Shown: positions 1 to 64,000 of the stretch, piece after piece | Numbering within the stretch: position 1 is the stretch's first letter | Layout: each line of letters starts with the position of its first letter | Assembly: GCF_003287275.1 (NCBI RefSeq) | Contig: NZ_QEVW01000014.1 | Location: 310,001-374,000, forward strand | Reading direction: 5' to 3' | DNA from: Paenibacillus taichungensis | GTDB taxonomy: Bacteria > Bacillota > Bacilli > Paenibacillales > Paenibacillaceae | DNA: 64,000 nt | The notes under the pieces: model-generated | Seen by the model: the letters and a program-made list of their open reading frames with translations, nothing else | Database searches by the model: none | Told to the model about the DNA's origin: nothing | Program-made: the position numbers and the translations under genes

Positions 1-518
1 ATTGGTGAAAAATGATGCCCAGTTGATGCAACGGATACAACTCGTGCTCCTCCATGGCTGACGAGTGCCGGCCATAATAAGTTAGTCAGTGTGAAATGTC
101 CAAGGTGGTTCGTAGCAAATTGAGCTTCCCAACCCGGGCCTACGCGAGTCTCTGGACAAGCCATAATGCCCGCATTCAGGATCAACATGTCGATATTCCG
201 GTTGCTTGCCAGAAAACGATCGGCAAAAGCACGGACACTAGGGAGATCTGCGAGGTCCAGTTCATCAATCTCTACACCATCTAGTCCTGCAAGAGCCTCT
301 TTGGCGGTATCTGGCCGACGTGCGGTCACAACAACCTTGGCACCAGCACGAACGAGTGCACGCGTAGTCTCCAGTCCCAATCCGGAATATCCACCCGTGA
401 CGATGGCAAGTTTTCCGGATAGATCCGTGTTACTCAATACTTCCTCAGTTGTTGTGCGATGGTTGAATCCGGAACCGATTTTATGTTGTAAGGTTTTTGA
501 ATTGTTATCCTGGGTCAT
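1..518 (-). CDS. SDR family oxidoreductase, C-terminus cut by window edge
   Basis: About 172 residues from the N-terminus of a short-chain dehydrogenase/reductase; the rest lies before position 1. The ATG at 518 follows AAAGGAGC at a good distance. After a 35-residue N-terminal extension comes the NAD(P)-binding Rossmann motif TGGYSGLG, then VVTARRP, a D-L-A-D segment and the NAGIMA motif. The following QFATNHLGHFTLT stretch is typical of the retinol dehydrogenase / WW-domain oxidoreductase-like SDR group. The catalytic Ser begins to appear (VVSVAS), but the YxxxK lies outside the window. The substrate cannot be inferred. A MerR-style promoter precedes it, suggesting induction by a small electrophile, metal or drug. 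The family call is secure; the function is open. Confidence 0.85.
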   Translation of the reverse strand, partial: MTQDNNSKTLQHKIGSGFNHRTTTEEVLSNTDLSGKLAIVTGGYSGLGLETTRALVRAGAKVVVTARRPDTAKEALAGLDGVEIDELDLADLPSVRAFADRFLASNRNIDMLILNAGIMACPETRVGPGWEAQFATNHLGHFTLTNLLWPALVSHGGARVVSVASTGHHFSP

Positions 519-551
519 TAAAATAAGCTCCTTTCAGATGTGTCTTCTTCA

Positions 552-582
552 AGTTTACAGCTTAGAGTGTACTCTAAGTCAA
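552..582 (-). promoter_or_regulatory. MerR-type promoter with 19-bp spacer and palindromic operator
   Basis: On the minus strand a -35 TTGACT (577-582) and a -10 TAAACT (552-557) are separated by exactly 19 bp, the stretched spacing used by MerR-family activators. Within it lies a perfect inverted repeat with 8-bp arms, CTTAGAGT and ACTCTAAG (561-578, 2-bp gap), of the form bound by the NmlR/AdhR branch of MerR regulators. It sits about 35 bp upstream of the SDR start. No merR gene is visible on this side, so the regulator would lie beyond position 1 or elsewhere. Confidence 0.72.
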
Positions 583-632
583 ATATGAACGAATTCCTCT
601 ACTCAATGAATGTCCCAAACCTTTACTAATAC

Positions 633-660
633 AAAAAAAGCCCGGTTCATCACCGGGCCT
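633..660 (-). terminator. Rho-independent terminator after the sigma-fusion gene
   Basis: GCCCGG and CCGGGC pair around a 7-nt loop. Read on the minus strand the stem is followed by a run of seven T. It lies 33 bp beyond the stop of the sigma-factor fusion gene. Confidence 0.85.
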
Positions 661-692
661 ACAGTCAAAGTATAAGGTTGGTTGTATTTCTA

Positions 693-1916
693 TTATGCAT
701 TGATATACTTCACCCATTGCTCATACAGTTCAGTCTCACTACATTGAAAGATCCCTTCGAAATCTTGAGGACTGCGGATCAGTTTGTTCAATGCATCTAC
801 TCCGTATCGCTCAACCACAAATTCCACCATCATATAAGAGAACTGAAAACCTTTCATCGTTTCAAAATCCCACGTATCGTTATTTAATTCATCAAAAGAA
901 GGAATGGTCTGGTTGCGAATGCTATCTTCCGTCGAACCTTTAATGAAATCTCGGGACATCTGTTTCGCCTCATATCCACCAATGCCCTGTCTGATCCATT
1001 TGGGAGCTGCAGGATTAATATCGCTGATTAGCCACATGGCGAACAAGTGGACTGTACCTTTCAGAATGGATTGATACGTATGCTCCGGTCCCGGTTCCAA
1101 TGGAGAGACAATTTTCAGAGTACGCCCTTCATATGTCCCCATAAACCAATTCGGGGCATCTGTTTCTCCGACTGCTTGATGGAACGTTGGCAAATCAGGA
1201 TATATTTCAATAACTACCTTTTGTGATGGATGATGTTTATATTTGGTCGACACTTGTTCAACACTATTGTTGAGCTCATCGAACAAATCCTGATGCACTT
1301 TCTTCGTATGATCATTCGTATCTTGGTTATCACCTTTATTTACAATGGAAATCAGGTCTTGAATAGACATGATGGCAATATCCCCCCACTCTTTCAGTTC
1401 TTTTCTTAATTTCTCCAGAGCCCGGTACAGTCTGTTCTTTACTGCGCTTTCCCGTCGTCCAACTATCTTGGATATTTCGGGCAAGGTGCAGTCAACGAAA
1501 AAGCGTAATGCAATAATTTCCTGATCAATCTCATCCAGCTTTTGTAACGCAGAGCCAATATCAATTCGAATATCAACATGTTTCGTAAATTCAAGAGAGA
1601 TCGATTGCGATTCATAATCTGTAAAATCATAAGGAGATTCTTTTTGTCTCGATAACCTGCGATATTCGTTCTTCACCGTGTTCTGAGCAATCTTAAAGAT
1701 CCAGGTGAATAAATTTGAGCTCCCTTTAAAATTGTGAATATTTTCGACTGCTTTCAAAAATACCTGTTGGGTCAAATCATCTGCAACCAATGGATTCAAT
1801 TTCAGTGAGAAGTATTTGCTGATTCGTTGACGATATTGCTCATACGTGTTCTCAAAGATGGTGATGCTGTCCTGTTCATCCGGATAAACAGGTTTCGTGT
1901 CATGAGCTCCTGACAT
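693..1916 (-). CDS. ECF-like sigma factor fused to a degenerate gluzincin-peptidase-like domain
   Basis: 407 residues, more than twice a normal ECF sigma factor. Residues 25-95 are sigma region 2 (DDLTQQVFLKA, FTWIFKIAQNTVKNEYRR) and 125-175 are region 4 with its helix-turn-helix (LPEISKIVGRRESAVKNRLY). From about 205 to the end is a second domain resembling the peptidase-MA/gluzincin fold: the pattern IEIYPDLPTFHQA, then GTVHLFAMW where HExxH is expected, then PKWIRQGIGGYEA where W-x-x-EG-x-A-x-Y is expected. The catalytic Glu of HExxH, its second His and the downstream Glu ligand are all missing, so proteolysis is unlikely and ligand or protein sensing is the better guess. The ATG at 1916 has GAGGAGG nine bases upstream. 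No separate anti-sigma gene is adjacent. The sigma call is firm; the fold of the C-terminal part is inference. Confidence 0.85.
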   Translation of the reverse strand: MSGAHDTKPVYPDEQDSITIFENTYEQYRQRISKYFSLKLNPLVADDLTQQVFLKAVENIHNFKGSSNLFTWIFKIAQNTVKNEYRRLSRQKESPYDFTDYESQSISLEFTKHVDIRIDIGSALQKLDEIDQEIIALRFFVDCTLPEISKIVGRRESAVKNRLYRALEKLRKELKEWGDIAIMSIQDLISIVNKGDNQDTNDHTKKVHQDLFDELNNSVEQVSTKYKHHPSQKVVIEIYPDLPTFHQAVGETDAPNWFMGTYEGRTLKIVSPLEPGPEHTYQSILKGTVHLFAMWLISDINPAAPKWIRQGIGGYEAKQMSRDFIKGSTEDSIRNQTIPSFDELNNDTWDFETMKGFQFSYMMVEFVVERYGVDALNKLIRSPQDFEGIFQCSETELYEQWVKYINA

Positions 1917-2048
1917 GGTGGGGAACCTCCTCTTGATTTACATTTAATTAGACACCGGAGGAAGCAAAAAAGCCACGCATGAGAAAAAATAATTTTTGAC
2001 TACCCACCTCTTTGATATGAATTCTGCTAACTTATGAAGTTGAAAAAC

Positions 2049-2089
2049 AAACAAAGGCAGCCGATCACACTGACCGGCTACCTTTGTTC
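2049..2089 (-). terminator. Rho-independent terminator after the FMN reductase
   Basis: AACAAAGG pairs with CCTTTGTT and AGCCG with CGGCT around a 10-nt loop, with AT-rich flanks on both sides. It lies 35 bp beyond the stop of the FMN reductase gene and may work in both directions. Confidence 0.7.
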
Positions 2090-2123
2090 TTTATTGAAAC
2101 ATAAATTTTAATTCTTGCTTATT

Positions 2124-2672
2124 TCAGCGGGATGAAGCTTTTAATTGAGTCTGCATGAAGACCAGTTCCTCAGCCAATTTTTCCAGCCGACTTATTGCTT
2201 CAGTATCTTTAATGTTATTCTCAGCATCAAAATGATCACTATTCAGATATACGTAGCTTGGGGCAACATAGGAGCGGAAAAAGCCGGCAATCGGTTTTAA
2301 TTGATTTTCCACTACCAAATAATGCTGATAGGTGCCCCCAGTTGCTATAAAACCCATTACTTTATTGTAAATGCTCTGCACAGGCAATAGGTCGAATACA
2401 TTCTTTAGTACACCTGTCAGAGAGGATTGATAAATGGGTGTGCCGATCACGTAAAAGTCAGCATCAATCAATTTTTGAACAACCAACTGGGTGTCTTCAT
2501 TATAATCCTCCAACTTGCGGCCATCACAAAATTCGATCCCTTTATAATCTCTTAGGTCTATGAGCTCCACTTCAATTTCGGGATGATTATTTTTCACGAA
2601 TTGGAGCACAGCATCCACACCCACTGGTGTCTTTGATCCAATCAGTGACCCGGACAATCCGATTAATTTCAC
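2124..2672 (-). CDS. NADPH-dependent FMN reductase (flavodoxin-like)
   Basis: 182 residues from a GTG at 2672, which has GGAGGT seven bases upstream; a longer reading frame to 2732 exists but lacks such a site. The protein begins VKLIGLSGSLIGSKT, the phosphate-binding loop of the NADPH-dependent FMN reductase family, and later has GTPIYQSSLTGVLKNVFDLL, the isoalloxazine-side signature of that family, then GFIATGGTYQHYLVVENQL. Such enzymes supply reduced flavin to two-component monooxygenases (SsuE type) or act as quinone/azo reductases. A flavin-dependent monooxygenase of the matching class is encoded far away at 59196-60557, but no link can be shown. It is a single-gene unit with its own terminator. 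Confidence 0.85.
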   Translation of the reverse strand: MKLIGLSGSLIGSKTPVGVDAVLQFVKNNHPEIEVELIDLRDYKGIEFCDGRKLEDYNEDTQLVVQKLIDADFYVIGTPIYQSSLTGVLKNVFDLLPVQSIYNKVMGFIATGGTYQHYLVVENQLKPIAGFFRSYVAPSYVYLNSDHFDAENNIKDTEAISRLEKLAEELVFMQTQLKASSR

Positions 2673-2813
2673 AACATTAACCTCCAATGTTTTCTTCTTC
2701 ATTATGAAACTATGCCATGGTTTCCAACGCACATTCCTTCATCACATGAAGCATGCTGCACTAAGGAGAACCAGAATATAGACGACAACACTTAGCTCAC
2801 TGTTTATAGCAGC

Positions 2814-3704
2814 CTACTCCCCCAAAATAATGACTTCCGTTTCCAATTCAATATTAAATTGATCACGTACTGTTTTTTTAATTAATTTGATTAATTCCAA
2901 ATAATCCTCAGCAGTAGCGTCATCTGCATTAATGATAAAACCTGCATGCTTCTTGGAAATTTCCGCTCCCCCAATGCGAGTGCCTTGTAACTTACACTCT
3001 TGAATGAGTTTTCCAACATACTGTCCCTCTGGACGTTTGAATACACTTCCGCAAGAGGGAAAATCAAGCGGTTGTTTGGATTCCCGTTTAAACGTTAAAT
3101 CCTGCATGGTACTGGAGATAACATCCTTGTTCCCTGGTTTAAGCTTAAATTGGACTTCAAGTATGATGTATTGATCCGTTCGGAAGATGCTGTTTCGATA
3201 GCCAAGCTGCATGTCATCTCGGACCATGTTAAGCAACTCTCCATTTTTAGTAACCACTAGCGCTCGCTCAACGACCTCATCCATCTGACCACCGTAAGCT
3301 CCCGCATTCATATATAAAGCGCCACCTGTACTTCCGGGTATTCCACATGCAAATTCCAGACCTGTTAAGCTGTTATGCAAAGCAGTACGTGACACATCAA
3401 TAATATTGGAACCGCTCTGCGCGACAATCTTGTCACCATAGACTTTAATCTGATCGAATTGACTCAGAGAGAGCGTTATTCCACGCACACCTTGATCTTT
3501 AATAATGACATTTGATCCTTTTCCAAGGATCGTCAGAGGTATTTGATGTGTTTTTGCAATGTTAACCGTGTTAACAATTTCTTCTTTCGTTGTAGGATGG
3601 ATAAGTATGTCTGCTTTACCACCAAGTTTTATATACGTGTGGTCTTTTAATGGTTCATTCCATTTTAATTTTTCCAAAGGTATTTGATTTTCAAAAATAT
3701 CCAT
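2814..3704 (-). CDS. murB: UDP-N-acetylenolpyruvoylglucosamine reductase MurB
   Basis: 296 residues, normal for the short type II MurB of Firmicutes (about 300). It performs the FAD- and NADPH-dependent reduction of UDP-GlcNAc-enolpyruvate to UDP-MurNAc in the cytoplasm. The FAD-binding segments are LGKGSNVIIKD and CGIPGSTGGALYMNAGAYGG; YRNSIFR and PSCGSVFKRPEGQYVGKLI follow, the latter with the Ser general acid, then GGAEISKKHAGFIIN. The start at 3704 is chosen because GGGAGAG lies just upstream; the frame extends 21 codons further without a good site. It stands alone, not in a dcw-type cluster, and may be a second MurB copy in this genome. Confidence 0.93.
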   Translation of the reverse strand: MDIFENQIPLEKLKWNEPLKDHTYIKLGGKADILIHPTTKEEIVNTVNIAKTHQIPLTILGKGSNVIIKDQGVRGITLSLSQFDQIKVYGDKIVAQSGSNIIDVSRTALHNSLTGLEFACGIPGSTGGALYMNAGAYGGQMDEVVERALVVTKNGELLNMVRDDMQLGYRNSIFRTDQYIILEVQFKLKPGNKDVISSTMQDLTFKRESKQPLDFPSCGSVFKRPEGQYVGKLIQECKLQGTRIGGAEISKKHAGFIINADDATAEDYLELIKLIKKTVRDQFNIELETEVIILGE

Positions 3705-3817
3705 GACATTCTCTCCCTGAGTTGAAAAGACATGATTACACGAGCGCCGAATAGAAAGCTCCTTCATTGTATGTTTAATATGAGATATTGGTTGATATTA
3801 TTCCGTGATCCTGACAA

Positions 3818-4174
3818 TTAATCACATTTTCTGACCTCACCACGATAATTCGCCATCCGGAAGCTGGCCCCGCATCCGCATGAAACTTTTGCATTAGGGT
3901 TATTCATGGTGAATCCCCCTAACATTCCACTTTCTTCGTAATCAATTTCCAGTCCATCAATATATGGAACCGTATTGGTGTGAACCAAAATACGAAACAC
4001 ACCTTTATCTAATAAGATATCCCCTTCTGCTTGCTGTTCATCTACGATTAGGGTATAGGATAGTCCACTGCATCCTCCCTCATCCACCCCTACCCGAAGG
4101 AAAGATTTCTGTGTATCCGCACTTGCCAGGATTTCAACGATTTTTTCTGCTGCTGCTTCACTGACCTGAATCAT
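3818..4174 (-). CDS. IscA/HesB-family iron-sulfur cluster assembly protein
   Basis: 118 residues. The HesB/IscA fold is shown by the conserved cysteines: one in DEGGCSGLSY (near residue 35) and a CGCG pair near the C-terminus (VSCGCGASFRM), the usual ligands for a transferred Fe-S cluster or iron. TMNNPNAK before the CGCG motif is also typical. The start at 4174 follows AAGGAGG. Such A-type carriers deliver clusters to apoproteins in the cytosol. It lies 30 bp after the receiver-like gene in the same direction, so the two could be co-transcribed, though a functional link is not obvious. Confidence 0.9.
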   Translation of the reverse strand: MIQVSEAAAEKIVEILASADTQKSFLRVGVDEGGCSGLSYTLIVDEQQAEGDILLDKGVFRILVHTNTVPYIDGLEIDYEESGMLGGFTMNNPNAKVSCGCGASFRMANYRGEVRKCD

Positions 4175-4204
4175 TGTTATACCTCCTTGGAGCGTATTTT
4201 TTGG

Positions 4205-4558
4205 CTAGCTTATTGTATTTTGAAAGCAGCCCATTAAAATCTTAATGATTTCTTCAGGACTCGTATATGCATTAAAATAACGACAACCTGCTGATTGCAA
4301 ATGAATAGGAATATCCATAAGTTCCAGCGATCCGCTGTACAATATCACTGGATATTTCTCGGGAAATTGTTCTATAAGCAGCTCGATATTGTCCACATTC
4401 ATATCTATGATGATCACAGAATTATCCGGAAGTTGATCCATGTTACCGATCACATTACGAGTAACGTCCAATACATGTAAAGACGGCTCGGTTTGAATCA
4501 ACAAACTTAAACTTTTAACAATGTGATGCGTATCGGATAGGATTAACACATGGTTCAT
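4205..4558 (-). CDS. Stand-alone receiver-like protein, probable pseudo-receiver
   Basis: 117 residues with the outline of a response-regulator receiver domain and no output domain. An N-terminal strand HVLILSDTHH keeps one acidic pocket residue, VIIIDMNVDN places an Asp at about residue 52 where the phospho-acceptor is expected, and VILYSGS supplies the Ser/Thr position. The invariant Lys of the last strand (normally Y-L-x-K) is replaced (YFNAYTSPEEI), and the N-terminal acid pair is reduced to one Asp, so phosphorylation is doubtful. The start has GGAGG upstream. It is followed after 30 bp by the IscA-like gene. No kinase is adjacent. Assignment rests on the pattern only. Confidence 0.6.
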   Translation of the reverse strand: MNHVLILSDTHHIVKSLSLLIQTEPSLHVLDVTRNVIGNMDQLPDNSVIIIDMNVDNIELLIEQFPEKYPVILYSGSLELMDIPIHLQSAGCRYFNAYTSPEEIIKILMGCFQNTIS

Positions 4559-4608
4559 TCAGAAAACCTCCGGATAAAATGATGGCAATCGCAGGATATT
4601 CCTTTGGG

Positions 4609-4914
4609 TTAATTCATGTTTGTAGTAAACCATTCCATCAAACAGGGTATGAAAGCAGCTAGAGCGGCCCCTTTGGGTGTAAGTTCATACATGATTTGTA
4701 TGGGATGTGTTAGGACTTTTCTCTTCACCAACTGATCATTCTGAAGATCTTTTAATCGTTTGGAGAGGATCGTTTCTGAGATGGAAGGCACATGTTCGTA
4801 AATTTCGCTGAATTTTTTAGGACCTTGCGAAAGAGTACATAGGATATGGATCGTCCATTTCGTTCCGATAATACGATAGGCTGTGAAAAGTTTCTCGGTA
4901 TCCGAAGTCAGCAT
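4609..4914 (-). CDS. HxlR-family winged-helix transcriptional regulator
   Basis: 101 residues, close to the HxlR norm of 105-120. The winged helix is clear: IIGTKWTIHILCTLSQGPKKFSEI, SISETILSKRLKDLQNDQLVKRK and YELTPKGAAL. It lacks the N-terminal Cys found in redox-sensing relatives such as YodB. It lies 33 bp downstream of the exporter gene on the same strand, an arrangement in which such a regulator usually controls the exporter or a nearby detoxification gene. The ribosome binding site AGGAAGG is about 12 bases from the chosen ATG. Confidence 0.85.
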   Translation of the reverse strand: MLTSDTEKLFTAYRIIGTKWTIHILCTLSQGPKKFSEIYEHVPSISETILSKRLKDLQNDQLVKRKVLTHPIQIMYELTPKGAALAAFIPCLMEWFTTNMN

Positions 4915-4947
4915 CGCATGAACACACCTTCCTTGGCTTACCCCCGT

Positions 4948-6351
4948 TTATTTGTTTTTCAATCCCAACGATCGTAGCCCCATTTTTATTTGTCCTGTTT
5001 CTGGTGCAATCCGAGTACTGGCAATCAAGCTCAATACGATCAACACCAGATGAAAACCCAACGTTACGATTAATCCTGATTGCAATGACATCCCGCCAGC
5101 TTGACACACCACCAGGATGGAACCGCCGATCCCGATAACTACGCCTGGTGTAAACGAATCTGCAAATTGCAGATTTGCCGAAGTTTTGCCAACGCCGCCC
5201 TCTCCTGTTTGGGAAAACGCCACAACACCGCTAATCGGATGCGCTAATCCAATGCCTATTCCAGCTATGATCTGACCTATAACCGCTACAGTAACGGTCA
5301 CCACAGGAACCCAAAATACGATGGTGATTCCGATGGCAAGCAGGAGTACACCAATAATAATTCGTGTATGACGTCCACGACCCTGATCTGCCGAGTCCCA
5401 AAGTCCTTGCAAATAAGCAATGACACACCAGCTCAGTGCAGCGCTTGCTACAATTAATCCGGCCTGAGAAGGTGTAATGCCTTTCACCTCAATTAAAGCC
5501 AATACCAAGAAATTTTGTGTACTGGTATAAGCAGCGAAGAACAGTCCACGCGTAGCGAGTATAGCGGGCATACCTCTTCGCAAAACAAGGGTTCCCGCCG
5601 GCAGCAGTTTGCGCAGTGGGTATACCATCAGTACTCCCCCGATGAGGACAATAACAAATCCAATAATTGACGGAAGCTTGCCAAGTCCCACTAATAAAGT
5701 CCCTGTACCTATCGTTAATAGCAGCGCCATCCATGTAGCGGCAGATCCATTCTCCCCTTGTACAGGCTGTGATTTTAACTTTGTAAACGCAGGTAAGCTA
5801 AGAAGTGCTGAAACCAACAGGATCGGTAGAATCCCCCAGAACATAAAGCGCCATGACCACTGATCTGCAATAAGGCCTGCAATGTATGGACCGAGCATGG
5901 ACGGAAGAACATAGGCTGTACCGAATGCTCCCAGTATTTTGGCACGTAATTCGTCCGGATAACTTAAGGAAATGGCCGTGTATACGCAAGTCATCATAGC
6001 CCCGGCCCCCAAACCCTGCATGGCCCGTGAGGCGATCATGGTATACATATCTCCTGCAGTTGCGGCAGCGACCAGCCCAACAATAAACAAAAGAAGTGCT
6101 AGCGTAAAGGGTATTGCTGGTCCCCTCCTATCAATAATCCGACCAACAACCAAGGTTCCGATAATCTGTGCAAGCAGATATGTACTGAATATCCAGCCGA
6201 ACAGGTTAAGGCCGTTCAGGTCTCCAGCAATGGAAGGAGCAATCGTCGTTACCTACAAACCTTCAAATCCAACAGCCATCACTGACAATATAATTCCTAT
6301 GGATAATGCAAAATAACGCGGACTGAAGATACTTTGAGAATGGGACGACAT
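4948..6351 (-). pseudogene. DHA2-type MFS drug exporter with in-frame amber codon
   Basis: An otherwise intact 467-codon gene for a 14-TM type MFS exporter. It opens at an ATG (6351) preceded by TTGGAGGT and reads into the first TM segment, but codon 33 (6253-6255) is TAG. The frame then continues unbroken to 4948 with APSIAGDLNGLNLFGW, the antiporter-type loop VVGRIIDRRGP and a long run of hydrophobic helices. Downstream there is no ATG with a good ribosome site soon after the stop; the next in-frame start is a TTG at 6153. A truncated product would lose the first one to two helices. It may be a recent nonsense mutation, a sequencing error, or suppressed. A well-formed promoter remains upstream and an HxlR gene follows. 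Confidence 0.8.
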
Positions 6352-6377
6352 GATATGTGACCTCCAAGAGATTTTTA

Positions 6378-6407
6378 TGTATACACCGTATCCGGATACT
6401 TAGTAAA
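6378..6407 (-). promoter_or_regulatory. Exporter promoter with 12-bp palindromic operator
   Basis: Minus-strand -35 TTTACT (6402-6407) and -10 TATACA (6378-6383) with an 18-bp spacer. Inside the spacer is a perfect 12-bp palindrome, GTATCCGGATAC (6388-6399), placed to block polymerase if bound by a repressor. A second 10-bp palindrome AGTTTAAACT lies at 6423-6432, between this promoter and the divergent one. Confidence 0.6.
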
Positions 6408-6443
6408 CATTTTACTTTACAAAGTTTAAACTACAGTTCACTT

Positions 6444-6472
6444 TTGACTTTGTCAATGTTTTTGTTTAAAAT
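6444..6472 (+). promoter_or_regulatory. Sigma-A type promoter of the COG2345 regulator gene
   Basis: TTGACT (6444-6449) and TAAAAT (6467-6472) are separated by 17 bp, close to consensus, about 45 bp before the ATG at 6517. It diverges from the exporter promoter, so one regulator could control both. Confidence 0.7.
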
Positions 6473-6516
6473 GTATGAAATAATGAAGATTCAGTTGCTT
6501 AAAAAGGAGGTTCACC

Positions 6517-7176
6517 ATGAGCCGGGATCAAACGAAAAAGGATGCCTCAACCAGTACCCGAAAAGCAATCATTAACCTGCTTAAGCATCAAGGTGGAATG
6601 GATGTGGTTGCACTCTCCTCCCAATTTGCGTTATCTGGCATGGCCATCAGGCAGCACTTAAATGCACTGAAAGAAGAAGGATTGGTTACTTTCGAAGAAG
6701 AGGCTCGTCCTATGGGCCGACCAACCAAACTATGGAGATTAACCCCCGCTGCTGATCGTTTTTTCCCTAGTGGCTATTCGGAGTTATCCGTCAGTCTGAT
6801 CAATTCCATGAAAGAAGCTTTCGGAAATGAAGGGCTGGACAAGCTGCTCAGTGTGCGGAATAAAAACATGCAAGATCAATATCTTCAATACATTGGTGAT
6901 GCATGCGGCGTGAAGGAAAGGCTTGAAAAACTTGCTGAAATTCGAACAAATGAAGGATATATGGCCGAGGTCAAGGATCAAGGCGATGGTAGCCTCTTAT
7001 TTATAGAGAAGCATTGTCCAATCTGTGAAGCTGCAGCAGTATGTACCGGGTTATGTAAGAATGAATTGCATTTATTCAAAACAGTTCTTGGAGATCAAGT
7101 TCATATTGAACGGGGAGAGTATATTTTGGCTGGAGGAAGAAACTGCATATATACGGTTAGAGAACATCATTCGTGA
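6517..7176 (+). CDS. COG2345-type HTH regulator with C-terminal cysteine cluster
   Basis: 219 residues. Residues 15-75 form a winged helix-turn-helix (RKAIINLLKHQGGMDVVALSSQFALSGMAIRQHLNAL, then GRPTKLWRLT). The C-terminal third has KHCPICEAAAVCTGLCKNEL and a further Cys in GGRNCIYTV, the cysteine-rich pattern of COG2345 / SufR-like regulators that may hold a metal or Fe-S cluster; the Cys spacing is not that of cyanobacterial SufR. The start follows AAGGAGG at a good distance. It diverges from the exporter gene and is a candidate regulator of it, though the HxlR gene is another candidate. What it senses is unknown. Confidence 0.82.
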   Translation: MSRDQTKKDASTSTRKAIINLLKHQGGMDVVALSSQFALSGMAIRQHLNALKEEGLVTFEEEARPMGRPTKLWRLTPAADRFFPSGYSELSVSLINSMKEAFGNEGLDKLLSVRNKNMQDQYLQYIGDACGVKERLEKLAEIRTNEGYMAEVKDQGDGSLLFIEKHCPICEAAAVCTGLCKNELHLFKTVLGDQVHIERGEYILAGGRNCIYTVREHHS

Positions 7177-7353
7177 TTACCTTCGGTATAGATTCGCATG
7201 GAGGATGCAATCGTATTGGTAAACCAGTATATCGAGATAATCGTGAGGATATGATCAAATGCCGTGAAAACATTCAGTGAGCTTGTTATAAAATCAATCT
7301 CTGTATCAGATAACGAATTGGATTTGATTCATTAAGATTATCGATATTTGGAA

Positions 7354-7394
7354 ACAAAAAAAGAACCTTGAGCTCAGCTCATGGTTCTTTTCGT
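7354..7394. terminator. Bidirectional terminator between convergent genes
   Basis: AAAGAACC pairs with GGTTCTTT, with an inner TGAGC/GCTCA stem and 3-nt loop (7360-7390), A-run on the left and T-rich flank on the right. It can serve the COG2345 gene (+) and the SDR gene (-). The 180 bases between the regulator stop and this hairpin hold nothing recognisable. Confidence 0.8.
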
Positions 7395-7411
7395 TCAATT
7401 GTATATTAAGT

Positions 7412-8206
7412 TTAGAAGATGGTAGGTACCATTCCCCCATCCATACGAATTGGAGAACCTTTGAATGCCGATGCATAAGGACTGCATACAAATGTAGCCA
7501 ATCTGCCTATCTCATTAGGCTTGATAAATCGTTGAATTTCGGATTGAGGCAGGTTTTTCCGCATAAAATCCTTCTCTTTTTCTAAAAAAGTCATCGATTC
7601 ATCAGGGTAGATACTCTCAATAATTTGTTGCACATTTTCAGAGAGGGTTGGTCCTGGCATGATTGTATTGACGGTAACTTCTGTTCCTACCGTTAATTTC
7701 GATAAACTTTTGGACAACGATAATAACATGGATTTGGTCATGCAATACTGAGGCATTTGTCCTGAAGGCATTATGGCTTCTTCACTCGCAATAAAGATAA
7801 TGCGACCATAATTATTTTGCAACATTTTAGACATATAAAATTTGGACAATGCATTTGCAACGAGCACGTTCGTACGGAAGTACTTCTCCCAAACCTCATC
7901 GCTGATATCTTCATATTGCATCATTTCATATATCCCCATATTGTTCACCAGGATATCAATTTGGGGGTATTTTTCAAATAAGGCTTCTCTTTGACCAATG
8001 TCCACCAGATCAGCTGTAGCTTTTTGAGGTGAGGTAGCGGGAAAATCGGACTTTATTTCATGAACCGTGCGCTCAACCTCTGCATCATTTCGTCCATTGA
8101 TGATTACATTAACCCCTTCTTGGGCAAGTTCAATCGCAATGGCTTTCCCTATCCCTTTCGTCGATCCTGTAACCAAAGCTGTTTTACCGTATAAACCCAT
8201 ATCCAT
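7412..8206 (-). CDS. SDR family NAD(P)-dependent oxidoreductase
   Basis: 264 residues, a classical short-chain dehydrogenase. The cofactor loop is TGSTKGIGKAIA near the N-terminus, followed by NNMGIY (NNAG position), the catalytic Ser in FIASEEA and the YCMTK active-site Y-x-x-x-K. The C-terminal QRFIKPNEIGRLATFVCSPYASAFKGSPIRMDGG is the standard end of the fold. The start follows AAAGGAG. An AraC gene lies upstream on the same strand, and tandem direct repeats in the gap suggest that this gene is its target. The substrate is unknown. Confidence 0.88.
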   Translation of the reverse strand: MDMGLYGKTALVTGSTKGIGKAIAIELAQEGVNVIINGRNDAEVERTVHEIKSDFPATSPQKATADLVDIGQREALFEKYPQIDILVNNMGIYEMMQYEDISDEVWEKYFRTNVLVANALSKFYMSKMLQNNYGRIIFIASEEAIMPSGQMPQYCMTKSMLLSLSKSLSKLTVGTEVTVNTIMPGPTLSENVQQIIESIYPDESMTFLEKEKDFMRKNLPQSEIQRFIKPNEIGRLATFVCSPYASAFKGSPIRMDGGMVPTIF

Positions 8207-8328
8207 ATCACACTACTCCTTTTATTTTCTTGTAGCGGCAAGCTGATTCGTTTTCGTGTTAAAAACAGTCTTGTGCTCCGGATAGGATTTATATTACCTT
8301 GTCTACATTGTCCAGTAACTAGCGTGTT

Positions 8329-8357
8329 ACGCCAAAGTTCTTGCATAACACGCCAAA
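8329..8357 (-). promoter_or_regulatory. Tandem AraC-type binding repeats upstream of the SDR gene
   Basis: TTTGGCGT occurs twice on the minus strand (plus-strand 8350-8357 and 8329-8336) exactly 21 bp apart, two helical turns, as AraC-family activators prefer. The flanks also form an inverted repeat, GCGTGTTA and TAACACGC (8322-8353). The site is 120-150 bp upstream of the SDR start and just after the AraC gene stop. Confidence 0.55.
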
Positions 8358-8374
8358 TGATACAAAGCACTTAA

Positions 8375-9424
8375 TTAATGAAGAGTTGTTGATGCTGAGG
8401 GTCCTTCGGATCGTGAATTCGCACCTAAATATTCCGTACGCCAATTCGTTGGCGTATCCCCTTCCCATGAACGAAAGGCACGATAGAACGAGTTCTGGTC
8501 CTCGTATCCAATTAAGAAAGCCACTTCTTTAATGTCCAGTGTAGGGTCTGCCAAGTAGGCTCGTGCCTGCTCATGTCTGGCTTGTGTCAATAGATGCTTG
8601 AAACTGGTATTCTCTTCTGTAAGCCGGCGCTGCAAGGTCCGATCGCTCATACCCAATTCCTTGGCAACGACCTGAATGTCAGGGCGACCTCCTGTGAGAC
8701 TGCGTTTCATAATCCATTTGACCATCTCTGTAATAGAACGACTGCCCTGCTGTTCATCCAGCGATCGGTCCAGGGCGGGAGTAAGGATCTCCAGTAACTC
8801 TTCGTTGTATGAAAGAAACGAACGGTCCAAATCTTTACGATGTAAGGTGAGCCGATTACATGTTGCACCAATCCGAATTGGGCAGCCAAAATAAGTCTCA
8901 AGGGTGCGAACATCGCCCATGGTATGCGAAAATTCAACAAGCCGAGCGGTCAAAGGTTGACCTGTTCCCCGGCGCCCAAGTTCGAGGAGAAATGCCAATG
9001 TGACTCCAACCAGCAATGACGGACCTGGTTGTTCGTTAGTTAACCATTCCAGTTCAATTGAACAATCATCGCCTTCCTCAGTAATACGTAAGCTTTCAGG
9101 GGGACAAAGTTGTTTGTACCGAGCCATGCGGTGTAATGCATCACGGTAGTCACGCGCATGGTAGGTTGCTAATACACTTGGCGGGTATTTCCCTGTTTCA
9201 AAGACGGTTGCAAGCTTGATGATTGCTTCGGCCGTGTCACCGACGAGATCGGAATATGCCTGCCAGATCGCAAAATATTGAGCGGTCGTGACGGCTGGTT
9301 CAGTTATAATCGTGAGCGGCAGTTGTGCATTGCGCGCTACATCGTGGGCGGCAATCCCTAATTGATGCAAGCCTGTCCAAAACCCTACCGGGAATTTAAT
9401 ACGCTCAGAGGTGTGGGATTTCAT
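8375..9424 (-). CDS. AraC-family regulator with arabinose-binding-like N-terminal domain (OruR/ArgR type)
   Basis: 349 residues. The first 200 resemble the PF12625 N-terminal domain (QLPLTIITEPAVTTAQYFAIWQAYSDLVGD, LATVFETGKYPPSVLATYHARDYRDALHRMARYKQL), and residues 240-330 are the double helix-turn-helix of AraC (VAKELGMSDRTLQRRLTEENTSFKHLL, IKEVAFLIGYEDQNSFYRAFRSWEGDTPTNWR). This class usually senses small metabolites. AAGGAAGG precedes the start. The gene is followed by its likely target, the SDR gene. The composition is slightly more GC-rich than neighbours; transfer is possible but not demonstrable. Confidence 0.87.
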   Translation of the reverse strand: MKSHTSERIKFPVGFWTGLHQLGIAAHDVARNAQLPLTIITEPAVTTAQYFAIWQAYSDLVGDTAEAIIKLATVFETGKYPPSVLATYHARDYRDALHRMARYKQLCPPESLRITEEGDDCSIELEWLTNEQPGPSLLVGVTLAFLLELGRRGTGQPLTARLVEFSHTMGDVRTLETYFGCPIRIGATCNRLTLHRKDLDRSFLSYNEELLEILTPALDRSLDEQQGSRSITEMVKWIMKRSLTGGRPDIQVVAKELGMSDRTLQRRLTEENTSFKHLLTQARHEQARAYLADPTLDIKEVAFLIGYEDQNSFYRAFRSWEGDTPTNWRTEYLGANSRSEGPSASTTLH

Positions 9425-9528
9425 AAATACCTTCCTTCTGGGATTCTTTGCTTAATGATTCATCCACTGTACAGGGACTCTGATTCTTTTGCAATGTCTC
9501 CAATATTTTCTGGTCCCCAGAATAAAAC

Positions 9529-9565
9529 AAGAAACCAATGCGGGAACGTTCCGCATTGGTTTCTT
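9529..9565 (-). terminator. Strong terminator after the SLH phosphoesterase gene
   Basis: A perfect 15-bp stem (9529-9543 with 9551-9565, 7-nt loop) followed on the minus strand by a T-rich tract. It lies 18 bp beyond the stop of the SLH protein gene. Confidence 0.88.
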
Positions 9566-9582
9566 GGAAATTAGGTTTAGTG

Positions 9583-12500
9583 TTATTTCGATTGTTCAAG
9601 AAGCCCAACAATAAGTGTAACTGCTTCAGCACGGGTAGCTGTCTGCATCGGAGCAAATCGATTGCCACCTACACCGCCCACCAGACCTGCTTCCACGGCA
9701 GAAGCTACATAGGATACTGCCCATGCTGGGACATCCTTTGCATCTTTGAAATCAAGCTTCGCATTGGAATTCGTTTGGATTCCGCCAGCGCGTGCAATCA
9801 TAGTTACCATCTCTGCACGGCTAAGCGTCTTGCTAGGGCCGAACGAGCCATTTTCGTAACCATTGACAATGCCAGCGGACGCAGCTGCTGTAATATACGG
9901 TTTCGCCCAAGAAGGAATCTTGTTATCATCCGTATAGTAAATACTCTCGCTTACGGTATTCAGATTCAGGGCACGGCCCAGCATCGTAATGAACTCGGCA
10001 CGTGTGACTTTCTGATTCGGACGGAAGGTCTGATCACCATAACCATTGACGAATCCAGCCGCCAGGGCTTTATCAATTGCAGATTTTGCCCAGTGTCCAG
10101 CTGTATCTTTCAACGCTGGCGCTGTGCCTCCGTTTCCGTTATTGCCTGATCCAGTATCCGGTTTGTTGCCGGAATCAGTTCCGCTACCACTACCGCTGTT
10201 CGAACCGTTTCCAGTTGTTGTATCGCCACCGGTTCCTGAAGAGCCATTACTGCTGCCGGAACCGTTACCTGAGCCTGAACCGGAGCCAGGATTCGATGTT
10301 CCCGGGTTGGACGTTCCTGGTCCCGGATTTGATGGTTCTGTCTTCTTCACAATACCGAACTGATCAATAATGAACGGGGCTGCTCCGTTCAGATTTTGGT
10401 CAATTTCATACGTTACAGCTGTCAGTTTGCTGCCGTCAATCGTAATGCCTACAAAATTCTGTACCTGACTGCGCATTGGACGACGATTGTCATTCGGATC
10501 AGGGCCATATTTGGCTGCATGATTCTCTTCTGCACGTTCAAAAAGATTGTAATAAGCATCACCAAGACTTGTGCTCGGATTTTTATAATACACTTTTGGA
10601 CCAGCTGTTGCCGGGATCAAATAGATCGTGCCATCCGGATTCACAGAGTACTCGATTTTCTGTCCATTTTGCATCTCCGTGATCATTTCTGGCTGACGCG
10701 CTTTCCCCTGCTGATCAATCGGTTTTGTGCGGGCATAGATGTGATCATGTCCCTGGAGTACAAAATCGATGCCAAGCTCCGCCATGATCGGTGCAATCTT
10801 GGTACGTACACCGTTTGCTCCCATGATGTCGGAATCCGTTGCGTGATTTGACGTCGTGTACGGCCCTTTGTGAATGTTAACGATTATCCACTGGGATCCA
10901 TTCTTCTTGGCAGCCTGAACATCTTTCTTCAGCCACTCGACTTGCTCTAAAGAGAAGTTGTCATACTCGTCCGAATCCTCATTGGAGTTCAACACAACAA
11001 AATGCGCATTGCTGTAATCATAAGAATAGTAAGCTCCCGTCTCCGTAGCGGAATTCACCGGTGACTGGATGTTAAAATGATCGATAAACGCATAATTTTT
11101 GTCCTCATGGTTCCCTGCGGACGGAACGATGGTTGTATTTAAGAGGCTTTCTTGCGAATGCCCTAGCAGCCAGTTCCACTGTTCCTCTTTCACTCCATTA
11201 TCGACGATATCCCCGTTATGAACGACAAATTGTGCATCTGGTACTGTAGCCAATGCTTTGGCCAATGTCTCAGAGGATAGAATTGCCTCATCCTCTTCCT
11301 TCGCTTGTGTATCCGCCAGATCAATGAAAGTGAATTTTCCATTTTCCGGTGCTGTACGGAAGGTACCTGTCTCGCTCCATACTTGCTGAGAAGCATCGCC
11401 TACACGGAAATAATAAGTTGTATTAGCTTTCAGATCTGTCACTTCTGCTTTGTGCATCAGTTCTGTAGGAGCATTCGCAGGTTTTGCAGAGCGCCCTTGA
11501 ACCAATTTGGCTTGCGTGAAATCAGGTGTTGCAGCTGTTTTCTCTACAACCTGAAGGTCGCTATTCGTTACTTGATCGGAAGTGTACCACGTGAAGCCTT
11601 TGCTCTTGGTAGGATCTCCATGGAACGTTACCGTTACCTTGTTTACCTGTTCTGGAACAGGAACTGTATCCGATTCCTTGATGATTCCGAACGTATCCAC
11701 AATAAATGGCTCAGCATTATTTTTATTTTGGTCAATCTCATAGGTTATGGCGGACAGCTTCTCTCCATCAATGGTCAATGAAACGAAGTTCTGCACATGA
11801 CCTCTGGCCAAACTTGTAGTGTCTCCATATTGCCGTGCGTGGTTTTCCTCCGCACGCTCGAACAAGCTGAAGTACGCTTCACCCAGCGCCGGTTTTACGT
11901 TTTTGAAATATACTTTGGCCCCGGCAGTAGCAGGAATCATATAAATGGTTCCATCCGGTCTAACCGCGTACTCGATGCTCTGCCCATTGAAGGTCTCCGT
12001 TATTTTGGACACTTCTTCAGCCGTGCCATCGCTCTTGATCGGTTTCGTCCGTGCATAGATATGGTCATGTCCCTGAAGGACCAGATCAATCCCCAGTTCG
12101 TTCATGAGCGGGGCGATTTTTTTTCGTTCCCCATTTGCACCAATAATGTCGCTATCGGTAGCGTGATTCGATGTCGTGTATGGACCTTTATGAATGTTAA
12201 CGATAATCCACTTGGCTCCTGCGGCTTTTGCTTCCGCTACATCCTGCTTCATCCATGCGACTTGCTCATTCGAGAAGTTGGAGTACTCCGTTGAATTCTC
12301 GTTGGAGTTCAATACGATAAAATGGGCTTTGCTGTAATTATAAGAATAATATGCGCCTGTTTCCGTTGCAGCACCGTCTGGCTGCTTCACATTAAAATGC
12401 TCGTAGAACGCATAGTTGTTATTCTCATGATTGCCAGCAGATGGTGCAATGGTCGTGTTCATAAGACTGGCTTGCGAATGACTAAGCAGCCAATTCCATT

Positions 12501-13647
12501 CCTGCTCTGAAGTGCCATTCTCTACAACGTCTCCGTTATGGACGACAAATTCAGCATTCGGAACAGTCGCGAGTGCTTTGGACAGAGTAGATCCGGACAG
12601 GATCGCCTCATCCTCTTCCTTCGCTTGTGTATCCGTCAGGTCGATAAAGGTAAATGCTCCATCAACCGGAGCCGTTTTGAACGTTCCAACCTCACTCCAT
12701 ATGCCCAGATCCAGATCACCAACACGGAAAGAATAAGAAGTGTCAGGGGAAAGGCCTGTCGCTTCCGCCTTATGCACCATTTCTCCCGGGGAGTTGGAAG
12801 CTACGGTTGCACGCCCATTGAAACTTTGGGCCATACTAAAGTCGGCAACGCCTTCTTGGTTCGGCACCACTTGAACTGTGCTCTGTGCAGATGCAAGAGG
12901 AGTATACCAGGTAAAGCCTTTGCTACTTGTTGCATCTCCATAGAAGGTAACCGTTACTTTGCTGATATCCAGCGATGGCGCGTTAGCCAAGGCTTTAAGT
13001 TCCATGTCAAAATACAGGTCCGAGCTGCTGTCGCTCTGTTGATGTACTTCGACCGCAATTTCGTTTGAGCCATCACGTAAATTGGCTTTCATCGGCGCAG
13101 TGAGGTCAATATCCTCATACATTACCGGCAAATCCTTACCAGAAGTTGCTTTGGTAGAGTACTCAATCTCGCCGTCCGGCATGCCAAAACGAATGACTTC
13201 CACACCATTCACATAGATCACTGCACCGTCATCAATACCGAATGTGCCGAGAATTTGACCATAATCGTCAATTTGGTCCTTGTTAACGGTAAGGTTTGTC
13301 CGAAAATAGGTTGTACGGGGTTTGAATTTTTTGTCCAGACCGTAACTGACTTCCGTTTGAAGAGGTCCAAAATAGGAAGTGCTTACGCCATTACCATTGT
13401 CTTTATAACCGAATGGAGCTAGTCCCGAATTCCAGGACGAATCATCGTATGAAGCACGCCAATCCGATTGCAGATCCTGTCCCTGATCGAAATAATTCCA
13501 ATTGGCATTACGCTGTAATAGCATCTCAGGCTCCGACAATGATGCGGCTTGGGCTGAATTAACTCCCCCAAATCCCGCAAGCCATCCGAATATCAAAGCA
13601 ATCGATAACAGGATGGATAACACTTTTTTGTAGAGGTGACTGATCAT
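9583..13647 (-). CDS. S-layer-anchored protein with two tandem purple-acid-phosphatase-like modules
   Basis: 1354 residues from an ATG at 13647 with AAAGGAGAG upstream (the frame runs 26 codons further without such a site). A signal peptide ends near residue 34 (NSAQA). Residues 40-230 look like a beta-sandwich. Two copies of an N-terminal PAP-like/FN3 domain plus metallophosphoesterase follow, offset by exactly 440 codons. Each has the metal-site series D-x-D-T-Q, HNGD, AGNHE, VNIHKGPYTTSNHA and GHDHIYART (copy 1 near residues 340-530, copy 2 near 780-970). A Gly/Ser/Asn-rich linker (about 1100-1170) leads to three SLH repeats for cell-wall polysaccharide attachment. The product probably hydrolyses phosphate esters or nucleotides outside the cell; the substrate is not visible. 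All expected metal ligands remain in both copies. It is monocistronic. Confidence 0.9.
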   Translation of the reverse strand: MISHLYKKVLSILLSIALIFGWLAGFGGVNSAQAASLSEPEMLLQRNANWNYFDQGQDLQSDWRASYDDSSWNSGLAPFGYKDNGNGVSTSYFGPLQTEVSYGLDKKFKPRTTYFRTNLTVNKDQIDDYGQILGTFGIDDGAVIYVNGVEVIRFGMPDGEIEYSTKATSGKDLPVMYEDIDLTAPMKANLRDGSNEIAVEVHQQSDSSSDLYFDMELKALANAPSLDISKVTVTFYGDATSSKGFTWYTPLASAQSTVQVVPNQEGVADFSMAQSFNGRATVASNSPGEMVHKAEATGLSPDTSYSFRVGDLDLGIWSEVGTFKTAPVDGAFTFIDLTDTQAKEEDEAILSGSTLSKALATVPNAEFVVHNGDVVENGTSEQEWNWLLSHSQASLMNTTIAPSAGNHENNNYAFYEHFNVKQPDGAATETGAYYSYNYSKAHFIVLNSNENSTEYSNFSNEQVAWMKQDVAEAKAAGAKWIIVNIHKGPYTTSNHATDSDIIGANGERKKIAPLMNELGIDLVLQGHDHIYARTKPIKSDGTAEEVSKITETFNGQSIEYAVRPDGTIYMIPATAGAKVYFKNVKPALGEAYFSLFERAEENHARQYGDTTSLARGHVQNFVSLTIDGEKLSAITYEIDQNKNNAEPFIVDTFGIIKESDTVPVPEQVNKVTVTFHGDPTKSKGFTWYTSDQVTNSDLQVVEKTAATPDFTQAKLVQGRSAKPANAPTELMHKAEVTDLKANTTYYFRVGDASQQVWSETGTFRTAPENGKFTFIDLADTQAKEEDEAILSSETLAKALATVPDAQFVVHNGDIVDNGVKEEQWNWLLGHSQESLLNTTIVPSAGNHEDKNYAFIDHFNIQSPVNSATETGAYYSYDYSNAHFVVLNSNEDSDEYDNFSLEQVEWLKKDVQAAKKNGSQWIIVNIHKGPYTTSNHATDSDIMGANGVRTKIAPIMAELGIDFVLQGHDHIYARTKPIDQQGKARQPEMITEMQNGQKIEYSVNPDGTIYLIPATAGPKVYYKNPSTSLGDAYYNLFERAEENHAAKYGPDPNDNRRPMRSQVQNFVGITIDGSKLTAVTYEIDQNLNGAAPFIIDQFGIVKKTEPSNPGPGTSNPGTSNPGSGSGSGNGSGSSNGSSGTGGDTTTGNGSNSGSGSGTDSGNKPDTGSGNNGNGGTAPALKDTAGHWAKSAIDKALAAGFVNGYGDQTFRPNQKVTRAEFITMLGRALNLNTVSESIYYTDDNKIPSWAKPYITAAASAGIVNGYENGSFGPSKTLSRAEMVTMIARAGGIQTNSNAKLDFKDAKDVPAWAVSYVASAVEAGLVGGVGGNRFAPMQTATRAEAVTLIVGLLEQSK

Positions 13648-13800
13648 AATTCTCTCCTTTGTATGTATGATTGGTTGGCTTATGTAAATCCAAACAGGCC
13701 TAGCATAACAAGGGAAGATCAGCATCCGGTTAGCGGGAAGTAAAACTTATGTAAACTCTTACATTTATTAAACTTATAATTTCGATAACATTTCAAGTTA

Positions 13801-13823
13801 ACATAATAATTAATATGGTTTTC
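13801..13823. promoter_or_regulatory. Element shared with the PTS promoter
   Basis: ACATAATAATTA followed by ATATGGTTTTC. The same two blocks, with four extra bases between, occur at 17133-17158 upstream of the PTS gene. It lies between the divergent SLH protein gene and the RpiR regulator gene, 120 bp before the regulator start. It is a candidate binding site for that regulator. The rest of 13648-13943 is AT-rich with no gene seen. Confidence 0.4.
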
Positions 13824-13943
13824 ACTCCTATTTAGATAAAATATACTCACTATTTTTAAAGTTTGATGAATTGGCTTTTAGGAAGTAGACTAATGAGGAC
13901 AGACTATACAAAAGTTAACATGTTCTGGGAAAGGGGATTCGTA

Positions 13944-14747
13944 ATGTCATCCAGTGTCATTGACATGCTGCAGCTTGAATACCAGCGTTTTTCAGCAAAA
14001 GAAAAGGAAATCGCTGATTATGTGATGCGCAATAAATCATCCATTAATAACATTAATATTAGGGATTTGGCTGCTTACACCAATGCCTCCATGTCGACCA
14101 TTACTCGATTTTGTAAAAAAGTAGGTTGTTCTACATTTGTAGATTTTAAAATTCGGCTTAACCGTGAAGTGGATCAACCCCGCAATCAAACGGATTTCTT
14201 TATAAGAACACAGCAGATCCACAATGATATCATTAACGCAACCGCAGAAATGCTGGATACCGACAGGATTGAACAAGTGGTCCAGTACATAAAAAAAGCA
14301 CGCAAAATCTATGTTTATGGTTTGGGAAGTTCAGGTTTATCTGCACTGGAGTTCAAATACAGACTAATGCGGATGGATATCGTCATTGATGCGGTGACGG
14401 ATTCGCACATGATGATCATGAGCGCTTCCCTTTTGGGTGAAGATGATCTGGTCATTGGTTTATCCAATTCAGGACGAACACTGGAAGTCAGTGATGCATT
14501 AAATGCAGCCAAAAAAAGAGGAAGCAAAGTTGTTGGAATTACTAATTTTGATCACACACCGCTGTCTGAAGTCTCGGATTTATGCATTTTCACACCCGAT
14601 ATCGGGCGAACCGGAGATGTACACTTCATCAACAGCCAATTGGCTATCATTTACATCCTGGATGTGATTTCTCTTCTATTACTTGAAGATGAACATTTAC
14701 TCCATGCGCGGCAGCAAACGTTAAAAGCTCTTTATTCAGCTGAATAA
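13944..14747 (+). CDS. MurR/RpiR-family regulator with SIS domain
   Basis: 267 residues. Residues 1-75 are the RpiR helix-turn-helix (FSAKEKEIADYVMRNKSSINNINIRDLAAYTNASMSTITRFCKKVG); residues 110-240 are a SIS sugar-isomerase-like domain (ARKIYVYGLGSSGLSALEFKYRLMRMD, VIGLSNSGRTLEVSDAL, KVVGITNFD) that binds a phosphosugar effector. The start at 13944 is chosen over an upstream ATG (13863) because AAAGGGG precedes it and because the family begins there. The gene is convergent with nanE and the PTS gene, so ManNAc-6-P or GlcNAc-6-P is a plausible effector. Confidence 0.88.
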   Translation: MSSSVIDMLQLEYQRFSAKEKEIADYVMRNKSSINNINIRDLAAYTNASMSTITRFCKKVGCSTFVDFKIRLNREVDQPRNQTDFFIRTQQIHNDIINATAEMLDTDRIEQVVQYIKKARKIYVYGLGSSGLSALEFKYRLMRMDIVIDAVTDSHMMIMSASLLGEDDLVIGLSNSGRTLEVSDALNAAKKRGSKVVGITNFDHTPLSEVSDLCIFTPDIGRTGDVHFINSQLAIIYILDVISLLLLEDEHLLHARQQTLKALYSAE

Positions 14748-14780
14748 ACAAACAGCCAACTTGATTCGTTGGCTGTTTGT
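14748..14780. terminator. Bidirectional terminator between the RpiR gene and nanE
   Basis: ACAAACAGCCAAC and GTTGGCTGTTTGT form a 13-bp perfect stem with a 7-nt loop, placed immediately after the RpiR stop and 15 bp beyond the nanE stop, flanked by AT-rich sequence on both sides. Confidence 0.87.
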
Positions 14781-14794
14781 TCATTTCTCTTTTT

Positions 14795-15520
14795 TTATTG
14801 GACAGAAGGAGAAGACTGCTTCAATTTTGCAATTTCAGAGACAAAACGTTCCGTAATTTGTTGCGGGCGGGTAATGGCTCCTCCCACAACTACACAATAG
14901 ACTCCAGCTTCCAGACACGTTGCCGCCATCTCCGGTGTCATGATATTCCCTTCCGCAACAACAGGCGTTTGTACGCTAGATAAAATTTCCCTCAAGGCTG
15001 CAAATTGATTATCGTACAGTTTAAGCCCTGCTGTCTCCTCTGTATATCCAACCAATGTAGAAGAGATCAGGTCAAAACCAAGTCGTTCTGCATTAATGGC
15101 TTCCTCTTTGGTTGAAATGTCCCCCATTAATAGAAGTTGAGGATGTTTGGTGCGGATTTCCTTTACGAATTCATCCAGTGTTTTACCGTCCGGCCGCGCA
15201 CGCAAAGTGGCGTCAACCGCAACAACCTCTGCATGAACCTCGGCAAGCTCATCCACTTCCAAGATCGTTGGTGTAATGAATACGGGATTGGTTCCGTAGT
15301 TTCTTTTCACAATGCCTATGACGGGAAGATCAACCTGCTCCTTGATCTCTTTCACATCTGCCGCCGTATTCGCACGAATGCCGATGGCTCCTCCCTCTTT
15401 TGCTGCGACTGCCATGCGTCCCATGATCAGCGAACTATGAAGCGGCTCATGCTCCAAAGCCTGACATGATACAACGAGACCACCTTGTAAACCTAAGTTA
15501 TCTAATTTATCTAAATTCAT
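14795..15520 (-). CDS. nanE: N-acetylmannosamine-6-phosphate 2-epimerase NanE
   Basis: 241 residues, normal for NanE (about 230). A TIM barrel that converts ManNAc-6-P to GlcNAc-6-P. Motifs include [17 protein letters not shown] at the N-terminus, [78 protein letters not shown] and [15 protein letters not shown]. The start is five bases after the PTS stop, with GGAG in the end of the PTS gene, so the two are translationally close. No nanA, nagA or nagB is present, so the rest of the pathway is elsewhere. Confidence 0.95.
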
Positions 15521-15525
15521 TGCAA

Positions 15526-17100
15526 TTACTCCGTTTCCATAATTTCTTCGATTTCATTTTTGATCACCGTAACCTGAGGGCCATAAATAACCTGCACTCC
15601 GTTACCGACAAGTACTACCCCTTTGGCTCCTGTAGCTGTAAGCGCATCCTTTTGAACTTTCTCGATATCCTTCACAGATACGCGAAGCCGTGTTGCACAG
15701 CAATCCAATTCATTAATGTTGTCTGCACCTCCAAGTCCATTCAGGATAGCAATGGAGCGTTCTTCACCCTTCGCTGATGCGGTTGTATTGGAGGGCTGAC
15801 TTTGCGTTTTGGTGTCTGGCTCCGATGTTACCTCTTCCTCACGTCCCGAAGTTTTTAAATTCAGCTTCACGATCAAGATTCGGAAGGTGAAGTAATAAAG
15901 GAAGAACCAGACCACACCGATGATGGGAACGATAATCCAGTTGGTTTTGGCATTACCTTGAAGTACCCCGAATAAGATAAAGTCGATTAATCCCCCTGAA
16001 AAAGTCTGACCAATTGTAATCTCAAAAATATGCGACAGCATAAATGCCAAGCCATCAAATACGGCGTGAATGACATACAGGATTGGAGCAACAAACAGGA
16101 ATGAGAATTCCAGAGGCTCCGTAATTCCTGTCAAGAACGAAGTGAGGGCCGCAGACAACATCAGTCCGCCAACTACTTTTTTACGTTCAGGCTTGGCCGT
16201 ATGATAAATAGCGAGCGCCGCACCGAGCAGACCAAACATCATCGTGATGAAACGACCTGACATAAATCGGGATGTACCCGAGAAGAACTTCTCGGTTGCA
16301 GGATCTCCCAGTTGAGCAAAGAAAATATTCTGTGTTCCTTCGTAAACTTTTCCCGCAACTTCCATTGTTCCGCCAACTCCCGTCTGCCAGAAAGGCAGAT
16401 AAAAGATGTGGTGCAACCCAAGTGGACCCAGCATCCGTAAAATAAATCCGTACAACAGTGTTCCGATATACCCAGTTCTATCGACCAAACCTCCAAGCTG
16501 CGTTATGCCAAGCTGGATCGTTGGCCAGATCAAGAACAAAGCAATACCAATAAAGATGGCCGCAAAAGATGAAACGATAGGAATGAAACGTGAACCTCCA
16601 AAGAATCCTAAGAATTGAGGAAGTTCTATTTTGTTGTACCGATTATGAAGCCATGCGGTAACTAAACCGACAACGATCCCTCCGAGTACACCAGTTTGCA
16701 AGGTTTGGATTCCAAGTACCATACCTTGACCGGCACCAGCCAAATGATCTGCCGCAAGTTTACCCGAATTGACAAGCATCGCATTGATCGATGCATTCAT
16801 GACCAGATAGGCAAGTCCAGCTGCCAAACCTGCTGTACCTTTGTCCGCCCTGGCGAGTCCGACGGCTACACCAATGGCAAAGATCAAAGCAAGATTATCA
16901 AATACAATACTTCCTGCACTGCTCATCACCGTAAACACTTGCTGCAACCATGTGATCTGCAAAAATGGATACGAGTTAATCGTATTGGCGTTGGACAAGG
17001 CCCCTCCAATCCCCAGTAATAGACCCGCCGCTGGTAAAACAGCAATAGGAAGCATGAACGATTTACCAAACTTCTGAGCCTTCTCAAAATATTGCTTCAC
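15526..17100 (-). CDS. PTS IIC-IIB transporter of the glucose/N-acetylglucosamine family
   Basis: 524 residues from a GTG at 17100 behind AGAGGTGG. The membrane IIC domain spans about residues 1-400 ([77 protein letters not shown] with the conserved GITEPLE). After a polar linker comes IIB with the phospho-Cys motif [12 protein letters not shown] and VQVIYGPQV. There is no IIA domain, so phosphate must come from a IIA encoded elsewhere. With nanE it would import and process an N-acetylated hexosamine, most simply ManNAc. Upstream are cre-like boxes and an inverted repeat. Confidence 0.9.
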
Positions 17101-17123
17101 AGTGATCCACCTCTCTAAAACTA

Positions 17124-17184
17124 TTTTCATTTACATAATAATTATGAAAATGGTTTTCGTCAACACAATTTTAAATCGCTTTCA
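17124..17184 (-). promoter_or_regulatory. PTS-nanE control region: inverted repeat and two cre-like boxes
   Basis: TTTTCAT (17124-17130) and ATGAAAA (17144-17150) form an inverted repeat around the ACATAATAATTA block. TGAAAATGGTTTTC (17145-17158) and, on the minus strand, TGAAAGCGATTTAA (17171-17184) each differ by one base from the CcpA cre consensus. This suggests carbon catabolite repression plus control by the RpiR regulator. Confidence 0.5.
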
Positions 17185-17274
17185 TTACGTGTGAGGTCTA
17201 ATCATTTGATGAATAACCCGGTTCAAATATAATTATTTCCAGCGTATCAAAGCTCAGTCTTTTCGGTTCAATGC

Positions 17275-17304
17275 AAAAAAAAGCCGCCAGTATGGCGACT
17301 TTAT
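17275..17304 (-). terminator. Terminator at the end of the seven-gene glycan operon
   Basis: AAAG-CGCC and GGCG-CTTT pair with one mismatch around a 5-nt loop, followed by eight T on the minus strand. It lies about 50 bp beyond the GH106-like gene. It belongs to a terminator type recurring at 43241, 57470 and 59106. Confidence 0.75.
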
Positions 17305-17355
17305 TGCGTTCATATTCTTCCCCGACGAATCCAAAACCTAAACCTGAATCGTGGA

Positions 17356-20300
17356 TTATTTCATTATTTTAGTTAAAATTTTTACCTGCCCATTCATGCC
17401 TGAAGGTAGGGATGACTTTCCGTATAGATTCTCCAGTGTATTAGCCACATGAATGTCGATTACATTATTACCACGCAGCATGTAAGACGTGACGTTCCAA
17501 TGATAGGGTGGCCATAACCGGATGCCAACCTGCTCCCCATTCACGTACAGGCAGGCCGTCTCTCTAATCTCTTCCGCTTCCAGCCAAATTTCATTTTCCG
17601 GACTCAAGCTGACATCAGACAAATCCACTTGCTGCGAGTACACGCCTGCTCCCGAATAGAAAGGATAACCTTCAACATTCCAAACCGCAGTCATTTGTTC
17701 AGGTTCAACGGTTAATGTAGTCTGATTTTGTATAGCAAATGAACCAATCAGATAAGCAGGAAAGGAAATGGCTGGCATAGGTTCCAGCAATGAAACCGTG
17801 AGAACTTCAAGCACATTCTCGCCTATCACCAGATGTTTGGTCATATCCACGCCAGCGTAATCATTATCTTGCCACGGTGAAGGCCGGAGTGCTTCCATCC
17901 GCACTCCATTCACAAAGATTTCAACATTACGTCTGCGTTGCAGGAAGCCAATATGGGATGGGATTTTTTGCTCGATATCGTCAAGGATTAGCTCAATCGT
18001 GAAGATCTGCTCATTTCCAGATTCGTTTAAATGAACTGCATCTTGCTGTGACTTCATAGGCTCGATCCATTCTTCAGTTACGGCAAATGTTGTCCGGTAC
18101 GTGTTGACTTGGCCTGGCATTGTTGCATTCATTCTGGACTGGCGGTCATTCAATGTGACCTGCCATTGATCCAACACAAGTACATTGGGTTCGAGAGTCT
18201 GAAACTGCCAATGATCACCCAGTACCCACACATCGGCGGCATCTTGCACTTTATGATTTATAGGCTTTTGCGCGTTGGGAAGAGTCGTCTCTTCCGTAAG
18301 AAGTGAATCAGGTACATGATCCTGACTAACGGATAGAATCCGGAGCTCACCCGGTACAAATGTTAGAACAGCATCATGACTCAACGGGTTTATACTCCCG
18401 TTTTCCAAGTTCCATTCTTCCATCTGTTCTTCAATGTGTTCTTTTACAGGTTTCTGATGGAGTTGAATGGTCACGGGCTGCTCCGACCAGTTCATCAGCC
18501 ATATATGCACATGATCTTCAAATTTGCGTTCAATGGTAATGAGATCCTCAGTGTTCCCTTCGATCTGTTTCCAGGCAATCGCCGGGGATGATGTCATTAA
18601 CTCTCTTAACCGAACACAAAAGTTCATAAGTGTGTCGTTATGAGCGGTGTTTTTCATGGAATAGAATAAGCTGTGCCCTTTGCCAATCGCTTGTAATTTC
18701 CCATACTGATGATCGGATCCATATAGTTCGTTCATATACTTCCGTAATTCCGGATCTTGGCGCTGTCGCTCACTATCACAAGGAATTGCCCCAATCGCAA
18801 TAAGCGTTCCACCACGGTTTACAAAGGTAACAAGCTGTTTTGCGATGTCTATCGACATGACCGTAATTTCTGGCAAAATCAAAATCGAATATTCGTTTCG
18901 TTCTCCGTTAAACTGATATCCTCCAGCATGAGTAATCTTTGCCTCTCTGAGCTGACACTCATCCACATAATCGTAATCAATAGAGCTGCGCAGCATGCGG
19001 TCTGACAATAACGAAAACAGTTGATCCGCAGCTGGATGCTGGTTCGATTCACCGGATAAAAACATATGCTCATATACCGTTTGGATGGGTGATAACAGAA
19101 GTACTTCAGGTGTACGCTTCGTGAAAGTACCCAGTACACTCAACCGACCAAGATAATCGGCAAAAGTTCGATAATGCGGCCAATGCGGTGCATGCTTGAA
19201 TTCGGTAGGTGGAAAGTCTGTTTTCCGATACCCTGCAAATGAATAGTAGAATGCATGCGGGATAAACAGATTAACACCCAGAAATGCCATAAAATTGGCA
19301 TCAAGCCGCCTTTGTCGCATGGCATAAGCATGACCGCTTGCACCAAATGACTCGCAAATAATTCTTTTTTTCCCATCCAACTGTGCGACAGACGCGGCCG
19401 TCTTAACGGATACGATACGATGTGGATTCTCCTTTGTACCTATCCCATGTGTCAGGTAGTCCACACCCGCATAATGGAACTGCTGTAATACGCGGGTTTG
19501 ATTACCCTGTGACCGAGCCTGCCCCCAGACGGGTTCTTCCAGCGTATGGCCGATGTACAGCAAGCTGTGTGATTCACACCACGAACGAATAGCTTCATGA
19601 TAACCTTCTACATACCAACGGGTAATCGTATCATAATAGTCCTGCCTCGCAGATCTGCTGCCGTCGGCCATACCATATAACAACGCGCCTAATCTTGGAA
19701 TCAGATCATATCCGTTCTCCTGTTGATAGCGCTCCACCATCCCATGGGTCCAAGCGAACACGATACCCGGCAGAGTGGCATTCACATCCTGAACCGACGT
19801 TCGGATGGCTTCGACTCCGAAAAAACCGTCGTGGATCATGAGCCCAGGTTCATCCGTGAATACACCTTGAATGGTCACTCCGAAATGAGGCTGAAATTGC
19901 TGAAATGGCTCGTATGCCGACTGAATGAAAGCCTGCACGGCTTCCGGGTTCAACGTGTCCAGATAATACCCTTTTGCAAACGTGATCCCTTCAGCAATTT
20001 CACAGGACCAACAGGCAAGTATAATATAATCCTCGTCGGTTCCAGGCTTCCATTCCTGTCCGCATAACACTGTAATATTCTCAGGTTGATCATATATCAG
20101 CCATTCCCCTTCTTGCTGGATGGCACGATAAGCGAGAATTGCGATGAGTTCATTGTTAGCGTAGGTGGCAAAATCGAGAGATAACATTTCCTGCTGTGCA
20201 TCGTGTAAATATCTTCGTTCCTCAACCCTCAGGTATCTCATCCGATATTCGGGATACTGCCTCGTCAGCTTACCACCCAGTGTTCCGCTCGGCCAATTGT

Positions 20301-20583
20301 CCTCATCATACAACCAGACAACCATATCACGCTTCTGGCACTCTTTTGTGCAGAAATCCAGCGTATCCATGAACTCCTCTGACAGGTACGCGGCCTGCAT
20401 TCCATGACGTGCATGCAATACAACGCCACCAACACCGGCTTCAACCATGGACTGAATTTGGTTTTCTAGCTCTGGCTTGCTAAAACTGTGGTTCAGAAAC
20501 CAAAAGGGTTGTGGCCGATAAGTTGCCTCAGGATTCTTGAACTGCTCTTGAAATGTATGAATATCCGTGATTTTCGTTTCCAC
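17356..20583 (-). CDS. GH106-like glycoside hydrolase (alpha-L-rhamnosidase related)
   Basis: 1075 residues. The N-terminal YRPQPFWFLNHSFSKPELENQI, then GVGGVVLHARHGMQAAYLSEEFM and VVWLYDEDNWPSGTLGGKL, is the pattern of GH106-related proteins: a TIM barrel followed by a GATase-like and beta-sandwich region (VFVNGVRMEAL, CLYVNGEQVGIRLWPPYHWNVT are jelly-roll sugar-binding type). No signal peptide is seen, so it acts on imported oligosaccharides. The start is set at the GTG 20583 with AGGTGA upstream; a GTG three codons earlier is possible. It is the last gene of an operon containing a GH38 alpha-mannosidase. The sugar it cleaves cannot be read from the sequence; rhamnose is only the family precedent. 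Confidence 0.75.
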   Translation of the reverse strand: METKITDIHTFQEQFKNPEATYRPQPFWFLNHSFSKPELENQIQSMVEAGVGGVVLHARHGMQAAYLSEEFMDTLDFCTKECQKRDMVVWLYDEDNWPSGTLGGKLTRQYPEYRMRYLRVEERRYLHDAQQEMLSLDFATYANNELIAILAYRAIQQEGEWLIYDQPENITVLCGQEWKPGTDEDYIILACWSCEIAEGITFAKGYYLDTLNPEAVQAFIQSAYEPFQQFQPHFGVTIQGVFTDEPGLMIHDGFFGVEAIRTSVQDVNATLPGIVFAWTHGMVERYQQENGYDLIPRLGALLYGMADGSRSARQDYYDTITRWYVEGYHEAIRSWCESHSLLYIGHTLEEPVWGQARSQGNQTRVLQQFHYAGVDYLTHGIGTKENPHRIVSVKTAASVAQLDGKKRIICESFGASGHAYAMRQRRLDANFMAFLGVNLFIPHAFYYSFAGYRKTDFPPTEFKHAPHWPHYRTFADYLGRLSVLGTFTKRTPEVLLLSPIQTVYEHMFLSGESNQHPAADQLFSLLSDRMLRSSIDYDYVDECQLREAKITHAGGYQFNGERNEYSILILPEITVMSIDIAKQLVTFVNRGGTLIAIGAIPCDSERQRQDPELRKYMNELYGSDHQYGKLQAIGKGHSLFYSMKNTAHNDTLMNFCVRLRELMTSSPAIAWKQIEGNTEDLITIERKFEDHVHIWLMNWSEQPVTIQLHQKPVKEHIEEQMEEWNLENGSINPLSHDAVLTFVPGELRILSVSQDHVPDSLLTEETTLPNAQKPINHKVQDAADVWVLGDHWQFQTLEPNVLVLDQWQVTLNDRQSRMNATMPGQVNTYRTTFAVTEEWIEPMKSQQDAVHLNESGNEQIFTIELILDDIEQKIPSHIGFLQRRRNVEIFVNGVRMEALRPSPWQDNDYAGVDMTKHLVIGENVLEVLTVSLLEPMPAISFPAYLIGSFAIQNQTTLTVEPEQMTAVWNVEGYPFYSGAGVYSQQVDLSDVSLSPENEIWLEAEEIRETACLYVNGEQVGIRLWPPYHWNVTSYMLRGNNVIDIHVANTLENLYGKSSLPSGMNGQVKILTKIMK

Positions 20584-20601
20584 ACTTATCACCTGATCTC
20601 A

Positions 20602-22611
20602 TCATGTTTTTGATACAGATGTCTTTCTCAGCAGAGGAATGAAAAATCCACCGACAACCGACCGATTCTGAAAATTCAACTGCTTTCCAGTGATGGTGTC
20701 ATACCAGTCTGTTACAGGTACACGGCTCGATGTTTCATTCATAAAGTTCCACAAAGGTGAAATCATCTGTTTGAACTGAGGCTTCGTTTCGCTCATGGAG
20801 GCACACCATACGAGCCAATCGCACTTGGTGTACGTCTCACGGCTATCCAGCGGTACGCCATATCGATTCTGTTTTTGCTGATAATACGCCAACTCTTTGG
20901 CAGCCACTTCTTTTGGGAACAGGTTGAAGTCGAGCAGACGATCCCACACCAGATTGTATTTCATGCTCCATGACTCATCCGAGCTGTCAAAAGTCAGTTT
21001 GTAGTGATCACCTGCTGTCGCCATGGATGACCACTCCTCTGCCATTTTTGCAGCCGCTTCACGATAAACGGAACCATCCGGCAAACCAAGCTCTTCGCAC
21101 ATATACGCATAGGCGGCGATACCTAATATCGCTTTTATCGATAAGTTCGCATTGTGCGCCAGATGTCCGGCGAAGTCGTCCGTGCAGAGTTGATTGTCAG
21201 GGTCCAGTCCATGTTGCAGCAAATATGAAGCCCATGTGGTGAGAAGTCCCCAGTGCTCACGGGCAAATTCCGCATGCTTCTCATATTTGCATACCGCAGC
21301 TGCCATCAGGAGCATATTGCCACATTCCTCGATAGGCATCTGGTATTCGAGTTTGTTCTCTCCGTAAACCTGACCGTTAGCTTGAGGGTATGTCCCTACG
21401 TCATGTGGAGCAAAATCAAATGTCCACTCCGTGCTCTCTGCATACCTATAGATTGGACGCATCATACCTTTGACCAATTCGGTGTTGTATCTCAGGAACA
21501 ATGGAATCGACGGGTAGCTCACATCCACTGTAGCGATGCAACCGTTACTAAAGTTTTCCTTGGAGAAAAACAATACTTCTCCCGCTTCATCAGCAACCAA
21601 TTTATGTGCAGCAATTGCTTGCCGATAGGTCAATGCCAGAATGTCTCTATATTGGTTTCCGCCTGCGGCTTGGCTCTCCGCTAAGAGCTCCCGATTAAAG
21701 CGGTCGCATCGTTGTACTACCTCTTCATATTGATCCGCTGCTTTTACCAGCATCTCCTCAAATGTCAGACCCTCTTTCTTCCAATACGCATTCAGCGGTT
21801 GGTGAAAATATTCAATCGCATGAATATCATCATAGGCAAGCATCAGGTAGCGGGATGTCGACTCTTCATGAATAAGACCCAAATCCATTTCAGTTGCCAT
21901 AATAGCCATATCGCCAGATATGGACTTTGGCTGGTTAGAATCATCTCCTGTCTTCAAAAGACCTGACTGGGCATACTCCTCACGCCTGGATACCGCATGG
22001 ATGACTGATTGAGATTGATGAGATCGCTGAACCACCAGATACATATAACCCCAATCTATTCTCGTATCATCTCCGGCACGTTTTAAGATAGGTTGTTCCA
22101 CCGTTCCTATAGACATGGCGTGTAACTGTTCATTGATTACATGAGACGCCCAGGTGACTTGCTGATCAGGAGTATGTACACACCATTCACCTGTCACATC
22201 AAAATAGATTTTCACTTGATGGCCTTGACCATCTATCGCTCGAACATGGAACGTAACATACGTCACAGGTCTGGATAACAGTTCAAGATCATCGAGCAAT
22301 AGTGGTGTGGTAAAATGAACCTCAAGTTCGATTCCTTCTCCTTCAAAGGTATAACGGGTAGTTACAGGCTCAACGGTAAGATTCGTCTGAATGAGAACTT
22401 CAGGCTCCTCAATGGTTGAAGCTTCGTGAACGCCTACTTTCCCCATAAATCTTCTGATTTTGCCGTCAATGACAATCATGCCAACCATACCCTGAGGTTT
22501 GTTCGTCCAGTGCCTGGTGTGATCATCATAGAGATGGTCAGCAGCAGACCATACGCTAAAATAAGGGTCTACCGTGATCAAAGGTACGGATGGTGGTCTA
22601 AACGTCGTCAT
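20602..22611 (-). CDS. DUF4965/DUF5127 (glutaminase-A-like) six-hairpin family protein
   Basis: 669 residues without a signal peptide. The start MTTFRPPSVPLITVDPYFSVWS and the WTNKPQGMVGMIVIDGK segment are the DUF4964/DUF5127 N-terminus; ALTYRQAIAAHKLVADEAGEVLFFSKENFSNGCIATVDVSYPSIPLFL and FAPHDVGTYPQANGQVYG with GNMLLMAAAVCKYE belong to DUF4965/DUF1793, which is annotated glutaminase A in fungi but in bacteria usually sits in glycan loci. The context between GH106 and an ABC transporter favours a role in glycan processing rather than glutamine hydrolysis. GAAGGAG precedes the start. It is co-transcribed, 18 bp before the GH106-like start. Confidence 0.78.
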   Translation of the reverse strand: MTTFRPPSVPLITVDPYFSVWSAADHLYDDHTRHWTNKPQGMVGMIVIDGKIRRFMGKVGVHEASTIEEPEVLIQTNLTVEPVTTRYTFEGEGIELEVHFTTPLLLDDLELLSRPVTYVTFHVRAIDGQGHQVKIYFDVTGEWCVHTPDQQVTWASHVINEQLHAMSIGTVEQPILKRAGDDTRIDWGYMYLVVQRSHQSQSVIHAVSRREEYAQSGLLKTGDDSNQPKSISGDMAIMATEMDLGLIHEESTSRYLMLAYDDIHAIEYFHQPLNAYWKKEGLTFEEMLVKAADQYEEVVQRCDRFNRELLAESQAAGGNQYRDILALTYRQAIAAHKLVADEAGEVLFFSKENFSNGCIATVDVSYPSIPLFLRYNTELVKGMMRPIYRYAESTEWTFDFAPHDVGTYPQANGQVYGENKLEYQMPIEECGNMLLMAAAVCKYEKHAEFAREHWGLLTTWASYLLQHGLDPDNQLCTDDFAGHLAHNANLSIKAILGIAAYAYMCEELGLPDGSVYREAAAKMAEEWSSMATAGDHYKLTFDSSDESWSMKYNLVWDRLLDFNLFPKEVAAKELAYYQQKQNRYGVPLDSRETYTKCDWLVWCASMSETKPQFKQMISPLWNFMNETSSRVPVTDWYDTITGKQLNFQNRSVVGGFFIPLLRKTSVSKT

Positions 22612-22673
22612 TTATTACAACTCCTTCAATTCATTTTTTCAACGTAAATGGTGCATCCTTGCTTAAAAGGGAA

Positions 22674-22713
22674 AGGCTTCGCTCGCCTTGTTCACCAAGG
22701 CGCTGCAAAGCCT
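22674..22713 (-). other. Intra-operon hairpin after the binding-protein gene
   Basis: AGGCTT/AAGCCT and GCCTTG/CAAGGC form a long imperfect stem in the 142-bp gap following the lipoprotein gene. There is no T-run, so it is more likely an RNA-stabilising or partial attenuation hairpin that raises lipoprotein expression relative to downstream enzymes. Confidence 0.5.
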
Positions 22714-22753
22714 ATTTGATTCCCGTGCGAATCGGTAACCTGTCCTTCCGGCT

Positions 22754-24406
22754 TTAGTTCGGCATTTGAACAGTTACAATATCTTTTCCTTTTAGATTCT
22801 CATTGGTGAACTGCATCGCTTGATCGTATCCGGTCTTGCGAAGCTGTTCCCTGAGGTCGTTGATAATGCTAAGGGCCGCTTCATCCGATTTTGCGAAAAT
22901 GGCTTCCTTCCAGGCATCTCCCATCCGGTCCATGGAAGGCTTCAACATTTCCCATTCCGGAGATTTGGTAATCACATCGCCCGGGTTATAGGCTGTGATT
23001 ACATGAATACCGTTTGGACGCAGGATCTTCCGGGCATTTTCCATCGCATCGAGTCTTTCCTGGTCTGCCCAGATGTCGCCGCCTGCTGCCGAATTGATGC
23101 GGTCAAGCCCCGTGATCGATTCCAGACCAATGGAAATGCCCTCGTTTTTGCGAACTTTACCGGATTGATCTGCTGTAAACTTATCGAACCATTCTTTATT
23201 CGGTACAGGTTTACCATCCTTCATATCCCAATGAACCCCTTGGACTCCGTACCGGGCCAGCATGAAGCCTTCGTCAGAAGCCATGTAATCGAGAAACTTG
23301 AGCGCAGCATCTACACACGCGCCCTTGCAGCTACTGGTGATAGCCGTTACGTTGTTTCCTTGAATGCCTAGATCAACAGGCCGGCTCGGGTCAACATCTG
23401 CCCGCTCCAATGGTCCGATCGGGATGTAATCGCTTCCAGGATGTGAAGTAACATATTCTTTGGAGGCGTCCAAAATGGCCGGATAATGTGCGGCAAGGAT
23501 AGCAATGCGTCCTTGATTAATTTTTTCTTTGGCAATAGGATCCGTCTGAGTAAAGGCTTCAGGGTCCATCAGCCCTTCTGCGACCAGTTTACGATAGAAT
23601 AGCGTGTATTCTTCGTATCCTTTGGTGAAAAAGTTATGTTCTACCGTTCCGTCACCTTTGTCTACATAGCCTGCTCCGGAATAGAACATCGTGTTTCCAA
23701 TCCCCACGGACCATCCGTTACTAAAGCCGCCCAGTGGAAACACGGGCTGACCGCTTTCCTTCAGGTTGGCATCTTTGATTTTTTGGAGGAAGTTATAGAA
23801 GTCTTCCTTTGTCTCAACAGATTGAGGATCCACACCGACTTTCTCGGCGATGTCTTTACGAACATAGAAGCCATACAGCCAATCCATGCCGTCTTCGTTC
23901 GTTGCGGGCTGATTTTGTAAAAGTAAATATTTCTTGCCGTCATACGCATCTATTGCTTTTTCATACAATGCGGGCGGCACATTCTCTTTCGCAATGGATT
24001 TCGCCAGGTTCGGGTAATCTCCCAATTTATCCGATATATCGACCAGCTGTCCTTCTTTGGCAGCCTTGATGATCCCGTCCAGCTCGCCGCCCCATGCAGG
24101 TCCAGTGTAAATGTCTGGCAAATCCTGTGTGGCGAAAATCTGGTTTACTTTCTCCGTCTCGCTGCCTTTCGTATATTCCCACTCTAAAGTGACACCCGTT
24201 TTCTCTTTGATGACTTCCTCGACAGGGGTTATCCCATTATCCGATCCGCCTGAGCCATTCCAATTGTGCAAGATTTTGAGTTTATTTCCGTTCTCGCCTT
24301 CTGCGCCTTCCCCGTTCCCTGATGAATTCGTGCAACCGCTCAGCAAACCTCCAACCATGATGGACACGAGCAAGATGGATACGCCTTTCGACCAAATCCT
24401 GTTCAA
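22754..24406 (-). CDS. Sugar ABC transporter substrate-binding lipoprotein
   Basis: 550 residues from a TTG at 24406 that follows AAGGAGG; the frame continues upstream to 24451 without such a site. The lipobox LLSGC lies at about residue 25. The mature part (LKILHNWNGSGGSDNGITPVEEVIKEKTGVTLEWEY, LPDIYTGPAWGGELDGIIKAAKEGQLVDISD) is the large (over 500 residues) LipO-type binding protein paired with LplB/YtcP permeases in Paenibacillus, usually for complex oligosaccharides. It is co-transcribed with the two permeases upstream and followed by a hairpin. The ligand is probably the oligosaccharide cut by the operon enzymes. Confidence 0.9.
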   Translation of the reverse strand: MNRIWSKGVSILLVSIMVGGLLSGCTNSSGNGEGAEGENGNKLKILHNWNGSGGSDNGITPVEEVIKEKTGVTLEWEYTKGSETEKVNQIFATQDLPDIYTGPAWGGELDGIIKAAKEGQLVDISDKLGDYPNLAKSIAKENVPPALYEKAIDAYDGKKYLLLQNQPATNEDGMDWLYGFYVRKDIAEKVGVDPQSVETKEDFYNFLQKIKDANLKESGQPVFPLGGFSNGWSVGIGNTMFYSGAGYVDKGDGTVEHNFFTKGYEEYTLFYRKLVAEGLMDPEAFTQTDPIAKEKINQGRIAILAAHYPAILDASKEYVTSHPGSDYIPIGPLERADVDPSRPVDLGIQGNNVTAITSSCKGACVDAALKFLDYMASDEGFMLARYGVQGVHWDMKDGKPVPNKEWFDKFTADQSGKVRKNEGISIGLESITGLDRINSAAGGDIWADQERLDAMENARKILRPNGIHVITAYNPGDVITKSPEWEMLKPSMDRMGDAWKEAIFAKSDEAALSIINDLREQLRKTGYDQAMQFTNENLKGKDIVTVQMPN

Positions 24407-24468
24407 ACCAATCGCCTCCTTGAATAAATGATCTCGGTAAAGCTCTAGCAAATTCAGGTCAGGATGAT

Positions 24469-25365
24469 CTACCCTTTAACCGAACCAATCATAACCCCCT
24501 TCACGAAATATCGTTGTAGAAACGGATATATACATAAGATTGGGAAAACCGTAATGACAAGCAAGGCCATACGAAGTGATTCAGGTGTTGCTCCTGCTCC
24601 ACCGACACCACCAACCGTCTGCCCTCCCTGCTGTGCTGCACGCTGCATCGAATTGGACAACGCCTCTGCTTCCGTCAGCATTTCTTGCAGGAGGGTCTGC
24701 ACCGGAATTAAATCTTTGTTAGATACGTAATAAGCGCCCGAAAACCAGTCATTCCAGTGGGCTACCCCAATAAACAGCGAGATTGTTGCAAGTACTGGCC
24801 CGGAAAGAGGCAAAATGATGCGTACAAAAATTTGAAAATCACCGTACCCGTCAATTCGGGCGGATTCCTCCAGTTCCTCCGGTATGCCTTGCAGGAATGT
24901 CCGAATAATGATGATGTGCATGAAGTTGAACAACAAGGGCAAAACGTAAACCCAGAAACTATTAATCAGATGCAGTTTTTGAAGCGTAATGAAGAACGGG
25001 ATGAATCCTGCACTAAAAATCGTGGGCAAAAAGATGTAAAAGGTGAAAAAGGAGCGACCTGGCAATGTTTTTTTTGATAGTGCATAGGCCATGAGTGTAC
25101 ACAATACAACGTGGAGGAAAGTGCCCAGCACGGTTCGCATAATCGTAATTTGATATGCCTTCCAAATCCGTGCGTTATCGAATACCTGTGCGTAGTTATC
25201 CAACGTGAATTGGCGGGGAAGAAAATAAATCGCGCCTTGCATCGAATCCTTACCATCGTTCAGTGAATAAGCCAAGATATATATGAACGGGTAAATCATC
25301 GAGAAGCCAACCAAAGCAAGAAAGATATAGTTAAGCACCGAGAATAAGGACCATTTTCGTTCCAT
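24469..25365 (-). CDS. Carbohydrate ABC permease, YtcP/LplC type
   Basis: 298 residues with six TM segments and the EAA loop EELEESARIDGYGDFQIFVRIILPLSGP that contacts the ATPase. TAAGGAGGTGA precedes the start. An unusual Gln/Gly-rich insertion (AAQQGGQTVGGVGGAGATPESLR) sits before the last TM segment, where relatives have a shorter loop. The operon has no ATPase gene, as is normal for this class, which shares an MsmX-type ATPase encoded elsewhere. Confidence 0.92.
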   Translation of the reverse strand: MERKWSLFSVLNYIFLALVGFSMIYPFIYILAYSLNDGKDSMQGAIYFLPRQFTLDNYAQVFDNARIWKAYQITIMRTVLGTFLHVVLCTLMAYALSKKTLPGRSFFTFYIFLPTIFSAGFIPFFITLQKLHLINSFWVYVLPLLFNFMHIIIIRTFLQGIPEELEESARIDGYGDFQIFVRIILPLSGPVLATISLFIGVAHWNDWFSGAYYVSNKDLIPVQTLLQEMLTEAEALSNSMQRAAQQGGQTVGGVGGAGATPESLRMALLVITVFPILCIYPFLQRYFVKGVMIGSVKG

Positions 25366-25377
25366 AAGGTCACCTCC

Positions 25378-26304
25378 TTAGAACAGGGATACATCACTGA
25401 CTTTGCGGGCGATGCGATTAACGGTTACAACCAGAATGAGTGCTATAACACTTTGGAATAGTCCGACAGCTGCAGCATAACTGAGACGCCCCTCTCGAAT
25501 CCCTGAGTTAATGGCATGCACGTCCAGTACACTGCCCAGGTTGGCGGTTGCTGGTCCATTCAGGAGCAGCAGTTGTTCATAACCTGCGCTCATCAGACTG
25601 CCCACAGCGAGTATGAATAATATGATAGCTACATTGCGGATACCTGGAAGCGACACATGCCACATCTGTCTGAAGCGTCCTGCACCATCCATCTTGGCAG
25701 CTTCGTAAAGCTGCTGATCAATACCTGCAATTGCGGCCATAAAAATAATGGAATTCCAACCAATATTCTTCCAGATGTCTGAACCGACGATCATCTGATA
25801 GAACCATGTTGGATTGTTCAGAAACTGGATCGACTCCGCTCCAAATGAACCCAATAAGTCATTGACTGGCCCCCCATACGGCGTTAGGAGACGTTGCATC
25901 AGCGTAACCACAACGATCCAGGATACGAAGTAAGGCAAGTAGGAAAGGGTCTGAACCGTCTTTTTGAATTTGATCATTCGTACTTCATTTAAGAGGAGTG
26001 CAAGAATGATAGGCATCGGAAAGCCAATTAGCAATTTCATGAGACTGATGATGATCGTGTTACGGATGATGTCACCGGATTGGTAGTAATTGAAGAACTG
26101 TTGAAAGTACTTAAGACCTGCCCATGGACTTCCGGTGAATCCGCCAACGAAATTGTAATCCCTAAAAGCGACCTGAATTCCATATAGCGGTACATAGGAG
26201 AACAGGAAAAACCAGACGATTCCAGGCAGCATAAACAAATAAAAGAGTTTATGCTGCCAGATTCGCTTCATCAATCGATTGTTGCTCACTCGTGTCTTGA
26301 TCAC
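25378..26304 (-). CDS. Carbohydrate ABC permease, LplB type
   Basis: 308 residues from a GTG at 26304 with AGGAGAGG upstream. Six TM segments begin FYLFMLPGIVWFFLFSYVPLYGIQVAFRDYNF, the LplB-family opening, and the EAA loop is LYEAAKMDGAGRFRQMWHVSLPG. It lies 12 bp before the YtcP-type partner gene, with which it forms the heterodimeric membrane channel. Confidence 0.92.
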   Translation of the reverse strand: MIKTRVSNNRLMKRIWQHKLFYLFMLPGIVWFFLFSYVPLYGIQVAFRDYNFVGGFTGSPWAGLKYFQQFFNYYQSGDIIRNTIIISLMKLLIGFPMPIILALLLNEVRMIKFKKTVQTLSYLPYFVSWIVVVTLMQRLLTPYGGPVNDLLGSFGAESIQFLNNPTWFYQMIVGSDIWKNIGWNSIIFMAAIAGIDQQLYEAAKMDGAGRFRQMWHVSLPGIRNVAIILFILAVGSLMSAGYEQLLLLNGPATANLGSVLDVHAINSGIREGRLSYAAAVGLFQSVIALILVVTVNRIARKVSDVSLF

Positions 26305-26348
26305 ATTCCAACCTCTCCTTTCTCATGATGGACGGTCAACCATCCCAG

Positions 26349-29300
26349 CTATAGCTGTCCTAGCTTCAATCGTAATGTGATGATCTCAAATGGCGTGAAG
26401 GACAAAGCCATCTCGGATGCTCCTGCAATGGAAACAGGTGAAAGGATATTCTCCATAAGATCCGTCGTCCACGCTTCTGCTACCTGGAATCCAAGATGTA
26501 ATGCCGTGGTGGCATGTGTTCCCGAAGTTTCATATAGACGGACGATGATGTCGTCTCCCTCCTCGGCTTTTTTGACGGATTCCACCATGATGTGCGGATG
26601 ATCCGGCTGAAGAAATGCTTTGGAATACGGGAGCTTACTGTTCTTCTTCGCAGATACAGATGATAAGGAAACGGTACGAAGCGGGATGTTCAGTTCATTA
26701 CCTCTTCGATAGATCTCAGCCTGAACATGGTTGCCTTGATGCGGATATAACGAGTAGGTGAACGTATGCTCCGCACGATCCGCTTCCGGATCAGGATACG
26801 AGCTGCTGCGCAGCAAATTCAGACCCAGCACATTATCGATGGCTCTATGACCATATTTACAATCATTAAGCAATGCGACTCCATAATTCGGCTCCGATAA
26901 ATCAATCCACTGATGAGCACATATCTCATCCTTGGCAAAGTCCCACATGGTATTCCGATGAGTTGGTCTGGTCAAACTCCCAAATTGGATCTCACAGTGA
27001 ACCTGATCTGTACGGATATTCACCGGGAATGAAGTACGAAGCATTTTCCCGTTCTCTCTCCAATCCACGGTCGTCTCGAAATCAATCCGTCTGCTGCCTT
27101 CTGTCAGAACCACGGTCTGGATCAGAGTGGATTCTCCATAGTTATATTCGAAGACCAGCCCGACTTTGGGACCGTCACGAAGCTCGCGAATGTCATGGAG
27201 CGTTAATGTCATACCTGTATGTGCGGAATAGTCATGACTGAAATCCCAAGCATCTCCTTCGTCGTGATACACACGAAGTGCATTTCCCGGATGACCTTGC
27301 GGAATGACTTCCCGAGCTTCTGCCTTGTCCCGAATGGAGATAATGGCTCCGTTCCGATCAAACTTCACGATGAATGTGTCGTTCTCCACAGAGCGTTCTT
27401 CAGCGGAAACGTGAAATTCCGACTCCTGTATTCCCGGAACTACCTGGACGCATGATGCGATCTCATCTATAGCATCCTGGTCCACATGATCTGATACCAT
27501 TGTGTATCCCATGGATGGAACCTGAACCTTGCGCCAGCTTCTATTCGTGTTAATCCATTCCTGACGCTCCCAAGGCAATGAATTGAATATCACCACGGAG
27601 GAGCTGGATGAGGAATCGATATTTGAAAAGATCTGGTCTGCTATATGGCTGTAGGTTTCGTTGATCATATTTTCTGTCTGATCTAAAAGTTCTCCATATC
27701 GTATGAGCGACTCATCGTACACACGCTTGATGGAAGACCCGGGAAGGATATCATGGAACTGATACAGGAGGACTTCCTTCCATATCGTTTCCAGTGCCTC
27801 GGACGGATAAGACTTGCCTAGCTGTGAAGCCACAAGTACGGAGGCGAACTCCAATTCACGCAATGCTTTCTCCATCTTCCGGTTATACCGCTTGCTTCGC
27901 GCCTGACTGGTCAGGGTTCCTTGATGCTTCTCCAGGTAAAGCTCACCGCGCCATGTCTGGAACCGTTCACGTTCTTCATTAAGTCGTTCGAAAAATTTCC
28001 AAGAAGGCTCCTGTATGACAGGGGACAAGCCAAGCAGGTTTTTCTCCCGTGTCAGCCGCTCCAAATGCTCTTCGCCAGGCCCTCCGCCTCCGTCTCCTAT
28101 ACCAAAGAGCATTAGTGCATGGCTTGATACATTTTTATCCAGATACCCCTGTTCAGCTTTGATGATCGAACGTGGAGCTGCTGGACTGTTGTAAGTATCC
28201 TCTGGCGGCATATGTGTTAATACCGTTGAACCATCAATTCCCTCCCATAAAAAAGAATGATGAGGATGCCGGTTGTACTCACTCCAGGAGAGCTTCTGGG
28301 TCATCATGTAATCCACACCGGATTTTTTTAATAACTGGGGTAAACTGGCCGAGTAGCCGAATACATCAGGCATCCAGAGCGAGTTCATTTCCAGGCCAAA
28401 TTCCTGCTGGAAGTAACGTTTACCATACAAAATCTGGCGTACGAGTGATTCACCACCAGGCACATTCGTATCCGATTCTACCCACATGGCGCCTTGGGGT
28501 TCCCATCTGCCTTCACGTACACGTTCCTTGATCTGCTCATACAGCTTGGGATAATGCTGCTTCATCCATTCATACAGCTGGGGTTGGCTCGCTCCGAACA
28601 CATAATCGGGATAACGCTCCATCATGCGAAGCACAGTTGAGAACGTTCTAGCTCCTTTACGGATCGTTTCACGGATCGGCCATAACCAGGCCAAATCAAT
28701 ATGAGCATGGCCCACAGCGCTTAGGGTTAAAACCGGATCGCCCCCCTGCAGGGTTAGCTGTTCATTTAGTCTTTTTTTCGCTTGCTCGACATTCTCTTTC
28801 GAGAAATCAATCAACTGTACTGAAATATCATAGAGCGTCTGATAGATTCTCTCCTTCCGGGCGGAACCGTCATGAAGCTGCTCTGCGGTCTCCAAGAGCA
28901 CCTCGGTATCGTAATAGATATCCCGAATATCTTCCCTGCAGAAGGCGATGAGTGCCTCTTTCAACGTGCCTCCCCGATACTTGCCGAACAGATCGTTATT
29001 GCCTGCATCTGCCCACACTTCAACTTCCTGTCCATTTACAGAAGTCTCATGAAGCTGCACGACTCGTTTCCCAGGCAGACCTAATGAGAAATCAAATTCG
29101 GAGTTAATCGTCGTCAACCCTTGGATAGGTGATCCTTCATGGTCAACCAGACACAGCTCACCGTTGACATCCAGCAAAAGGACCGTGGTTCGGTTACCTG
29201 TGACTGCCGGAAGATTACCTGCAAAACGGAACCAGGCACAGTCCCATAACTCCCCCCATTGTTCTCCTTGCTTGAGTGGTACTTTCATGCCGGTCATCCG

Positions 29301-29432
29301 TTCCTCGTAAGGTACGGGCTCTGGTGTAACCCAAGCCGTCACTTCCAATTCGGCAATCGGCTCATATATGGCTTCCCGAAGTTTGTTTAACATCTGTTTT
29401 AACCGTTCTGGCCTTATCGGTTCGTATGGCAT
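26349..29432 (-). CDS. GH38 alpha-mannosidase
   Basis: 1027 residues, the normal size for a GH38 enzyme of the bacterial/cytosolic alpha-mannosidase group. The zinc site begins with GHAHIDLAWLWP near residue 240; the catalytic nucleophile Asp lies in LWMPDVFGYSASLPQ near residue 354; SQPQLYEWMKQHYP, GRWEPQGAMWVESD and YQFHDILPGSSI are further family motifs, and the C-terminal half is the beta-rich domain. There is no signal peptide, so it acts in the cytoplasm on imported mannosides. It is the second gene of the operon, after the 734-residue protein. This gene gives the strongest evidence that the locus handles alpha-mannosides. Confidence 0.95.
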   Translation of the reverse strand: MPYEPIRPERLKQMLNKLREAIYEPIAELEVTAWVTPEPVPYEERMTGMKVPLKQGEQWGELWDCAWFRFAGNLPAVTGNRTTVLLLDVNGELCLVDHEGSPIQGLTTINSEFDFSLGLPGKRVVQLHETSVNGQEVEVWADAGNNDLFGKYRGGTLKEALIAFCREDIRDIYYDTEVLLETAEQLHDGSARKERIYQTLYDISVQLIDFSKENVEQAKKRLNEQLTLQGGDPVLTLSAVGHAHIDLAWLWPIRETIRKGARTFSTVLRMMERYPDYVFGASQPQLYEWMKQHYPKLYEQIKERVREGRWEPQGAMWVESDTNVPGGESLVRQILYGKRYFQQEFGLEMNSLWMPDVFGYSASLPQLLKKSGVDYMMTQKLSWSEYNRHPHHSFLWEGIDGSTVLTHMPPEDTYNSPAAPRSIIKAEQGYLDKNVSSHALMLFGIGDGGGGPGEEHLERLTREKNLLGLSPVIQEPSWKFFERLNEERERFQTWRGELYLEKHQGTLTSQARSKRYNRKMEKALRELEFASVLVASQLGKSYPSEALETIWKEVLLYQFHDILPGSSIKRVYDESLIRYGELLDQTENMINETYSHIADQIFSNIDSSSSSSVVIFNSLPWERQEWINTNRSWRKVQVPSMGYTMVSDHVDQDAIDEIASCVQVVPGIQESEFHVSAEERSVENDTFIVKFDRNGAIISIRDKAEAREVIPQGHPGNALRVYHDEGDAWDFSHDYSAHTGMTLTLHDIRELRDGPKVGLVFEYNYGESTLIQTVVLTEGSRRIDFETTVDWRENGKMLRTSFPVNIRTDQVHCEIQFGSLTRPTHRNTMWDFAKDEICAHQWIDLSEPNYGVALLNDCKYGHRAIDNVLGLNLLRSSSYPDPEADRAEHTFTYSLYPHQGNHVQAEIYRRGNELNIPLRTVSLSSVSAKKNSKLPYSKAFLQPDHPHIMVESVKKAEEGDDIIVRLYETSGTHATTALHLGFQVAEAWTTDLMENILSPVSIAGASEMALSFTPFEIITLRLKLGQL

Positions 29433-29478
29433 GCTAGTATACTCCTCTCTGTTACATCAATCAGGTTGTATTGTGAAT

Positions 29479-31683
29479 TCAGGAAGTCCAGCGGACATGA
29501 ACCTCTGCATTGTTCTCGTTGCCATGTTCGTACTGAAGAAGAACTGTCTTTGATTCCGGGTCCCAATCCCATACGACTGGCGCCGACTGCTCTTGAACCA
29601 CATACTCGGCAGATAATGGTTTGGACTTGCAGTACAACCTTGCCGTTGCCTTCATGCTGGCAGGTCCTCTTGCAATGAATCGAAAACCTGTGGCCGACAA
29701 GGACAGATCTTCTATTCGGGAAGAAGCAGCAATCACGGATACTTCTTCATCCGTTGGACGACCCGCTTCAACATCATAGAGCAAGGCTTGCTCTCCCGGA
29801 TTTAGTGCCACCTGACTCAGAACGGAGAGGTTTGAATCAAACAAATCCACAATCGGACCTGGAATGACTACTGCCTCTTCACTGACCGATTCATCGAGCA
29901 CCGATACGATTAGATAGGGACCTCGTCTAATTTTGAAATATGGCTTCGATTCCCACTGTAGATCTGGTCCGTGGACAGCTTCCATCGTTTCTTTGACAGA
30001 TTGGCGCAGCCGATCAGCCCCTGCCTTTGAAAAAGTGAAGTCAGTCGGATGTTCATTCAGCCAGCAAACTCCCCCTTTTCCTACCTTATTGACACCTTGC
30101 CTCTTATCTTTTAGACCTAGTTGTTCAAACAAATGTGCTCGAGGGGAGTTATACGTCGGATCTGACTGCCCTTGCTTGCGGTCATGATTCCACCATGCAC
30201 GAATATCGTGGTACGGGTCGCTGTCATCACCTACATAGATTAAAGCTCCACCATCCTGTACCCACTGTGCAAGGGCATAATGAATGTCTGGATATTCCGG
30301 TTTGATAAATTCATAGCTCAGTATGAGTACACGATAAGTTGCCAAGTAACCCGGATACCGCCTTACATTATCCAGTTGAAGTGGACGGACAGGAATACCA
30401 TGTTTCAATAACGGCAGTGTCAGACCGTAAAAAGGAGAGAAATCGAGCAGCTCTGTATCGCCATCCTGCTGGAATCCTTCAGGATCTGTTCCATCGTATT
30501 TACCGGCATGAGGTGCATGGGGATCTGGCTTCATTCGTTGAAACATTGCTGAGTCAGCAATAAAAACGCCAACTTGTAATGGCTCCTCTGCGGTTTCAAT
30601 CACATCCTGATTCATGTTACCAAGGGTGTGCATAACCTGAAGCAAAGTTGTGGCATAGTCTGACGGAATTTGCTCCTTGCCAGATCCATCCTCGGAAGGA
30701 TATTTCCCTTGAAAGATTCGTCTAGGCCAAGGTGCGACTTCATAATGGGCGACCCCGGGATGCAGCAGTGAGGCAACCACCGTTTTTAAATAGTTCTGGC
30801 GGTAATCAGCCCAGGTGTAATTCGGGTTATCTTCGATCGGATCATGCAGGAACCACATCCGTCTGTCGGTCCCACGAACCAGTTCCTGCATGACACCATA
30901 TTCAAGGTAAGCGGTTTCAAACGTACGTTCCTTGCGCAACCCTTCATACACATTGGGGGTTCGGGATGTCCCGGTCCATATCTGTGCAATATACCCATCG
31001 ATGGAGGGCAGCTCCAAGAGTTGAGATTGTGGACTGACAATACGCCACTGCGTGTAATTAATCAGACTATGGGTCGGAACATAAAAGCGAAGGACACGAC
31101 CATAACGTTTTAACGCGTAGTCCTTCATCTCTGCACATAATCGGTCCAGGACACGTGTATATAAATACGCTTTTAATTTGGAAGCTCGAAATTGTGCATC
31201 AGGTGAAGCGTGTGGCGGAATCCAAGACTCTTTGTAATACAGCTGCCATTCCCGTTTGAAAGCTTCCGAATAGCCTCCATTAACCCAGAATTCAGGTTCC
31301 TCCAGATGGATGGCTTCCACACCGGCGTCAACGGCAATACGTATTCGATCCGCTATGTAATGGCCAAAGGAAATGGTAGGCACCATGTATGGAATGACTG
31401 GCTCGCTACCATGAAGAATCATGTTGCCTTCCCGGTCCATTTGAGCTTCATCCCAATGTGTTGCTCCATCGACTTCGCCATCCAGATAGCTGTTGTAGGT
31501 CCCCCAAGCAACTCCTGTCATCAGATGAACCACATATCCTTTTTCTTTCCACTTCAGAATACGTTCCTGCATCGAATCATCAATCCCGTAAACCATCACA
31601 AAGTCAGTCTGCAGATCATAATCAGGATGGTAAGCAGCAGATTCTTGAAACCCGGTACGCTCCTCTTTTCGATCTCGTGCCAT
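29479..31683 (-). CDS. Unrecognised TIM-barrel glycoside hydrolase candidate
   Basis: 734 residues, no signal peptide, first gene of the operon, with GGGGAGG upstream. I do not recognise the exact family. What can be seen: an N-terminal barrel-like region with VVHLMTGVAWGTYNSYL, AVDAGVEAIHLEEPEFW (two adjacent acids at a strand end, a plausible catalytic site) and LRFYVPTHSLINY; then a central Rossmann/GATase-like region (PVRPLQLDNVRR, YRVLILSYEFIKPEYPDIHYALAQWVQDGGALIYVGDD) of the kind found in beta-galactosidase trimerisation domains; then a C-terminal beta-sandwich. This three-part layout suits a clan GH-A type enzyme. Co-transcription with GH38 and GH106-like genes points to the same glycan. 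No activity is claimed. Confidence 0.65.
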   Translation of the reverse strand: MARDRKEERTGFQESAAYHPDYDLQTDFVMVYGIDDSMQERILKWKEKGYVVHLMTGVAWGTYNSYLDGEVDGATHWDEAQMDREGNMILHGSEPVIPYMVPTISFGHYIADRIRIAVDAGVEAIHLEEPEFWVNGGYSEAFKREWQLYYKESWIPPHASPDAQFRASKLKAYLYTRVLDRLCAEMKDYALKRYGRVLRFYVPTHSLINYTQWRIVSPQSQLLELPSIDGYIAQIWTGTSRTPNVYEGLRKERTFETAYLEYGVMQELVRGTDRRMWFLHDPIEDNPNYTWADYRQNYLKTVVASLLHPGVAHYEVAPWPRRIFQGKYPSEDGSGKEQIPSDYATTLLQVMHTLGNMNQDVIETAEEPLQVGVFIADSAMFQRMKPDPHAPHAGKYDGTDPEGFQQDGDTELLDFSPFYGLTLPLLKHGIPVRPLQLDNVRRYPGYLATYRVLILSYEFIKPEYPDIHYALAQWVQDGGALIYVGDDSDPYHDIRAWWNHDRKQGQSDPTYNSPRAHLFEQLGLKDKRQGVNKVGKGGVCWLNEHPTDFTFSKAGADRLRQSVKETMEAVHGPDLQWESKPYFKIRRGPYLIVSVLDESVSEEAVVIPGPIVDLFDSNLSVLSQVALNPGEQALLYDVEAGRPTDEEVSVIAASSRIEDLSLSATGFRFIARGPASMKATARLYCKSKPLSAEYVVQEQSAPVVWDWDPESKTVLLQYEHGNENNAEVHVRWTS

Positions 31684-31749
31684 CTTCTTAACCTCCCCAA
31701 GCTCGTATTTGATCTGGGTTGCAATGTATGACTATCCATCATTTTCTAG

Positions 31750-31783
31750 ACTATAATATATGATATGAATATATTCAATATGT
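31750..31783 (-). promoter_or_regulatory. Promoter and operator of the seven-gene glycan operon
   Basis: Minus-strand -35 TTGAAT (31773-31778) and -10 TATAGT (31750-31755) with a 17-bp spacer, about 70 bp upstream of the first gene. The perfect 12-bp palindrome TGAATATATTCA overlaps the -35; its 21-bp surrounding box (31763-31783) recurs with one change at 33184-33204 on the other side of the regulator gene. Confidence 0.7.
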
Positions 31784-31798
31784 TTTTTATACAAACAT

Positions 31799-31838
31799 AA
31801 AAAAACCTTCTCCGCTTCTCTACGGAAAAGGTTTTCTT
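31799..31838 (-). terminator. Terminator after the GntR/LacI-type regulator
   Basis: A 13-bp stem with one mismatch (AAAACCTT outer arm, TCCG/CGGA inner arm) around an 8-nt loop, A-run on its left giving T on the minus strand. It lies just beyond the regulator stop and upstream of the operon promoter. Confidence 0.82.
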
Positions 31839-31850
31839 TTCTTGTGAAAA

Positions 31851-32999
31851 TTAAGCTTGAGGAACTGTCCCTGTGGTTTGACGTACAACCAGCTCGGGTT
31901 CAATCAGCATTTTGCTATAACTTTTTGCTTCCCCATGGCCACGTAATACTTCAAGTAATTTAGCTGCCGCCCGATACCCCATATCCCGCTCAAACTGCTT
32001 AACATGGGTAAATATACTGAATTCCTCCACGATTGAGGTAGGATCATCGAAGCTTACAATCGATACATCTTCTGGCACCCGAAGCCCTGCTTGCTTGGCC
32101 ATTTGATAGATTTGCACACCTAACCTGCCGTTAAGCGAAACATAGGCTGTGACCATTCGATTTTGAATATATCGGTACAAAGGGTGGGCCTCCGCTTCCT
32201 TAAGTTCACTTAACGGTTGGAAATCCGTAATCATATGAGCAGGATTGATTAACGCGCCTTTGCCTTTTAAAGCCTCAATATAACCTTCGATCCGCTCTTG
32301 AACCGTGACTGTCTGAAGGGGAGAATCCGAGCAAATAGCGATATCCCGGTGCCCTAGCTCCCACAGATGCTCTACAGCTAGCCTCGTGCCCCGTCTGCCA
32401 TCTGCCGCAATATAATGGGTCTCGACCCCTGGCAAATAACGATCCATCAGGACAAAAGGAAAACCCGAGAGCTTCATGCCAAGGATCTCCTCGTTGTAGT
32501 TCTCTTCATCAACAGGAAAGATTAACAGACCTTCTGCTCCGAGCGCCTTCATTTCCTTGATGACATCCTTCTCTTTATCTACCTTGCCATGCGTAAACAT
32601 GATCATGCTGCGATACCCTTCCTCCCGCAAGGCTTGCTCAATTCCCTCAACGAGCCGGATGGCAAAATAATCATGGATGGAGGGCACAATGATGCCAATC
32701 ATTCCTGTAGACAGTGTCCCCTCTCTACCTTTCATTGTGGTCGCTTGCGTTAAGGTCACAGAAGCACTATCCGCTTCTTCAGCTACAAAACTGCCTTTCC
32801 CCGGCACACGCGCAATTAACTTTTCATTTGCTAATCCGGTCAAGGCATTGGCAACCGTAATTTTACTGACCTGAAACTGATCCATCAGTTCCTTCTCTGT
32901 TGGTATGCGATCACCGGGTTTCATATTTTCTTGAGTAATGACATGTCTGATATAATCCTGGATTTGTTGATACAGTGGAATTCGATCATTTGTACTCAT
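31851..32999 (-). CDS. GntR-type HTH regulator with LacI-type sugar-binding domain (AraR-like)
   Basis: 382 residues from the ATG at 32999 (a GTG three codons upstream is possible). Residues 1-70 are a GntR winged helix (IPLYQQIQDYIRHVITQENMKPGDRIPTEKELMDQFQVSKITVANALTGL, then GKGSFVAEE); residues 95-375 are a periplasmic-binding-protein-like sensor (GIIVPSIHDYFAIRLVEGIEQAL, EGLLIFPVDEE, FPFVLMDRYLPGVETHYIAADGRRGTRLAVEHLWELGHRDIAI, VPEDVSIVSFDD). This is the AraR architecture, usually a repressor released by a sugar. It sits between the glycan operon and the GxGYxYP gene, both of which carry the same operator box. Confidence 0.9.
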   Translation of the reverse strand: MSTNDRIPLYQQIQDYIRHVITQENMKPGDRIPTEKELMDQFQVSKITVANALTGLANEKLIARVPGKGSFVAEEADSASVTLTQATTMKGREGTLSTGMIGIIVPSIHDYFAIRLVEGIEQALREEGYRSMIMFTHGKVDKEKDVIKEMKALGAEGLLIFPVDEENYNEEILGMKLSGFPFVLMDRYLPGVETHYIAADGRRGTRLAVEHLWELGHRDIAICSDSPLQTVTVQERIEGYIEALKGKGALINPAHMITDFQPLSELKEAEAHPLYRYIQNRMVTAYVSLNGRLGVQIYQMAKQAGLRVPEDVSIVSFDDPTSIVEEFSIFTHVKQFERDMGYRAAAKLLEVLRGHGEAKSYSKMLIEPELVVRQTTGTVPQA

Positions 33000-33039
33000 T
33001 TTGATCACATCACCAATTCATTCATAATATTTGAGATAT

Positions 33040-33098
33040 ATAATATATCCTTTCACCTGCAAGTGCAATAAACAAGCTGAACTTATCTGCAGTTGCAA
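33040..33098 (-). promoter_or_regulatory. Regulator promoter with upstream direct repeats
   Basis: Minus-strand -35 TTGCAC (33063-33068) and -10 TATTAT (33040-33045), 17-bp spacer, 40 bp before the regulator start. CTGCAAGTGCAA (33057-33068) and CTGCAGTTGCAA (33087-33098) are direct repeats 30 bp apart, one overlapping the -35. They differ from the TGAATATATTCA operator, so another factor or autoregulation is possible. This lies in the 307-bp gap 33000-33306, which holds no gene. Confidence 0.5.
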
Positions 33099-33183
33099 AG
33101 AATATCTCCTTGATATCATCGCATTTAATATGCCTGTTTTCCAGGAAAAATGGGAAGTTTTGTCGAACCACTTGTAAAATTAT

Positions 33184-33204
33184 ATATGAATATATTTAAT
33201 ATGT
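33184..33204 (+). promoter_or_regulatory. Operator box upstream of the GxGYxYP gene
   Basis: A 21-bp box identical in 20 positions to 31763-31783, with core TGAATATATTTA. It lies about 100 bp before the start of the secreted protein gene in an AT-rich promoter region; TTGTCG (33160-33165) and TATATG (33183-33188) could be -35 and -10, but this is uncertain. Confidence 0.65.
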
Positions 33205-33306
33205 GTTGTATAGAGATGTGTGGATTGGCTTTTGACCAAAAAAAGGAGGGTGGGTATTACGAAGGCACAACTCTAATTCTTGACTATAACAAGGAGTGAA
33301 TTCGCC

Positions 33307-35361
33307 ATGGCTCGTAGATTCACGATGCTCTGTTTAGCTCTCATATGTGCTTTTTCATTAACCGCCGGCGCTGCTTCAGCTTCCGAAACGGATGTACAGA
33401 CAGCCAAACCTGATGGGTCCAAACACCGTGAACTGCCAAGTTTCAAAAAGCCGAAACATTTGGATGCAGCCGACATCTATGATGCGCCAGGTGACATCAA
33501 ATTATTGCTTGGAACATTACAGGGAATCGTGAACAGAGAACAACCCCGGATCTATCTGATTGAGTCCCAGGAAGAAGGCAAATTAACCTGGCTTAAGGAC
33601 ATCGCAGTGCCTTACACGCTTCATCAGGATTATTGGGAAGTGTTCTCTGCTTATCGCAGTGAAGTCAAAGGCATGATTGTATATGATCCTGAAGTACCTG
33701 ATACAATCAACGTAGCGACTACGCTCGCAGGACTGAAGAATGCTGTGGTTGCCAGTCCCGAGTTGGCAGTCAAGTTGTCCAAAGCCCCTTACAAATTGAA
33801 GATTCTGGATGACCTGCGGGGTAAGTTCAAAAGTCGGATCGATGCCTATACCTGGCAATATGAGAATCTGTGGAAGAAAACGAGTCATCAGATGTTAATT
33901 GGACTTGATCCCGATACAGCAATTCGCATCCCATCCGGCATGCCTGAATCCTTTGTTACGATTGCGGAGGAAAAACAACAGATTCGGGATGCAGGCAACC
34001 GCGATACGTACTCCCTGGATCTTTCTTCGCACTTGGGAAAATCTTCAGTATATCTCCGATTTGATGATGCCTTTACTCAAGATGGCTGGGGACCGGCTGT
34101 GCATGAGATTACGGTCAAGGCGGATGGAAAAGAGATTGCAAACTTCATTGCAGGAACTCCGGAAGAAGAACAATTCCTCTATGACAGACAGAATTCCAAG
34201 GTCGCTGAAGGTCAAGGCGGTCACCGTTTCGCCGATAATGGCAATTATTTTGTTTATGAATTCACTCCTCCTTCAGGTACTCAGAACCTGACGGCTGAAG
34301 TGGACATGTGGAACCAATATAAAGTATCCGCGGGTAATGTCCGCCCTCTCTCCGCTGAGCAACGGGAGCCTTATGCATATTTAAGGGATTATGCAGTCGC
34401 CAATAAAGCGATGGTATTTTGGCTGGATTCCAATGTACCTGAGCAAAAAGCACTCTTCGAGAAGATCATGTCTGATGTAAATCCCGGAACTCCCTACCTT
34501 GGCTGGTTTAGCAATGATGTCGAAGGTGAGTTCAGCTCCGTTGAGATCGCATCTCGATATGGTGTCTATGTTCTCGCTGCCGATTGGTTCAGCAACCTGA
34601 CTGTTTTCTCGGGAACTAAACCGAAACTCACTCCGGTGAAAAAATCTCCACGACCTGCCTTGGAGAACAAAATCTATGTAACATATACCTTTACGGAGGG
34701 TGATAATTTCCAGTATAACCAGCATCGCATGCGTGTGATGTGGGATGATCCGGCCAGAGGTAAGGTTCCGATTAACTGGACTTCAAGCCCGCTTCTCTAC
34801 GAAGGTGCACCAGCAATATTAAATTATTATGTGAACACAGCAACCCCGAATGATCTGTTGATCGCAGGGCCGTCCGGTGCAGGATACTTCTATCCAGAGG
34901 CATGGCCCGACTCAAGCTTCCGGCAATTTTTGCAGCAAACCGAAAAATATATGAAAAAGACCGGCATGACCATTCCTTATGTGTTGAACCGTGTTGACAG
35001 TGAAAATGTACCTCTCACGCCATTTAAAGCCAAGGCTTATGCACAGGATTATCATGCACCCGGCTTATTCATCAGCTATGAAGACAACTATGGTGTGGAA
35101 ATAATTAACGATAGCCTGCCCGTATCCACGATTCGTGGAATAAGTACGGTGCAGGACGGATTACAAGTGCTGAATGAAGCGAAAGCGAATTGGGATGGCA
35201 AATCGCCATTGTTTGTTTCTCTTGGCTTGCTTGCATGGAGTACGACTCCATCCGATGCACTGGCGATCACCGAAGAACTTGGAACAGAATTCAAGGTTGT
35301 CCGTGCTGATGACTATTTCTCCTTAATCCGAGAAAGTTACCACTTACCCCCTAGCAAATAA
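33307..35361 (+). CDS. Secreted GxGYxYP-domain protein, putative glycoside hydrolase
   Basis: 684 residues from the ATG at 33307 with AAGGAGTG upstream. A signal peptide ends near residue 28 (AGAASA). The naming motif of the PF14323 GxGYxYP family is present as GPSGAGYFYPEAWP near residue 530, preceded by YVTYTFTEGDNFQYNQHRM and the N-terminal family region (LLGTLQGIVNREQPRIYL). An inserted beta-sandwich of about 110 residues (YSLDLSSHLGKSSVYLRFDD to VDMWNQYKVS) splits the family domain, like a carbohydrate-binding module. The family is considered a glycoside hydrolase type from its neighbours; no activity is established that I know of. It diverges from the mannoside operon and shares its operator. 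No cell-wall anchor is seen. Confidence 0.8.
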   Translation: MARRFTMLCLALICAFSLTAGAASASETDVQTAKPDGSKHRELPSFKKPKHLDAADIYDAPGDIKLLLGTLQGIVNREQPRIYLIESQEEGKLTWLKDIAVPYTLHQDYWEVFSAYRSEVKGMIVYDPEVPDTINVATTLAGLKNAVVASPELAVKLSKAPYKLKILDDLRGKFKSRIDAYTWQYENLWKKTSHQMLIGLDPDTAIRIPSGMPESFVTIAEEKQQIRDAGNRDTYSLDLSSHLGKSSVYLRFDDAFTQDGWGPAVHEITVKADGKEIANFIAGTPEEEQFLYDRQNSKVAEGQGGHRFADNGNYFVYEFTPPSGTQNLTAEVDMWNQYKVSAGNVRPLSAEQREPYAYLRDYAVANKAMVFWLDSNVPEQKALFEKIMSDVNPGTPYLGWFSNDVEGEFSSVEIASRYGVYVLAADWFSNLTVFSGTKPKLTPVKKSPRPALENKIYVTYTFTEGDNFQYNQHRMRVMWDDPARGKVPINWTSSPLLYEGAPAILNYYVNTATPNDLLIAGPSGAGYFYPEAWPDSSFRQFLQQTEKYMKKTGMTIPYVLNRVDSENVPLTPFKAKAYAQDYHAPGLFISYEDNYGVEIINDSLPVSTIRGISTVQDGLQVLNEAKANWDGKSPLFVSLGLLAWSTTPSDALAITEELGTEFKVVRADDYFSLIRESYHLPPSK

Positions 35362-35391
35362 TAACCTTACTTACAATGAATTTTGCAGACG

Positions 35392-35439
35392 CGAAAAAAG
35401 CATCGTACCCCTGATTTATTGGGTACGATGCTTTTTTCG
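35392..35439. terminator. Strong bidirectional terminator
   Basis: A perfect 19-bp stem (35392-35410 with 35421-35439) with a 10-nt loop and A/T runs built into the stem base. It ends the GxGYxYP gene (+) and probably the GH76 operon (-). Nothing recognisable lies between it and 35579. Confidence 0.92.
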
Positions 35440-35578
35440 GATGAACCCTCACCGCTGATTTATCGTTACAGCGACACCGGAACATAACAGCTCCACATGA
35501 ACTTTCTCTTGGAAAGAGTCATGCAGGCGCTCACCTCTAAGAATCACTATCCTATTAACCTATCATCCACTCGCCTGC

Positions 35579-36709
35579 CTACTTCTTCACTGGTTTATCC
35601 GCTTTGCCTGCTTCCAGCTTAGCCGCTCCTTCCAGCAGAAACACGCCGCTGAACTGAGCGGTAAGATCGAGTGGATTCTGGGCTGCTTTGCCCCAAGCCT
35701 GACCGAATAATCCTGTATTGCGGCTGCCTTTCAGTAAGGCATCTGCATTGCGATAGATTGCCTTTTTCAAGCTATTGTTATGTCCGGCTTCATACAACTC
35801 GACCATGTAGCGGATCAGTATACCTTTAAACAACGCACCGTCCCCGTCGCCATCCTCTTTGAATATGCCCGTTTTCTCATCCGTTAAGGTCCTCAGAGAA
35901 CCTGCTGCCGTTTTCTCAGCATCTTTCAAATACGTCTTCTTCCCTGTTATCCGGTAGAGTTCAACACCCGCTCCGATAAACGTGCCTTGATTGTACGTGA
36001 AGATCCATGCTTCATTCACATCCAGTGTGCCATCCTCCTTCAGCACCAAACCATCCGCTACCAGGCCCGTTTGTGGATTTACCAGATATTGTTTCTCCCA
36101 ATCATATATTTTTTGGGCCCATTCCAGATCCCGCACATCGCCAAAACGTTCATACAGCCTTGCAGCCAAGATGGCGGCAGGCCCACTGGAGCACGCATTT
36201 CGGTTATATCGCTGATCCTTTTTCCAAGCCATACCACCAAGCTCATCTTCCCACCAGGCGGTCTTGATATCATCCCATAACTCCAATACGTATCCCTTCA
36301 TCTCTTCGTTGCCTGTTGCATCATACAGACGAAGTCCAGCGAGCGCGAGCCATTCCATATCATCGTAAAATTCATTGTGAAGTGAGCCGTTGCGTGCAAT
36401 GATACTACGAACGAGTTTTTCCGCACGTTCAGTGTACGCTTTGTCTCCTGTACGTTCGTACCCGTCCACCAATGCATCGACTGCATGAGCCTTCCACCAG
36501 TAATTCAAGGCCTGTTCACCTTCTGGTGTTGATGGATAAGCATTATTCATCATTTTTGATGTATCATTCCAGTAGTATTCCTGCAGCTTCTCTTGCGACC
36601 ATTGCGCCTGATCGGCATAGCGATTCTTGCCACCGCTTGTTGCCCCCATGGTTGTGACCAAAATAATACTGAGTACCAGCGTGAGGCTTACCATTTTCCT
36701 TTTGCTCAT
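35579..36709 (-). CDS. Secreted GH76 alpha-1,6-mannanase-like glycoside hydrolase
   Basis: 376 residues from an ATG at 36709 preceded by AAGGGA. A signal peptide (VSLTLVLSIILVTTMGA) leads an (alpha/alpha)6 barrel. The GH76 catalytic Asp pair is seen in NEFYDDMEWLALAGLRLYDATG near residue 116; further family motifs are NYWWKAHAVDALVDGYERTGD, RNACSSGPAAILAARLYE, GLVADGL and IFTYNQGTFIGAGVELYRITG. GH76 enzymes cut the alpha-1,6-mannose backbone of yeast mannan and related polymers, which fits an extracellular first step. It is the last gene of a binding protein-permease-permease-enzyme operon, 160 bp after the permease. Confidence 0.92.
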   Translation of the reverse strand: MSKRKMVSLTLVLSIILVTTMGATSGGKNRYADQAQWSQEKLQEYYWNDTSKMMNNAYPSTPEGEQALNYWWKAHAVDALVDGYERTGDKAYTERAEKLVRSIIARNGSLHNEFYDDMEWLALAGLRLYDATGNEEMKGYVLELWDDIKTAWWEDELGGMAWKKDQRYNRNACSSGPAAILAARLYERFGDVRDLEWAQKIYDWEKQYLVNPQTGLVADGLVLKEDGTLDVNEAWIFTYNQGTFIGAGVELYRITGKKTYLKDAEKTAAGSLRTLTDEKTGIFKEDGDGDGALFKGILIRYMVELYEAGHNNSLKKAIYRNADALLKGSRNTGLFGQAWGKAAQNPLDLTAQFSGVFLLEGAAKLEAGKADKPVKK

Positions 36710-36868
36710 CAGATCCCTTCCCTTCTCCAATTGACGATAACTAACAGTTCACTCGTAAGGAAGTGTCAATGCCTTGCTCCAGCCCTGTTCGCACCTTTCC
36801 CTGACGGTGTTTCTTCACCTCCTTCCACATTTCTCAGGCAGAACTGCAGATGATGCTGACAACCAGAA

Positions 36869-37756
36869 CTATTCTTTTACGGCCCCAAGTACGATTCCGT
36901 GGATTAGATAACGTTGCAGAAAAGGATAAATCAGCAGAATGGGAATCATGGATACCAGAATTTTGGCAGAATTCAACGTTGTATTGGAGATTTTATTGAA
37001 CTGCTGCAGCTGTTCGACTGAAAGATTCTGCATCTGATCTCGTGTGAGGCTGAGCCGCTGCAGATAGGTCTGGAGCGGGATTTTGGAGCTGTCGTTAATC
37101 AGAATGATCCCGTCAAAGAAATTGTTCCAGTGCCCGACAATGACAAACAGCATGATCGTTGCCAGACTCGGCATGGAAATGGGAATGAAGATTTTGAGCA
37201 GAATTTCAAGTGGACTGGCACCGTCAATGAATGCGGCCTCTTCCAGTTCCTTTGGAATTCCCTTGAAGAAGTTCATGAGGAGAATTACATTAAAGACAGG
37301 AACTGCCCCCGGCAAAACTAACGCCCAAATGCTGTTGATCAAACCCAAGTTGCTGATGACCATATACCAGGGTACGATTCCGCCGCTGAACAGCATTGTA
37401 AACACAATAATCCACATATATGTGTTTCTCGATCTGAATTGTGTGACGCTTCGTGACAACGGATAAGCCATGAGAATGGTCAAGAACATATTGATTGCTC
37501 CACCAAGCACCACCCGCTCGACCGAGATCAGAAAAGCCTTCCAAAACTTCGTATCATTCAGAATCTGGCCATACGATGAGAAATTCAGCTCCACTGGAAA
37601 AAAATAGACCCGCCCTGCATTAACAGCCGTACTGCTGCTGACAGATACCATAATGGTATTGACAATCGGCGCCAAGGACATGAACGTAATAAGAATTAAC
37701 GCAAACATAATCAACAGGCGGGATAGCCTGGAGCCGAGCGATTTGGATTGAATCAT
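36869..37756 (-). CDS. Carbohydrate ABC permease, YtcP/LplC type
   Basis: 295 residues from the ATG at 37756 behind AGGAGGG. Six TM segments; EAA loop ELEEAAFIDGASPLEILLKIFIPIS; family ending YPFLQRYLIHGIVLGAVKE. It pairs with the LplB-type permease 10 bp upstream. Expected to import the oligosaccharides released by GH76, sharing an unlinked ATPase. Confidence 0.92.
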   Translation of the reverse strand: MIQSKSLGSRLSRLLIMFALILITFMSLAPIVNTIMVSVSSSTAVNAGRVYFFPVELNFSSYGQILNDTKFWKAFLISVERVVLGGAINMFLTILMAYPLSRSVTQFRSRNTYMWIIVFTMLFSGGIVPWYMVISNLGLINSIWALVLPGAVPVFNVILLMNFFKGIPKELEEAAFIDGASPLEILLKIFIPISMPSLATIMLFVIVGHWNNFFDGIILINDSSKIPLQTYLQRLSLTRDQMQNLSVEQLQQFNKISNTTLNSAKILVSMIPILLIYPFLQRYLIHGIVLGAVKE

Positions 37757-37766
37757 GCTAACCCTC

Positions 37767-38717
37767 CTAGAAAATTCTGTACCCCGCATACCTCGAAGCC
37801 AGTCTGTAGGAAATCACGATCAGAACAAAGCTGATTACCGATTTCATCAGTCCAATTGCTGTTGCAAATGAATATTGCATGTTGATCAGACCCATACGGT
37901 ACACAAAAGTATCGATAATATCGCCCGTTTCATATACCAGCGGATTATACAGGTTAAACACCTGATCAAACCCCGCATTCAGTACATTACCAAGACTCAG
38001 CGTACCCAGCAGGATAATCGTCGGGAACATACCCGGCAGCGTAATGTTCAGCGTCTGTTTCCAGCGACTTGCGCCGTCCATTGCCGCAGATTCGTACAAT
38101 GCAGGATTAATTGCCGTTAATGCAGCCAGATAGACTATCGTCCCGTAGCCAAATTCCTTCCACGTATCCGTCACAATGAGCAGCGGTCTGAACCAGTCAT
38201 TGCTCGCCAGGAACATAATTCGCTCCAAGCCGAGAAACTCAAGGAAGTTGTTCACCATGCCATCGAAGGAAAAGATCATGGTCAGCATCGTGCCCAGAAC
38301 CACCCAGGACATAAAATGCGGCAAATAGACGATGGTTTGTATCGTGCTCTTGAATACTTTCAGACGCACCTCGTTTAACAGCAGAGCGAATATGATGGGT
38401 ACAATCAACCCTAGAGCAATCTTTCCAACTGCGATGACCAATGTGTTAATGAAAATCTGCTTCGCGTCCGGCAGTTGAAACATATACGTGAAATTGGATA
38501 GCCCTGCCCATTTGGACCCGAATATTCCTTTGGCAGGAATGAACTTTTGGAATGCCATCACAATCCCGAACATCGGTACAATTGAGAAAATGAACAGCAT
38601 GATCATGCCAGGCAGCAGCATAAAATGATAGGTCATTTCATCAAAAGTTTTACGTTTCTTTTTCCTCCCGTAACGCATTTCCCGCTCTTGATTAACGGTT
38701 GTTTCCATTTGGGCCAT
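37767..38717 (-). CDS. Carbohydrate ABC permease, LplB type
   Basis: 316 residues from the ATG at 38717, chosen for GGAGGTGG upstream; the frame is open 24 codons further. A basic N-terminal tail (RYGRKKKRKTFDE) is followed by six TM segments opening YHFMLLPGMIMLFIFSIVPMFG, with the EAA loop LYESAAMDGASRWKQTLNITLPG. Second gene of the GH76 operon. Confidence 0.92.
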   Translation of the reverse strand: MAQMETTVNQEREMRYGRKKKRKTFDEMTYHFMLLPGMIMLFIFSIVPMFGIVMAFQKFIPAKGIFGSKWAGLSNFTYMFQLPDAKQIFINTLVIAVGKIALGLIVPIIFALLLNEVRLKVFKSTIQTIVYLPHFMSWVVLGTMLTMIFSFDGMVNNFLEFLGLERIMFLASNDWFRPLLIVTDTWKEFGYGTIVYLAALTAINPALYESAAMDGASRWKQTLNITLPGMFPTIILLGTLSLGNVLNAGFDQVFNLYNPLVYETGDIIDTFVYRMGLINMQYSFATAIGLMKSVISFVLIVISYRLASRYAGYRIF

Positions 38718-38820
38718 TGTCCTTTCCACCTCCATCATGTGCCTAATTGGACAGGCTTTATCGGCGAAAGCCTGTGCGAAAGTCCGCAATCAGGCTTCCG
38801 CACCTAAGCTCACGCAATTG

Positions 38821-40458
38821 TCATCTATTGCTCATCTCGTTAACTTCCTCTGTAATCTCATCGCCACCCGTACGTTTCCAAGTGTCGACAAATTTATCGA
38901 ATTCATCTACAGGCGCTTCACCCATAATGATCTTGAGCATGGTTTCCTCTTCTAGCTTCTGCAGATTCGCCCACTTCAGCTTCATCGTCTCAGTTGTCCC
39001 ATAAAAGCCTGCGGGGATCTCTTCCAGGTTTGGATTGTTCGCCTCACGCTGCCCTTCGATCCGGGAGAGGTATTCACCGTAGGTGTTTGCATCAATCGCA
39101 TTTCCTTTCTCTTTGAATTCCTGATAGGCCTTGAAAGAAACCACTCGATCTTCCTGAACAGCAGAAGCATCACCGGCCTCATCTGCTTTGATCAGATCAT
39201 CGTAATAACGCTTGAGTACATCATCATAGTCCACTTGCATCGGAATCTGGGTAGGGTCATTGTTCCAGCGGCTTGCATCGGTCAGCAACTCGTCAGGATG
39301 CTCTTTCTTGTAATTGATGGCGTCTTCCGTTAAGGAGTACAGAAAATCTGTCGTTAAATTGACTGATTTCATGATCGCTTCCGGATGCGCAAAGTCCTTC
39401 TTCACAACGACGATGCCGCCGCCCACCGGATCTTGCCGGATCGTCTTGAACTTGCCACTCTCATCGACTGGTGCGGATACGGCAACCCAGACTGCTTCAG
39501 GATCTTGCTTAATGGAATCCTTGTAGTTGGTGTAGCCGATCCACCATGGATTAAATACCATTCCGGCCTGTCCGTTGATAACTAGGGCTTCCTTCTCTTC
39601 GTTCGACCGGACAGCAAACTGTTTATCAATCAAACCTTCTTTATACATGGCGCTCAGTTCTGTCAGCGCTTGCTTTACTTCAGGCTGAACAGATCCATAT
39701 TCAACCTGACCGTCCTTCTGTATCCAGTTCATCGGGAAGGCACCATGTGCAGCAAAGACCGGCGTAAAATTCATGGCATTGGAATCCATGACCATGCCTA
39801 CCGTTTTGCCTGTTCCCGAGACATCCTTCTCAACAAACGCTCTCGCGAGATTCCATACATCCTCGACAGATTCCGGCAGCTTCGCGCCTACTTTGTCCAC
39901 CCAGTCCTTCCGGACCCACAGCAATTGGTGCTGATTTCCGATATTCGTCATAGGCAGACCCATGATTTTACCGTCCACCTTTACCTGATTCAGCAGCAAA
40001 TCTCCGTAGGAACCGTAAATATTTTTAACGCCTTCGGAAGCCGTCTTCTCATAAACCTCCGTCATATCTGCAATCAGATCGTTATCCACCAGTTGATTAA
40101 ATATTTCGCGGCTGACAAGCATTACATCCGGCAGGTCACCTGTCGTCATCGAGAGTGACAGCTTCTGATCCATATCATCGGTTTCCCAAGCTACCTTGGC
40201 CTTGACGTTCACCCGGTCTTCTACATAACGGGTAGCCAGATTGTTCTCAATGGTATCACCAGCAGGCAGGTTGTTCACATGATTGGTATTTCGGCCAATC
40301 GTAAATTCCACGGGTGTCTCATATTTACCGTATGGTTCATAGTCCTGTTGTGAAATTTCCGGCTGTGCGCTCTCGTTATTTCCTGCGTTACATCCACTGA
40401 TTACAACCATCAGCATGCTTCCGATCAACAGCGTAGCCATCTTGCTTCGCTTCTTCAT
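38821..40458 (-). CDS. Sugar ABC transporter substrate-binding lipoprotein
   Basis: 545 residues. Signal peptide with lipobox VISGC at about residue 23. The mature protein (YGKYETPVEFTIGRNTNHVNNLPAGDTIENN, TTGDLPDVMLVSREIFNQLVDNDLIADMTEVYEK) is of the large LipO class that accompanies LplB/YtcP permeases. AAAGGGG precedes the start. First gene of the GH76 operon, under a cre box and just downstream of the YesM/YesN-type pair that probably activates it. The likely ligand is a mannooligosaccharide, by context only. Confidence 0.9.
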   Translation of the reverse strand: MKKRSKMATLLIGSMLMVVISGCNAGNNESAQPEISQQDYEPYGKYETPVEFTIGRNTNHVNNLPAGDTIENNLATRYVEDRVNVKAKVAWETDDMDQKLSLSMTTGDLPDVMLVSREIFNQLVDNDLIADMTEVYEKTASEGVKNIYGSYGDLLLNQVKVDGKIMGLPMTNIGNQHQLLWVRKDWVDKVGAKLPESVEDVWNLARAFVEKDVSGTGKTVGMVMDSNAMNFTPVFAAHGAFPMNWIQKDGQVEYGSVQPEVKQALTELSAMYKEGLIDKQFAVRSNEEKEALVINGQAGMVFNPWWIGYTNYKDSIKQDPEAVWVAVSAPVDESGKFKTIRQDPVGGGIVVVKKDFAHPEAIMKSVNLTTDFLYSLTEDAINYKKEHPDELLTDASRWNNDPTQIPMQVDYDDVLKRYYDDLIKADEAGDASAVQEDRVVSFKAYQEFKEKGNAIDANTYGEYLSRIEGQREANNPNLEEIPAGFYGTTETMKLKWANLQKLEEETMLKIIMGEAPVDEFDKFVDTWKRTGGDEITEEVNEMSNR

Positions 40459-40499
40459 CCTGTCATCCCCTTTATCTGATTTGCTATTGATAACAAAAT

Positions 40500-40513
40500 T
40501 GTATGCGTTTTCA
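40500..40513 (-). promoter_or_regulatory. cre site upstream of the GH76 operon
   Basis: TGAAAACGCATACA on the minus strand matches the CcpA consensus TGWNANCGNNWNCA at every position. It lies about 45 bp before the lipoprotein start, in the expected promoter region, indicating catabolite repression. Confidence 0.7.
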
Positions 40514-40608
40514 TAATTGGCGTATATGCCACATTTTTCGGATATGTAACACTTTTTTTATGACCTCCGATTTACTTTATTTTTCTTTATTAAAAGTTTA
40601 TAACAGAA

Positions 40609-40637
40609 AAAATAAGCGGTTGCCGCAGCAACCGCTT
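40609..40637 (-). terminator. Terminator after the sensor kinase gene
   Basis: AAGCGGTTGC and GCAACCGCTT form a 10-bp perfect stem with a CGCA loop (40614-40637), preceded on the plus strand by an A-run. It separates the two-component system from the GH76 operon. Confidence 0.85.
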
Positions 40638-40675
40638 CAGTACTAACGCTATTTTTTTACTATAATTACACATAA

Positions 40676-42328
40676 TCATGTGTCAGGAAGGACGATTGAC
40701 ACTTCCGTTCCGCTGCCTGGTTCACTATGAATAACAAGCCCGTAATCCCGACCATAATACAGCTTAATTCGGTCATTAACGTTTCGGACACCACATCCGC
40801 CGTTCTCTCCTGTTAACAACCCTGCTGTCTGCACAGGTGTCATGCCCACCCCGTTATCACGAACAGTTAATATAATCCCCTCTTCTGCCCGACTAACCGC
40901 AATATGAATGTGATAATGGATCGCATCTGCCTCCACAAAACCATGCTTGATGGCATTCTCTACAATGGGCTGCAAAATAAAATGGATCACCTCTGCATGT
41001 AATACCTCGTCATTAATATAGTAATCCACATCAAATCGACCTTCGTTCATGATGAGCTGCAAATCCAGGTATGCCTTAATATGCTGCACCTCAGACTCAA
41101 TGGTAGCCATAAGCTTCCCCTGGTTAAGTGTTGTTCTATAGAAACGAGCTAATGCAGATACCATATAACTCGTCTCAATATCTGCCTTTTTTTCGGCCCG
41201 CCATCGGATAAAGGAGAGTGTATTGTACAGGAAATGAGGATTGATCTGACTGATTAACTTATTATACTCACTTTCCTTCTTGGCAATTTCGGCGTGATAT
41301 ACCTGGGAGATCAGGCTGTTAATCCTTGTCAGCATTTTACCAATACCGTTAGTCAGCTCACCAAATTCATCCCTGGATGAACTTCGGATAATCACATCCA
41401 GATTGTTCCGCTCCACCTTGTCCACCTTGTTCTTGATATGGATAATTCGTTGCGTAAAGTTATTAGAAATAACATAAATGAGCAAGAAGGTAATAATCAG
41501 GCTGAGAAAGATGACAAACAGCGTAATTTGAAAAATACTCATTGCATTGGCGTACGCATTGGTATTCAGCAGATTATAGTGAATGGTCCAGCCATTGTTG
41601 GCGAGTGAGCGGCTAAGACTCAGATCGCCAGACTCCTCAACTTTCGAACTTGCGGCCACAGCAGCATACTCGTGGTTTTCCTGAAAGATCACATGCTGCT
41701 TCGCATCCTCAATATAAACGGCTACATGTTCTGACAGATTGTCCAGGTCGGCAAAGATGCTATCATGCTGAATGGAGATCACCATAAAATTGCTGTCTTT
41801 CGGATTGCTGATCAATTCCTGAACGAGATAAAGCTTCTCCCCATCCACAATCCAGCGCCTGCCTCGAAATCCGTCATACCAAGACTTGCTCTTGAGATCC
41901 CCAATTGGCAAAATATTATTGCGGATTCCCAATAACTCCCCGGACGTATAAAAGGTAATGTCTTCAATATCATCATCCATCAGCCGGATGTTGGAGATTA
42001 ACGGCTCCAGGATATCCCGGAAATCCAGGTACATATTATAATAATTTTCTTCGTAGTCTTTCGTAAATATTTGCGATAAGTCCCGATTCAGCACCATGAA
42101 CTCACTTAACGTGTTGTACCGATTAATCTTATAATCCATAATGTTAGACACCTGTTCCAGACTCGCTTCTGCTTCGCTCCGCAACTCCTTCATTTGAATT
42201 CGGTATGACTGAATGAAGGAGAGCAACCCCAGCAGAAGAATCGGAATGAGTGCAATCACCAAATGCGACAGCAGCAGCTTGTTTCGGAACCTGATATCAT
42301 TGAATTTGCTCTTGATCCATCCGATCAT
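40676..42328 (-). CDS. YesM-type sensor histidine kinase
   Basis: 550 residues from the ATG at 42328 (GGGGTG upstream), overlapping the end of the response regulator gene by 32 bp, so translation is coupled. TM1 lies near residues 15-35 (LLLSHLVIALIPILLLGLLSFI), an extracellular sensor follows to about 255, TM2 is around 260-285 (FQITLFVIFLSLIITFLLIYVI), then HAMP (NNFTQRIIHIKNKVDKV). The phospho-acceptor His is in QINPHFLYNTLSFI near residue 364 and the ATP lid includes DNGVGM and GCGVRNVNDRIKLYYG. It is the membrane half of a system that in this class senses extracellular carbohydrate and induces the neighbouring transporter operon. Confidence 0.93.
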   Translation of the reverse strand: MIGWIKSKFNDIRFRNKLLLSHLVIALIPILLLGLLSFIQSYRIQMKELRSEAEASLEQVSNIMDYKINRYNTLSEFMVLNRDLSQIFTKDYEENYYNMYLDFRDILEPLISNIRLMDDDIEDITFYTSGELLGIRNNILPIGDLKSKSWYDGFRGRRWIVDGEKLYLVQELISNPKDSNFMVISIQHDSIFADLDNLSEHVAVYIEDAKQHVIFQENHEYAAVAASSKVEESGDLSLSRSLANNGWTIHYNLLNTNAYANAMSIFQITLFVIFLSLIITFLLIYVISNNFTQRIIHIKNKVDKVERNNLDVIIRSSSRDEFGELTNGIGKMLTRINSLISQVYHAEIAKKESEYNKLISQINPHFLYNTLSFIRWRAEKKADIETSYMVSALARFYRTTLNQGKLMATIESEVQHIKAYLDLQLIMNEGRFDVDYYINDEVLHAEVIHFILQPIVENAIKHGFVEADAIHYHIHIAVSRAEEGIILTVRDNGVGMTPVQTAGLLTGENGGCGVRNVNDRIKLYYGRDYGLVIHSEPGSGTEVSIVLPDT

Positions 42329-43052
42329 GAAGCACCCCGCACTCTCTGAACTGTAACGGACTGACGCCGAACCTGTTTCTGAACAGCTTGGCAAAATAAG
42401 AATGATTGTCGATGCCAACGGCCCCTGCGATATCATTGATTTTCATATTCGAATGAGCAAGCAGATGGCTTGCACGCCGCAAACGGTAATCGGTTAAATA
42501 TTTCGAGAAATTCTCTCCGGTCTCTTTTTTAAACAAAATGCTCAAATACCCTGGCGACAAATACACATCATGGGCTGCCTCGGACAATGATATATCTCTC
42601 TGATGGTTATCCTTCACATAATCTTTCACTTGTCGAATGACCTTCGATTCCACTGATTCCGGTTCGGGACCTCCGCCATAAGCACGGATCTGCGTAATAT
42701 CTTCCATCACCTGTAAAAACTCTTCCCTGATCAGTGGCTTGAGCAAATAATTCACTACTCCCAGCCGAATCGCACTGCGGGCATATTCAAATTCATCATA
42801 ACCGCTGCAGATGACTATTTTTATGTTCTGCTGCGTTTTCCTGGCTTGTTTGCTAAGCTCCAGTCCGTCCATAAGCGGCATTTTGACATCGGTGATGAGG
42901 ATATCAATAGCGTTCTGAACCAGAATTCTCTCTGCGCTCATCCCGTTCTCAGCTTCCAATACTTGAAAGGGAAAGCCGTAGTAAGAGATCAAATCCTTAA
43001 TGCCTTCTCTTTGAACGCTCTCATCGTCAACAACAAGAACATTAAACATCAT
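42297..43052 (-). CDS. YesN-type response regulator with AraC DNA-binding domain
   Basis: 251 residues, shorter than most YesN proteins. Residues 1-120 are a receiver with the acidic pocket VVDDE, phospho-acceptor D55 in LITDVKMP, and the Lys in YLLKPL. Residues 145-240 are the AraC double helix-turn-helix (ISLSEAAHDVYLSPGYLSILFKKETGENFSKYLTDYRL, INDIAGAVGIDNHSYFAKLFRNRFGVSPLQFR). AAAGGAGA precedes the start. First gene of the two-component operon; the downstream GH76 transporter operon is the obvious target. Confidence 0.93.
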   Translation of the reverse strand: MMFNVLVVDDESVQREGIKDLISYYGFPFQVLEAENGMSAERILVQNAIDILITDVKMPLMDGLELSKQARKTQQNIKIVICSGYDEFEYARSAIRLGVVNYLLKPLIREEFLQVMEDITQIRAYGGGPEPESVESKVIRQVKDYVKDNHQRDISLSEAAHDVYLSPGYLSILFKKETGENFSKYLTDYRLRRASHLLAHSNMKINDIAGAVGIDNHSYFAKLFRNRFGVSPLQFRECGVLHDRMDQEQIQ

Positions 43053-43240
43053 GACATCTCCTTTGCAAGTGAAAGTGAAGGAAACGATAAGTTGGAATAT
43101 CTTTTTTCCATGGCATGCCAGTCATATCGTAGTATATCATAGATTTTTGGAAAGGCTTTCAAAATGATATTACGCCACTTTTCAGGCGTTGATGTCCTTG
43201 ATTTAAGTTCCCGACACGATAGACACCTTATGTTAAACAA

Positions 43241-43266
43241 CAAAAAAGTCGCCAAGAAGGCGACCA
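43241..43266 (-). terminator. Terminator after the third sugar ABC operon
   Basis: GTCGCC and GGCGAC with a 5-nt loop, followed on the minus strand by a six-T run, 15 bp beyond the permease stop. Same type as at 17275, 57470 and 59106. Confidence 0.82.
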
Positions 43267-43280
43267 GTTCTGTACATGTG

Positions 43281-44162
43281 CTATCCTTTAACCGCACCCA
43301 AGGCAACACTGCCTATGATTTGTCTGGAGAATATCGCAAAAACGATGATAATTGGCAGGATCGAGATCGCAACACCCAAATACAACAATCCATAATCCAT
43401 TCCATAATATCCTTGTACCAGTGCAACGAGTACAGGAAGCGGATATTTATCCAGGGAGAAAAACAGGACCAGCGGCGTGAGGAAATTATTCCAAGAACCG
43501 ATAAAGGTGAATATGCCAAGGGCCGAGATAGCCGGGCCCAGAATGGGCAGGACAATCTGATTGAACGTACGGAACTCCCCTGCGCTATCTACACGTGCAG
43601 ATTCAATAATCTCGTCCGGAATGCTGCTCTCCATAAATTGTTTGATAAAAAATACATTAAATGCATTCGCCGCTGCCGGCAAAATGATCGCTGCATAGCT
43701 GTCCAGCAAACCTAACGTACTAAACAGACGATACATCCCGATCAGTGCGAGCTGCCCAGGTACCATCATGGTGGCAAGCAGGAACAGAAATAGCCAGTTG
43801 CGACCTTTGAATTTGAATTTGGCGAAGCCATATGCCGTCAGGGAACCGATATACAAGGATAGCACCGTAGACGTTCCGGCAATGAAAAAGCTGTTGGCAA
43901 ACCCGCGCCAGATATTGATTTTGGAAGCCATGTTCGTATAATTATCCAACAGGAAGGGTCCAGGAAGAAACGTAAATGTCGATGCAATCGTTGCATTGTT
44001 ATGTGTGGAATAGATGAGCATGAGATAAAATGGGATGATACAGATTACGGCAAGACTAATCAGGCACAAATATATAATGACTTTGCCCAGGGTCAGACGC
44101 CTTACAGTATCGTATTGCTGTAGAGTGACTTTTTGTTGTTCGACTGGTTTGACGGTTTGCAT
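43281..44162 (-). CDS. Carbohydrate ABC permease, MalG/AraQ type
   Basis: 293 residues with six TM segments. MalG-type features are NSFFIAGTSTVLSLYIGSLTAYGFAKFKFKGR, LATMMVPGQLALIGMYRLF and the EAA loop IPDEIIESARVDSAGEFRTFNQIVLPILGP. GGGAGGGGG precedes the start. Last gene of a binding protein-MalF-MalG set (CUT1 class) with no ATPase. The substrate is unknown. Confidence 0.93.
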   Translation of the reverse strand: MQTVKPVEQQKVTLQQYDTVRRLTLGKVIIYLCLISLAVICIIPFYLMLIYSTHNNATIASTFTFLPGPFLLDNYTNMASKINIWRGFANSFFIAGTSTVLSLYIGSLTAYGFAKFKFKGRNWLFLFLLATMMVPGQLALIGMYRLFSTLGLLDSYAAIILPAAANAFNVFFIKQFMESSIPDEIIESARVDSAGEFRTFNQIVLPILGPAISALGIFTFIGSWNNFLTPLVLFFSLDKYPLPVLVALVQGYYGMDYGLLYLGVAISILPIIIVFAIFSRQIIGSVALGAVKG

Positions 44163-44177
44163 TACATTTCCCCCTCC

Positions 44178-45068
44178 CTATGCACGGCTCTTGCGCTTCG
44201 TCATCATGAAGGATACGACCGATAGCAGGATAATGATGATGAACAGACAGAATGCAATCGCCGCCCCATAACCAAAACGTGTACTTTGGAATGCCACATT
44301 ATATAGATACATAATACTTGTCATGGCTGCACGGTCCGGACCACCCGATCCATTCGTCAGTGTAAACGGCTGATCGAAAATCTGAATGCCCCCAATAATA
44401 GATGTAATCATCTGAAACAGAATGATTGGGCGCAGCATTGGAACGATGATATGAATGAAAATATGTTTCTTTTTCGCCCCATCCATTTGAGCGGCTTCCT
44501 GCAGAGCGGGATCAATACCCTGAAGCCCTGCCAGATAGATGACCATGGAGTAACCAAAGTATTGAAAGAACAAGATGGATGAAACGATTAATCGCATAAA
44601 CCAGGGGTCGTTTTTCCAGTTAATTGGATCATCAATGAGTCCAACCTGAACCAAAAAATGATTCAAACCTCCGGATTGCCAATCAAAAATCAGGCTCACA
44701 AGCAGACCCAACGATGCTGCGGTAACGATATTGGGAAAGAAATAAACCGCTCTGAAAATATCTCTTCCCTTAAGCAACTTGTCGTTGAGAATAAAGGCGA
44801 GTACAAGCGAAACGGTAAGTTGTGGGACTACCGAGACACCCCAGATAAAAAGGGTATTAAATAACGTCTTGTAGAACAAAGGATCTTGCAGAACAGCAAT
44901 ATAGTTACCCATTCCGACGAAGTCCGGCGTAGTGATCCCATCAAAGTTGGTGAAGCTGATATAGAGAGAATACAGAATGGGGTATAGCCCAAAAATGGCG
45001 AAAAGAATGAAAAACGGAGCAATGAAATAGTATCCGTAATGGTCTTTGCGGATAGACTTGGCAAACAT
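44178..45068 (-). CDS. Carbohydrate ABC permease, MalF/AraP type
   Basis: 296 residues with six TM segments, opening YYFIAPFFILFAIFGLYPILYSLYISFTNF and an EAA loop LQEAAQMDGAKKKHIFIHIIVPML. Partner of the MalG-type gene 15 bp downstream; 52 bp after the binding-protein gene. Confidence 0.93.
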   Translation of the reverse strand: MFAKSIRKDHYGYYFIAPFFILFAIFGLYPILYSLYISFTNFDGITTPDFVGMGNYIAVLQDPLFYKTLFNTLFIWGVSVVPQLTVSLVLAFILNDKLLKGRDIFRAVYFFPNIVTAASLGLLVSLIFDWQSGGLNHFLVQVGLIDDPINWKNDPWFMRLIVSSILFFQYFGYSMVIYLAGLQGIDPALQEAAQMDGAKKKHIFIHIIVPMLRPIILFQMITSIIGGIQIFDQPFTLTNGSGGPDRAAMTSIMYLYNVAFQSTRFGYGAAIAFCLFIIIILLSVVSFMMTKRKSRA

Positions 45069-45120
45069 GATTTGTACCCCCAGTCATCGGATGATTAAAA
45101 GGCATTTGCTTACTTCTAAG

Positions 45121-46395
45121 CTAATCCACTTCCAGCTCCGGAAATCTCAATTTGACATCACGCTTGATTCGTTTGACGGCTTCTTCTTTGGTCTGAATGT
45201 CGTTATTGAGATATAACTGGAGTACATTTTTGAAGATATCATTGTTAATAATTGAATCATATTTGGTTCGCTCATATACAGGAACCTGCTTGGCTGCTTC
45301 CGAGAAAAACTCAAAATGCTTCTGCCCTCCCAAATACGATGAAGATACGGTGCCAGCAAGCTGATCATTCACGACCATATTGCTTGTGAAATAGTCCTGT
45401 TCCTTCGCAAGCCCAGACAGAAAATCATGATCAAAGTTGTAAAACTCAATAAACTTCCAGGCTAGATCCTTTTTTTCACTTTTGCTATACATCGCAATAT
45501 AAGTTCCTCCGGCACTAAAAGCGGATGGCCCCGGCGCGAGCCCCCACAATCCTTCGGTATCCGGAGCGTTCGCCTTAAAGGTGTATTGCAACGCCCAGGT
45601 TGCTCCCGGATAGAACATCACCTGGCCTTTTTGCATTGAAGCCGCATATCCGGCACTACCATCATCCAACTCTGCAAGCACATGCCGCTGACGTGCTTCA
45701 CGAACAAGGTCAAGCACCTTCATATAGGTGGGATCGATGACTAAGTTACCATCCTTAACCCATGGGATACCATCATATGAATTGGATATTGCATTCCAGT
45801 TGGCAAGGGCATGAACTTTATTTCCACTTTGCTGCTCTACCTTCTCTCCAATCTCGAATATCTTCTCCCATGTATCCATTTGCGGCGCTACCTTCTCTGG
45901 ATCGTCCGTACCCAAATATTCTTTGGCCAGATCTCTCCGATAATAAATGCCTCCAGGCGTTCCCTGATAACCGATTGCTCTAACATTTCCTTCGCTATCC
46001 TTCTCATTAGCTTGCACAAAGGCATATTGCTCTGGAATTAGTTCATTGGCGTTATACGGTGCCTCCGATAAATTTTCCAGATAAGGCACATCAATCAGCT
46101 CTCTTATATTGGCATTCTCGATCATAAACACATCCGGAGCCTTGGACGTTGTCTGTAATGCGGACTTTAGCTTGGTGATATAGAAATTGCCCGGAATATT
46201 GACAAAGTTCACCTTAATGCCCGGATATTTCTCCTCGAATTTCTCAATGGCATAACCTGCTTCATCCGTAAAACTCCAGACGGTGATCTCCTCCTGCTTG
46301 GACTGGTTGGCTCCACTTGGCTGGCAGCCGGACACCATTATCACTGCGCTTACGAGTGCAATCATGGAGATATATTTAAGCTTAAACTTCTTCAT
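45121..46395 (-). CDS. Sugar ABC transporter substrate-binding lipoprotein (family 1)
   Basis: 424 residues, the usual size of CUT1 binding proteins and unlike the 545-residue ones upstream. Lipobox MVSGC near residue 24. ITVWSFTDEAGYAIEKFEEKYPGIKVNFVNIP is the standard first lobe of family 1 binding proteins, followed by LKSALQTTSKAPDVFMIENANIRELI. GAAGGAGG precedes the start, and a cre box lies just upstream. The AraC gene immediately upstream in the same direction is the likely regulator. Confidence 0.92.
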   Translation of the reverse strand: MKKFKLKYISMIALVSAVIMVSGCQPSGANQSKQEEITVWSFTDEAGYAIEKFEEKYPGIKVNFVNIPGNFYITKLKSALQTTSKAPDVFMIENANIRELIDVPYLENLSEAPYNANELIPEQYAFVQANEKDSEGNVRAIGYQGTPGGIYYRRDLAKEYLGTDDPEKVAPQMDTWEKIFEIGEKVEQQSGNKVHALANWNAISNSYDGIPWVKDGNLVIDPTYMKVLDLVREARQRHVLAELDDGSAGYAASMQKGQVMFYPGATWALQYTFKANAPDTEGLWGLAPGPSAFSAGGTYIAMYSKSEKKDLAWKFIEFYNFDHDFLSGLAKEQDYFTSNMVVNDQLAGTVSSSYLGGQKHFEFFSEAAKQVPVYERTKYDSIINNDIFKNVLQLYLNNDIQTKEEAVKRIKRDVKLRFPELEVD

Positions 46396-46413
46396 GGGCC
46401 CCCTCCTTCAAAA

Positions 46414-46427
46414 AGGAAACGCTTACA
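46414..46427 (-). promoter_or_regulatory. cre site before the third sugar ABC operon
   Basis: TGTAAGCGTTTCCT on the minus strand matches the CcpA consensus except possibly the last base, and is about 20 bp before the lipoprotein start, where binding would block elongation or initiation. Confidence 0.65.
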
Positions 46428-46480
46428 ATTTATTAGAGTATATGGATTTTGAAGAAGGCTTTCTCCCCAAATATTGTGAA

Positions 46481-47359
46481 TCATCCATCATATGTTGTGA
46501 TGTTCGTACGATGCTTCTTCCGAAATTCGGACGGAGTACAGTCATTATATTTTTTGAAAAGACGGTTGTACGAGTTCACGTTGTTGAACCCATGACCAAT
46601 GGCAATATCCAGAATGGATTCTTCGCGAAACAATAACGCCCATTCCGATTTGATGATTCGAAAATGATTCAGATATTCCATCAATGTGATTCCTTTGATT
46701 TCTTTAAACAGTTTGCATACGTGAAACTTGCTGAATTTAATGTGCTCCGCGACCTGATCGAGTTTAATAGGTTCAGCATAGTGCTCTTCCAGGTATTCAC
46801 AGACCGATTCGAGAAATTCGAATTTTTTGGAAGGAGTACAGGGCCAACCTGAAGTTAATTTATCTGTAATCGGTGCCTTTGTGCGCAGCATATGAACAAT
46901 AAGATCATATAATCTGGCAACCATTAACCAACGATACCCCACCTGTTGATCCTTCTCTTCATTGGCTAAGGCGTCTATATATTTCCCGAGGTTTTTCTCA
47001 TGACAAAGGCTGCACGGGATGACCGTCGTTTTATTGAAAAGCTCACCCAGGTCCTGGGTTTCCCTTTCGGTTGTAAAGCTTCCTGCTAATAATTCCAGTC
47101 GAAACAGGATAATGGTTAAATGATCTGTACCTGGCAAGAAACAGTGAATGTCTCCCGGTTTAATAAGCAGCACGTCTCCATGTTCAAGGTCAAATACATG
47201 GTTATTCACGCCAATTCTCGCGCTTTTGCCATTGACTACAACCAATTCAACCTCTTCATGCCAGTGTGCGGCAAAATTAAACTGTTCCTCGGTATGAATC
47301 ACCCGGATCGGAAAACCTTCTGTCATATGACCTGTTTCAAGAAAAGTAGGTACCCCCAT
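46481..47359 (-). CDS. AraC-family regulator with cupin sensor domain
   Basis: 292 residues. An N-terminal cupin (NFAAHWHEEVELVVVNGKSARIGVNNHVFDLEHGDVLLIKPGDIH) binds a small ligand, and the C-terminal AraC domain has IKLDQVAEHIKFSKFHVCKLFKEIKGITLMEYLNHFRI and ILDIAIGHGFNNVNSYNRLFKKYNDCTPSEFRKKH. The ATG at 47359 has AAAGGGTGA upstream. It lies 85 bp before the binding-protein gene in the same direction, the usual place for a local activator of a sugar ABC operon. A Cys pair (CSLCHEK) in the linker is notable but unexplained. Confidence 0.9.
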   Translation of the reverse strand: MGVPTFLETGHMTEGFPIRVIHTEEQFNFAAHWHEEVELVVVNGKSARIGVNNHVFDLEHGDVLLIKPGDIHCFLPGTDHLTIILFRLELLAGSFTTERETQDLGELFNKTTVIPCSLCHEKNLGKYIDALANEEKDQQVGYRWLMVARLYDLIVHMLRTKAPITDKLTSGWPCTPSKKFEFLESVCEYLEEHYAEPIKLDQVAEHIKFSKFHVCKLFKEIKGITLMEYLNHFRIIKSEWALLFREESILDIAIGHGFNNVNSYNRLFKKYNDCTPSEFRKKHRTNITTYDG

Positions 47360-47465
47360 CAAATCACCCTTTCCTCATTTTCCAGTTCAACAATGATCTA
47401 GTTATCATTATTATGCATCAAGTATGGCTGTCCCTTCTAATTGAGCTAAAAAAAACGGATAAAAA

Positions 47466-47501
47466 AACAAAAAAAGCCCCCCAACATTTGTTAAGGAGCC
47501 C
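47466..47501 (-). terminator. Probable terminator after the MBL-fold gene
   Basis: An 11-bp stem including G-U pairs (UGUUGGGGGGC with GCUCCUUAACA) followed by seven T on the minus strand, 65 bp beyond the stop. Weaker than the other terminators. Confidence 0.6.
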
Positions 47502-47566
47502 TAAAATTGATTTACTTTTACTTACAACCAGATGCACAAATGACCGCAAAAGTGGTGGTGTCAGGT

Positions 47567-48532
47567 TCAACTTTTACCACTTTTCTTGATCCATTCATAG
47601 ATGCTTTGCAAATTGGACTTGAAATACGTAGTAAAGAACCAGTCCTGATAGGCTGATGGTACAACAATCTCGTCCAAGCTTAAGTTTCTTTGAGTAGCAT
47701 CAGTCACGATTTCCAATAGACCCGTTATGTAGGCTCTGACTTGATGCAATGCGTTCAATGAGCATACTTCTCCATGCCCCGGTACGATGGTTTCTATATC
47801 CAGCTGTTCCACTTTATCCAAAATATCCAGCCATTGCTGAGGATTGGCATACATGAGAACGGGATGATGTTTGGATAACACCAGATCCCCCATGATGGCA
47901 ATTCTGTCTTGCGGAATATAGACCAGTGCATCACTCTGGGTATGACCTCCGCCAAAAGTAATAAATTCAACACTGCGTTTACTGCCATGAATCGTCATGT
48001 GCTGATCAAACGTTAAGTTCGGCAATGAATATACCAGGTCGGGGAGCATCTTCATATATTCACGGTCACTGGCATTATCCCATTGCATTTCCTGTCTCAA
48101 CTTTTCGTTTGTCTCTCGTAGTATTTGTTCTTCGAGTTCATCTATAGCATCATATATCACTTTCGGTTTTGCCAGCTGCTGCGTTATCCTGTTCCTTACA
48201 AAGGTATCCATAATCTCACGAGTAATTGTTGTCGAAATAATCTGAGCCGCAGGGACAAACACTTGATTGCCGCAAGTATGGTCACTATGCCAATGCGTGT
48301 TAATTACATAGGAAACCTTTCTTCCGGTAAGGTACTCAGCCGCCGCCTGCAAATCCTCTGCAGCCTGTATTGTCGTGAATGTATCCACAACTAACGTTGT
48401 ATCTCCTAAATCAACGATTGCGGCATTCCCCAATGAACCTGTACCGGGAACTGCAATCGCAGCAAAGACACCCTCAGTCACCTCATTTAATTGAAAATGC
48501 CTTGATCCTGCGAAAGCCATCAGTCCTCGCAT
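47567..48532 (-). CDS. Metallo-beta-lactamase-fold hydrolase
   Basis: 321 residues from the ATG at 48532, chosen for AAGGAGAGG upstream; the frame extends 52 codons further into non-coding-like sequence. The zinc-binding motif H80-W-H82-S-D84-H85 is present, with further ligands in FGGGHTQSDALVYI and VPGHGEV. The layout NAAIVDLGDTTLVVDTF then HWHSDHTCGNQVF and RIAIMGDLVLSKHHPVLMYANP is that of the broad SoxH-like/quinol-type MBL group of unknown substrate. Hydrolysis of a small ester or lactam is possible; beta-lactamase activity is not implied. A TetR gene lies 59 bp upstream in the same direction. Confidence 0.85.
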   Translation of the reverse strand: MRGLMAFAGSRHFQLNEVTEGVFAAIAVPGTGSLGNAAIVDLGDTTLVVDTFTTIQAAEDLQAAAEYLTGRKVSYVINTHWHSDHTCGNQVFVPAAQIISTTITREIMDTFVRNRITQQLAKPKVIYDAIDELEEQILRETNEKLRQEMQWDNASDREYMKMLPDLVYSLPNLTFDQHMTIHGSKRSVEFITFGGGHTQSDALVYIPQDRIAIMGDLVLSKHHPVLMYANPQQWLDILDKVEQLDIETIVPGHGEVCSLNALHQVRAYITGLLEIVTDATQRNLSLDEIVVPSAYQDWFFTTYFKSNLQSIYEWIKKSGKS

Positions 48533-48591
48533 TATGGAATACCTCTCCTTTCTAATTTCAAATATGAAAAAAAGAGTTGATGCGGACATTC

Positions 48592-49134
48592 TCATTTTGC
48601 TTCGAAAGACATCTTCATGAGTCTTTCTTCCACTTGATTTCGAATATCCTGATCCAAGATTCCAATTCCGAAAATCTCGGAAAACCATAACCCATCTGTT
48701 GCTAATTTGATAATAGCAGCATTCACGGGATCAATGCCATCATTTAACATTTCTTCTTGGAGAACGTTATTTTTTTTATTGTACGCTGCAAGTAATTCGG
48801 GCTTTGAAAATAACACGGCCAAAAGTGCCGTACTCAAAGCTGCAGTTGTTTTGGAGTCATGGAAGGTTGTTTCAATATATGCCCTGCTCCATTTCCCGGC
48901 TTCGTTTATACTTTCGCTCGATTTTTGCTGTAGTTCCGAGAAAAACGAATCTCCGAATTCCTCGATCATAGCTGTAACGATGGCTTCTTTATTCGGGAAA
49001 TGATGAAGCAATCCGCCCTTGCTTACTCCCGCATGTTTGGCTACAGCTTCCAACGTTAATTTTTCCATGCCCAAATGTTCAACAATATAGGATGCGGATG
49101 CCAAAAGCTCATGACGTCTTGAATTACTTCTCAA
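48592..49134 (-). CDS. TetR-family repressor of the SMR exporter pair
   Basis: 180 residues from a TTG at 49134 that follows AAGGAGGT. N-terminal helix-turn-helix: MEKLTLEAVAKHAGVSKGGLLHHFPNKEAIV; the C-terminal ligand-binding helices resemble the TetR_C_37-type proteins found beside SMR pumps. It is the third gene after the two SMR genes, 27 bp downstream. A perfect palindrome in the operon promoter is its likely operator, giving an autoregulated drug-response unit. Confidence 0.9.
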   Translation of the reverse strand: MRSNSRRHELLASASYIVEHLGMEKLTLEAVAKHAGVSKGGLLHHFPNKEAIVTAMIEEFGDSFFSELQQKSSESINEAGKWSRAYIETTFHDSKTTAALSTALLAVLFSKPELLAAYNKKNNVLQEEMLNDGIDPVNAAIIKLATDGLWFSEIFGIGILDQDIRNQVEERLMKMSFEAK

Positions 49135-49161
49135 AAGATAACCTCCTTTAAATACGTTTAT

Positions 49162-49512
49162 TTATGACTGACTTGCGTTTGATGATTGAACGGGACTTTT
49201 CGATAAGTTTAATAGTACTACACCCCCGATAACCATAATAAGTCCAATTCCCGACAGAATATTAAACGGATCGTTCCATAAAATGACGCCCAACAAGGCG
49301 GTTATTGCTGTCCCTACACCTGCCCATATGGCGTAAGCGGTGCTCAAAGGAATGGTTTTCAAACACATTGTCAAAAAATAAAATGATAATGCCATGCCAA
49401 CTACAAGTCCAATGGAAGGTAACAGATTCGTGAATCCATCCGACAATTTTAACATGGTTGTACCGAAAACCTCAGCAATAATGGCACTGGCCAGTGCGAA
49501 ATAACCTTTCAT
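49162..49512 (-). CDS. SMR-family multidrug exporter subunit (second of pair)
   Basis: 116 residues with four TM segments. The essential membrane Glu is in AIIAEVFGTTMLKLSDGF (residue 14), with the WAGVGT-type motif AYAIWAGVGTAITALLG. A polar C-terminal tail (SPVQSSNASQS) is longer than in its partner. It lies 21 bp after the first SMR gene, forming a two-gene SMR set like EbrAB or YkkCD, which work as heterodimers exporting cationic drugs. Confidence 0.92.
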   Translation of the reverse strand: MKGYFALASAIIAEVFGTTMLKLSDGFTNLLPSIGLVVGMALSFYFLTMCLKTIPLSTAYAIWAGVGTAITALLGVILWNDPFNILSGIGLIMVIGGVVLLNLSKSPVQSSNASQS

Positions 49513-49533
49513 TATTCATCCCTCCATTCTTGC

Positions 49534-49854
49534 TCAGCTATGAGCCAATTTCATAATGACAACCCCAGCAATAATTAAAATTAATGCTGAGATTTTTCTG
49601 ACGTTCACGCTCTCTTTATAAAACACGATGCCAACGAGTGCTGTAAGAGCAGTTCCCACACCCGACCACGTTGCATATGCGGTACCAAGCGGAATGGTTT
49701 TTAACGCCAGAGAAAGACAAAAGAATGCTGTACCCATTCCCAAAACCAATCCTACTATCGGAAGTTTCTTTTGGAATCCATTTGATAATTTCATCATGGA
49801 ACTACCAAAAACTTCAGATACAATCGCCAATCCCAATAAAAAATATGCAACCAT
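49534..49854 (-). CDS. SMR-family multidrug exporter subunit (first of pair)
   Basis: 106 residues with four TM segments; conserved Glu14 in AIVSEVFGSSMMKLSNGF and AYATWSGVGTALTALVGIVFY. AGGTGG precedes the start. First gene of the SMR-SMR-tetR operon; an operator-bearing promoter lies 50 bp upstream. The two SMR proteins are clearly paralogous to each other. Confidence 0.92.
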   Translation of the reverse strand: MVAYFLLGLAIVSEVFGSSMMKLSNGFQKKLPIVGLVLGMGTAFFCLSLALKTIPLGTAYATWSGVGTALTALVGIVFYKESVNVRKISALILIIAGVVIMKLAHS

Positions 49855-49902
49855 GCTCTCATTCCACCTCCCACATAAATAACAATATTCAATCTCCAGT
49901 TA

Positions 49903-49921
49903 ACTATACCGTCTGGACGGT
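49903..49921 (-). promoter_or_regulatory. TetR-type operator over the SMR promoter -10
   Basis: ACCGTC and GACGGT (49908-49921) form a perfect 6-2-6 palindrome that overlaps the minus-strand -10 TATAGT (49903-49908). The sequence TGTACA (49927-49932) may be the -35. This position fits repression by the operon-encoded TetR protein. Confidence 0.7.
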
Positions 49922-49985
49922 TTTTTTGTACAGTTTTATACTATTTTGATGTTTGCCATTACAAATAGCCTTCATGCCACACCGA

Positions 49986-50002
49986 TATAGCCATAGGCTA
50001 TA
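49986..50002 (+). promoter_or_regulatory. MET-box-like palindrome upstream of metE
   Basis: TATAGCC-ATA-GGCTATA is a perfect 7-3-7 palindrome about 85 bp before the metE start. The published MET box of MtaR/MetR-type LysR regulators in lactic acid bacteria (TATAGTTtnaAACTATA) has the same length and outer bases. A weak promoter TTACAT-17-GATAAC follows it. No S-box riboswitch is visible in the 165-bp leader. Confidence 0.5.
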
Positions 50003-50086
50003 GCTAGATATAACTTAATGGAATTACATTATAACTCCAGATATGTGATAACTTTTTGGTAACATATTGTAGAGGAGTTTTACGTC

Positions 50087-52378
50087 ATGGCAAAAAGCAG
50101 CGTATTGGGATATCCACGAATTGGTGCGGATCGGGAATGGAAAAAAGCATTGGAAGCATTCTGGTCAGGCAAGCTCGAAGAAACAGAGTTTCAAGCAAGA
50201 TTGCAGGAGATTCGGTTAGATCATCTGCGCAAGCAGCAAGAAAAAGGTATTGATCTTATTCCTGTCAATGATTTCAGTTACTATGATCACATTCTGGATA
50301 CTGCCGTTATGTTCGGAATTGTTCCAAAACGGTTTGCATATGACGGTGGCGCTGTACCTTTGTCCGTCTATTACGGAATTGCCCGGGGAACGAAAGATGC
50401 AGCAGCAAGTGAAATGACAAAATGGTTTAACACGAACTATCACTATATCGTACCTGAACTGGACGACGCTTCCCCTGCTCTTACGGAAAATAAACCCCTT
50501 ATTGCTTATCGTGAAGCCAAAGAAAAGCTTGGCATTGAAGGCAAACCGGTTCTTGTCGGTCCATTGACCTTCCTGAAACTGTCCAAAGGATACGATAAAT
50601 CCGAAACGAATGCTTGGCTGGACCGCTTGCTTCCGCTCTATGTACAAGTGCTTCAAGAGCTTGCAAATGAAGGAGTTCAGTGGGTACAGATTGACGAGCC
50701 AATCCTCGTTACCAAAACAAGTGACGCTGACCTAGAGCTGCTGAGTAAAATTTATGAGACGTTTGCATCTGCTGTACCGGGTCTGAACATTATGCTGCAA
50801 ACCTACTTTGAATCCGTAGAGAACTATAGCAGCATTGTTTCCCTGCCGGTTCAAGGTATCGGACTTGATTTTGTACACGGAGCCACAGGTAACATTCAGT
50901 CCATTCAAACGTCCGGTTTCCCAGCGGATAAAGTTTTGGGTGCTGGGGTTATTGACGGCCGCGGGATCTGGAAAGCCTCTTTGCCAGGAAAACTGAAGCT
51001 GTTGGATGAACTGGCTGAACTCGTAACACCTGAACGTTTAATCGTGCAATCCTCATGCAGCTTGCTTCATGTTCCGGTAACGACAGCACGTGAAACTAAA
51101 CTCACATCCGAACTGAAAAATGCTCTGGCCTTTGCAGATGAAAAGTTGGACGAGATCGTTCTTCTGACAAAAGCATTGTCTTCAAGAAACGCTGAAATCA
51201 TCGCTGAAATTGAAAATTCTGATCGTACGATCCAGGCTCTCCAGCAATCCGAAGAGCGCAATCGTGTTGCTGTTCAAGAAGCCGTGGCAACACTCAGCGT
51301 TCAACAGCCGGAACGTTCCCGTCCGTTTGCCGAGCGTCATATCGCGCAGCAGGACAAATGGAAATTGCCACTTTTCCCGACAACGACTATCGGCAGCTTC
51401 CCACAATCCGCAGAAGTGCGTAAAGCACGTCAATTGTGGCGCAAGGGTGAGTTGAACAATGAGCAGTATGCTGCTTTCATCCGGGATCAAATTGATATCT
51501 GGATCAAAATTCAGGAAGAGATTGAGATTGATGTTCTCGTGCATGGTGAGTTTGAGCGTACCGACATGGTAGAGTTCTTTGGCGAAAAACTTGCAGGGTT
51601 TGCCTTCACACAATTTGGATGGGTACAATCATACGGTTCCCGTTGCGTAAAACCACCAATTATTTTCGGAGACGTTGCATTTACCGGAGAAATGACCGTT
51701 GAAGAAACCAAATACGCACAGTCCCAAACAAAACGTCCTGTAAAAGGAATGCTCACCGGACCGATCACCATCATGAACTGGTCATTTGTACGTGAAGACA
51801 TCCCGCGCGAGCACATCGCATATCAATTGGCGTATGCACTGAGACAAGAAGTCGAAGCACTGGAGCAAGCAGGTATTGGCATGATCCAGGTCGATGAGCC
51901 AGCGGTTCGCGAAGGACTGCCGTTGAAGGAAAACGAGCAAGCCGATTATCTGGCTTGGGCTGTCAAAGCTTTCCGTATCTCCACTTGCACGGTTCAAGAC
52001 ACGACTCAAATTCATACACATATGTGCTATTGCGAATTCCATGACATGATCGATTCCATCGAAGCGATGGATGCCGATGTTATTTCGATCGAGACATCCC
52101 GTAGTCACGGTGAACTGATTCACAGCTTTGAGTTGAACACGTATAAACTGGGCATCGGACTTGGTGTATACGATATCCATAGCCCACGTGTTCCAAGTGT
52201 GGATGAAATGACGAACATGATCGAACGCGCCTTGCGTGTATTGGATCCTAAACTGTTCTGGATTAATCCGGATTGCGGTCTCAAAACTCGTGGACTCGAA
52301 GAAACCGTTGCTTCCTTGCGCAACATGGTTGATGCAACTAAGATTGCTCGTGAAAAGCACGTTGCAACAACGGTTTAA
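50087..52378 (+). CDS. metE: Cobalamin-independent methionine synthase MetE
   Basis: 763 residues, normal length. It transfers the methyl group of 5-methyltetrahydropteroyltriglutamate to homocysteine, the last step of methionine synthesis, in the cytoplasm. Both halves of the double barrel are present: [23 protein letters not shown] at the N-terminus and [26 protein letters not shown] at the start of the catalytic half. Zinc ligands appear in [11 protein letters not shown] (H645, C647) and [10 protein letters not shown] (C near 729); GQVDEP-type acid motifs are [19 protein letters not shown] precedes the ATG. It is monocistronic with a strong terminator. Confidence 0.97.
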
Positions 52379-52412
52379 GTTGAATAGATAAATAACTCAA
52401 GTATTCGTTTAT

Positions 52413-52452
52413 AAAAGGCGGACATTCCTAGGCTATGGAATGTCCGCCTTTT
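52413..52452. terminator. Bidirectional terminator after metE
   Basis: A 16-bp perfect stem (52413-52428 with 52437-52452, 8-nt loop) with A and T runs at its base. Serves metE (+) and the alpha/beta hydrolase gene (-), whose stop is at 52457. Confidence 0.92.
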
Positions 52453-52456
52453 AATA

Positions 52457-53443
52457 TCATCTTTTTGCTGTCTGTTCAGCAAAATAATGATCCACTGCGT
52501 ATTTAAATGAATCAATAAAAACTGAAACTGCCTTTTTACTCACTTCTGCATTGGGTTGAATGATATCAAAACCATGATAGCAGCCTTTGTAGATTTCGAA
52601 ATCAACAGGTACACCTGCTTTTCTTAAGTTTTCTACATACTGAATCGTTTCATCACGAAATGGTTCCAAATCACCAACAAAAGTGACAGTCGGAGGAAGA
52701 TTGCTGTAATCGGTAGCTCGGGCAGCAGCCGCATAAGAAGGTACATCCTTGCCTGCCAATTCGCCAAGATACAATTTCCAAGCCCATTGATTATAATCAG
52801 AGTTCCAAATAGGGGCATTATTGTCCTTAGCGGATTCAGTAATCATTCTGTCATCGATCATGGGATACAGTGGCATTTGATATGCAATGTTCACTTCTCC
52901 CTTATCTCTGGCATACAGAGTAAGTGCGGCGGTAAGTCCTCCTCCAGCGCTTTCTCCACCTACCATGAGTTGATCTTCTCTAATTCCAAGTTCTTTCACA
53001 TGGCTTTTCATCCATAAAAGGGTTTCGTAACAATCATTTAACGCTGCTGGATAGGGAGCATCAATCGATAATTGATAATCTGGCGCAACGACTACACAAT
53101 GACTTGCATTAATTAATTTCTTGTAGGTTGCCCCGAATTGCTCCGGGTTTCCCATCGCATATCCCCCTCCATGTATCCAAAGTACACCTGGCGCATTTCC
53201 TTTGGGATGTAGAGGTTTATAAATTCGAACACGTATCTTGGAACCATCACTTGTACGTGGTATCCACTCTTCACTGCACTGTAAACCGTCGATGTCTTTC
53301 CCCGCTGTCGCATCCGATCTTTTTTTGATTTTCCTCATCGAGTTAAGCCACTTTTCTTCATGAGAAGATTTCATTAATAAATCAATCAGTTTGCCTTTCA
53401 CTCTTAATTGTTTATCAATCATTTTAGTTGTAACTCTCATCAT
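52457..53443 (-). CDS. Alpha/beta hydrolase, hormone-sensitive-lipase-like esterase
   Basis: 328 residues. The HSL family signature is complete: oxyanion motif HGGG (residues 91-94), nucleophile elbow GGESAGGG with Ser165, acid in FVGDLEPFRDE and His in GCYHGFDI. It should be a cytoplasmic carboxylesterase; there is no signal peptide. AAAGGAAGG precedes the start (53443 or the next codon). A TetR gene 23 bp upstream in the same direction probably controls both. Confidence 0.93.
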   Translation of the reverse strand: MMRVTTKMIDKQLRVKGKLIDLLMKSSHEEKWLNSMRKIKKRSDATAGKDIDGLQCSEEWIPRTSDGSKIRVRIYKPLHPKGNAPGVLWIHGGGYAMGNPEQFGATYKKLINASHCVVVAPDYQLSIDAPYPAALNDCYETLLWMKSHVKELGIREDQLMVGGESAGGGLTAALTLYARDKGEVNIAYQMPLYPMIDDRMITESAKDNNAPIWNSDYNQWAWKLYLGELAGKDVPSYAAAARATDYSNLPPTVTFVGDLEPFRDETIQYVENLRKAGVPVDFEIYKGCYHGFDIIQPNAEVSKKAVSVFIDSFKYAVDHYFAEQTAKR

Positions 53444-53466
53444 GTTCCCTTCCTTTCGGGAGTATT

Positions 53467-54081
53467 CTAAAATCCGCTTCGCAAGTAGTTGAACATGTCA
53501 TCCAAATATTGATCCAATGTCATCTCCCCAGGAGAATCTGTTGACTCTTGCCCTGGCAGCAGCACGTCGATGCTTCCATCAAATATTGCGAGAACAGCAC
53601 CGTATACAGCCCCCGAAAGAAGATGGGAATATCCTTGGGGATACCGTCCCTGGGATAAATCAGTTAATGTTTCCTGAGCCGTAGCTTGCAAACGAGAAAG
53701 CACGCTGAGAAGATAGGGTTCAAGCGTCGGATATTGTGTGGAAAGCGATACGAGTTGACGCATTTTGGAAACATACTCTGTGGTTAGGGATCTCTTTATC
53801 AACACATATAGTGCATCCAACGGCAGTATGTTTTCTTGTATGATTTCATTTAATGGCTCGTCTTCGTAATGATCTGTTGTAAGTATTGCCGCCATGGCTA
53901 TCGCTTCTTCTTTACAGGAAAAATGATTAGCGAACGTTTTTCTGGAGTATCCGGCTCTTTGAACGAGATCATCGATAATGAATCCATCCAATCCCCGCTC
54001 AACCGCAAGTTCAAACGCTGCGCTGGCCAGCGCTTTGGTAGTTGCTTCTCTTTTGATATCACGCAAGCTTGGTTTATTCAT
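53467..54081 (-). CDS. TetR-family transcriptional regulator
   Basis: 204 residues. Helix-turn-helix: GLDGFIIDDLVQRAGYSRKTFANHFSCKEEAIAMA. The C-terminal part is helical without a recognised ligand signature. It forms an operon with the esterase gene. The ribosome site is weak (AGGCAGG about 16 bases away, or TAGGG). A 34-bp inverted repeat 65 bp upstream is the probable autoregulatory site. Confidence 0.9.
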   Translation of the reverse strand: MNKPSLRDIKREATTKALASAAFELAVERGLDGFIIDDLVQRAGYSRKTFANHFSCKEEAIAMAAILTTDHYEDEPLNEIIQENILPLDALYVLIKRSLTTEYVSKMRQLVSLSTQYPTLEPYLLSVLSRLQATAQETLTDLSQGRYPQGYSHLLSGAVYGAVLAIFDGSIDVLLPGQESTDSPGEMTLDQYLDDMFNYLRSGF

Positions 54082-54144
54082 CCCTAAATGACGCCTGCCT
54101 TTCTCTTACGATAGATTAAGTCTTCATTCCTTCACAATAATATT

Positions 54145-54178
54145 ATTACCCATTGTGTATTATTACGCAATGGGTAAT
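54145..54178 (-). promoter_or_regulatory. Long inverted repeat in the TetR-esterase promoter
   Basis: Two 15-bp arms (ATTACCCATTGTGTA and TACGCAATGGGTAAT) with one mismatch and a 4-bp centre. The minus strand offers TTGCGT as -35 with TAATAA/TAATAT as -10 at the right edge of the repeat, so binding would block transcription. It also falls 40 bp beyond the ligase gene stop and could fold in RNA, but lacks a T-run. Confidence 0.65.
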
Positions 54179-54218
54179 TAAAGTTTTTCTTTTCAGTTTA
54201 TATTCCATTCAAACACTC

Positions 54219-55271
54219 TCAATTCTCATCAATGGCGAGATCTATGAGCTGGTTAAGAATATTTGCATAAGTCATGCCGCCAGCTTGGAGCATGTTAGGA
54301 TAGCGGGAATTCGATGTGAAGCCAGGTATCGTATTGACCTCATTGAACACAATTCTTCCGTCATTGTTCAGGAACATATCTACGCGTGCAAACCCTCTGC
54401 ACCCAAGCGTTTTATAAATAGTCAGAGCGCTCTCTTTAACCTTCCTGGCAGTGTGCTCATCAATGCGGGCTGGCAAGTGAATCTTCGAACTGATCAAGGA
54501 GTACTTTTCCGAGAAGTCAAAAAAGTGCCCCTGTAGCTCAATCTCATCAATCATGCCGATTATGGGATCAGAATTGCCCAATACAGCACAACCCACCTCA
54601 AAACCGTTAACATTTTGCTCAATGACCACTTTGCTGTCGTGTATGAAGGCGTGTTCAGTTCCGTTAATCAATTCTTGCCTATTGTTCACCTTCGATATGC
54701 CTAATGACGATCCTGATCTAGCCGGTTTAACAAAGAGTGGGAAACCCATTGCTTCTATTGCTGGTAGCACTTCTTCCACCCGTTCACTCCTATGTAATGT
54801 AAGGGAACGTGGCGTATCTATACCTGCTGCCTGCACCAGTTTATGAGCCAGTTCCTTGTCCATACATAACGCAGAGGATAACATGCCACATCCAACAAAC
54901 GGTATACCCGACAGTTCCAATAATCCTTGCAAGGTCCCATCTTCACCGTATTTGCCGTGAAGCACTGGAAATACAACATCAATCGGTGTTACATGATATT
55001 CCGTATGAACTAGCTCAATGAGCCCTTTGACTTCTCTACTCGGCGAGAAAAAGGATGGGATACAACTCGGATGCAAATGCCATCGATCATTGCGAATATC
55101 CTCAACCGTTCCACTATATCTGAGCCAAGCACCTTGCTGTGTAATTCCAATTAACACAAGATTGTATTTTTCCGTATCCAAATTTTCAATCACTGAAGCG
55201 GCTGAGCTCAAAGATACGTTATACTCACCTGAACATCCGCCAAACAAGACCGCAATCGACTTTTTCTGCAT
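54219..55271 (-). CDS. D-Ala-D-Xaa ligase, D-Ala-D-Ser (VanG/VanC) type
   Basis: 350 residues, ATP-grasp fold. N-terminal IAVLFGGCSGEYNVSLSSA and VVFPVLHGKYGEDGTLQG, the ATP region FVKPARSGSSLGISKV, and the metal/C-terminal ENVNT-type motif FNEVNTIPGFTSNSRYPNM define the D-Ala-D-Ala ligase family. The specificity loop reads FDFSEKYSLISSKI (251-264). D-Ala-D-Ala enzymes have a YDYxAKY form and D-lactate enzymes (VanA) a quite different HQEVEPEKG loop, whereas D-Ala-D-Ser ligases such as VanC and VanG, as I recall them, have EKYxLxSxKI. NGFEVGCAVLG and SSALCMDKELAHKL are also VanG-like. It is the third gene of an operon with VanXY-like and racemase genes, 52 bp after the VanXY stop. Family certain; D-Ser use is inferred. 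Confidence 0.82.
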   Translation of the reverse strand: MQKKSIAVLFGGCSGEYNVSLSSAASVIENLDTEKYNLVLIGITQQGAWLRYSGTVEDIRNDRWHLHPSCIPSFFSPSREVKGLIELVHTEYHVTPIDVVFPVLHGKYGEDGTLQGLLELSGIPFVGCGMLSSALCMDKELAHKLVQAAGIDTPRSLTLHRSERVEEVLPAIEAMGFPLFVKPARSGSSLGISKVNNRQELINGTEHAFIHDSKVVIEQNVNGFEVGCAVLGNSDPIIGMIDEIELQGHFFDFSEKYSLISSKIHLPARIDEHTARKVKESALTIYKTLGCRGFARVDMFLNNDGRIVFNEVNTIPGFTSNSRYPNMLQAGGMTYANILNQLIDLAIDEN

Positions 55272-55323
55272 CGCAATAGCCTCCTATAATGTGATATGTC
55301 TAAAAAATCCTTATTGCTATAAC

Positions 55324-56130
55324 TTAATTTTTGGATAAAGTCGTAACAATGAATCCTTCACGATTCGTTCCTGATATCCGATAAGAATCACAACTCAAGA
55401 TCGGGATATGGCTGGATTTCCCTTTATCCGCGGGAACATAATATATCTGGATTGTCATGTCCTTTTGTTTCATCGTGAGCTGCTCTCCAGAGTATCGATA
55501 TTGCTGTACAAAATCGATGTATTCCTCTAAACATAGATTGTTTTCTTCCATGATTTTGGAATGGGGATATCCTACATATCTAAAATGCCATGGCTCATAA
55601 GCAATACGAGTGATTGATTCTTTTTCTTGTTTATATCGAAGGATAAAACCGAATTTTATGGCATGTTGTCTGAAGGACTTGTAAATGCCCGTATCCGGAA
55701 AGGAAGGAGCAATAAAATCGATATTCGATTTCAATTTACCCACATCGATAGCCAACCCCGTTTGGTGTTCACTATGGTCAGGCAAGGCTACGTATTTGGA
55801 AGTATATTCGGAACCCTGTTCTATCAAACAATCTTGATAGATCTGGACTTGATCTTCTTTGGTTCGATATGCGCTGACAGCGACAATTTCATCCGTCCCC
55901 CCACAAGCTTTAAGCAGAGCATGAAATTGATTGAAGCACTGCTTCTCCAGAAGCATCTCCTTATTTAACTTCTTTATTGAAGGCAGGGAATCCAATGACT
56001 CTAATTCATGTACTTGTACTTGCCTTCTAATTGGGTTTTGATCATTTATTAACACTAAGTGCCCTTGAAATCGTTCTTCGTTACTTACGCTGATCTCAAT
56101 ATGTTCTTGTACGACTTCCCGTGATTTCAT
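55324..56130 (-). CDS. VanXY-like D,D-dipeptidase/D,D-carboxypeptidase (M15B)
   Basis: 268 residues from an ATG at 56130 (GGGGAG upstream), overlapping the end of the racemase gene by 35 bp. No signal peptide or TM segment, so cytoplasmic as in VanXY rather than VanY. The M15 zinc and catalytic residues are all present: SEHQTGLAIDV (H122, D129) and YEPWHFRYVG (E179, H182). The segments SEYTSKYVALPDHSEHQTG and ITRIAYEPWHFRYVGYPHS closely match what I recall of enterococcal VanXY. A C-terminal extension of about 60 residues (IQIYYVPADKG, ISGTNREGFIVTTL) is absent from VanXYC but, to my memory, present in VanXYG. It would remove D-Ala-ending precursors. Confidence 0.87.
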   Translation of the reverse strand: MKSREVVQEHIEISVSNEERFQGHLVLINDQNPIRRQVQVHELESLDSLPSIKKLNKEMLLEKQCFNQFHALLKACGGTDEIVAVSAYRTKEDQVQIYQDCLIEQGSEYTSKYVALPDHSEHQTGLAIDVGKLKSNIDFIAPSFPDTGIYKSFRQHAIKFGFILRYKQEKESITRIAYEPWHFRYVGYPHSKIMEENNLCLEEYIDFVQQYRYSGEQLTMKQKDMTIQIYYVPADKGKSSHIPILSCDSYRISGTNREGFIVTTLSKN

Positions 56131-57250
56131 GATGAAACTCCCCACCTTCTTTATAGATTCGTAATACTCTGTCCGTGATGGAACTCGTTATTTCTTGAGA
56201 GACACCACCGATATGATTGGCCAGTTCCTGAATCTGAATTTCCTGCTCACCTGAATAGCCAATGAAGGTCACCTTTGATCCTTTGGGAAAATACATCGGA
56301 AGCTTGACCATCAATTGATCCATGGAGATTTTCCCAATAATTTCTGAACGAACCCCTTCCACCAACACCTCCGAATTTTGCATTCTCTGCGACCATCCAT
56401 CGGCATAGCCGATAGGCACTGTTCCGATCCATTGATCTGAGTCTGTTTGATAAGCATTGTTGTAGCCCACATATTCGCCTTTTTTTAATTTTTTCGTTTG
56501 TAATAATCTACTGTGCATACTGAATGCCGGCTTTAATTGGATGTTAGGTACTAGTTTTTCCGGATAAAAGCCATAGATTGCAGCTCCTATGCGAGCCATA
56601 TCCATGCACAATTCCGGGAATCGAAGTGCTGCTACACTTCCCGCACAGTGATAATGATTGATTGGAATCCGTGACATACTGCTCCATTCTTTCATTTCCA
56701 GGAAGCGTTGAATCTGAAGCTGTAGATAACGGCTGTCTGCCTCACCTGCAGTCGCGAAGTGGGTATAGAACCCGTCAACTACTACATCTGGCGCTCTGAG
56801 CCAAGGAACCATTTCAAGCCACTCTTCTTGTGTGCGTATACCGATTCGTCCAAGTCCAGTATCCATTTTCACATGCACAGATAACTTATGCGGGGTATGA
56901 ATAGGCTTGTATTTTCTCATCTCATGAAACCATGACGCCTGTGTAACAGTAAGCATCAAATCATGTTCCAGAGCCAGAGGTACAAGTTCGGGACGAATCG
57001 GAATCAAAATAAGAATCGGTTGTTTTAAGCCAGCATTTCTAATGCGGATGGCTTCTTCAATGAAGGCACACGCTAAATAATCCGCGCCTGCCTCTACTGC
57101 TTCTTTGGCTGTCTCAATATCTCCATGCCCGTATGCATTTGCTTTAACAACTGCCATTAGTTTGGTCGAACGGGGTAGAAATTTGCGGATCTGTATGACA
57201 TTCTCGCGAATTTGCGTTAAATCTATTTCAGCCCAAGTATCTCGGTACAT
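56096..57250 (-). CDS. Alanine-racemase-family enzyme, possible serine racemase
   Basis: 384 residues, fold type III PLP racemase. The PLP Lys is K36 in AVVKANAYGHG; the catalytic Tyr is Y263 in EYVGYNNAYQ; VPIGYADGWSQ and the ISMDQLMV loop complete the site. At the position aligned with Tyr354 of Geobacillus alanine racemase (ISYRVPR) it has SITDRVLR, Asp360. In VanT serine racemases this position is Asn, and changing Tyr354 to Asn is reported to favour serine, so a non-alanine substrate is plausible. It lacks the membrane L-Ser uptake domain of enterococcal VanT. First large gene of the operon with VanXY and ligase; GGGGAG lies before the ATG and a small ORF overlaps its start. Confidence 0.85.
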   Translation of the reverse strand: MYRDTWAEIDLTQIRENVIQIRKFLPRSTKLMAVVKANAYGHGDIETAKEAVEAGADYLACAFIEEAIRIRNAGLKQPILILIPIRPELVPLALEHDLMLTVTQASWFHEMRKYKPIHTPHKLSVHVKMDTGLGRIGIRTQEEWLEMVPWLRAPDVVVDGFYTHFATAGEADSRYLQLQIQRFLEMKEWSSMSRIPINHYHCAGSVAALRFPELCMDMARIGAAIYGFYPEKLVPNIQLKPAFSMHSRLLQTKKLKKGEYVGYNNAYQTDSDQWIGTVPIGYADGWSQRMQNSEVLVEGVRSEIIGKISMDQLMVKLPMYFPKGSKVTFIGYSGEQEIQIQELANHIGGVSQEITSSITDRVLRIYKEGGEFHHEITGSRTRTY

Positions 57251-57326
57251 CCCATGATCTCCCCAACCGAATAGATGGCTTGTTTTTAGTTCCTATTTTC
57301 AGCAGATCCGCATATGCACTTTTCAT
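57228..57326 (-). CDS. 32-residue leader ORF overlapping the racemase start
   Basis: An ATG at 57326 with a full AGGAGG ribosome site opens a 32-codon frame (beginning MKSAYADLLK) that ends in a TGA inside codons 7-8 of the racemase gene. Its ribosome site is better than that of the racemase itself, so it may act by translational coupling or as a regulatory leader. No family recognised; basic, no membrane segment. It may alternatively be a chance ORF using a transcript leader. Confidence 0.45.
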   Translation of the reverse strand: MKSAYADLLKIGTKNKPSIRLGRSWDVPRYLG

Positions 57327-57469
57327 TTTTTTGGCCTCCTAAAGGTGTGAATGTAGTGCGTTGAATTGATTTAAGTGTATATTAAGGCGACTTCAGCTCC
57401 TATCGATCAAACTTACACAAAACTGACAACGATGTAAGATTACAGATTTGAACATCTCATAGTTACAAC

Positions 57470-57493
57470 AAAAAAAGCCGCCAATAGGCGACT
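57470..57493 (-). terminator. Second terminator insulating the ligase operon
   Basis: GTCGCC and GGCGGC-type arms around ATTG, with seven T following on the minus strand. The core GCCGCCAATAGGCGACT is identical at 59111. Confidence 0.82.
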
Positions 57494-57539
57494 CGTAAAA
57501 GATAACGGAAATGGACTTCAGATAATAAAGTCTACAAGA

Positions 57540-57565
57540 AGAAGCCTGCGCTAGGGCAGGCTTCT
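57540..57565 (-). terminator. Terminator after the anti-sigma gene
   Basis: AGAAGCCTGC and GCAGGCTTCT form a 10-bp perfect stem with a 6-nt loop, immediately after the anti-sigma stop; the following minus-strand bases are T-rich. Confidence 0.82.
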
Positions 57566-57569
57566 AACA

Positions 57570-58424
57570 TTATTGCGGATTTTCATTACTCATCCAGCTG
57601 TCGACATGCAGTGGTTCACTGTAGTCTTCCCGGTCAGTAAATTCTTTCAGGTGTTTCTCTGCATCTGCACGGTTATCGAAGGCACCCATAACGACGGTGA
57701 ATTTTCCATTTTGAGTCTGCACAACGCTACTGCCATCGGCAGAATACTGCTCAGCCAACATGGCCAGTGCCTCACCCTGCTCCATGTCTTCGCTTCGCAC
57801 GAAGAAAAGTTCATGCGCTTGTGTTGACTTCACGCCGCCGGAAGACAGCTTCAACTGAATATATCCAGGCTGCTGATACTCTGACACGGAATAATCCACA
57901 TCATCCTTAAGTTCAACCACAAAGCCAATCGCAGAATCATCCAAAATGATATTTTGATAGACTTCTTTTACATTCTTAAGTGCTTTAATATCCTGCTCCA
58001 GCTTGTCATAATCCAGATGACGTACCCCATTGAAGGTGAAGATCAAGCGATTCGGCCCTTCCTTGTGATCCACAGTATATGATGGAGCAGAGGTGATCTG
58101 TTCACCATCGATCTGAAAATTAATGTTTAGTGTATCCGATTCTTTGGTCGTGGTAACCGAAACCCCATCTGTGCGCTCCCCGCCACCACCAACTTGCAGA
58201 ATTTTGACGACAGAACCTATAACAGGTACATCGGATAATGCCTTGGCCACACCTGGTACGTTGGCTGTTATCATCACCGCAGCACAGGCTGCAACCAGGG
58301 AGGAACTGCGCCAGATCATCATTTTTCTTCGTTTTTGATTTCGTGCACGCTGACGGGCTTGCTGAATAACTCCGGAAAGGCCGGATGGAATATTGATCTG
58401 TTCATATCGTTCTTTTCCTGTCAT
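57570..58424 (-). CDS. Membrane anti-sigma factor with C-terminal SPOR-like domain
   Basis: 284 residues. A short basic cytoplasmic part (1-36) that would bind the sigma factor, one TM segment (about 38-56, SSLVAACAAVMITANVPG), and an extracellular part with the DUF4179-like arrangement (SDVPVIGSVVKILQVGGGGE) followed near the C-terminus by a SPOR-like repeat GKFTVVMGAFDNRADAEKHLKEF, which in other proteins binds denuded peptidoglycan glycan. Its ATG overlaps the sigma stop by four bases (ATGA). The pairing indicates signal-dependent release of the sigma factor, plausibly by a cell-envelope change. The SPOR call rests on pattern only. Confidence 0.8.
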   Translation of the reverse strand: MTGKERYEQINIPSGLSGVIQQARQRARNQKRRKMMIWRSSSLVAACAAVMITANVPGVAKALSDVPVIGSVVKILQVGGGGERTDGVSVTTTKESDTLNINFQIDGEQITSAPSYTVDHKEGPNRLIFTFNGVRHLDYDKLEQDIKALKNVKEVYQNIILDDSAIGFVVELKDDVDYSVSEYQQPGYIQLKLSSGGVKSTQAHELFFVRSEDMEQGEALAMLAEQYSADGSSVVQTQNGKFTVVMGAFDNRADAEKHLKEFTDREDYSEPLHVDSWMSNENPQ

Positions 58425-58945
58425 GTAAAATCAACCTCTTCCTTGGTCAGATGTTTTTTGAGTTTGTTTAAGATCTTATAGAACCTGGTCTTCACCGTGC
58501 TTTCCGGCAGGGACAGCACCTCCGCCATATCCTTGAATCGCTGATCCTGGAAAAATTTCAAAACGATAAATGCCCGATCTTCGGGATGCAGGTGATCAAG
58601 TGCTTCGTACAAATCCCATTGCTCTTCAAGCCCCATGGAACTCTCTTCGGCTGCAAACGGTATTATACTGTCTTCCATATACGTGTATTTCTTCTTTCGT
58701 CTGATGTGATCCAGAGAACAATTGATGACGATCCGGGTCATCCAGGTTTCAAAATAATCAGGACTATTCACTTTTTCATAAGATAGAAAACCTTTATAAG
58801 AGGCTTCCGATATGATCTCCAGTGCTTCCTGTTCATTTTTCACATAAGAGAATGCGAAGCGATAAAGCTTTTCTTTACATGCCTCCAGACGATCACTGAA
58901 CTGCTGTTCAGTTAGTGCTGTACTTACCTTGCTCAGTTTGTCCAC
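58421..58945 (-). CDS. ECF-type RNA polymerase sigma factor
   Basis: 174 residues. Region 2: FAFSYVKNEQEALEIISEASYKGFLSYEKVNSPDYFETWMTRIVINCSLDHIRRKKK; region 4: LHPEDRAFIVLKFFQDQRFKDMAEVLSLPESTVKTRFYKILNKLKK. It resembles the SigV/SigW-side ECF groups of Bacilli. The start is a GTG at 58945 with only a poor GGGGG site, so expression may be low. It is coupled to the anti-sigma gene. The 250 bp upstream show no convincing ECF autoregulatory promoter. Confidence 0.92.
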   Translation of the reverse strand: MDKLSKVSTALTEQQFSDRLEACKEKLYRFAFSYVKNEQEALEIISEASYKGFLSYEKVNSPDYFETWMTRIVINCSLDHIRRKKKYTYMEDSIIPFAAEESSMGLEEQWDLYEALDHLHPEDRAFIVLKFFQDQRFKDMAEVLSLPESTVKTRFYKILNKLKKHLTKEEVDFT

Positions 58946-59105
58946 CCCCGTTGCGACTGTATATTTTGATTATTGCCGCATTTTTAATAAAGCTTACTTT
59001 GTATGTTGTTTCGCATGTTAGACAGCTGAGAGTCGAAAATAGTTTTAAAGAAGATATAATTTTTTGATTTTTTTATCTGAGAACAAGAACTTATCTCGTC
59101 CCAAA

Positions 59106-59131
59106 CGAAAAAAGCCGCCAATAGGCGACTT
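59106..59131 (-). terminator. Terminator after the monooxygenase gene
   Basis: Same hairpin as at 57470 (core GCCGCCAATAGGCGACT), six T on the minus strand, 65 bp beyond the stop. Confidence 0.83.
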
Positions 59132-59195
59132 GTTTTCTTCTCTTTACTATCGGAAGAAATGTGATTGAAACTGGATTAGGTTGAGACAAATATGT

Positions 59196-60557
59196 TCATA
59201 TAATTATGGAGGTATTGTCTAACGCGTTCTCTTTTTGAAAATGGTTGATTCCCGGACGATCCAGCCCAAGATGATCACGAAGCGTGCTGCCCGTATAATC
59301 CGTGCGGAAGAGTCCACGTGCTTGAAGAATCGGCACCACATGATCCACAAATTCATTCAAATCTCCCGGCAGAACGGGCGGCATGATATTAAATCCGTCA
59401 CAACCATATTCTTCAAACCATTGTTGCATCAAATCAGCCAGTTGCTCATAGGTACCTACAAACTGCATATGCCCTCTTGCCCCTATCAGCCTCCGACCCA
59501 ACTCAAGAATGGACAACTTATCTTGTCGAGCCATGTCCATAATCAGCTGTACCCGGCTTTTCATGCCATTGGAAGCCTCCACGGGATCTGGAATGTCAGG
59601 CAGCTGGCCTTCGACAGGATACTCCGAAAGGTCAAACTTAAGCATTCCGGATAACATACCCACTGCGGCAGCCGGAGGAATTAACTCCTGCAGTTCTTGA
59701 TATTTTCGCTGAGCTTCCTGCTCCGTCTTACCCAAAATCGGTGATAAACCAGGCATTATTTTCATGCTGCCTTGTTCGCGCCCATATCGTGCGAGTTTGG
59801 ATTTGACGTTCTTATAGAACTCTTTCGCAGCATTCAGAGACTGCTGGGCCGTGAAAATCACTTCACCGTAGTTGGCAGCAAAATCCTGTCCCGGTTCGGA
59901 TGATCCGGCTTGGATGAGTACAGGATATCCTTGCGGGGAACGAGGCACATTGATTGTACCTTGGGTAGAATACCACTGCCCCTTATATGAAACTTCCTTT
60001 AGTTTAGACGGGTCCGCAAATTGTCCAGCCTGCCGATCCACAATTAAGGATTGATCTTCCCAACTATCCCAGAGCAGGGTGGCTACTTCGACAAATTCCC
60101 GGGCCATTTTATATCGAAGCCCATGCTCGGGATGCTCGGTTCTTCCATAGTTATTGGCTTCAACATCCAATTGGGAGGTCACGATATTCCATCCTGCGCG
60201 TCCTTCACTGATATGATCCAATGTGGCAAATTTTCGAGCTACGTTATACGGCTCGTTATAGGTCGTCGACACTGTGGCGGTCAAACCCAACTTTTCCGTA
60301 TCTGTAGCCAATGCCGACAGGAGCGTTAGCGGGTCCAGCATTCCTGCAGCTGATTGATCAGCGCCCATCACGTAGAGGAGATCAGCCAGAAACATCATGT
60401 CAAACTTCCCACGTTCAGCCGTCTGTGCGATGGAACGATAAAATTTATAATCAAAAATCTGTTCAGCACCTGAATCCGAACGGCGCCAGCCGTAGTGATG
60501 ATGACCTGTATAATAAATGAATGCTCCTAGATGAAGTTGCTCTTGTCTCGTCCCCAT
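59196..60557 (-). CDS. FMN-dependent monooxygenase, NtaA/SnaA/SoxA(DszA) family
   Basis: 453 residues from an ATG at 60557 with AAGGGAAG upstream. Bacterial luciferase-like TIM barrel: LHLGAFIYYTGHHHYGWRR, GKFDMMFLADLLYV, STTYNEPYNVARKFATLDHISEGRAGWNIVTS (family signature), and RSPQGYPVLIQAGSSEPGQDFAANYGEVIF. It uses FMNH2 supplied by a separate reductase to oxidise a small, often organosulfur or amine, substrate. It is the last gene after a sulfonate-type ABC transporter, 32 bp from the permease, so it probably desulfonates or oxidises the imported compound. The C-terminal third ends with LDRPGINHFQKEN, normal for the family. Confidence 0.9.
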   Translation of the reverse strand: MGTRQEQLHLGAFIYYTGHHHYGWRRSDSGAEQIFDYKFYRSIAQTAERGKFDMMFLADLLYVMGADQSAAGMLDPLTLLSALATDTEKLGLTATVSTTYNEPYNVARKFATLDHISEGRAGWNIVTSQLDVEANNYGRTEHPEHGLRYKMAREFVEVATLLWDSWEDQSLIVDRQAGQFADPSKLKEVSYKGQWYSTQGTINVPRSPQGYPVLIQAGSSEPGQDFAANYGEVIFTAQQSLNAAKEFYKNVKSKLARYGREQGSMKIMPGLSPILGKTEQEAQRKYQELQELIPPAAAVGMLSGMLKFDLSEYPVEGQLPDIPDPVEASNGMKSRVQLIMDMARQDKLSILELGRRLIGARGHMQFVGTYEQLADLMQQWFEEYGCDGFNIMPPVLPGDLNEFVDHVVPILQARGLFRTDYTGSTLRDHLGLDRPGINHFQKENALDNTSIII

Positions 60558-60589
60558 ATAAATCTTCCCTTCTTGTTTCAATTATCGGA

Positions 60590-61402
60590 TTACCCTTTGA
60601 ACGTATCTCGCCAGCGAAGCCATCTGTTTTCAAGGAGCCGGACAGTCGAATCCGAGAGCTTTCCTACAACCGCAAAGACTACAATACCGACAAATACAAT
60701 ATCCGTTTGCGAGTAAGCACGGGCATCCTGTATCATGTAGCCGACACCTGCGCTGGTTCCCATCATTTCAGCCACAACAAGGACTAGCCACGCCGCGCCC
60801 AGAGACAATCTGACTCCAAGTAGAATATTGGGAAGCGCCGCAGGAATAATGAGTTTTCCGAGTAGCTCCCATTTTGAATACTGGTAAATCCGGGAGACTT
60901 CAATCAGCTTCATATCAACGTTTCGTATACCGAGAAATGTATTCACATATACAGGAAAAAACGCGCCTAGCGAGATCATTAGAATTTTTGAAAACTCTCC
61001 TACACCAAACCATAAAATGAATAGTGGAATAAGGGAAAGGAGCGGGATCATCCGCAGCATCTGTAATGAGGGGTCAAGTGTGCGCTCTGCCAATTTTCCA
61101 AGCCCTGTGGATAGACCGAGCATGAGCCCGGCAGCTGTTCCAAGCAGAAATCCCAAGCCCGCTCGATAGGAGCTGATCCCGAGATGTTCCAGCAACTCGC
61201 CGTTCAAGATTAGACGCATGAACTGCTCTGCAATCTTGGAAGGAGCAGGTAGCATAGTCGCTGAAACCAGCTGAAGGGCAGAAGCCAATTCCCAGATGAG
61301 GAGAATAGCTAACGGAATAATCCACCCGTGAAGACGACCCGGAATTCTGCTCAGCCAGTCTCCTGCTCGTTCGGTTTGTTTTCCAATCTCCAGCCTGCTC
61401 AT
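60590..61402 (-). CDS. Sulfonate-type ABC permease, SsuC family (second copy)
   Basis: 270 residues with about six TM segments and the EAA-type loop DMKLIEVSRIYQYSKWELLGKLIIPAALPNILLGVRL. Its ATG overlaps the stop of the first permease by four bases. The two permeases are paralogous (shared GISxxRAxLGFL, LDPSxQMLR, PLFILWFGxGExSK, NTFLGIRxVD), suggesting a heterodimeric channel. Confidence 0.93.
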   Translation of the reverse strand: MSRLEIGKQTERAGDWLSRIPGRLHGWIIPLAILLIWELASALQLVSATMLPAPSKIAEQFMRLILNGELLEHLGISSYRAGLGFLLGTAAGLMLGLSTGLGKLAERTLDPSLQMLRMIPLLSLIPLFILWFGVGEFSKILMISLGAFFPVYVNTFLGIRNVDMKLIEVSRIYQYSKWELLGKLIIPAALPNILLGVRLSLGAAWLVLVVAEMMGTSAGVGYMIQDARAYSQTDIVFVGIVVFAVVGKLSDSTVRLLENRWLRWRDTFKG

Positions 61403-62250
61403 TTTGATTCTTCTCCTTTAAAACCGTCTTGCCACCGTAACGCTCTCGCTTCAAGAAACTTAATGATGGAATCTGACAGTTTTCCCACGACAGCAAAAAC
61501 AATGATTCCCACAAACACTACGGTGGTCAGTGAGAACGATCTGGCATCATTGATCAGGTATCCCAAGCCTGCACTAGAACCCATCAATTCGGCAACGACC
61601 AAACCCAGCCAGGCGACACTGACGGATAATCGGATACCCAGAAAGATATTCGGCAGAGATGCGGGAAGAATTAACTTCGTGATCATCTGCCATTTGCTGA
61701 ATTGCAGCACCTTTCCTACATCAAAAAGCTTGCTGTCAACCGATCGAATACCCAGAAAAGTATTAACATACAGCGGAAAGAAAGCGCCTTTAGCGATCAG
61801 CAACAATTTTGAAGTTTCACCGAAACCGAACCACAAAATGAATAGGGGAGCAATGGCCAAGTGGGGCAGCGTCCGCAACATTTGAAAGGAAGGGTCCAGC
61901 AGTCGCTCTGTCTTGTAAGAGAATCCCACCCACAAACCCATGCTTAGGCCAAGACCGCCTCCGATTAGAAAACCAAGCAGAGCTCTCCACGTCGATATGC
62001 CCAAATGCTTCACAAGTTCACCCGTCTCCGTCATGCTGACAAGCTCTTTCCATATACTGCTTGGCGTTGGCAGTAGAACGGGGTTCAAATATCCCATAAC
62101 CCCGGCCACCTCCCACACGAGTAGCAGAGTCACCGGAACGAAAAGCCCTAGTACCAAATTGCTAGCCCTTAAGTAAAGTTTTCGCCTCTTAACCGAGTTT
62201 TTCTTTGGAATTAAAGGCGGGATAACCGCCTTTTCCGCACGCATCTGCAT
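61399..62250 (-). CDS. Sulfonate-type ABC permease, SsuC family (first copy)
   Basis: 283 residues with a basic N-terminal tail and about six TM segments; EAA-type loop DSKLFDVGKVLQFSKWQMITKLILPASLPNIFLGIRL. AGAGAGGCG precedes the start. 36 bp after the binding-protein gene. Most SsuABC systems have one permease gene acting as homodimer; here there are two. Confidence 0.93.
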   Translation of the reverse strand: MQMRAEKAVIPPLIPKKNSVKRRKLYLRASNLVLGLFVPVTLLLVWEVAGVMGYLNPVLLPTPSSIWKELVSMTETGELVKHLGISTWRALLGFLIGGGLGLSMGLWVGFSYKTERLLDPSFQMLRTLPHLAIAPLFILWFGFGETSKLLLIAKGAFFPLYVNTFLGIRSVDSKLFDVGKVLQFSKWQMITKLILPASLPNIFLGIRLSVSVAWLGLVVAELMGSSAGLGYLINDARSFSLTTVVFVGIIVFAVVGKLSDSIIKFLEARALRWQDGFKGEESK

Positions 62251-62286
62251 GTAGTGAACGCCTCTCTTCTATAGGGGTCATTATGT

Positions 62287-63297
62287 TTATTTCAGTGGAT
62301 CTTTGAGAGCTGCGTCGATATATTGATTGTCCGTTATTGTTTTAATAACAACCTGATTCCGAATATTCTTCACTTTATATTGGAAATCCGCTGTTTGCTG
62401 CATTTCTTCTACAATGTTTTCATTAACTGACGTGTTAATCATGCGGGAACGTTCGAATGTCCCACTGATTACACTGGCAGGAACATTACGTTCAGCTGCA
62501 TATCTGTCGATCGCTTCGGTTTCATGCTCGCTTTCCCACTTCAATGCTTTATTAACTACCTTCAAGTACAGAGTAACAAGCTCTGGATGTTCCTCTGCAA
62601 AACCAGTTCCCGCAATCGTAAATGAAGGCGACAATACACCAAGCTGCTCTCCGTCGGACAGCACTTTTCCTTTTCCCGTTAAGGTATTGAGTGTAATGTA
62701 AGGGTCCCATGTCGCCCAGGCATCCACACTGCCGGTTTCAAACGCAGACTGTGTCTCATCTGGCTGTAACTGAATGATTTCAAAATCTTTATCCGTTAAA
62801 CCGGATTTCTCCAAACCACGGTATAAAAAGTTGTAAGCATTGCTTCCTTTTGTAACGGCAATCTTTTTGCCTTTCAGGTCACTAAGTGACTGAGCGGTAC
62901 TACCAGCAGGTACAATAATTGCAACGTTATTTTTTCCGTCCAGAACTTGCGATACGATTTTGAAAGGAATATTTGCGGCTTGTGCTGCGATAATTGGCAT
63001 GTTCCCCAGGCTGGCAATATCCAGCTTATTGGATGCAATTGCCTCTGTCATGGGCGGTCCGCTCTGAAACTCGATCCATTCCACTTTGGCACCTGTTTTT
63101 TCAAATTCTTGTTCAAACCATTTTTCTTCGCGTGCTTTACCGAATAAGCCACCGCTGCCCTGAATCCCAATTTTCACGGTTACATTTTGGCCCGTACCTG
63201 AACCACTTGCATTTTCATTTGAAGTTTTGGATGCACAAGCCATTGTCAATAAAGACAACGCGAGCACCATAACTAGAACCAGATGAGATTTTTTCAT
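62287..63297 (-). CDS. Sulfonate-type ABC substrate-binding lipoprotein, SsuA family
   Basis: 336 residues. Signal peptide with lipobox TMAC near residue 21. Mature protein has VKIGIQGSGGLFGKAREEKWFEQEF, WIEFQSGPPMTEAIASNKLDIASLGNMPIIAAQAAN and DLKGKKIAVTKGSNAYNFLYRGLEKSGL, the NMT1/SsuA-type binding-protein signature, and FETGSVDAWATWDPYI. AAAGGGAGAG precedes the start. It should bind an alkanesulfonate, taurine-like or related organosulfur ligand outside the membrane. Confidence 0.92.
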   Translation of the reverse strand: MKKSHLVLVMVLALSLLTMACASKTSNENASGSGTGQNVTVKIGIQGSGGLFGKAREEKWFEQEFEKTGAKVEWIEFQSGPPMTEAIASNKLDIASLGNMPIIAAQAANIPFKIVSQVLDGKNNVAIIVPAGSTAQSLSDLKGKKIAVTKGSNAYNFLYRGLEKSGLTDKDFEIIQLQPDETQSAFETGSVDAWATWDPYITLNTLTGKGKVLSDGEQLGVLSPSFTIAGTGFAEEHPELVTLYLKVVNKALKWESEHETEAIDRYAAERNVPASVISGTFERSRMINTSVNENIVEEMQQTADFQYKVKNIRNQVVIKTITDNQYIDAALKDPLK

Positions 63298-63350
63298 ATA
63301 ATCACTCTCCCTTTAATATGCTGTACATCCTTATTCGTCTATGGATTACG

Positions 63351-64000
63351 CTATATACCGCCGCCTACGTCATATAAAGGCTCATCTACCTTTTCGAACT
63401 CATTTAATACCAGTCTGCGCATCTCCTGAAACGCACTACCTGATCTTTTTCGGGGAAAAGGCAAGTCAATCGAAAGAATACTTCGAATATGGCCTGGACG
63501 CGGATTCATAATGACGACTCGTTCCCCCAGGAAGACGGCTTCATCGAGATCATGGGTTACAAACAGCATGGTTGTTCCATTACGTTGCCAAATATCAAGC
63601 AGCACTTCCTGCAAATGAGAGCGAGTAAATGCATCGAGTGCTCCGAACGGCTCATCGAGCAGCAATACATCCGGATTACGCAGCAATGCTCTGGCAATGG
63701 AGACGCGCTGAGCCATACCACCCGATAATTCGCGAGGATATGATTTTTCAAATCCTTTTAAACGGACCAGCTCAATCAGGTCCTCCACCTTTTTGCGCAC
63801 ATTCGGATCTCTAAGAGAGAGATTAGATGCAATGTTTTTCTCCACCGTTAACCATGGGAATAGCCGGGGCTCCTGAAAAATAAATCCTTTCTCTATGCTG
63901 GGGCCTGTAATAGGTTTACCGTTGAGCAAAACGGTTCCCGTATACTGCATATCTAAGCCAGCCACAATTTTAAGCAAAGTGCTTTTACCACATCCGCTCG
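63351..64000 (-). CDS. Sulfonate-type ABC ATPase, SsuB/TauB family, N-terminus cut by window edge
   Basis: About 216 residues of the C-terminal part; the first 30-40 residues lie beyond 64000. Walker [10 protein letters not shown] is at the very edge, then Q-loop FQEPRLFPW, signature [15 protein letters not shown], Walker [14 protein letters not shown] and switch His in [30 protein letters not shown] is typical of the SsuB/TauB group. First visible gene of the operon ATPase-binding protein-permease-permease-monooxygenase, 53 bp before the lipoprotein gene. Confidence 0.93.

Follow-up and report, generated by a model that had tools for sequence, protein, structure and literature searches.

A probable soluble three-gene D-Ala-D-Ser module of mosaic origin in Paenibacillus taichungensis

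The window analysed here, a stretch of 64,000 nucleotides of contig NZ_QEVW01000014.1 of P. taichungensis, a soil bacterium, carries three tightly packed genes that run on the minus strand from 57250 to 54219: a predicted soluble alanine/serine racemase (RAC; 56096–57250, 384 aa, with Lys36, Tyr263 and the gate residue Gln352), a VanXY-like D,D-peptidase (XY; 55324–56145, 273 aa, GTG start, N-terminus not hydrophobic) and a predicted VanG-type D-Ala-D-Ser ligase (LIG; 54219–55271, 350 aa). RAC and XY overlap by 50 bp, and XY and LIG are separated by 52 bp. Family matches were far beyond chance for each protein (best HMM E-values 1.8 × 10−100 for RAC with Alr, 5.8 × 10−65 for XY with VanXY-G and 2 × 10−167 for LIG with the VanG model); together with the ORF coordinates they confirmed the first-pass annotation of a racemase, a VanXY-like peptidase and a D-Ala-D-Xaa ligase in that order. 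That annotation had extended the operon to 57326, which is the ATG of a leader ORF of 32 codons with an AGGAGG site (57228–57326, minus strand) and not the racemase start at 57250. No 19-residue stretch exceeded 1.6 on the Kyte-Doolittle scale, our criterion for a membrane segment (maxima 1.15, 0.87 and 1.47 for RAC, XY and LIG), so no membrane domain is predicted in any of the three, as had been noted for the racemase.

Upstream on the same strand lie two neighbours that do not belong to the operon, the gene of an RsiV-like anti-sigma factor (57570–58424; 46.8 bits, under the cut-off of 250) and that of a sigma-70 family factor of ECF size (58421–58945, 174 aa; Pfam Sigma70_r2 and Sigma70_r4_2 over cut-off); TetR and esterase genes follow downstream. 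Housekeeping Ddl and Alr are present in the same genome. Searches with VanR and VanS from the relative L125 gave no match anywhere in the window at E 10−3, which bears out the earlier remark that VanRS is absent nearby, and L125's VanTm and PBP2 likewise left no trace in the window. The best VanR-like proteins of the genome (310 and 301 bits, below the cut-off of 350) are encoded on other contigs, and no VanTm-like gene was matched in the genome in a search run without a positive control.

The ligase passed the VanG model NF000091 (556.3 bits, cut-off 495), supporting the initial D-Ala-D-Ser reading at the level of sequence; it also exceeded the cut-offs of two general Ddl subfamily models and stayed below that of the general D-Ala-D-Ser model (398.7 bits, cut-off 520). 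The closest PDB entry is 4fu0, entitled 'D-alanine--D-alanine ligase 7', which we take to be VanG. Its omega loop, FFDFSEKYSLISSKIHLPARI, has the form found in VanG-type ligases (EKY..SSKI) and lacks the EPEKGSEN insertion of L182–L184, whereas the loop of the genome's own Ddl (C33) reads AKY-DGQ. When placed in a tree, as the first-pass annotation had proposed, LIG did not group with this Ddl; the two are 39% identical and lie on separate branches. The VanA-type loop is absent and no VanH or VanX was found among the neighbours scanned around LIG, and a D-Lac type (VanHAX) cluster was excluded on these grounds. XY scored 107.7 bits against Pfam VanY and remained below the cut-offs of both the VanXY-G (NF000149; 218.9 bits, cut-off 500) and vanXY (NF000380; 209 bits, cut-off 250) models. 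Its motifs SEHQTGLAID at 125 and EPWH at 184 fit SxHxxGxAxD and ExxH, presumably the VanXY signature motifs, and no signal or membrane segment is predicted in it.

The alanine racemase model was the only model type whose cut-off RAC passed (TIGR00492 alr, 336.4 bits, cut-off 168; vanT-G C-terminal model, 293.2 bits, cut-off 460). Among solved structures the Geobacillus (Gs) Alr is nearest (350 bits versus 175 to 4ecl, a serine racemase that we take to be VanTG), and by sequence RAC is closer to Alr than to VanT. Gln352 of RAC corresponds, in an ungapped part of the alignment, to Tyr354 of Gs Alr, so that the substrate gate has Gln in RAC, Tyr in Alr and Asn in VanT; Asn696 of VanT presumably occupies this position and plays its role there. 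The gate Gln occurs in all 11 racemases of loci with the racemase-XY-ligase order (R-XY-L) and in all nine of the LIG'-RAC-XY clusters, in which another ligase, LIG', stands before the racemase, while 50 of 52 ligase-XY-racemase loci have Asn (the other two being gaps). The gate Gln is shared with AlrTt, the Thermoanaerobacter tengcongensis alanine racemase (4y2w), which differs in sequence lineage and operon context and is not a resistance gene. According to the available text of PMC4517790, L-Ser racemisation by AlrTt amounts to 28% of its L-Ala activity and is sharply reduced in the Q360Y variant; because this weak enzyme still prefers Ala, the gate Gln does not by itself prove serine use.

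We consider it probable that the operon is a soluble three-gene D-Ala-D-Ser module of mosaic origin. RAC would supply cytoplasmic D-Ser, along with D-Ala, its Gln352 leaving a wider gate than the Tyr354 of typical alanine racemases; LIG would couple D-Ala to D-Ser; the cytoplasmic XY would remove competing D-Ala-D-Ala and trim D-Ala-ended precursors; and D-Ser would end up at the terminus of peptidoglycan precursors, as in weakly vancomycin-resistant bacteria. The scores of XY and RAC below the curated VanXY and VanT cut-offs, and the lack of VanTm as an L-Ser uptake partner, speak against this reading, as do the general Ddl matches of LIG, the housekeeping Ddl and Alr and, described below, a constraint weaker than that on metE and the disc result for P. 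thiaminolyticus. Production of D-Ala-D-Ala only, the genes serving as a spare Alr and Ddl that back wall synthesis or buffer D-cycloserine-like inhibitors and XY acting in recycling, is unlikely: it would agree with the Alr-type scores and nearest structure of RAC and with the housekeeping Ddl and Alr that make the operon copies paralogues, but LIG lies over the VanG cut-off with a loop unlike that of Ddl, RAC has the Gln gate, the D,D-dipeptidase encoded alongside would degrade what the ligase makes, and VanTm, VanR and VanS adjoin the same three genes in the relatives L125 and L127.

The ligase, at 56% identity or more, was found in 59 of 394 family genomes, and vanG has already been published in Paenibacillus (available text of PMC11273654), so a D-Ser set in this genus is less noteworthy than the first-pass annotation had held. 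Nor does the soluble racemase distinguish the operon, as 17 of 52 ligase-XY-racemase loci likewise have a racemase without a predicted membrane segment. The inverted gene order, by comparison, was supported, the ligase coming first at 37 of 49 family loci. Neighbourhoods were covered for all of the 59 genomes but nine (G166, G167, G325, G358, G337, G090, G311, G109 and G318); no ligase was called in L188 (G111), nor in L166 and L178 from among the other ligase loci.

Copies of the operon have been lost or damaged in relatives, and one lies on a plasmid. In G016 about 5.0 kb, equivalent to 52532–57557 of the window, is deleted. The esterase gene still has its 3' end there; since its last codons are retained, this is a later deletion, and an empty insertion site was rejected. 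The ligase of G073 (L124) is split over two frames, and the G204 racemase has an in-frame TAG. In P. amylolyticus Y5S-7 the operon lies on a 375-kb plasmid that also has type IV secretion-like genes. Against seven genus loci, a set without L124 and hence without the split ligase, dN/dS was 0.08–0.19 for RAC, 0.12–0.41 for XY and 0.12–0.17 for LIG, and 0.03–0.05 for the adjoining metE (against six of the seven); the three genes are under purifying selection and are less constrained than metE. That the operon is decaying and no longer serves any function in this strain, as the damaged or deleted copies, the dN/dS above that of metE and the missing VanTm, PBP2 and VanRS (present in the relatives G209 and G157 and absent from the window's lineage) might suggest, is very unlikely, given that both the window and the plasmid have all three frames intact, that dN/dS is well below 1 and that the promoter region is conserved among the genus loci.

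Candidate signals for expression control lie in this region. The motif CTTACATCGTTGTCAG (57423–57438, minus strand) is conserved in the genus loci L117–L124 and also stands before RAC in L131 (one mismatch) and before LIG' in L344. The genome holds one exact match and one with a single mismatch, below the 15 of the reversed control, and none with two or fewer mismatches was found at loci encoding three VanR-like regulators (L193/L355, L354 and L356); a trans-acting VanR regulon was rejected on these counts. Between the anti-sigma gene and the operon lies a terminator-like hairpin (57475–57494, minus strand), which is a consensus match only, since the scanned region has four such sites against a shuffle mean of 2.8. 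No riboswitch or T-box matched Rfam at gathering score in the window, and one sub-threshold match (E 0.15) was taken as chance. The sigma/anti-sigma pair is upstream in all nine genus genomes with the operon; the anti-sigma factor, however, occurs in 28 of 75 genus genomes and the ligase in nine of 75, no homologue of the pair was found in the fetched stretches of L125, L127 and L131, and the sigma factor is retained in G016 despite operon loss. The ECF pair was rejected as an operon partner on the occurrence of the anti-sigma factor without the operon, on L125, L127 and L131, and on the hairpin.

Comparison with known systems pointed to a mixed ancestry. In the VanG operon of Enterococcus faecalis BM4518, the ligase, XY and T genes are the three strictly required (available text of PMC4405338), and the window has the same three kinds of gene, a VanG-type ligase, a VanXY-type peptidase and a racemase. 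BM4518 differs in its vanY-W-G-XY-T order, membrane-bound VanT and vanURS, where the window has RAC-XY-LIG with neither membrane part nor regulators, and the window's RAC and XY belong to another lineage. In VanL of Enterococcus, VanT is split into VanTm and VanTr; there, as in the NCBIfam VanT-L models and in the window, the catalytic racemase is a separate soluble protein. The order differs, and VanTm, with a separate VanTm-like gene in L125, L127 and the LIG' clusters as in VanL, is entirely missing in the window's lineage. Among Paenibacillaceae, ligase-first vanG clusters (for example L126 and P. glacialis L255/L128) hold the nearest ligases, 73–81% identical in L126, L128–L130 and L132, but have the inverse gene order, the Asn gate (L135 unreadable) and a RAC and XY only 32–36% and 44–49% identical (L126, L128–L130, L132–L135). 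The 'vanGXT' of P. thiaminolyticus and P. dendritiformis are such clusters (available text of PMC11273654), and in a disc test vancomycin inhibited a P. thiaminolyticus for which vanG, vanXY and vanT had been predicted, so that it counted as susceptible (PMC11428215).

The LIG'-RAC-XY-VanTm clusters, also of Paenibacillaceae (L341–L348 and L351), with RAC and XY detected by tblastn at all nine loci, share with the window a RAC of 50–67% and an XY of 47–56% identity, the Gln gate and, in L344, the promoter motif. LIG' itself is only 36–39% identical to the window's ligase and scores highest on a Ddl model (389–441 bits in the four tested, cut-off 449); it may represent a separate family of ligases for D-Ser or another D-residue. 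The gene after XY matched VanT membrane models, under curated cut-offs, in seven of seven tested loci and Pfam Acyl_transf_3 in the remaining two.

In the ligase tree the R-XY-L rows joined L126, the nearest canonical (ligase-first) relative of LIG (support 99), whereas in the RAC and XY trees (69 rows for XY) they joined the LIG' clusters (99 each). Near-copies (L118–L122, L142, L143, L159, L170 and L192) and L124 with its split ligase were omitted, as were L349 and L353 from the ligase tree, and racemases longer than 440 aa were trimmed to their last 390 residues. Constraint tests on 23 chosen rows per gene rejected grouping with L126 for RAC (p-AU 2 × 10−7) and XY (p-AU 2 × 10−46); in the reduced ligase set, which had no Ddl outgroup, a constraint placing R-XY-L with LIG' could stand (p-AU 0.108), and support for the LIG' grouping was only 62 when the XY set was reduced. 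Common VanG-cluster ancestry of every gene was thus not found. Judged by sequence, the operon is a mosaic of a VanG-type ligase with RAC and XY from the LIG'-RAC-XY-VanTm lineage; its first description as a compact VanG/VanC-like operon missed this mixed origin.

Furthermore, an N-terminal LIG' stub precedes RAC in L124, L125 and L127 (score reached by none of 500 shuffles) and fits LIG' better than VanG-type ligases or Ddl; a C-terminal half, apparent by eye, was not significant against shuffles. In L124 the first half of the leader corresponds to the N-terminus of LIG', and the window's leader aligns to the second half; the window's leader itself did not score above shuffles. We infer that the leader ORF is probably a remnant of a deleted LIG' gene. 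Rearrangement of a standard VanG operon within its own locus, with its genes shuffled and the VanT domain trimmed, would account for the three VanG-XY-T functions and for a soluble racemase of the common kind noted above, but was already disfavoured and is highly improbable in view of the p-AU values, the gate Gln in place of Asn and the LIG' stubs. For the mosaic module, the probable course is that the ancestral cluster lost LIG' by deletion, with the stub left in some relatives, and that a VanG-type ligase was inserted after XY. We see an evenly balanced case for the fuller reading of a natural ligase swap in an undescribed LIG'-RAC-XY-VanTm cassette; the Tyr-to-Gln route of its racemase lineage to serine would be independent of the Tyr-to-Asn route of VanT, and the importer-free module would then have been captured by a plasmid.

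A resistance-gene predictor calls such an operon a 'vanG cluster' at 31–55% identity, a label that hides its mixed origin and the putative nature of any resistance phenotype. If active, the operon would be a D-Ser set working without membrane VanT or VanRS, and it is already present on a plasmid of a soil bacterium. It shows D-Ala-D-Ser sets to be modular, with ligase and racemase/peptidase halves that different clusters can exchange; derivation from alanine racemase seems to have happened more than once for the racemase half.

RAC (soluble racemase; 56096-57250), XY (VanXY-like D,D-peptidase; 55324-56145) and LIG (VanG-type ligase; 54219-55271) were called consecutively on the minus strand, with RAC and XY overlapping and 52 bp separating XY from LIG, and a membrane segment was predicted in none of the three proteins; the order racemase-XY-ligase and the lack of a racemase membrane domain described in the first-pass annotation were thus borne out. 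In profile searches LIG scored highest against the VanG model (556.3 bits, above the cut-off of 495), consistent with the D-Ala-D-Ser type predicted from its sequence; it was below the cut-offs of the general D-Ala-D-Ser (398.7 versus 520) and D-Lac (382.8 versus 550) models and above the Ddl subfamily cut-off (390 versus 262), and its best match among solved structures was 4fu0. The top model for XY was VanXY-G (218.9), yet below the VanXY cut-offs, and its best solved relatives were 4f78 and 4mur. RAC passed only TIGR00492 (alanine racemase; 336.4, cut-off 168), with 293.2 against the vanT-G C-terminal model (cut-off 460), and phmmer gave 350 bits to Geobacillus Alr against 175 to the serine racemase 4ecl, which we take to be VanTG. 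The racemase of L126, the canonical ligase-first cluster nearest by ligase, behaved oppositely (345 to 4ecl, 205 to Geobacillus Alr). Elsewhere in the same genome there are a third strong Dala_Dala_lig_C match (G000:C52:504612-505187; 174 bits, 328-aa frame) and, about 6 kb ahead of the housekeeping ddl, a VanRS-like pair (G000:C33; L193:5516-8254) with a second XY/VanY paralogue immediately after it; the ddl of G037 (L195) is likewise preceded by an XY paralogue.

The ligase was present in 9 of 75 genomes of the genus (86-100% identity; split over two frames in G073) and, at E <= 1e-80, in 73 of 394 genomes of the family, 59 of them with at least 56% identity by our own count of the match table; the remainder are more distant and include VanA-like ligases. 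At a threshold of 1e-85, matches occurred in 23 of 398 class and 39 of 398 phylum genomes sampled. From the family counts, D-Ser-type ligases are therefore not rare in Paenibacillaceae, and PMC11273654 already records vanG ligases in Paenibacillus, with 'vanGXT without vanRS' in P. thiaminolyticus and P. dendritiformis, so that the earlier expectation that a D-Ser set would be noteworthy in this genus is not supported. Neighbourhoods were available for 50 of the 59 genomes: 37 were ligase-first, the norm against which the window had been judged inverted, and 12 had the order RAC-XY-LIG, namely the window, eight genus genomes (L117-L124), G209 (L125), G157 (L127) and G165 (L131), the last on a contig identical to that of P. 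campinasensis 7537-G1 (L256); the remaining locus, L188, gave no ligase call. A racemase upstream of the ligase was absent in 19 of 20 class and phylum loci, and L166 gave no ligase call. In L158, L159, L160 and L162 the VanG-type ligase is immediately preceded by an additional, more divergent XY-like gene, which shares 28-34% identity with XY of the window. The ligases of L179-L181, 46-47% identical to LIG, have a DDKYL loop that resembles none of those of VanG, VanA and Ddl, and are followed by a gene of about 340 aa and an Asn-gated racemase.

Relatives of RAC (E <= 1e-95) were found in 80 of 388 family genomes; those with at least 71% identity comprised the 12 RAC-XY-LIG genomes and G204, and comparison of the tables placed none of the 67 genomes at 45-66% among the 59 with a VanG-type ligase. 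Of 12 neighbourhoods read from this 45-66% group (L341-L351 and L353), nine (L341-L348 and L351; for example L344:5152-9256 and L341:4214-8322) share a layout absent from L349, L350 and L353: a Ddl-like ligase (LIG'), RAC, XY and a separate VanT-membrane-like gene of 352-385 aa. This gene matched VanT membrane models in all seven tested (E <= 1e-69), although the scores stayed below the cut-offs (236-251 bits versus 900, a value set for full-length VanT, and 152-179 versus 675 for the VanT-L membrane subunit), and in the other two loci Pfam Acyl_transf_3 was above cut-off; genes 3' of LIG in L125 and L127 matched the same models. LIG' shares 36-39% identity with LIG, and its top model was Ddl (389-441, below the cut-off of 449 in all four tested), with a general Ddl subfamily cut-off exceeded. 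A VanR/VanS-like pair adjoins the cluster in L341 and L343, and genes of such size lie beside it in others.

The gene trees point to a mixed ancestry. Ligase tree placement, the check proposed at first pass, grouped the RAC-XY-LIG ligases with the VanG type, L126 being nearest (support 99); the RAC and XY trees both grouped with the LIG' clusters (99 each), L344 being nearest (94 and 93). On reduced sets, grouping with L126 was rejected for XY (p-AU 2e-46) and RAC (2e-7), XY joining the LIG' clusters there with a support of just 62. Placing the RAC-XY-LIG ligases with LIG' was not rejected (p-AU 0.108), which we read as a rooting matter because the reduced ligase set was without a Ddl outgroup. 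A PBP2-like penicillin-binding protein gene lies inside or beside the VanG-type clusters of L125 (9167-11182), L127 (9172-11181) and L126 (2864-4894); since the L126 copy is 84% identical, PBP2 may have come along with the ligase, and the protein might be adapted to D-Ser-ended substrates.

A candidate trace of a ligase swap lies 5' of RAC in three loci, L124 from within the genus, L125 and L127, where the start of a leader ORF resembles LIG' (MKRMLFTIYFGKSIEHDVSLISVYAD in L127, MKTNLYILYGGKSVEHEVSLKTAF in LIG' of L344). In each of them, none of 500 shuffles attained the score of the leader against the LIG' N-terminus (57-70), and the scores against VanG-type (24-41) and Ddl (32-51) N-termini were lower. 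In the window (57228-57326, minus strand) and in seven further loci of the genus the leader is shorter and matches the latter half of that of L124 in alignment; the two tested, from the window and L120, did not exceed shuffles. Position 57326, where the first-pass annotation ended the operon, is the start codon of the window leader. A motif 5' of RAC also precedes LIG' in L344 and RAC in L131, and is absent before RAC in L125 and L127.

Against seven genus loci (L117-L123), dN/dS was 0.08-0.19 for RAC, 0.12-0.41 for XY and 0.12-0.17 for LIG; the neighbouring metE gave 0.03-0.05, one near-identical pair (0.44) aside, and the operon is therefore less constrained than this housekeeping gene. The segment is gone in G016, and in G204 the racemase remains with an in-frame TAG, neither XY nor ligase being found within the 16 kb read. 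For VanTm (the membrane-like gene), PBP2, VanR and VanS of L125, no counterpart was detected in the window, L117-L124, L131, L334, L340 or L364, in agreement with the earlier remark that no VanRS lies nearby. The operon also occurs with open frames on pY5S7-1 (374,980 bp, circular) of P. amylolyticus Y5S-7 from soil in Quebec (L364; NZ_CP145893.1, 120655-149704), with dN/dS of 0.17 (RAC), 0.22 (XY) and 0.16 (LIG) relative to the window. It is accompanied by fragments of the genes that adjoin the operon at its chromosomal site (anti-sigma, TetR, esterase and metE), and these flanks indicate capture of a chromosomal stretch. Type IV secretion-like genes (annotated TrbC/VirB2, PrgI and DUF87) lie about 7-11 kb away, MOB-suite classed the plasmid as non-mobilizable, and it alone among 621 matching plasmid records exceeded 60% ligase identity.

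D-Ser types confer low-level and often inducible resistance, and disc tests are therefore not decisive for any resistance that the operon may give. P. thiaminolyticus NNS5-6, for which vanG, vanXY and vanT are predicted, is reported to be susceptible to vancomycin (zone 21.5 mm; PMC11428215), two isolates close to P. taichungensis and P. amylolyticus, which may or may not carry the operon, are vancomycin-sensitive by disc (PMC11769508), and the VanG strain of PMC4405338 has a value of 16 ug/ml. A VanXY gene is mentioned for a P. amylolyticus strain in PMC12246864. Among the matches listed, from a literature coverage outside which most subscription papers fall, there was no published description of the RAC-XY-LIG order, of its plasmid-borne form or of the LIG'-RAC-XY-VanTm cluster.

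RAC keeps Lys36 and Tyr263 (Lys39 and Tyr265 of Geobacillus Alr) and has Gln352 as its gate residue at the position of Tyr354. Gln is the gate in 11 of 11 RAC-XY-LIG racemases, in 9 of 9 from LIG'-RAC-XY clusters and in that of L350. Asn takes the position in 50 of the 52 ligase-XY-racemase loci, the other two (L135 and L268) being unreadable, and in nine further loci, and Tyr in two Alr-like racemases (L349 and L353) and the organism's own Alr. In the RAC tree the Gln group joined the Tyr-bearing L349 and L353 (support 96) and the Asn group (99) stood apart; this points tentatively to a separate origin, the tree holding just three Alr-like rows. In AlrTt, with Gln at the gate, L-Ser racemisation is 28% of that of L-Ala and is sharply cut by Q360Y (PMC4517790). 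By analogy with the established VanG pathway (PMC4405338), RAC would convert L-Ser to D-Ser, LIG would join D-Ala and D-Ser into the dipeptide, and D-Ala-D-Ala would be removed. The LIG'-RAC-XY-VanTm cluster of the family is possibly an undescribed D-Ser-type system.
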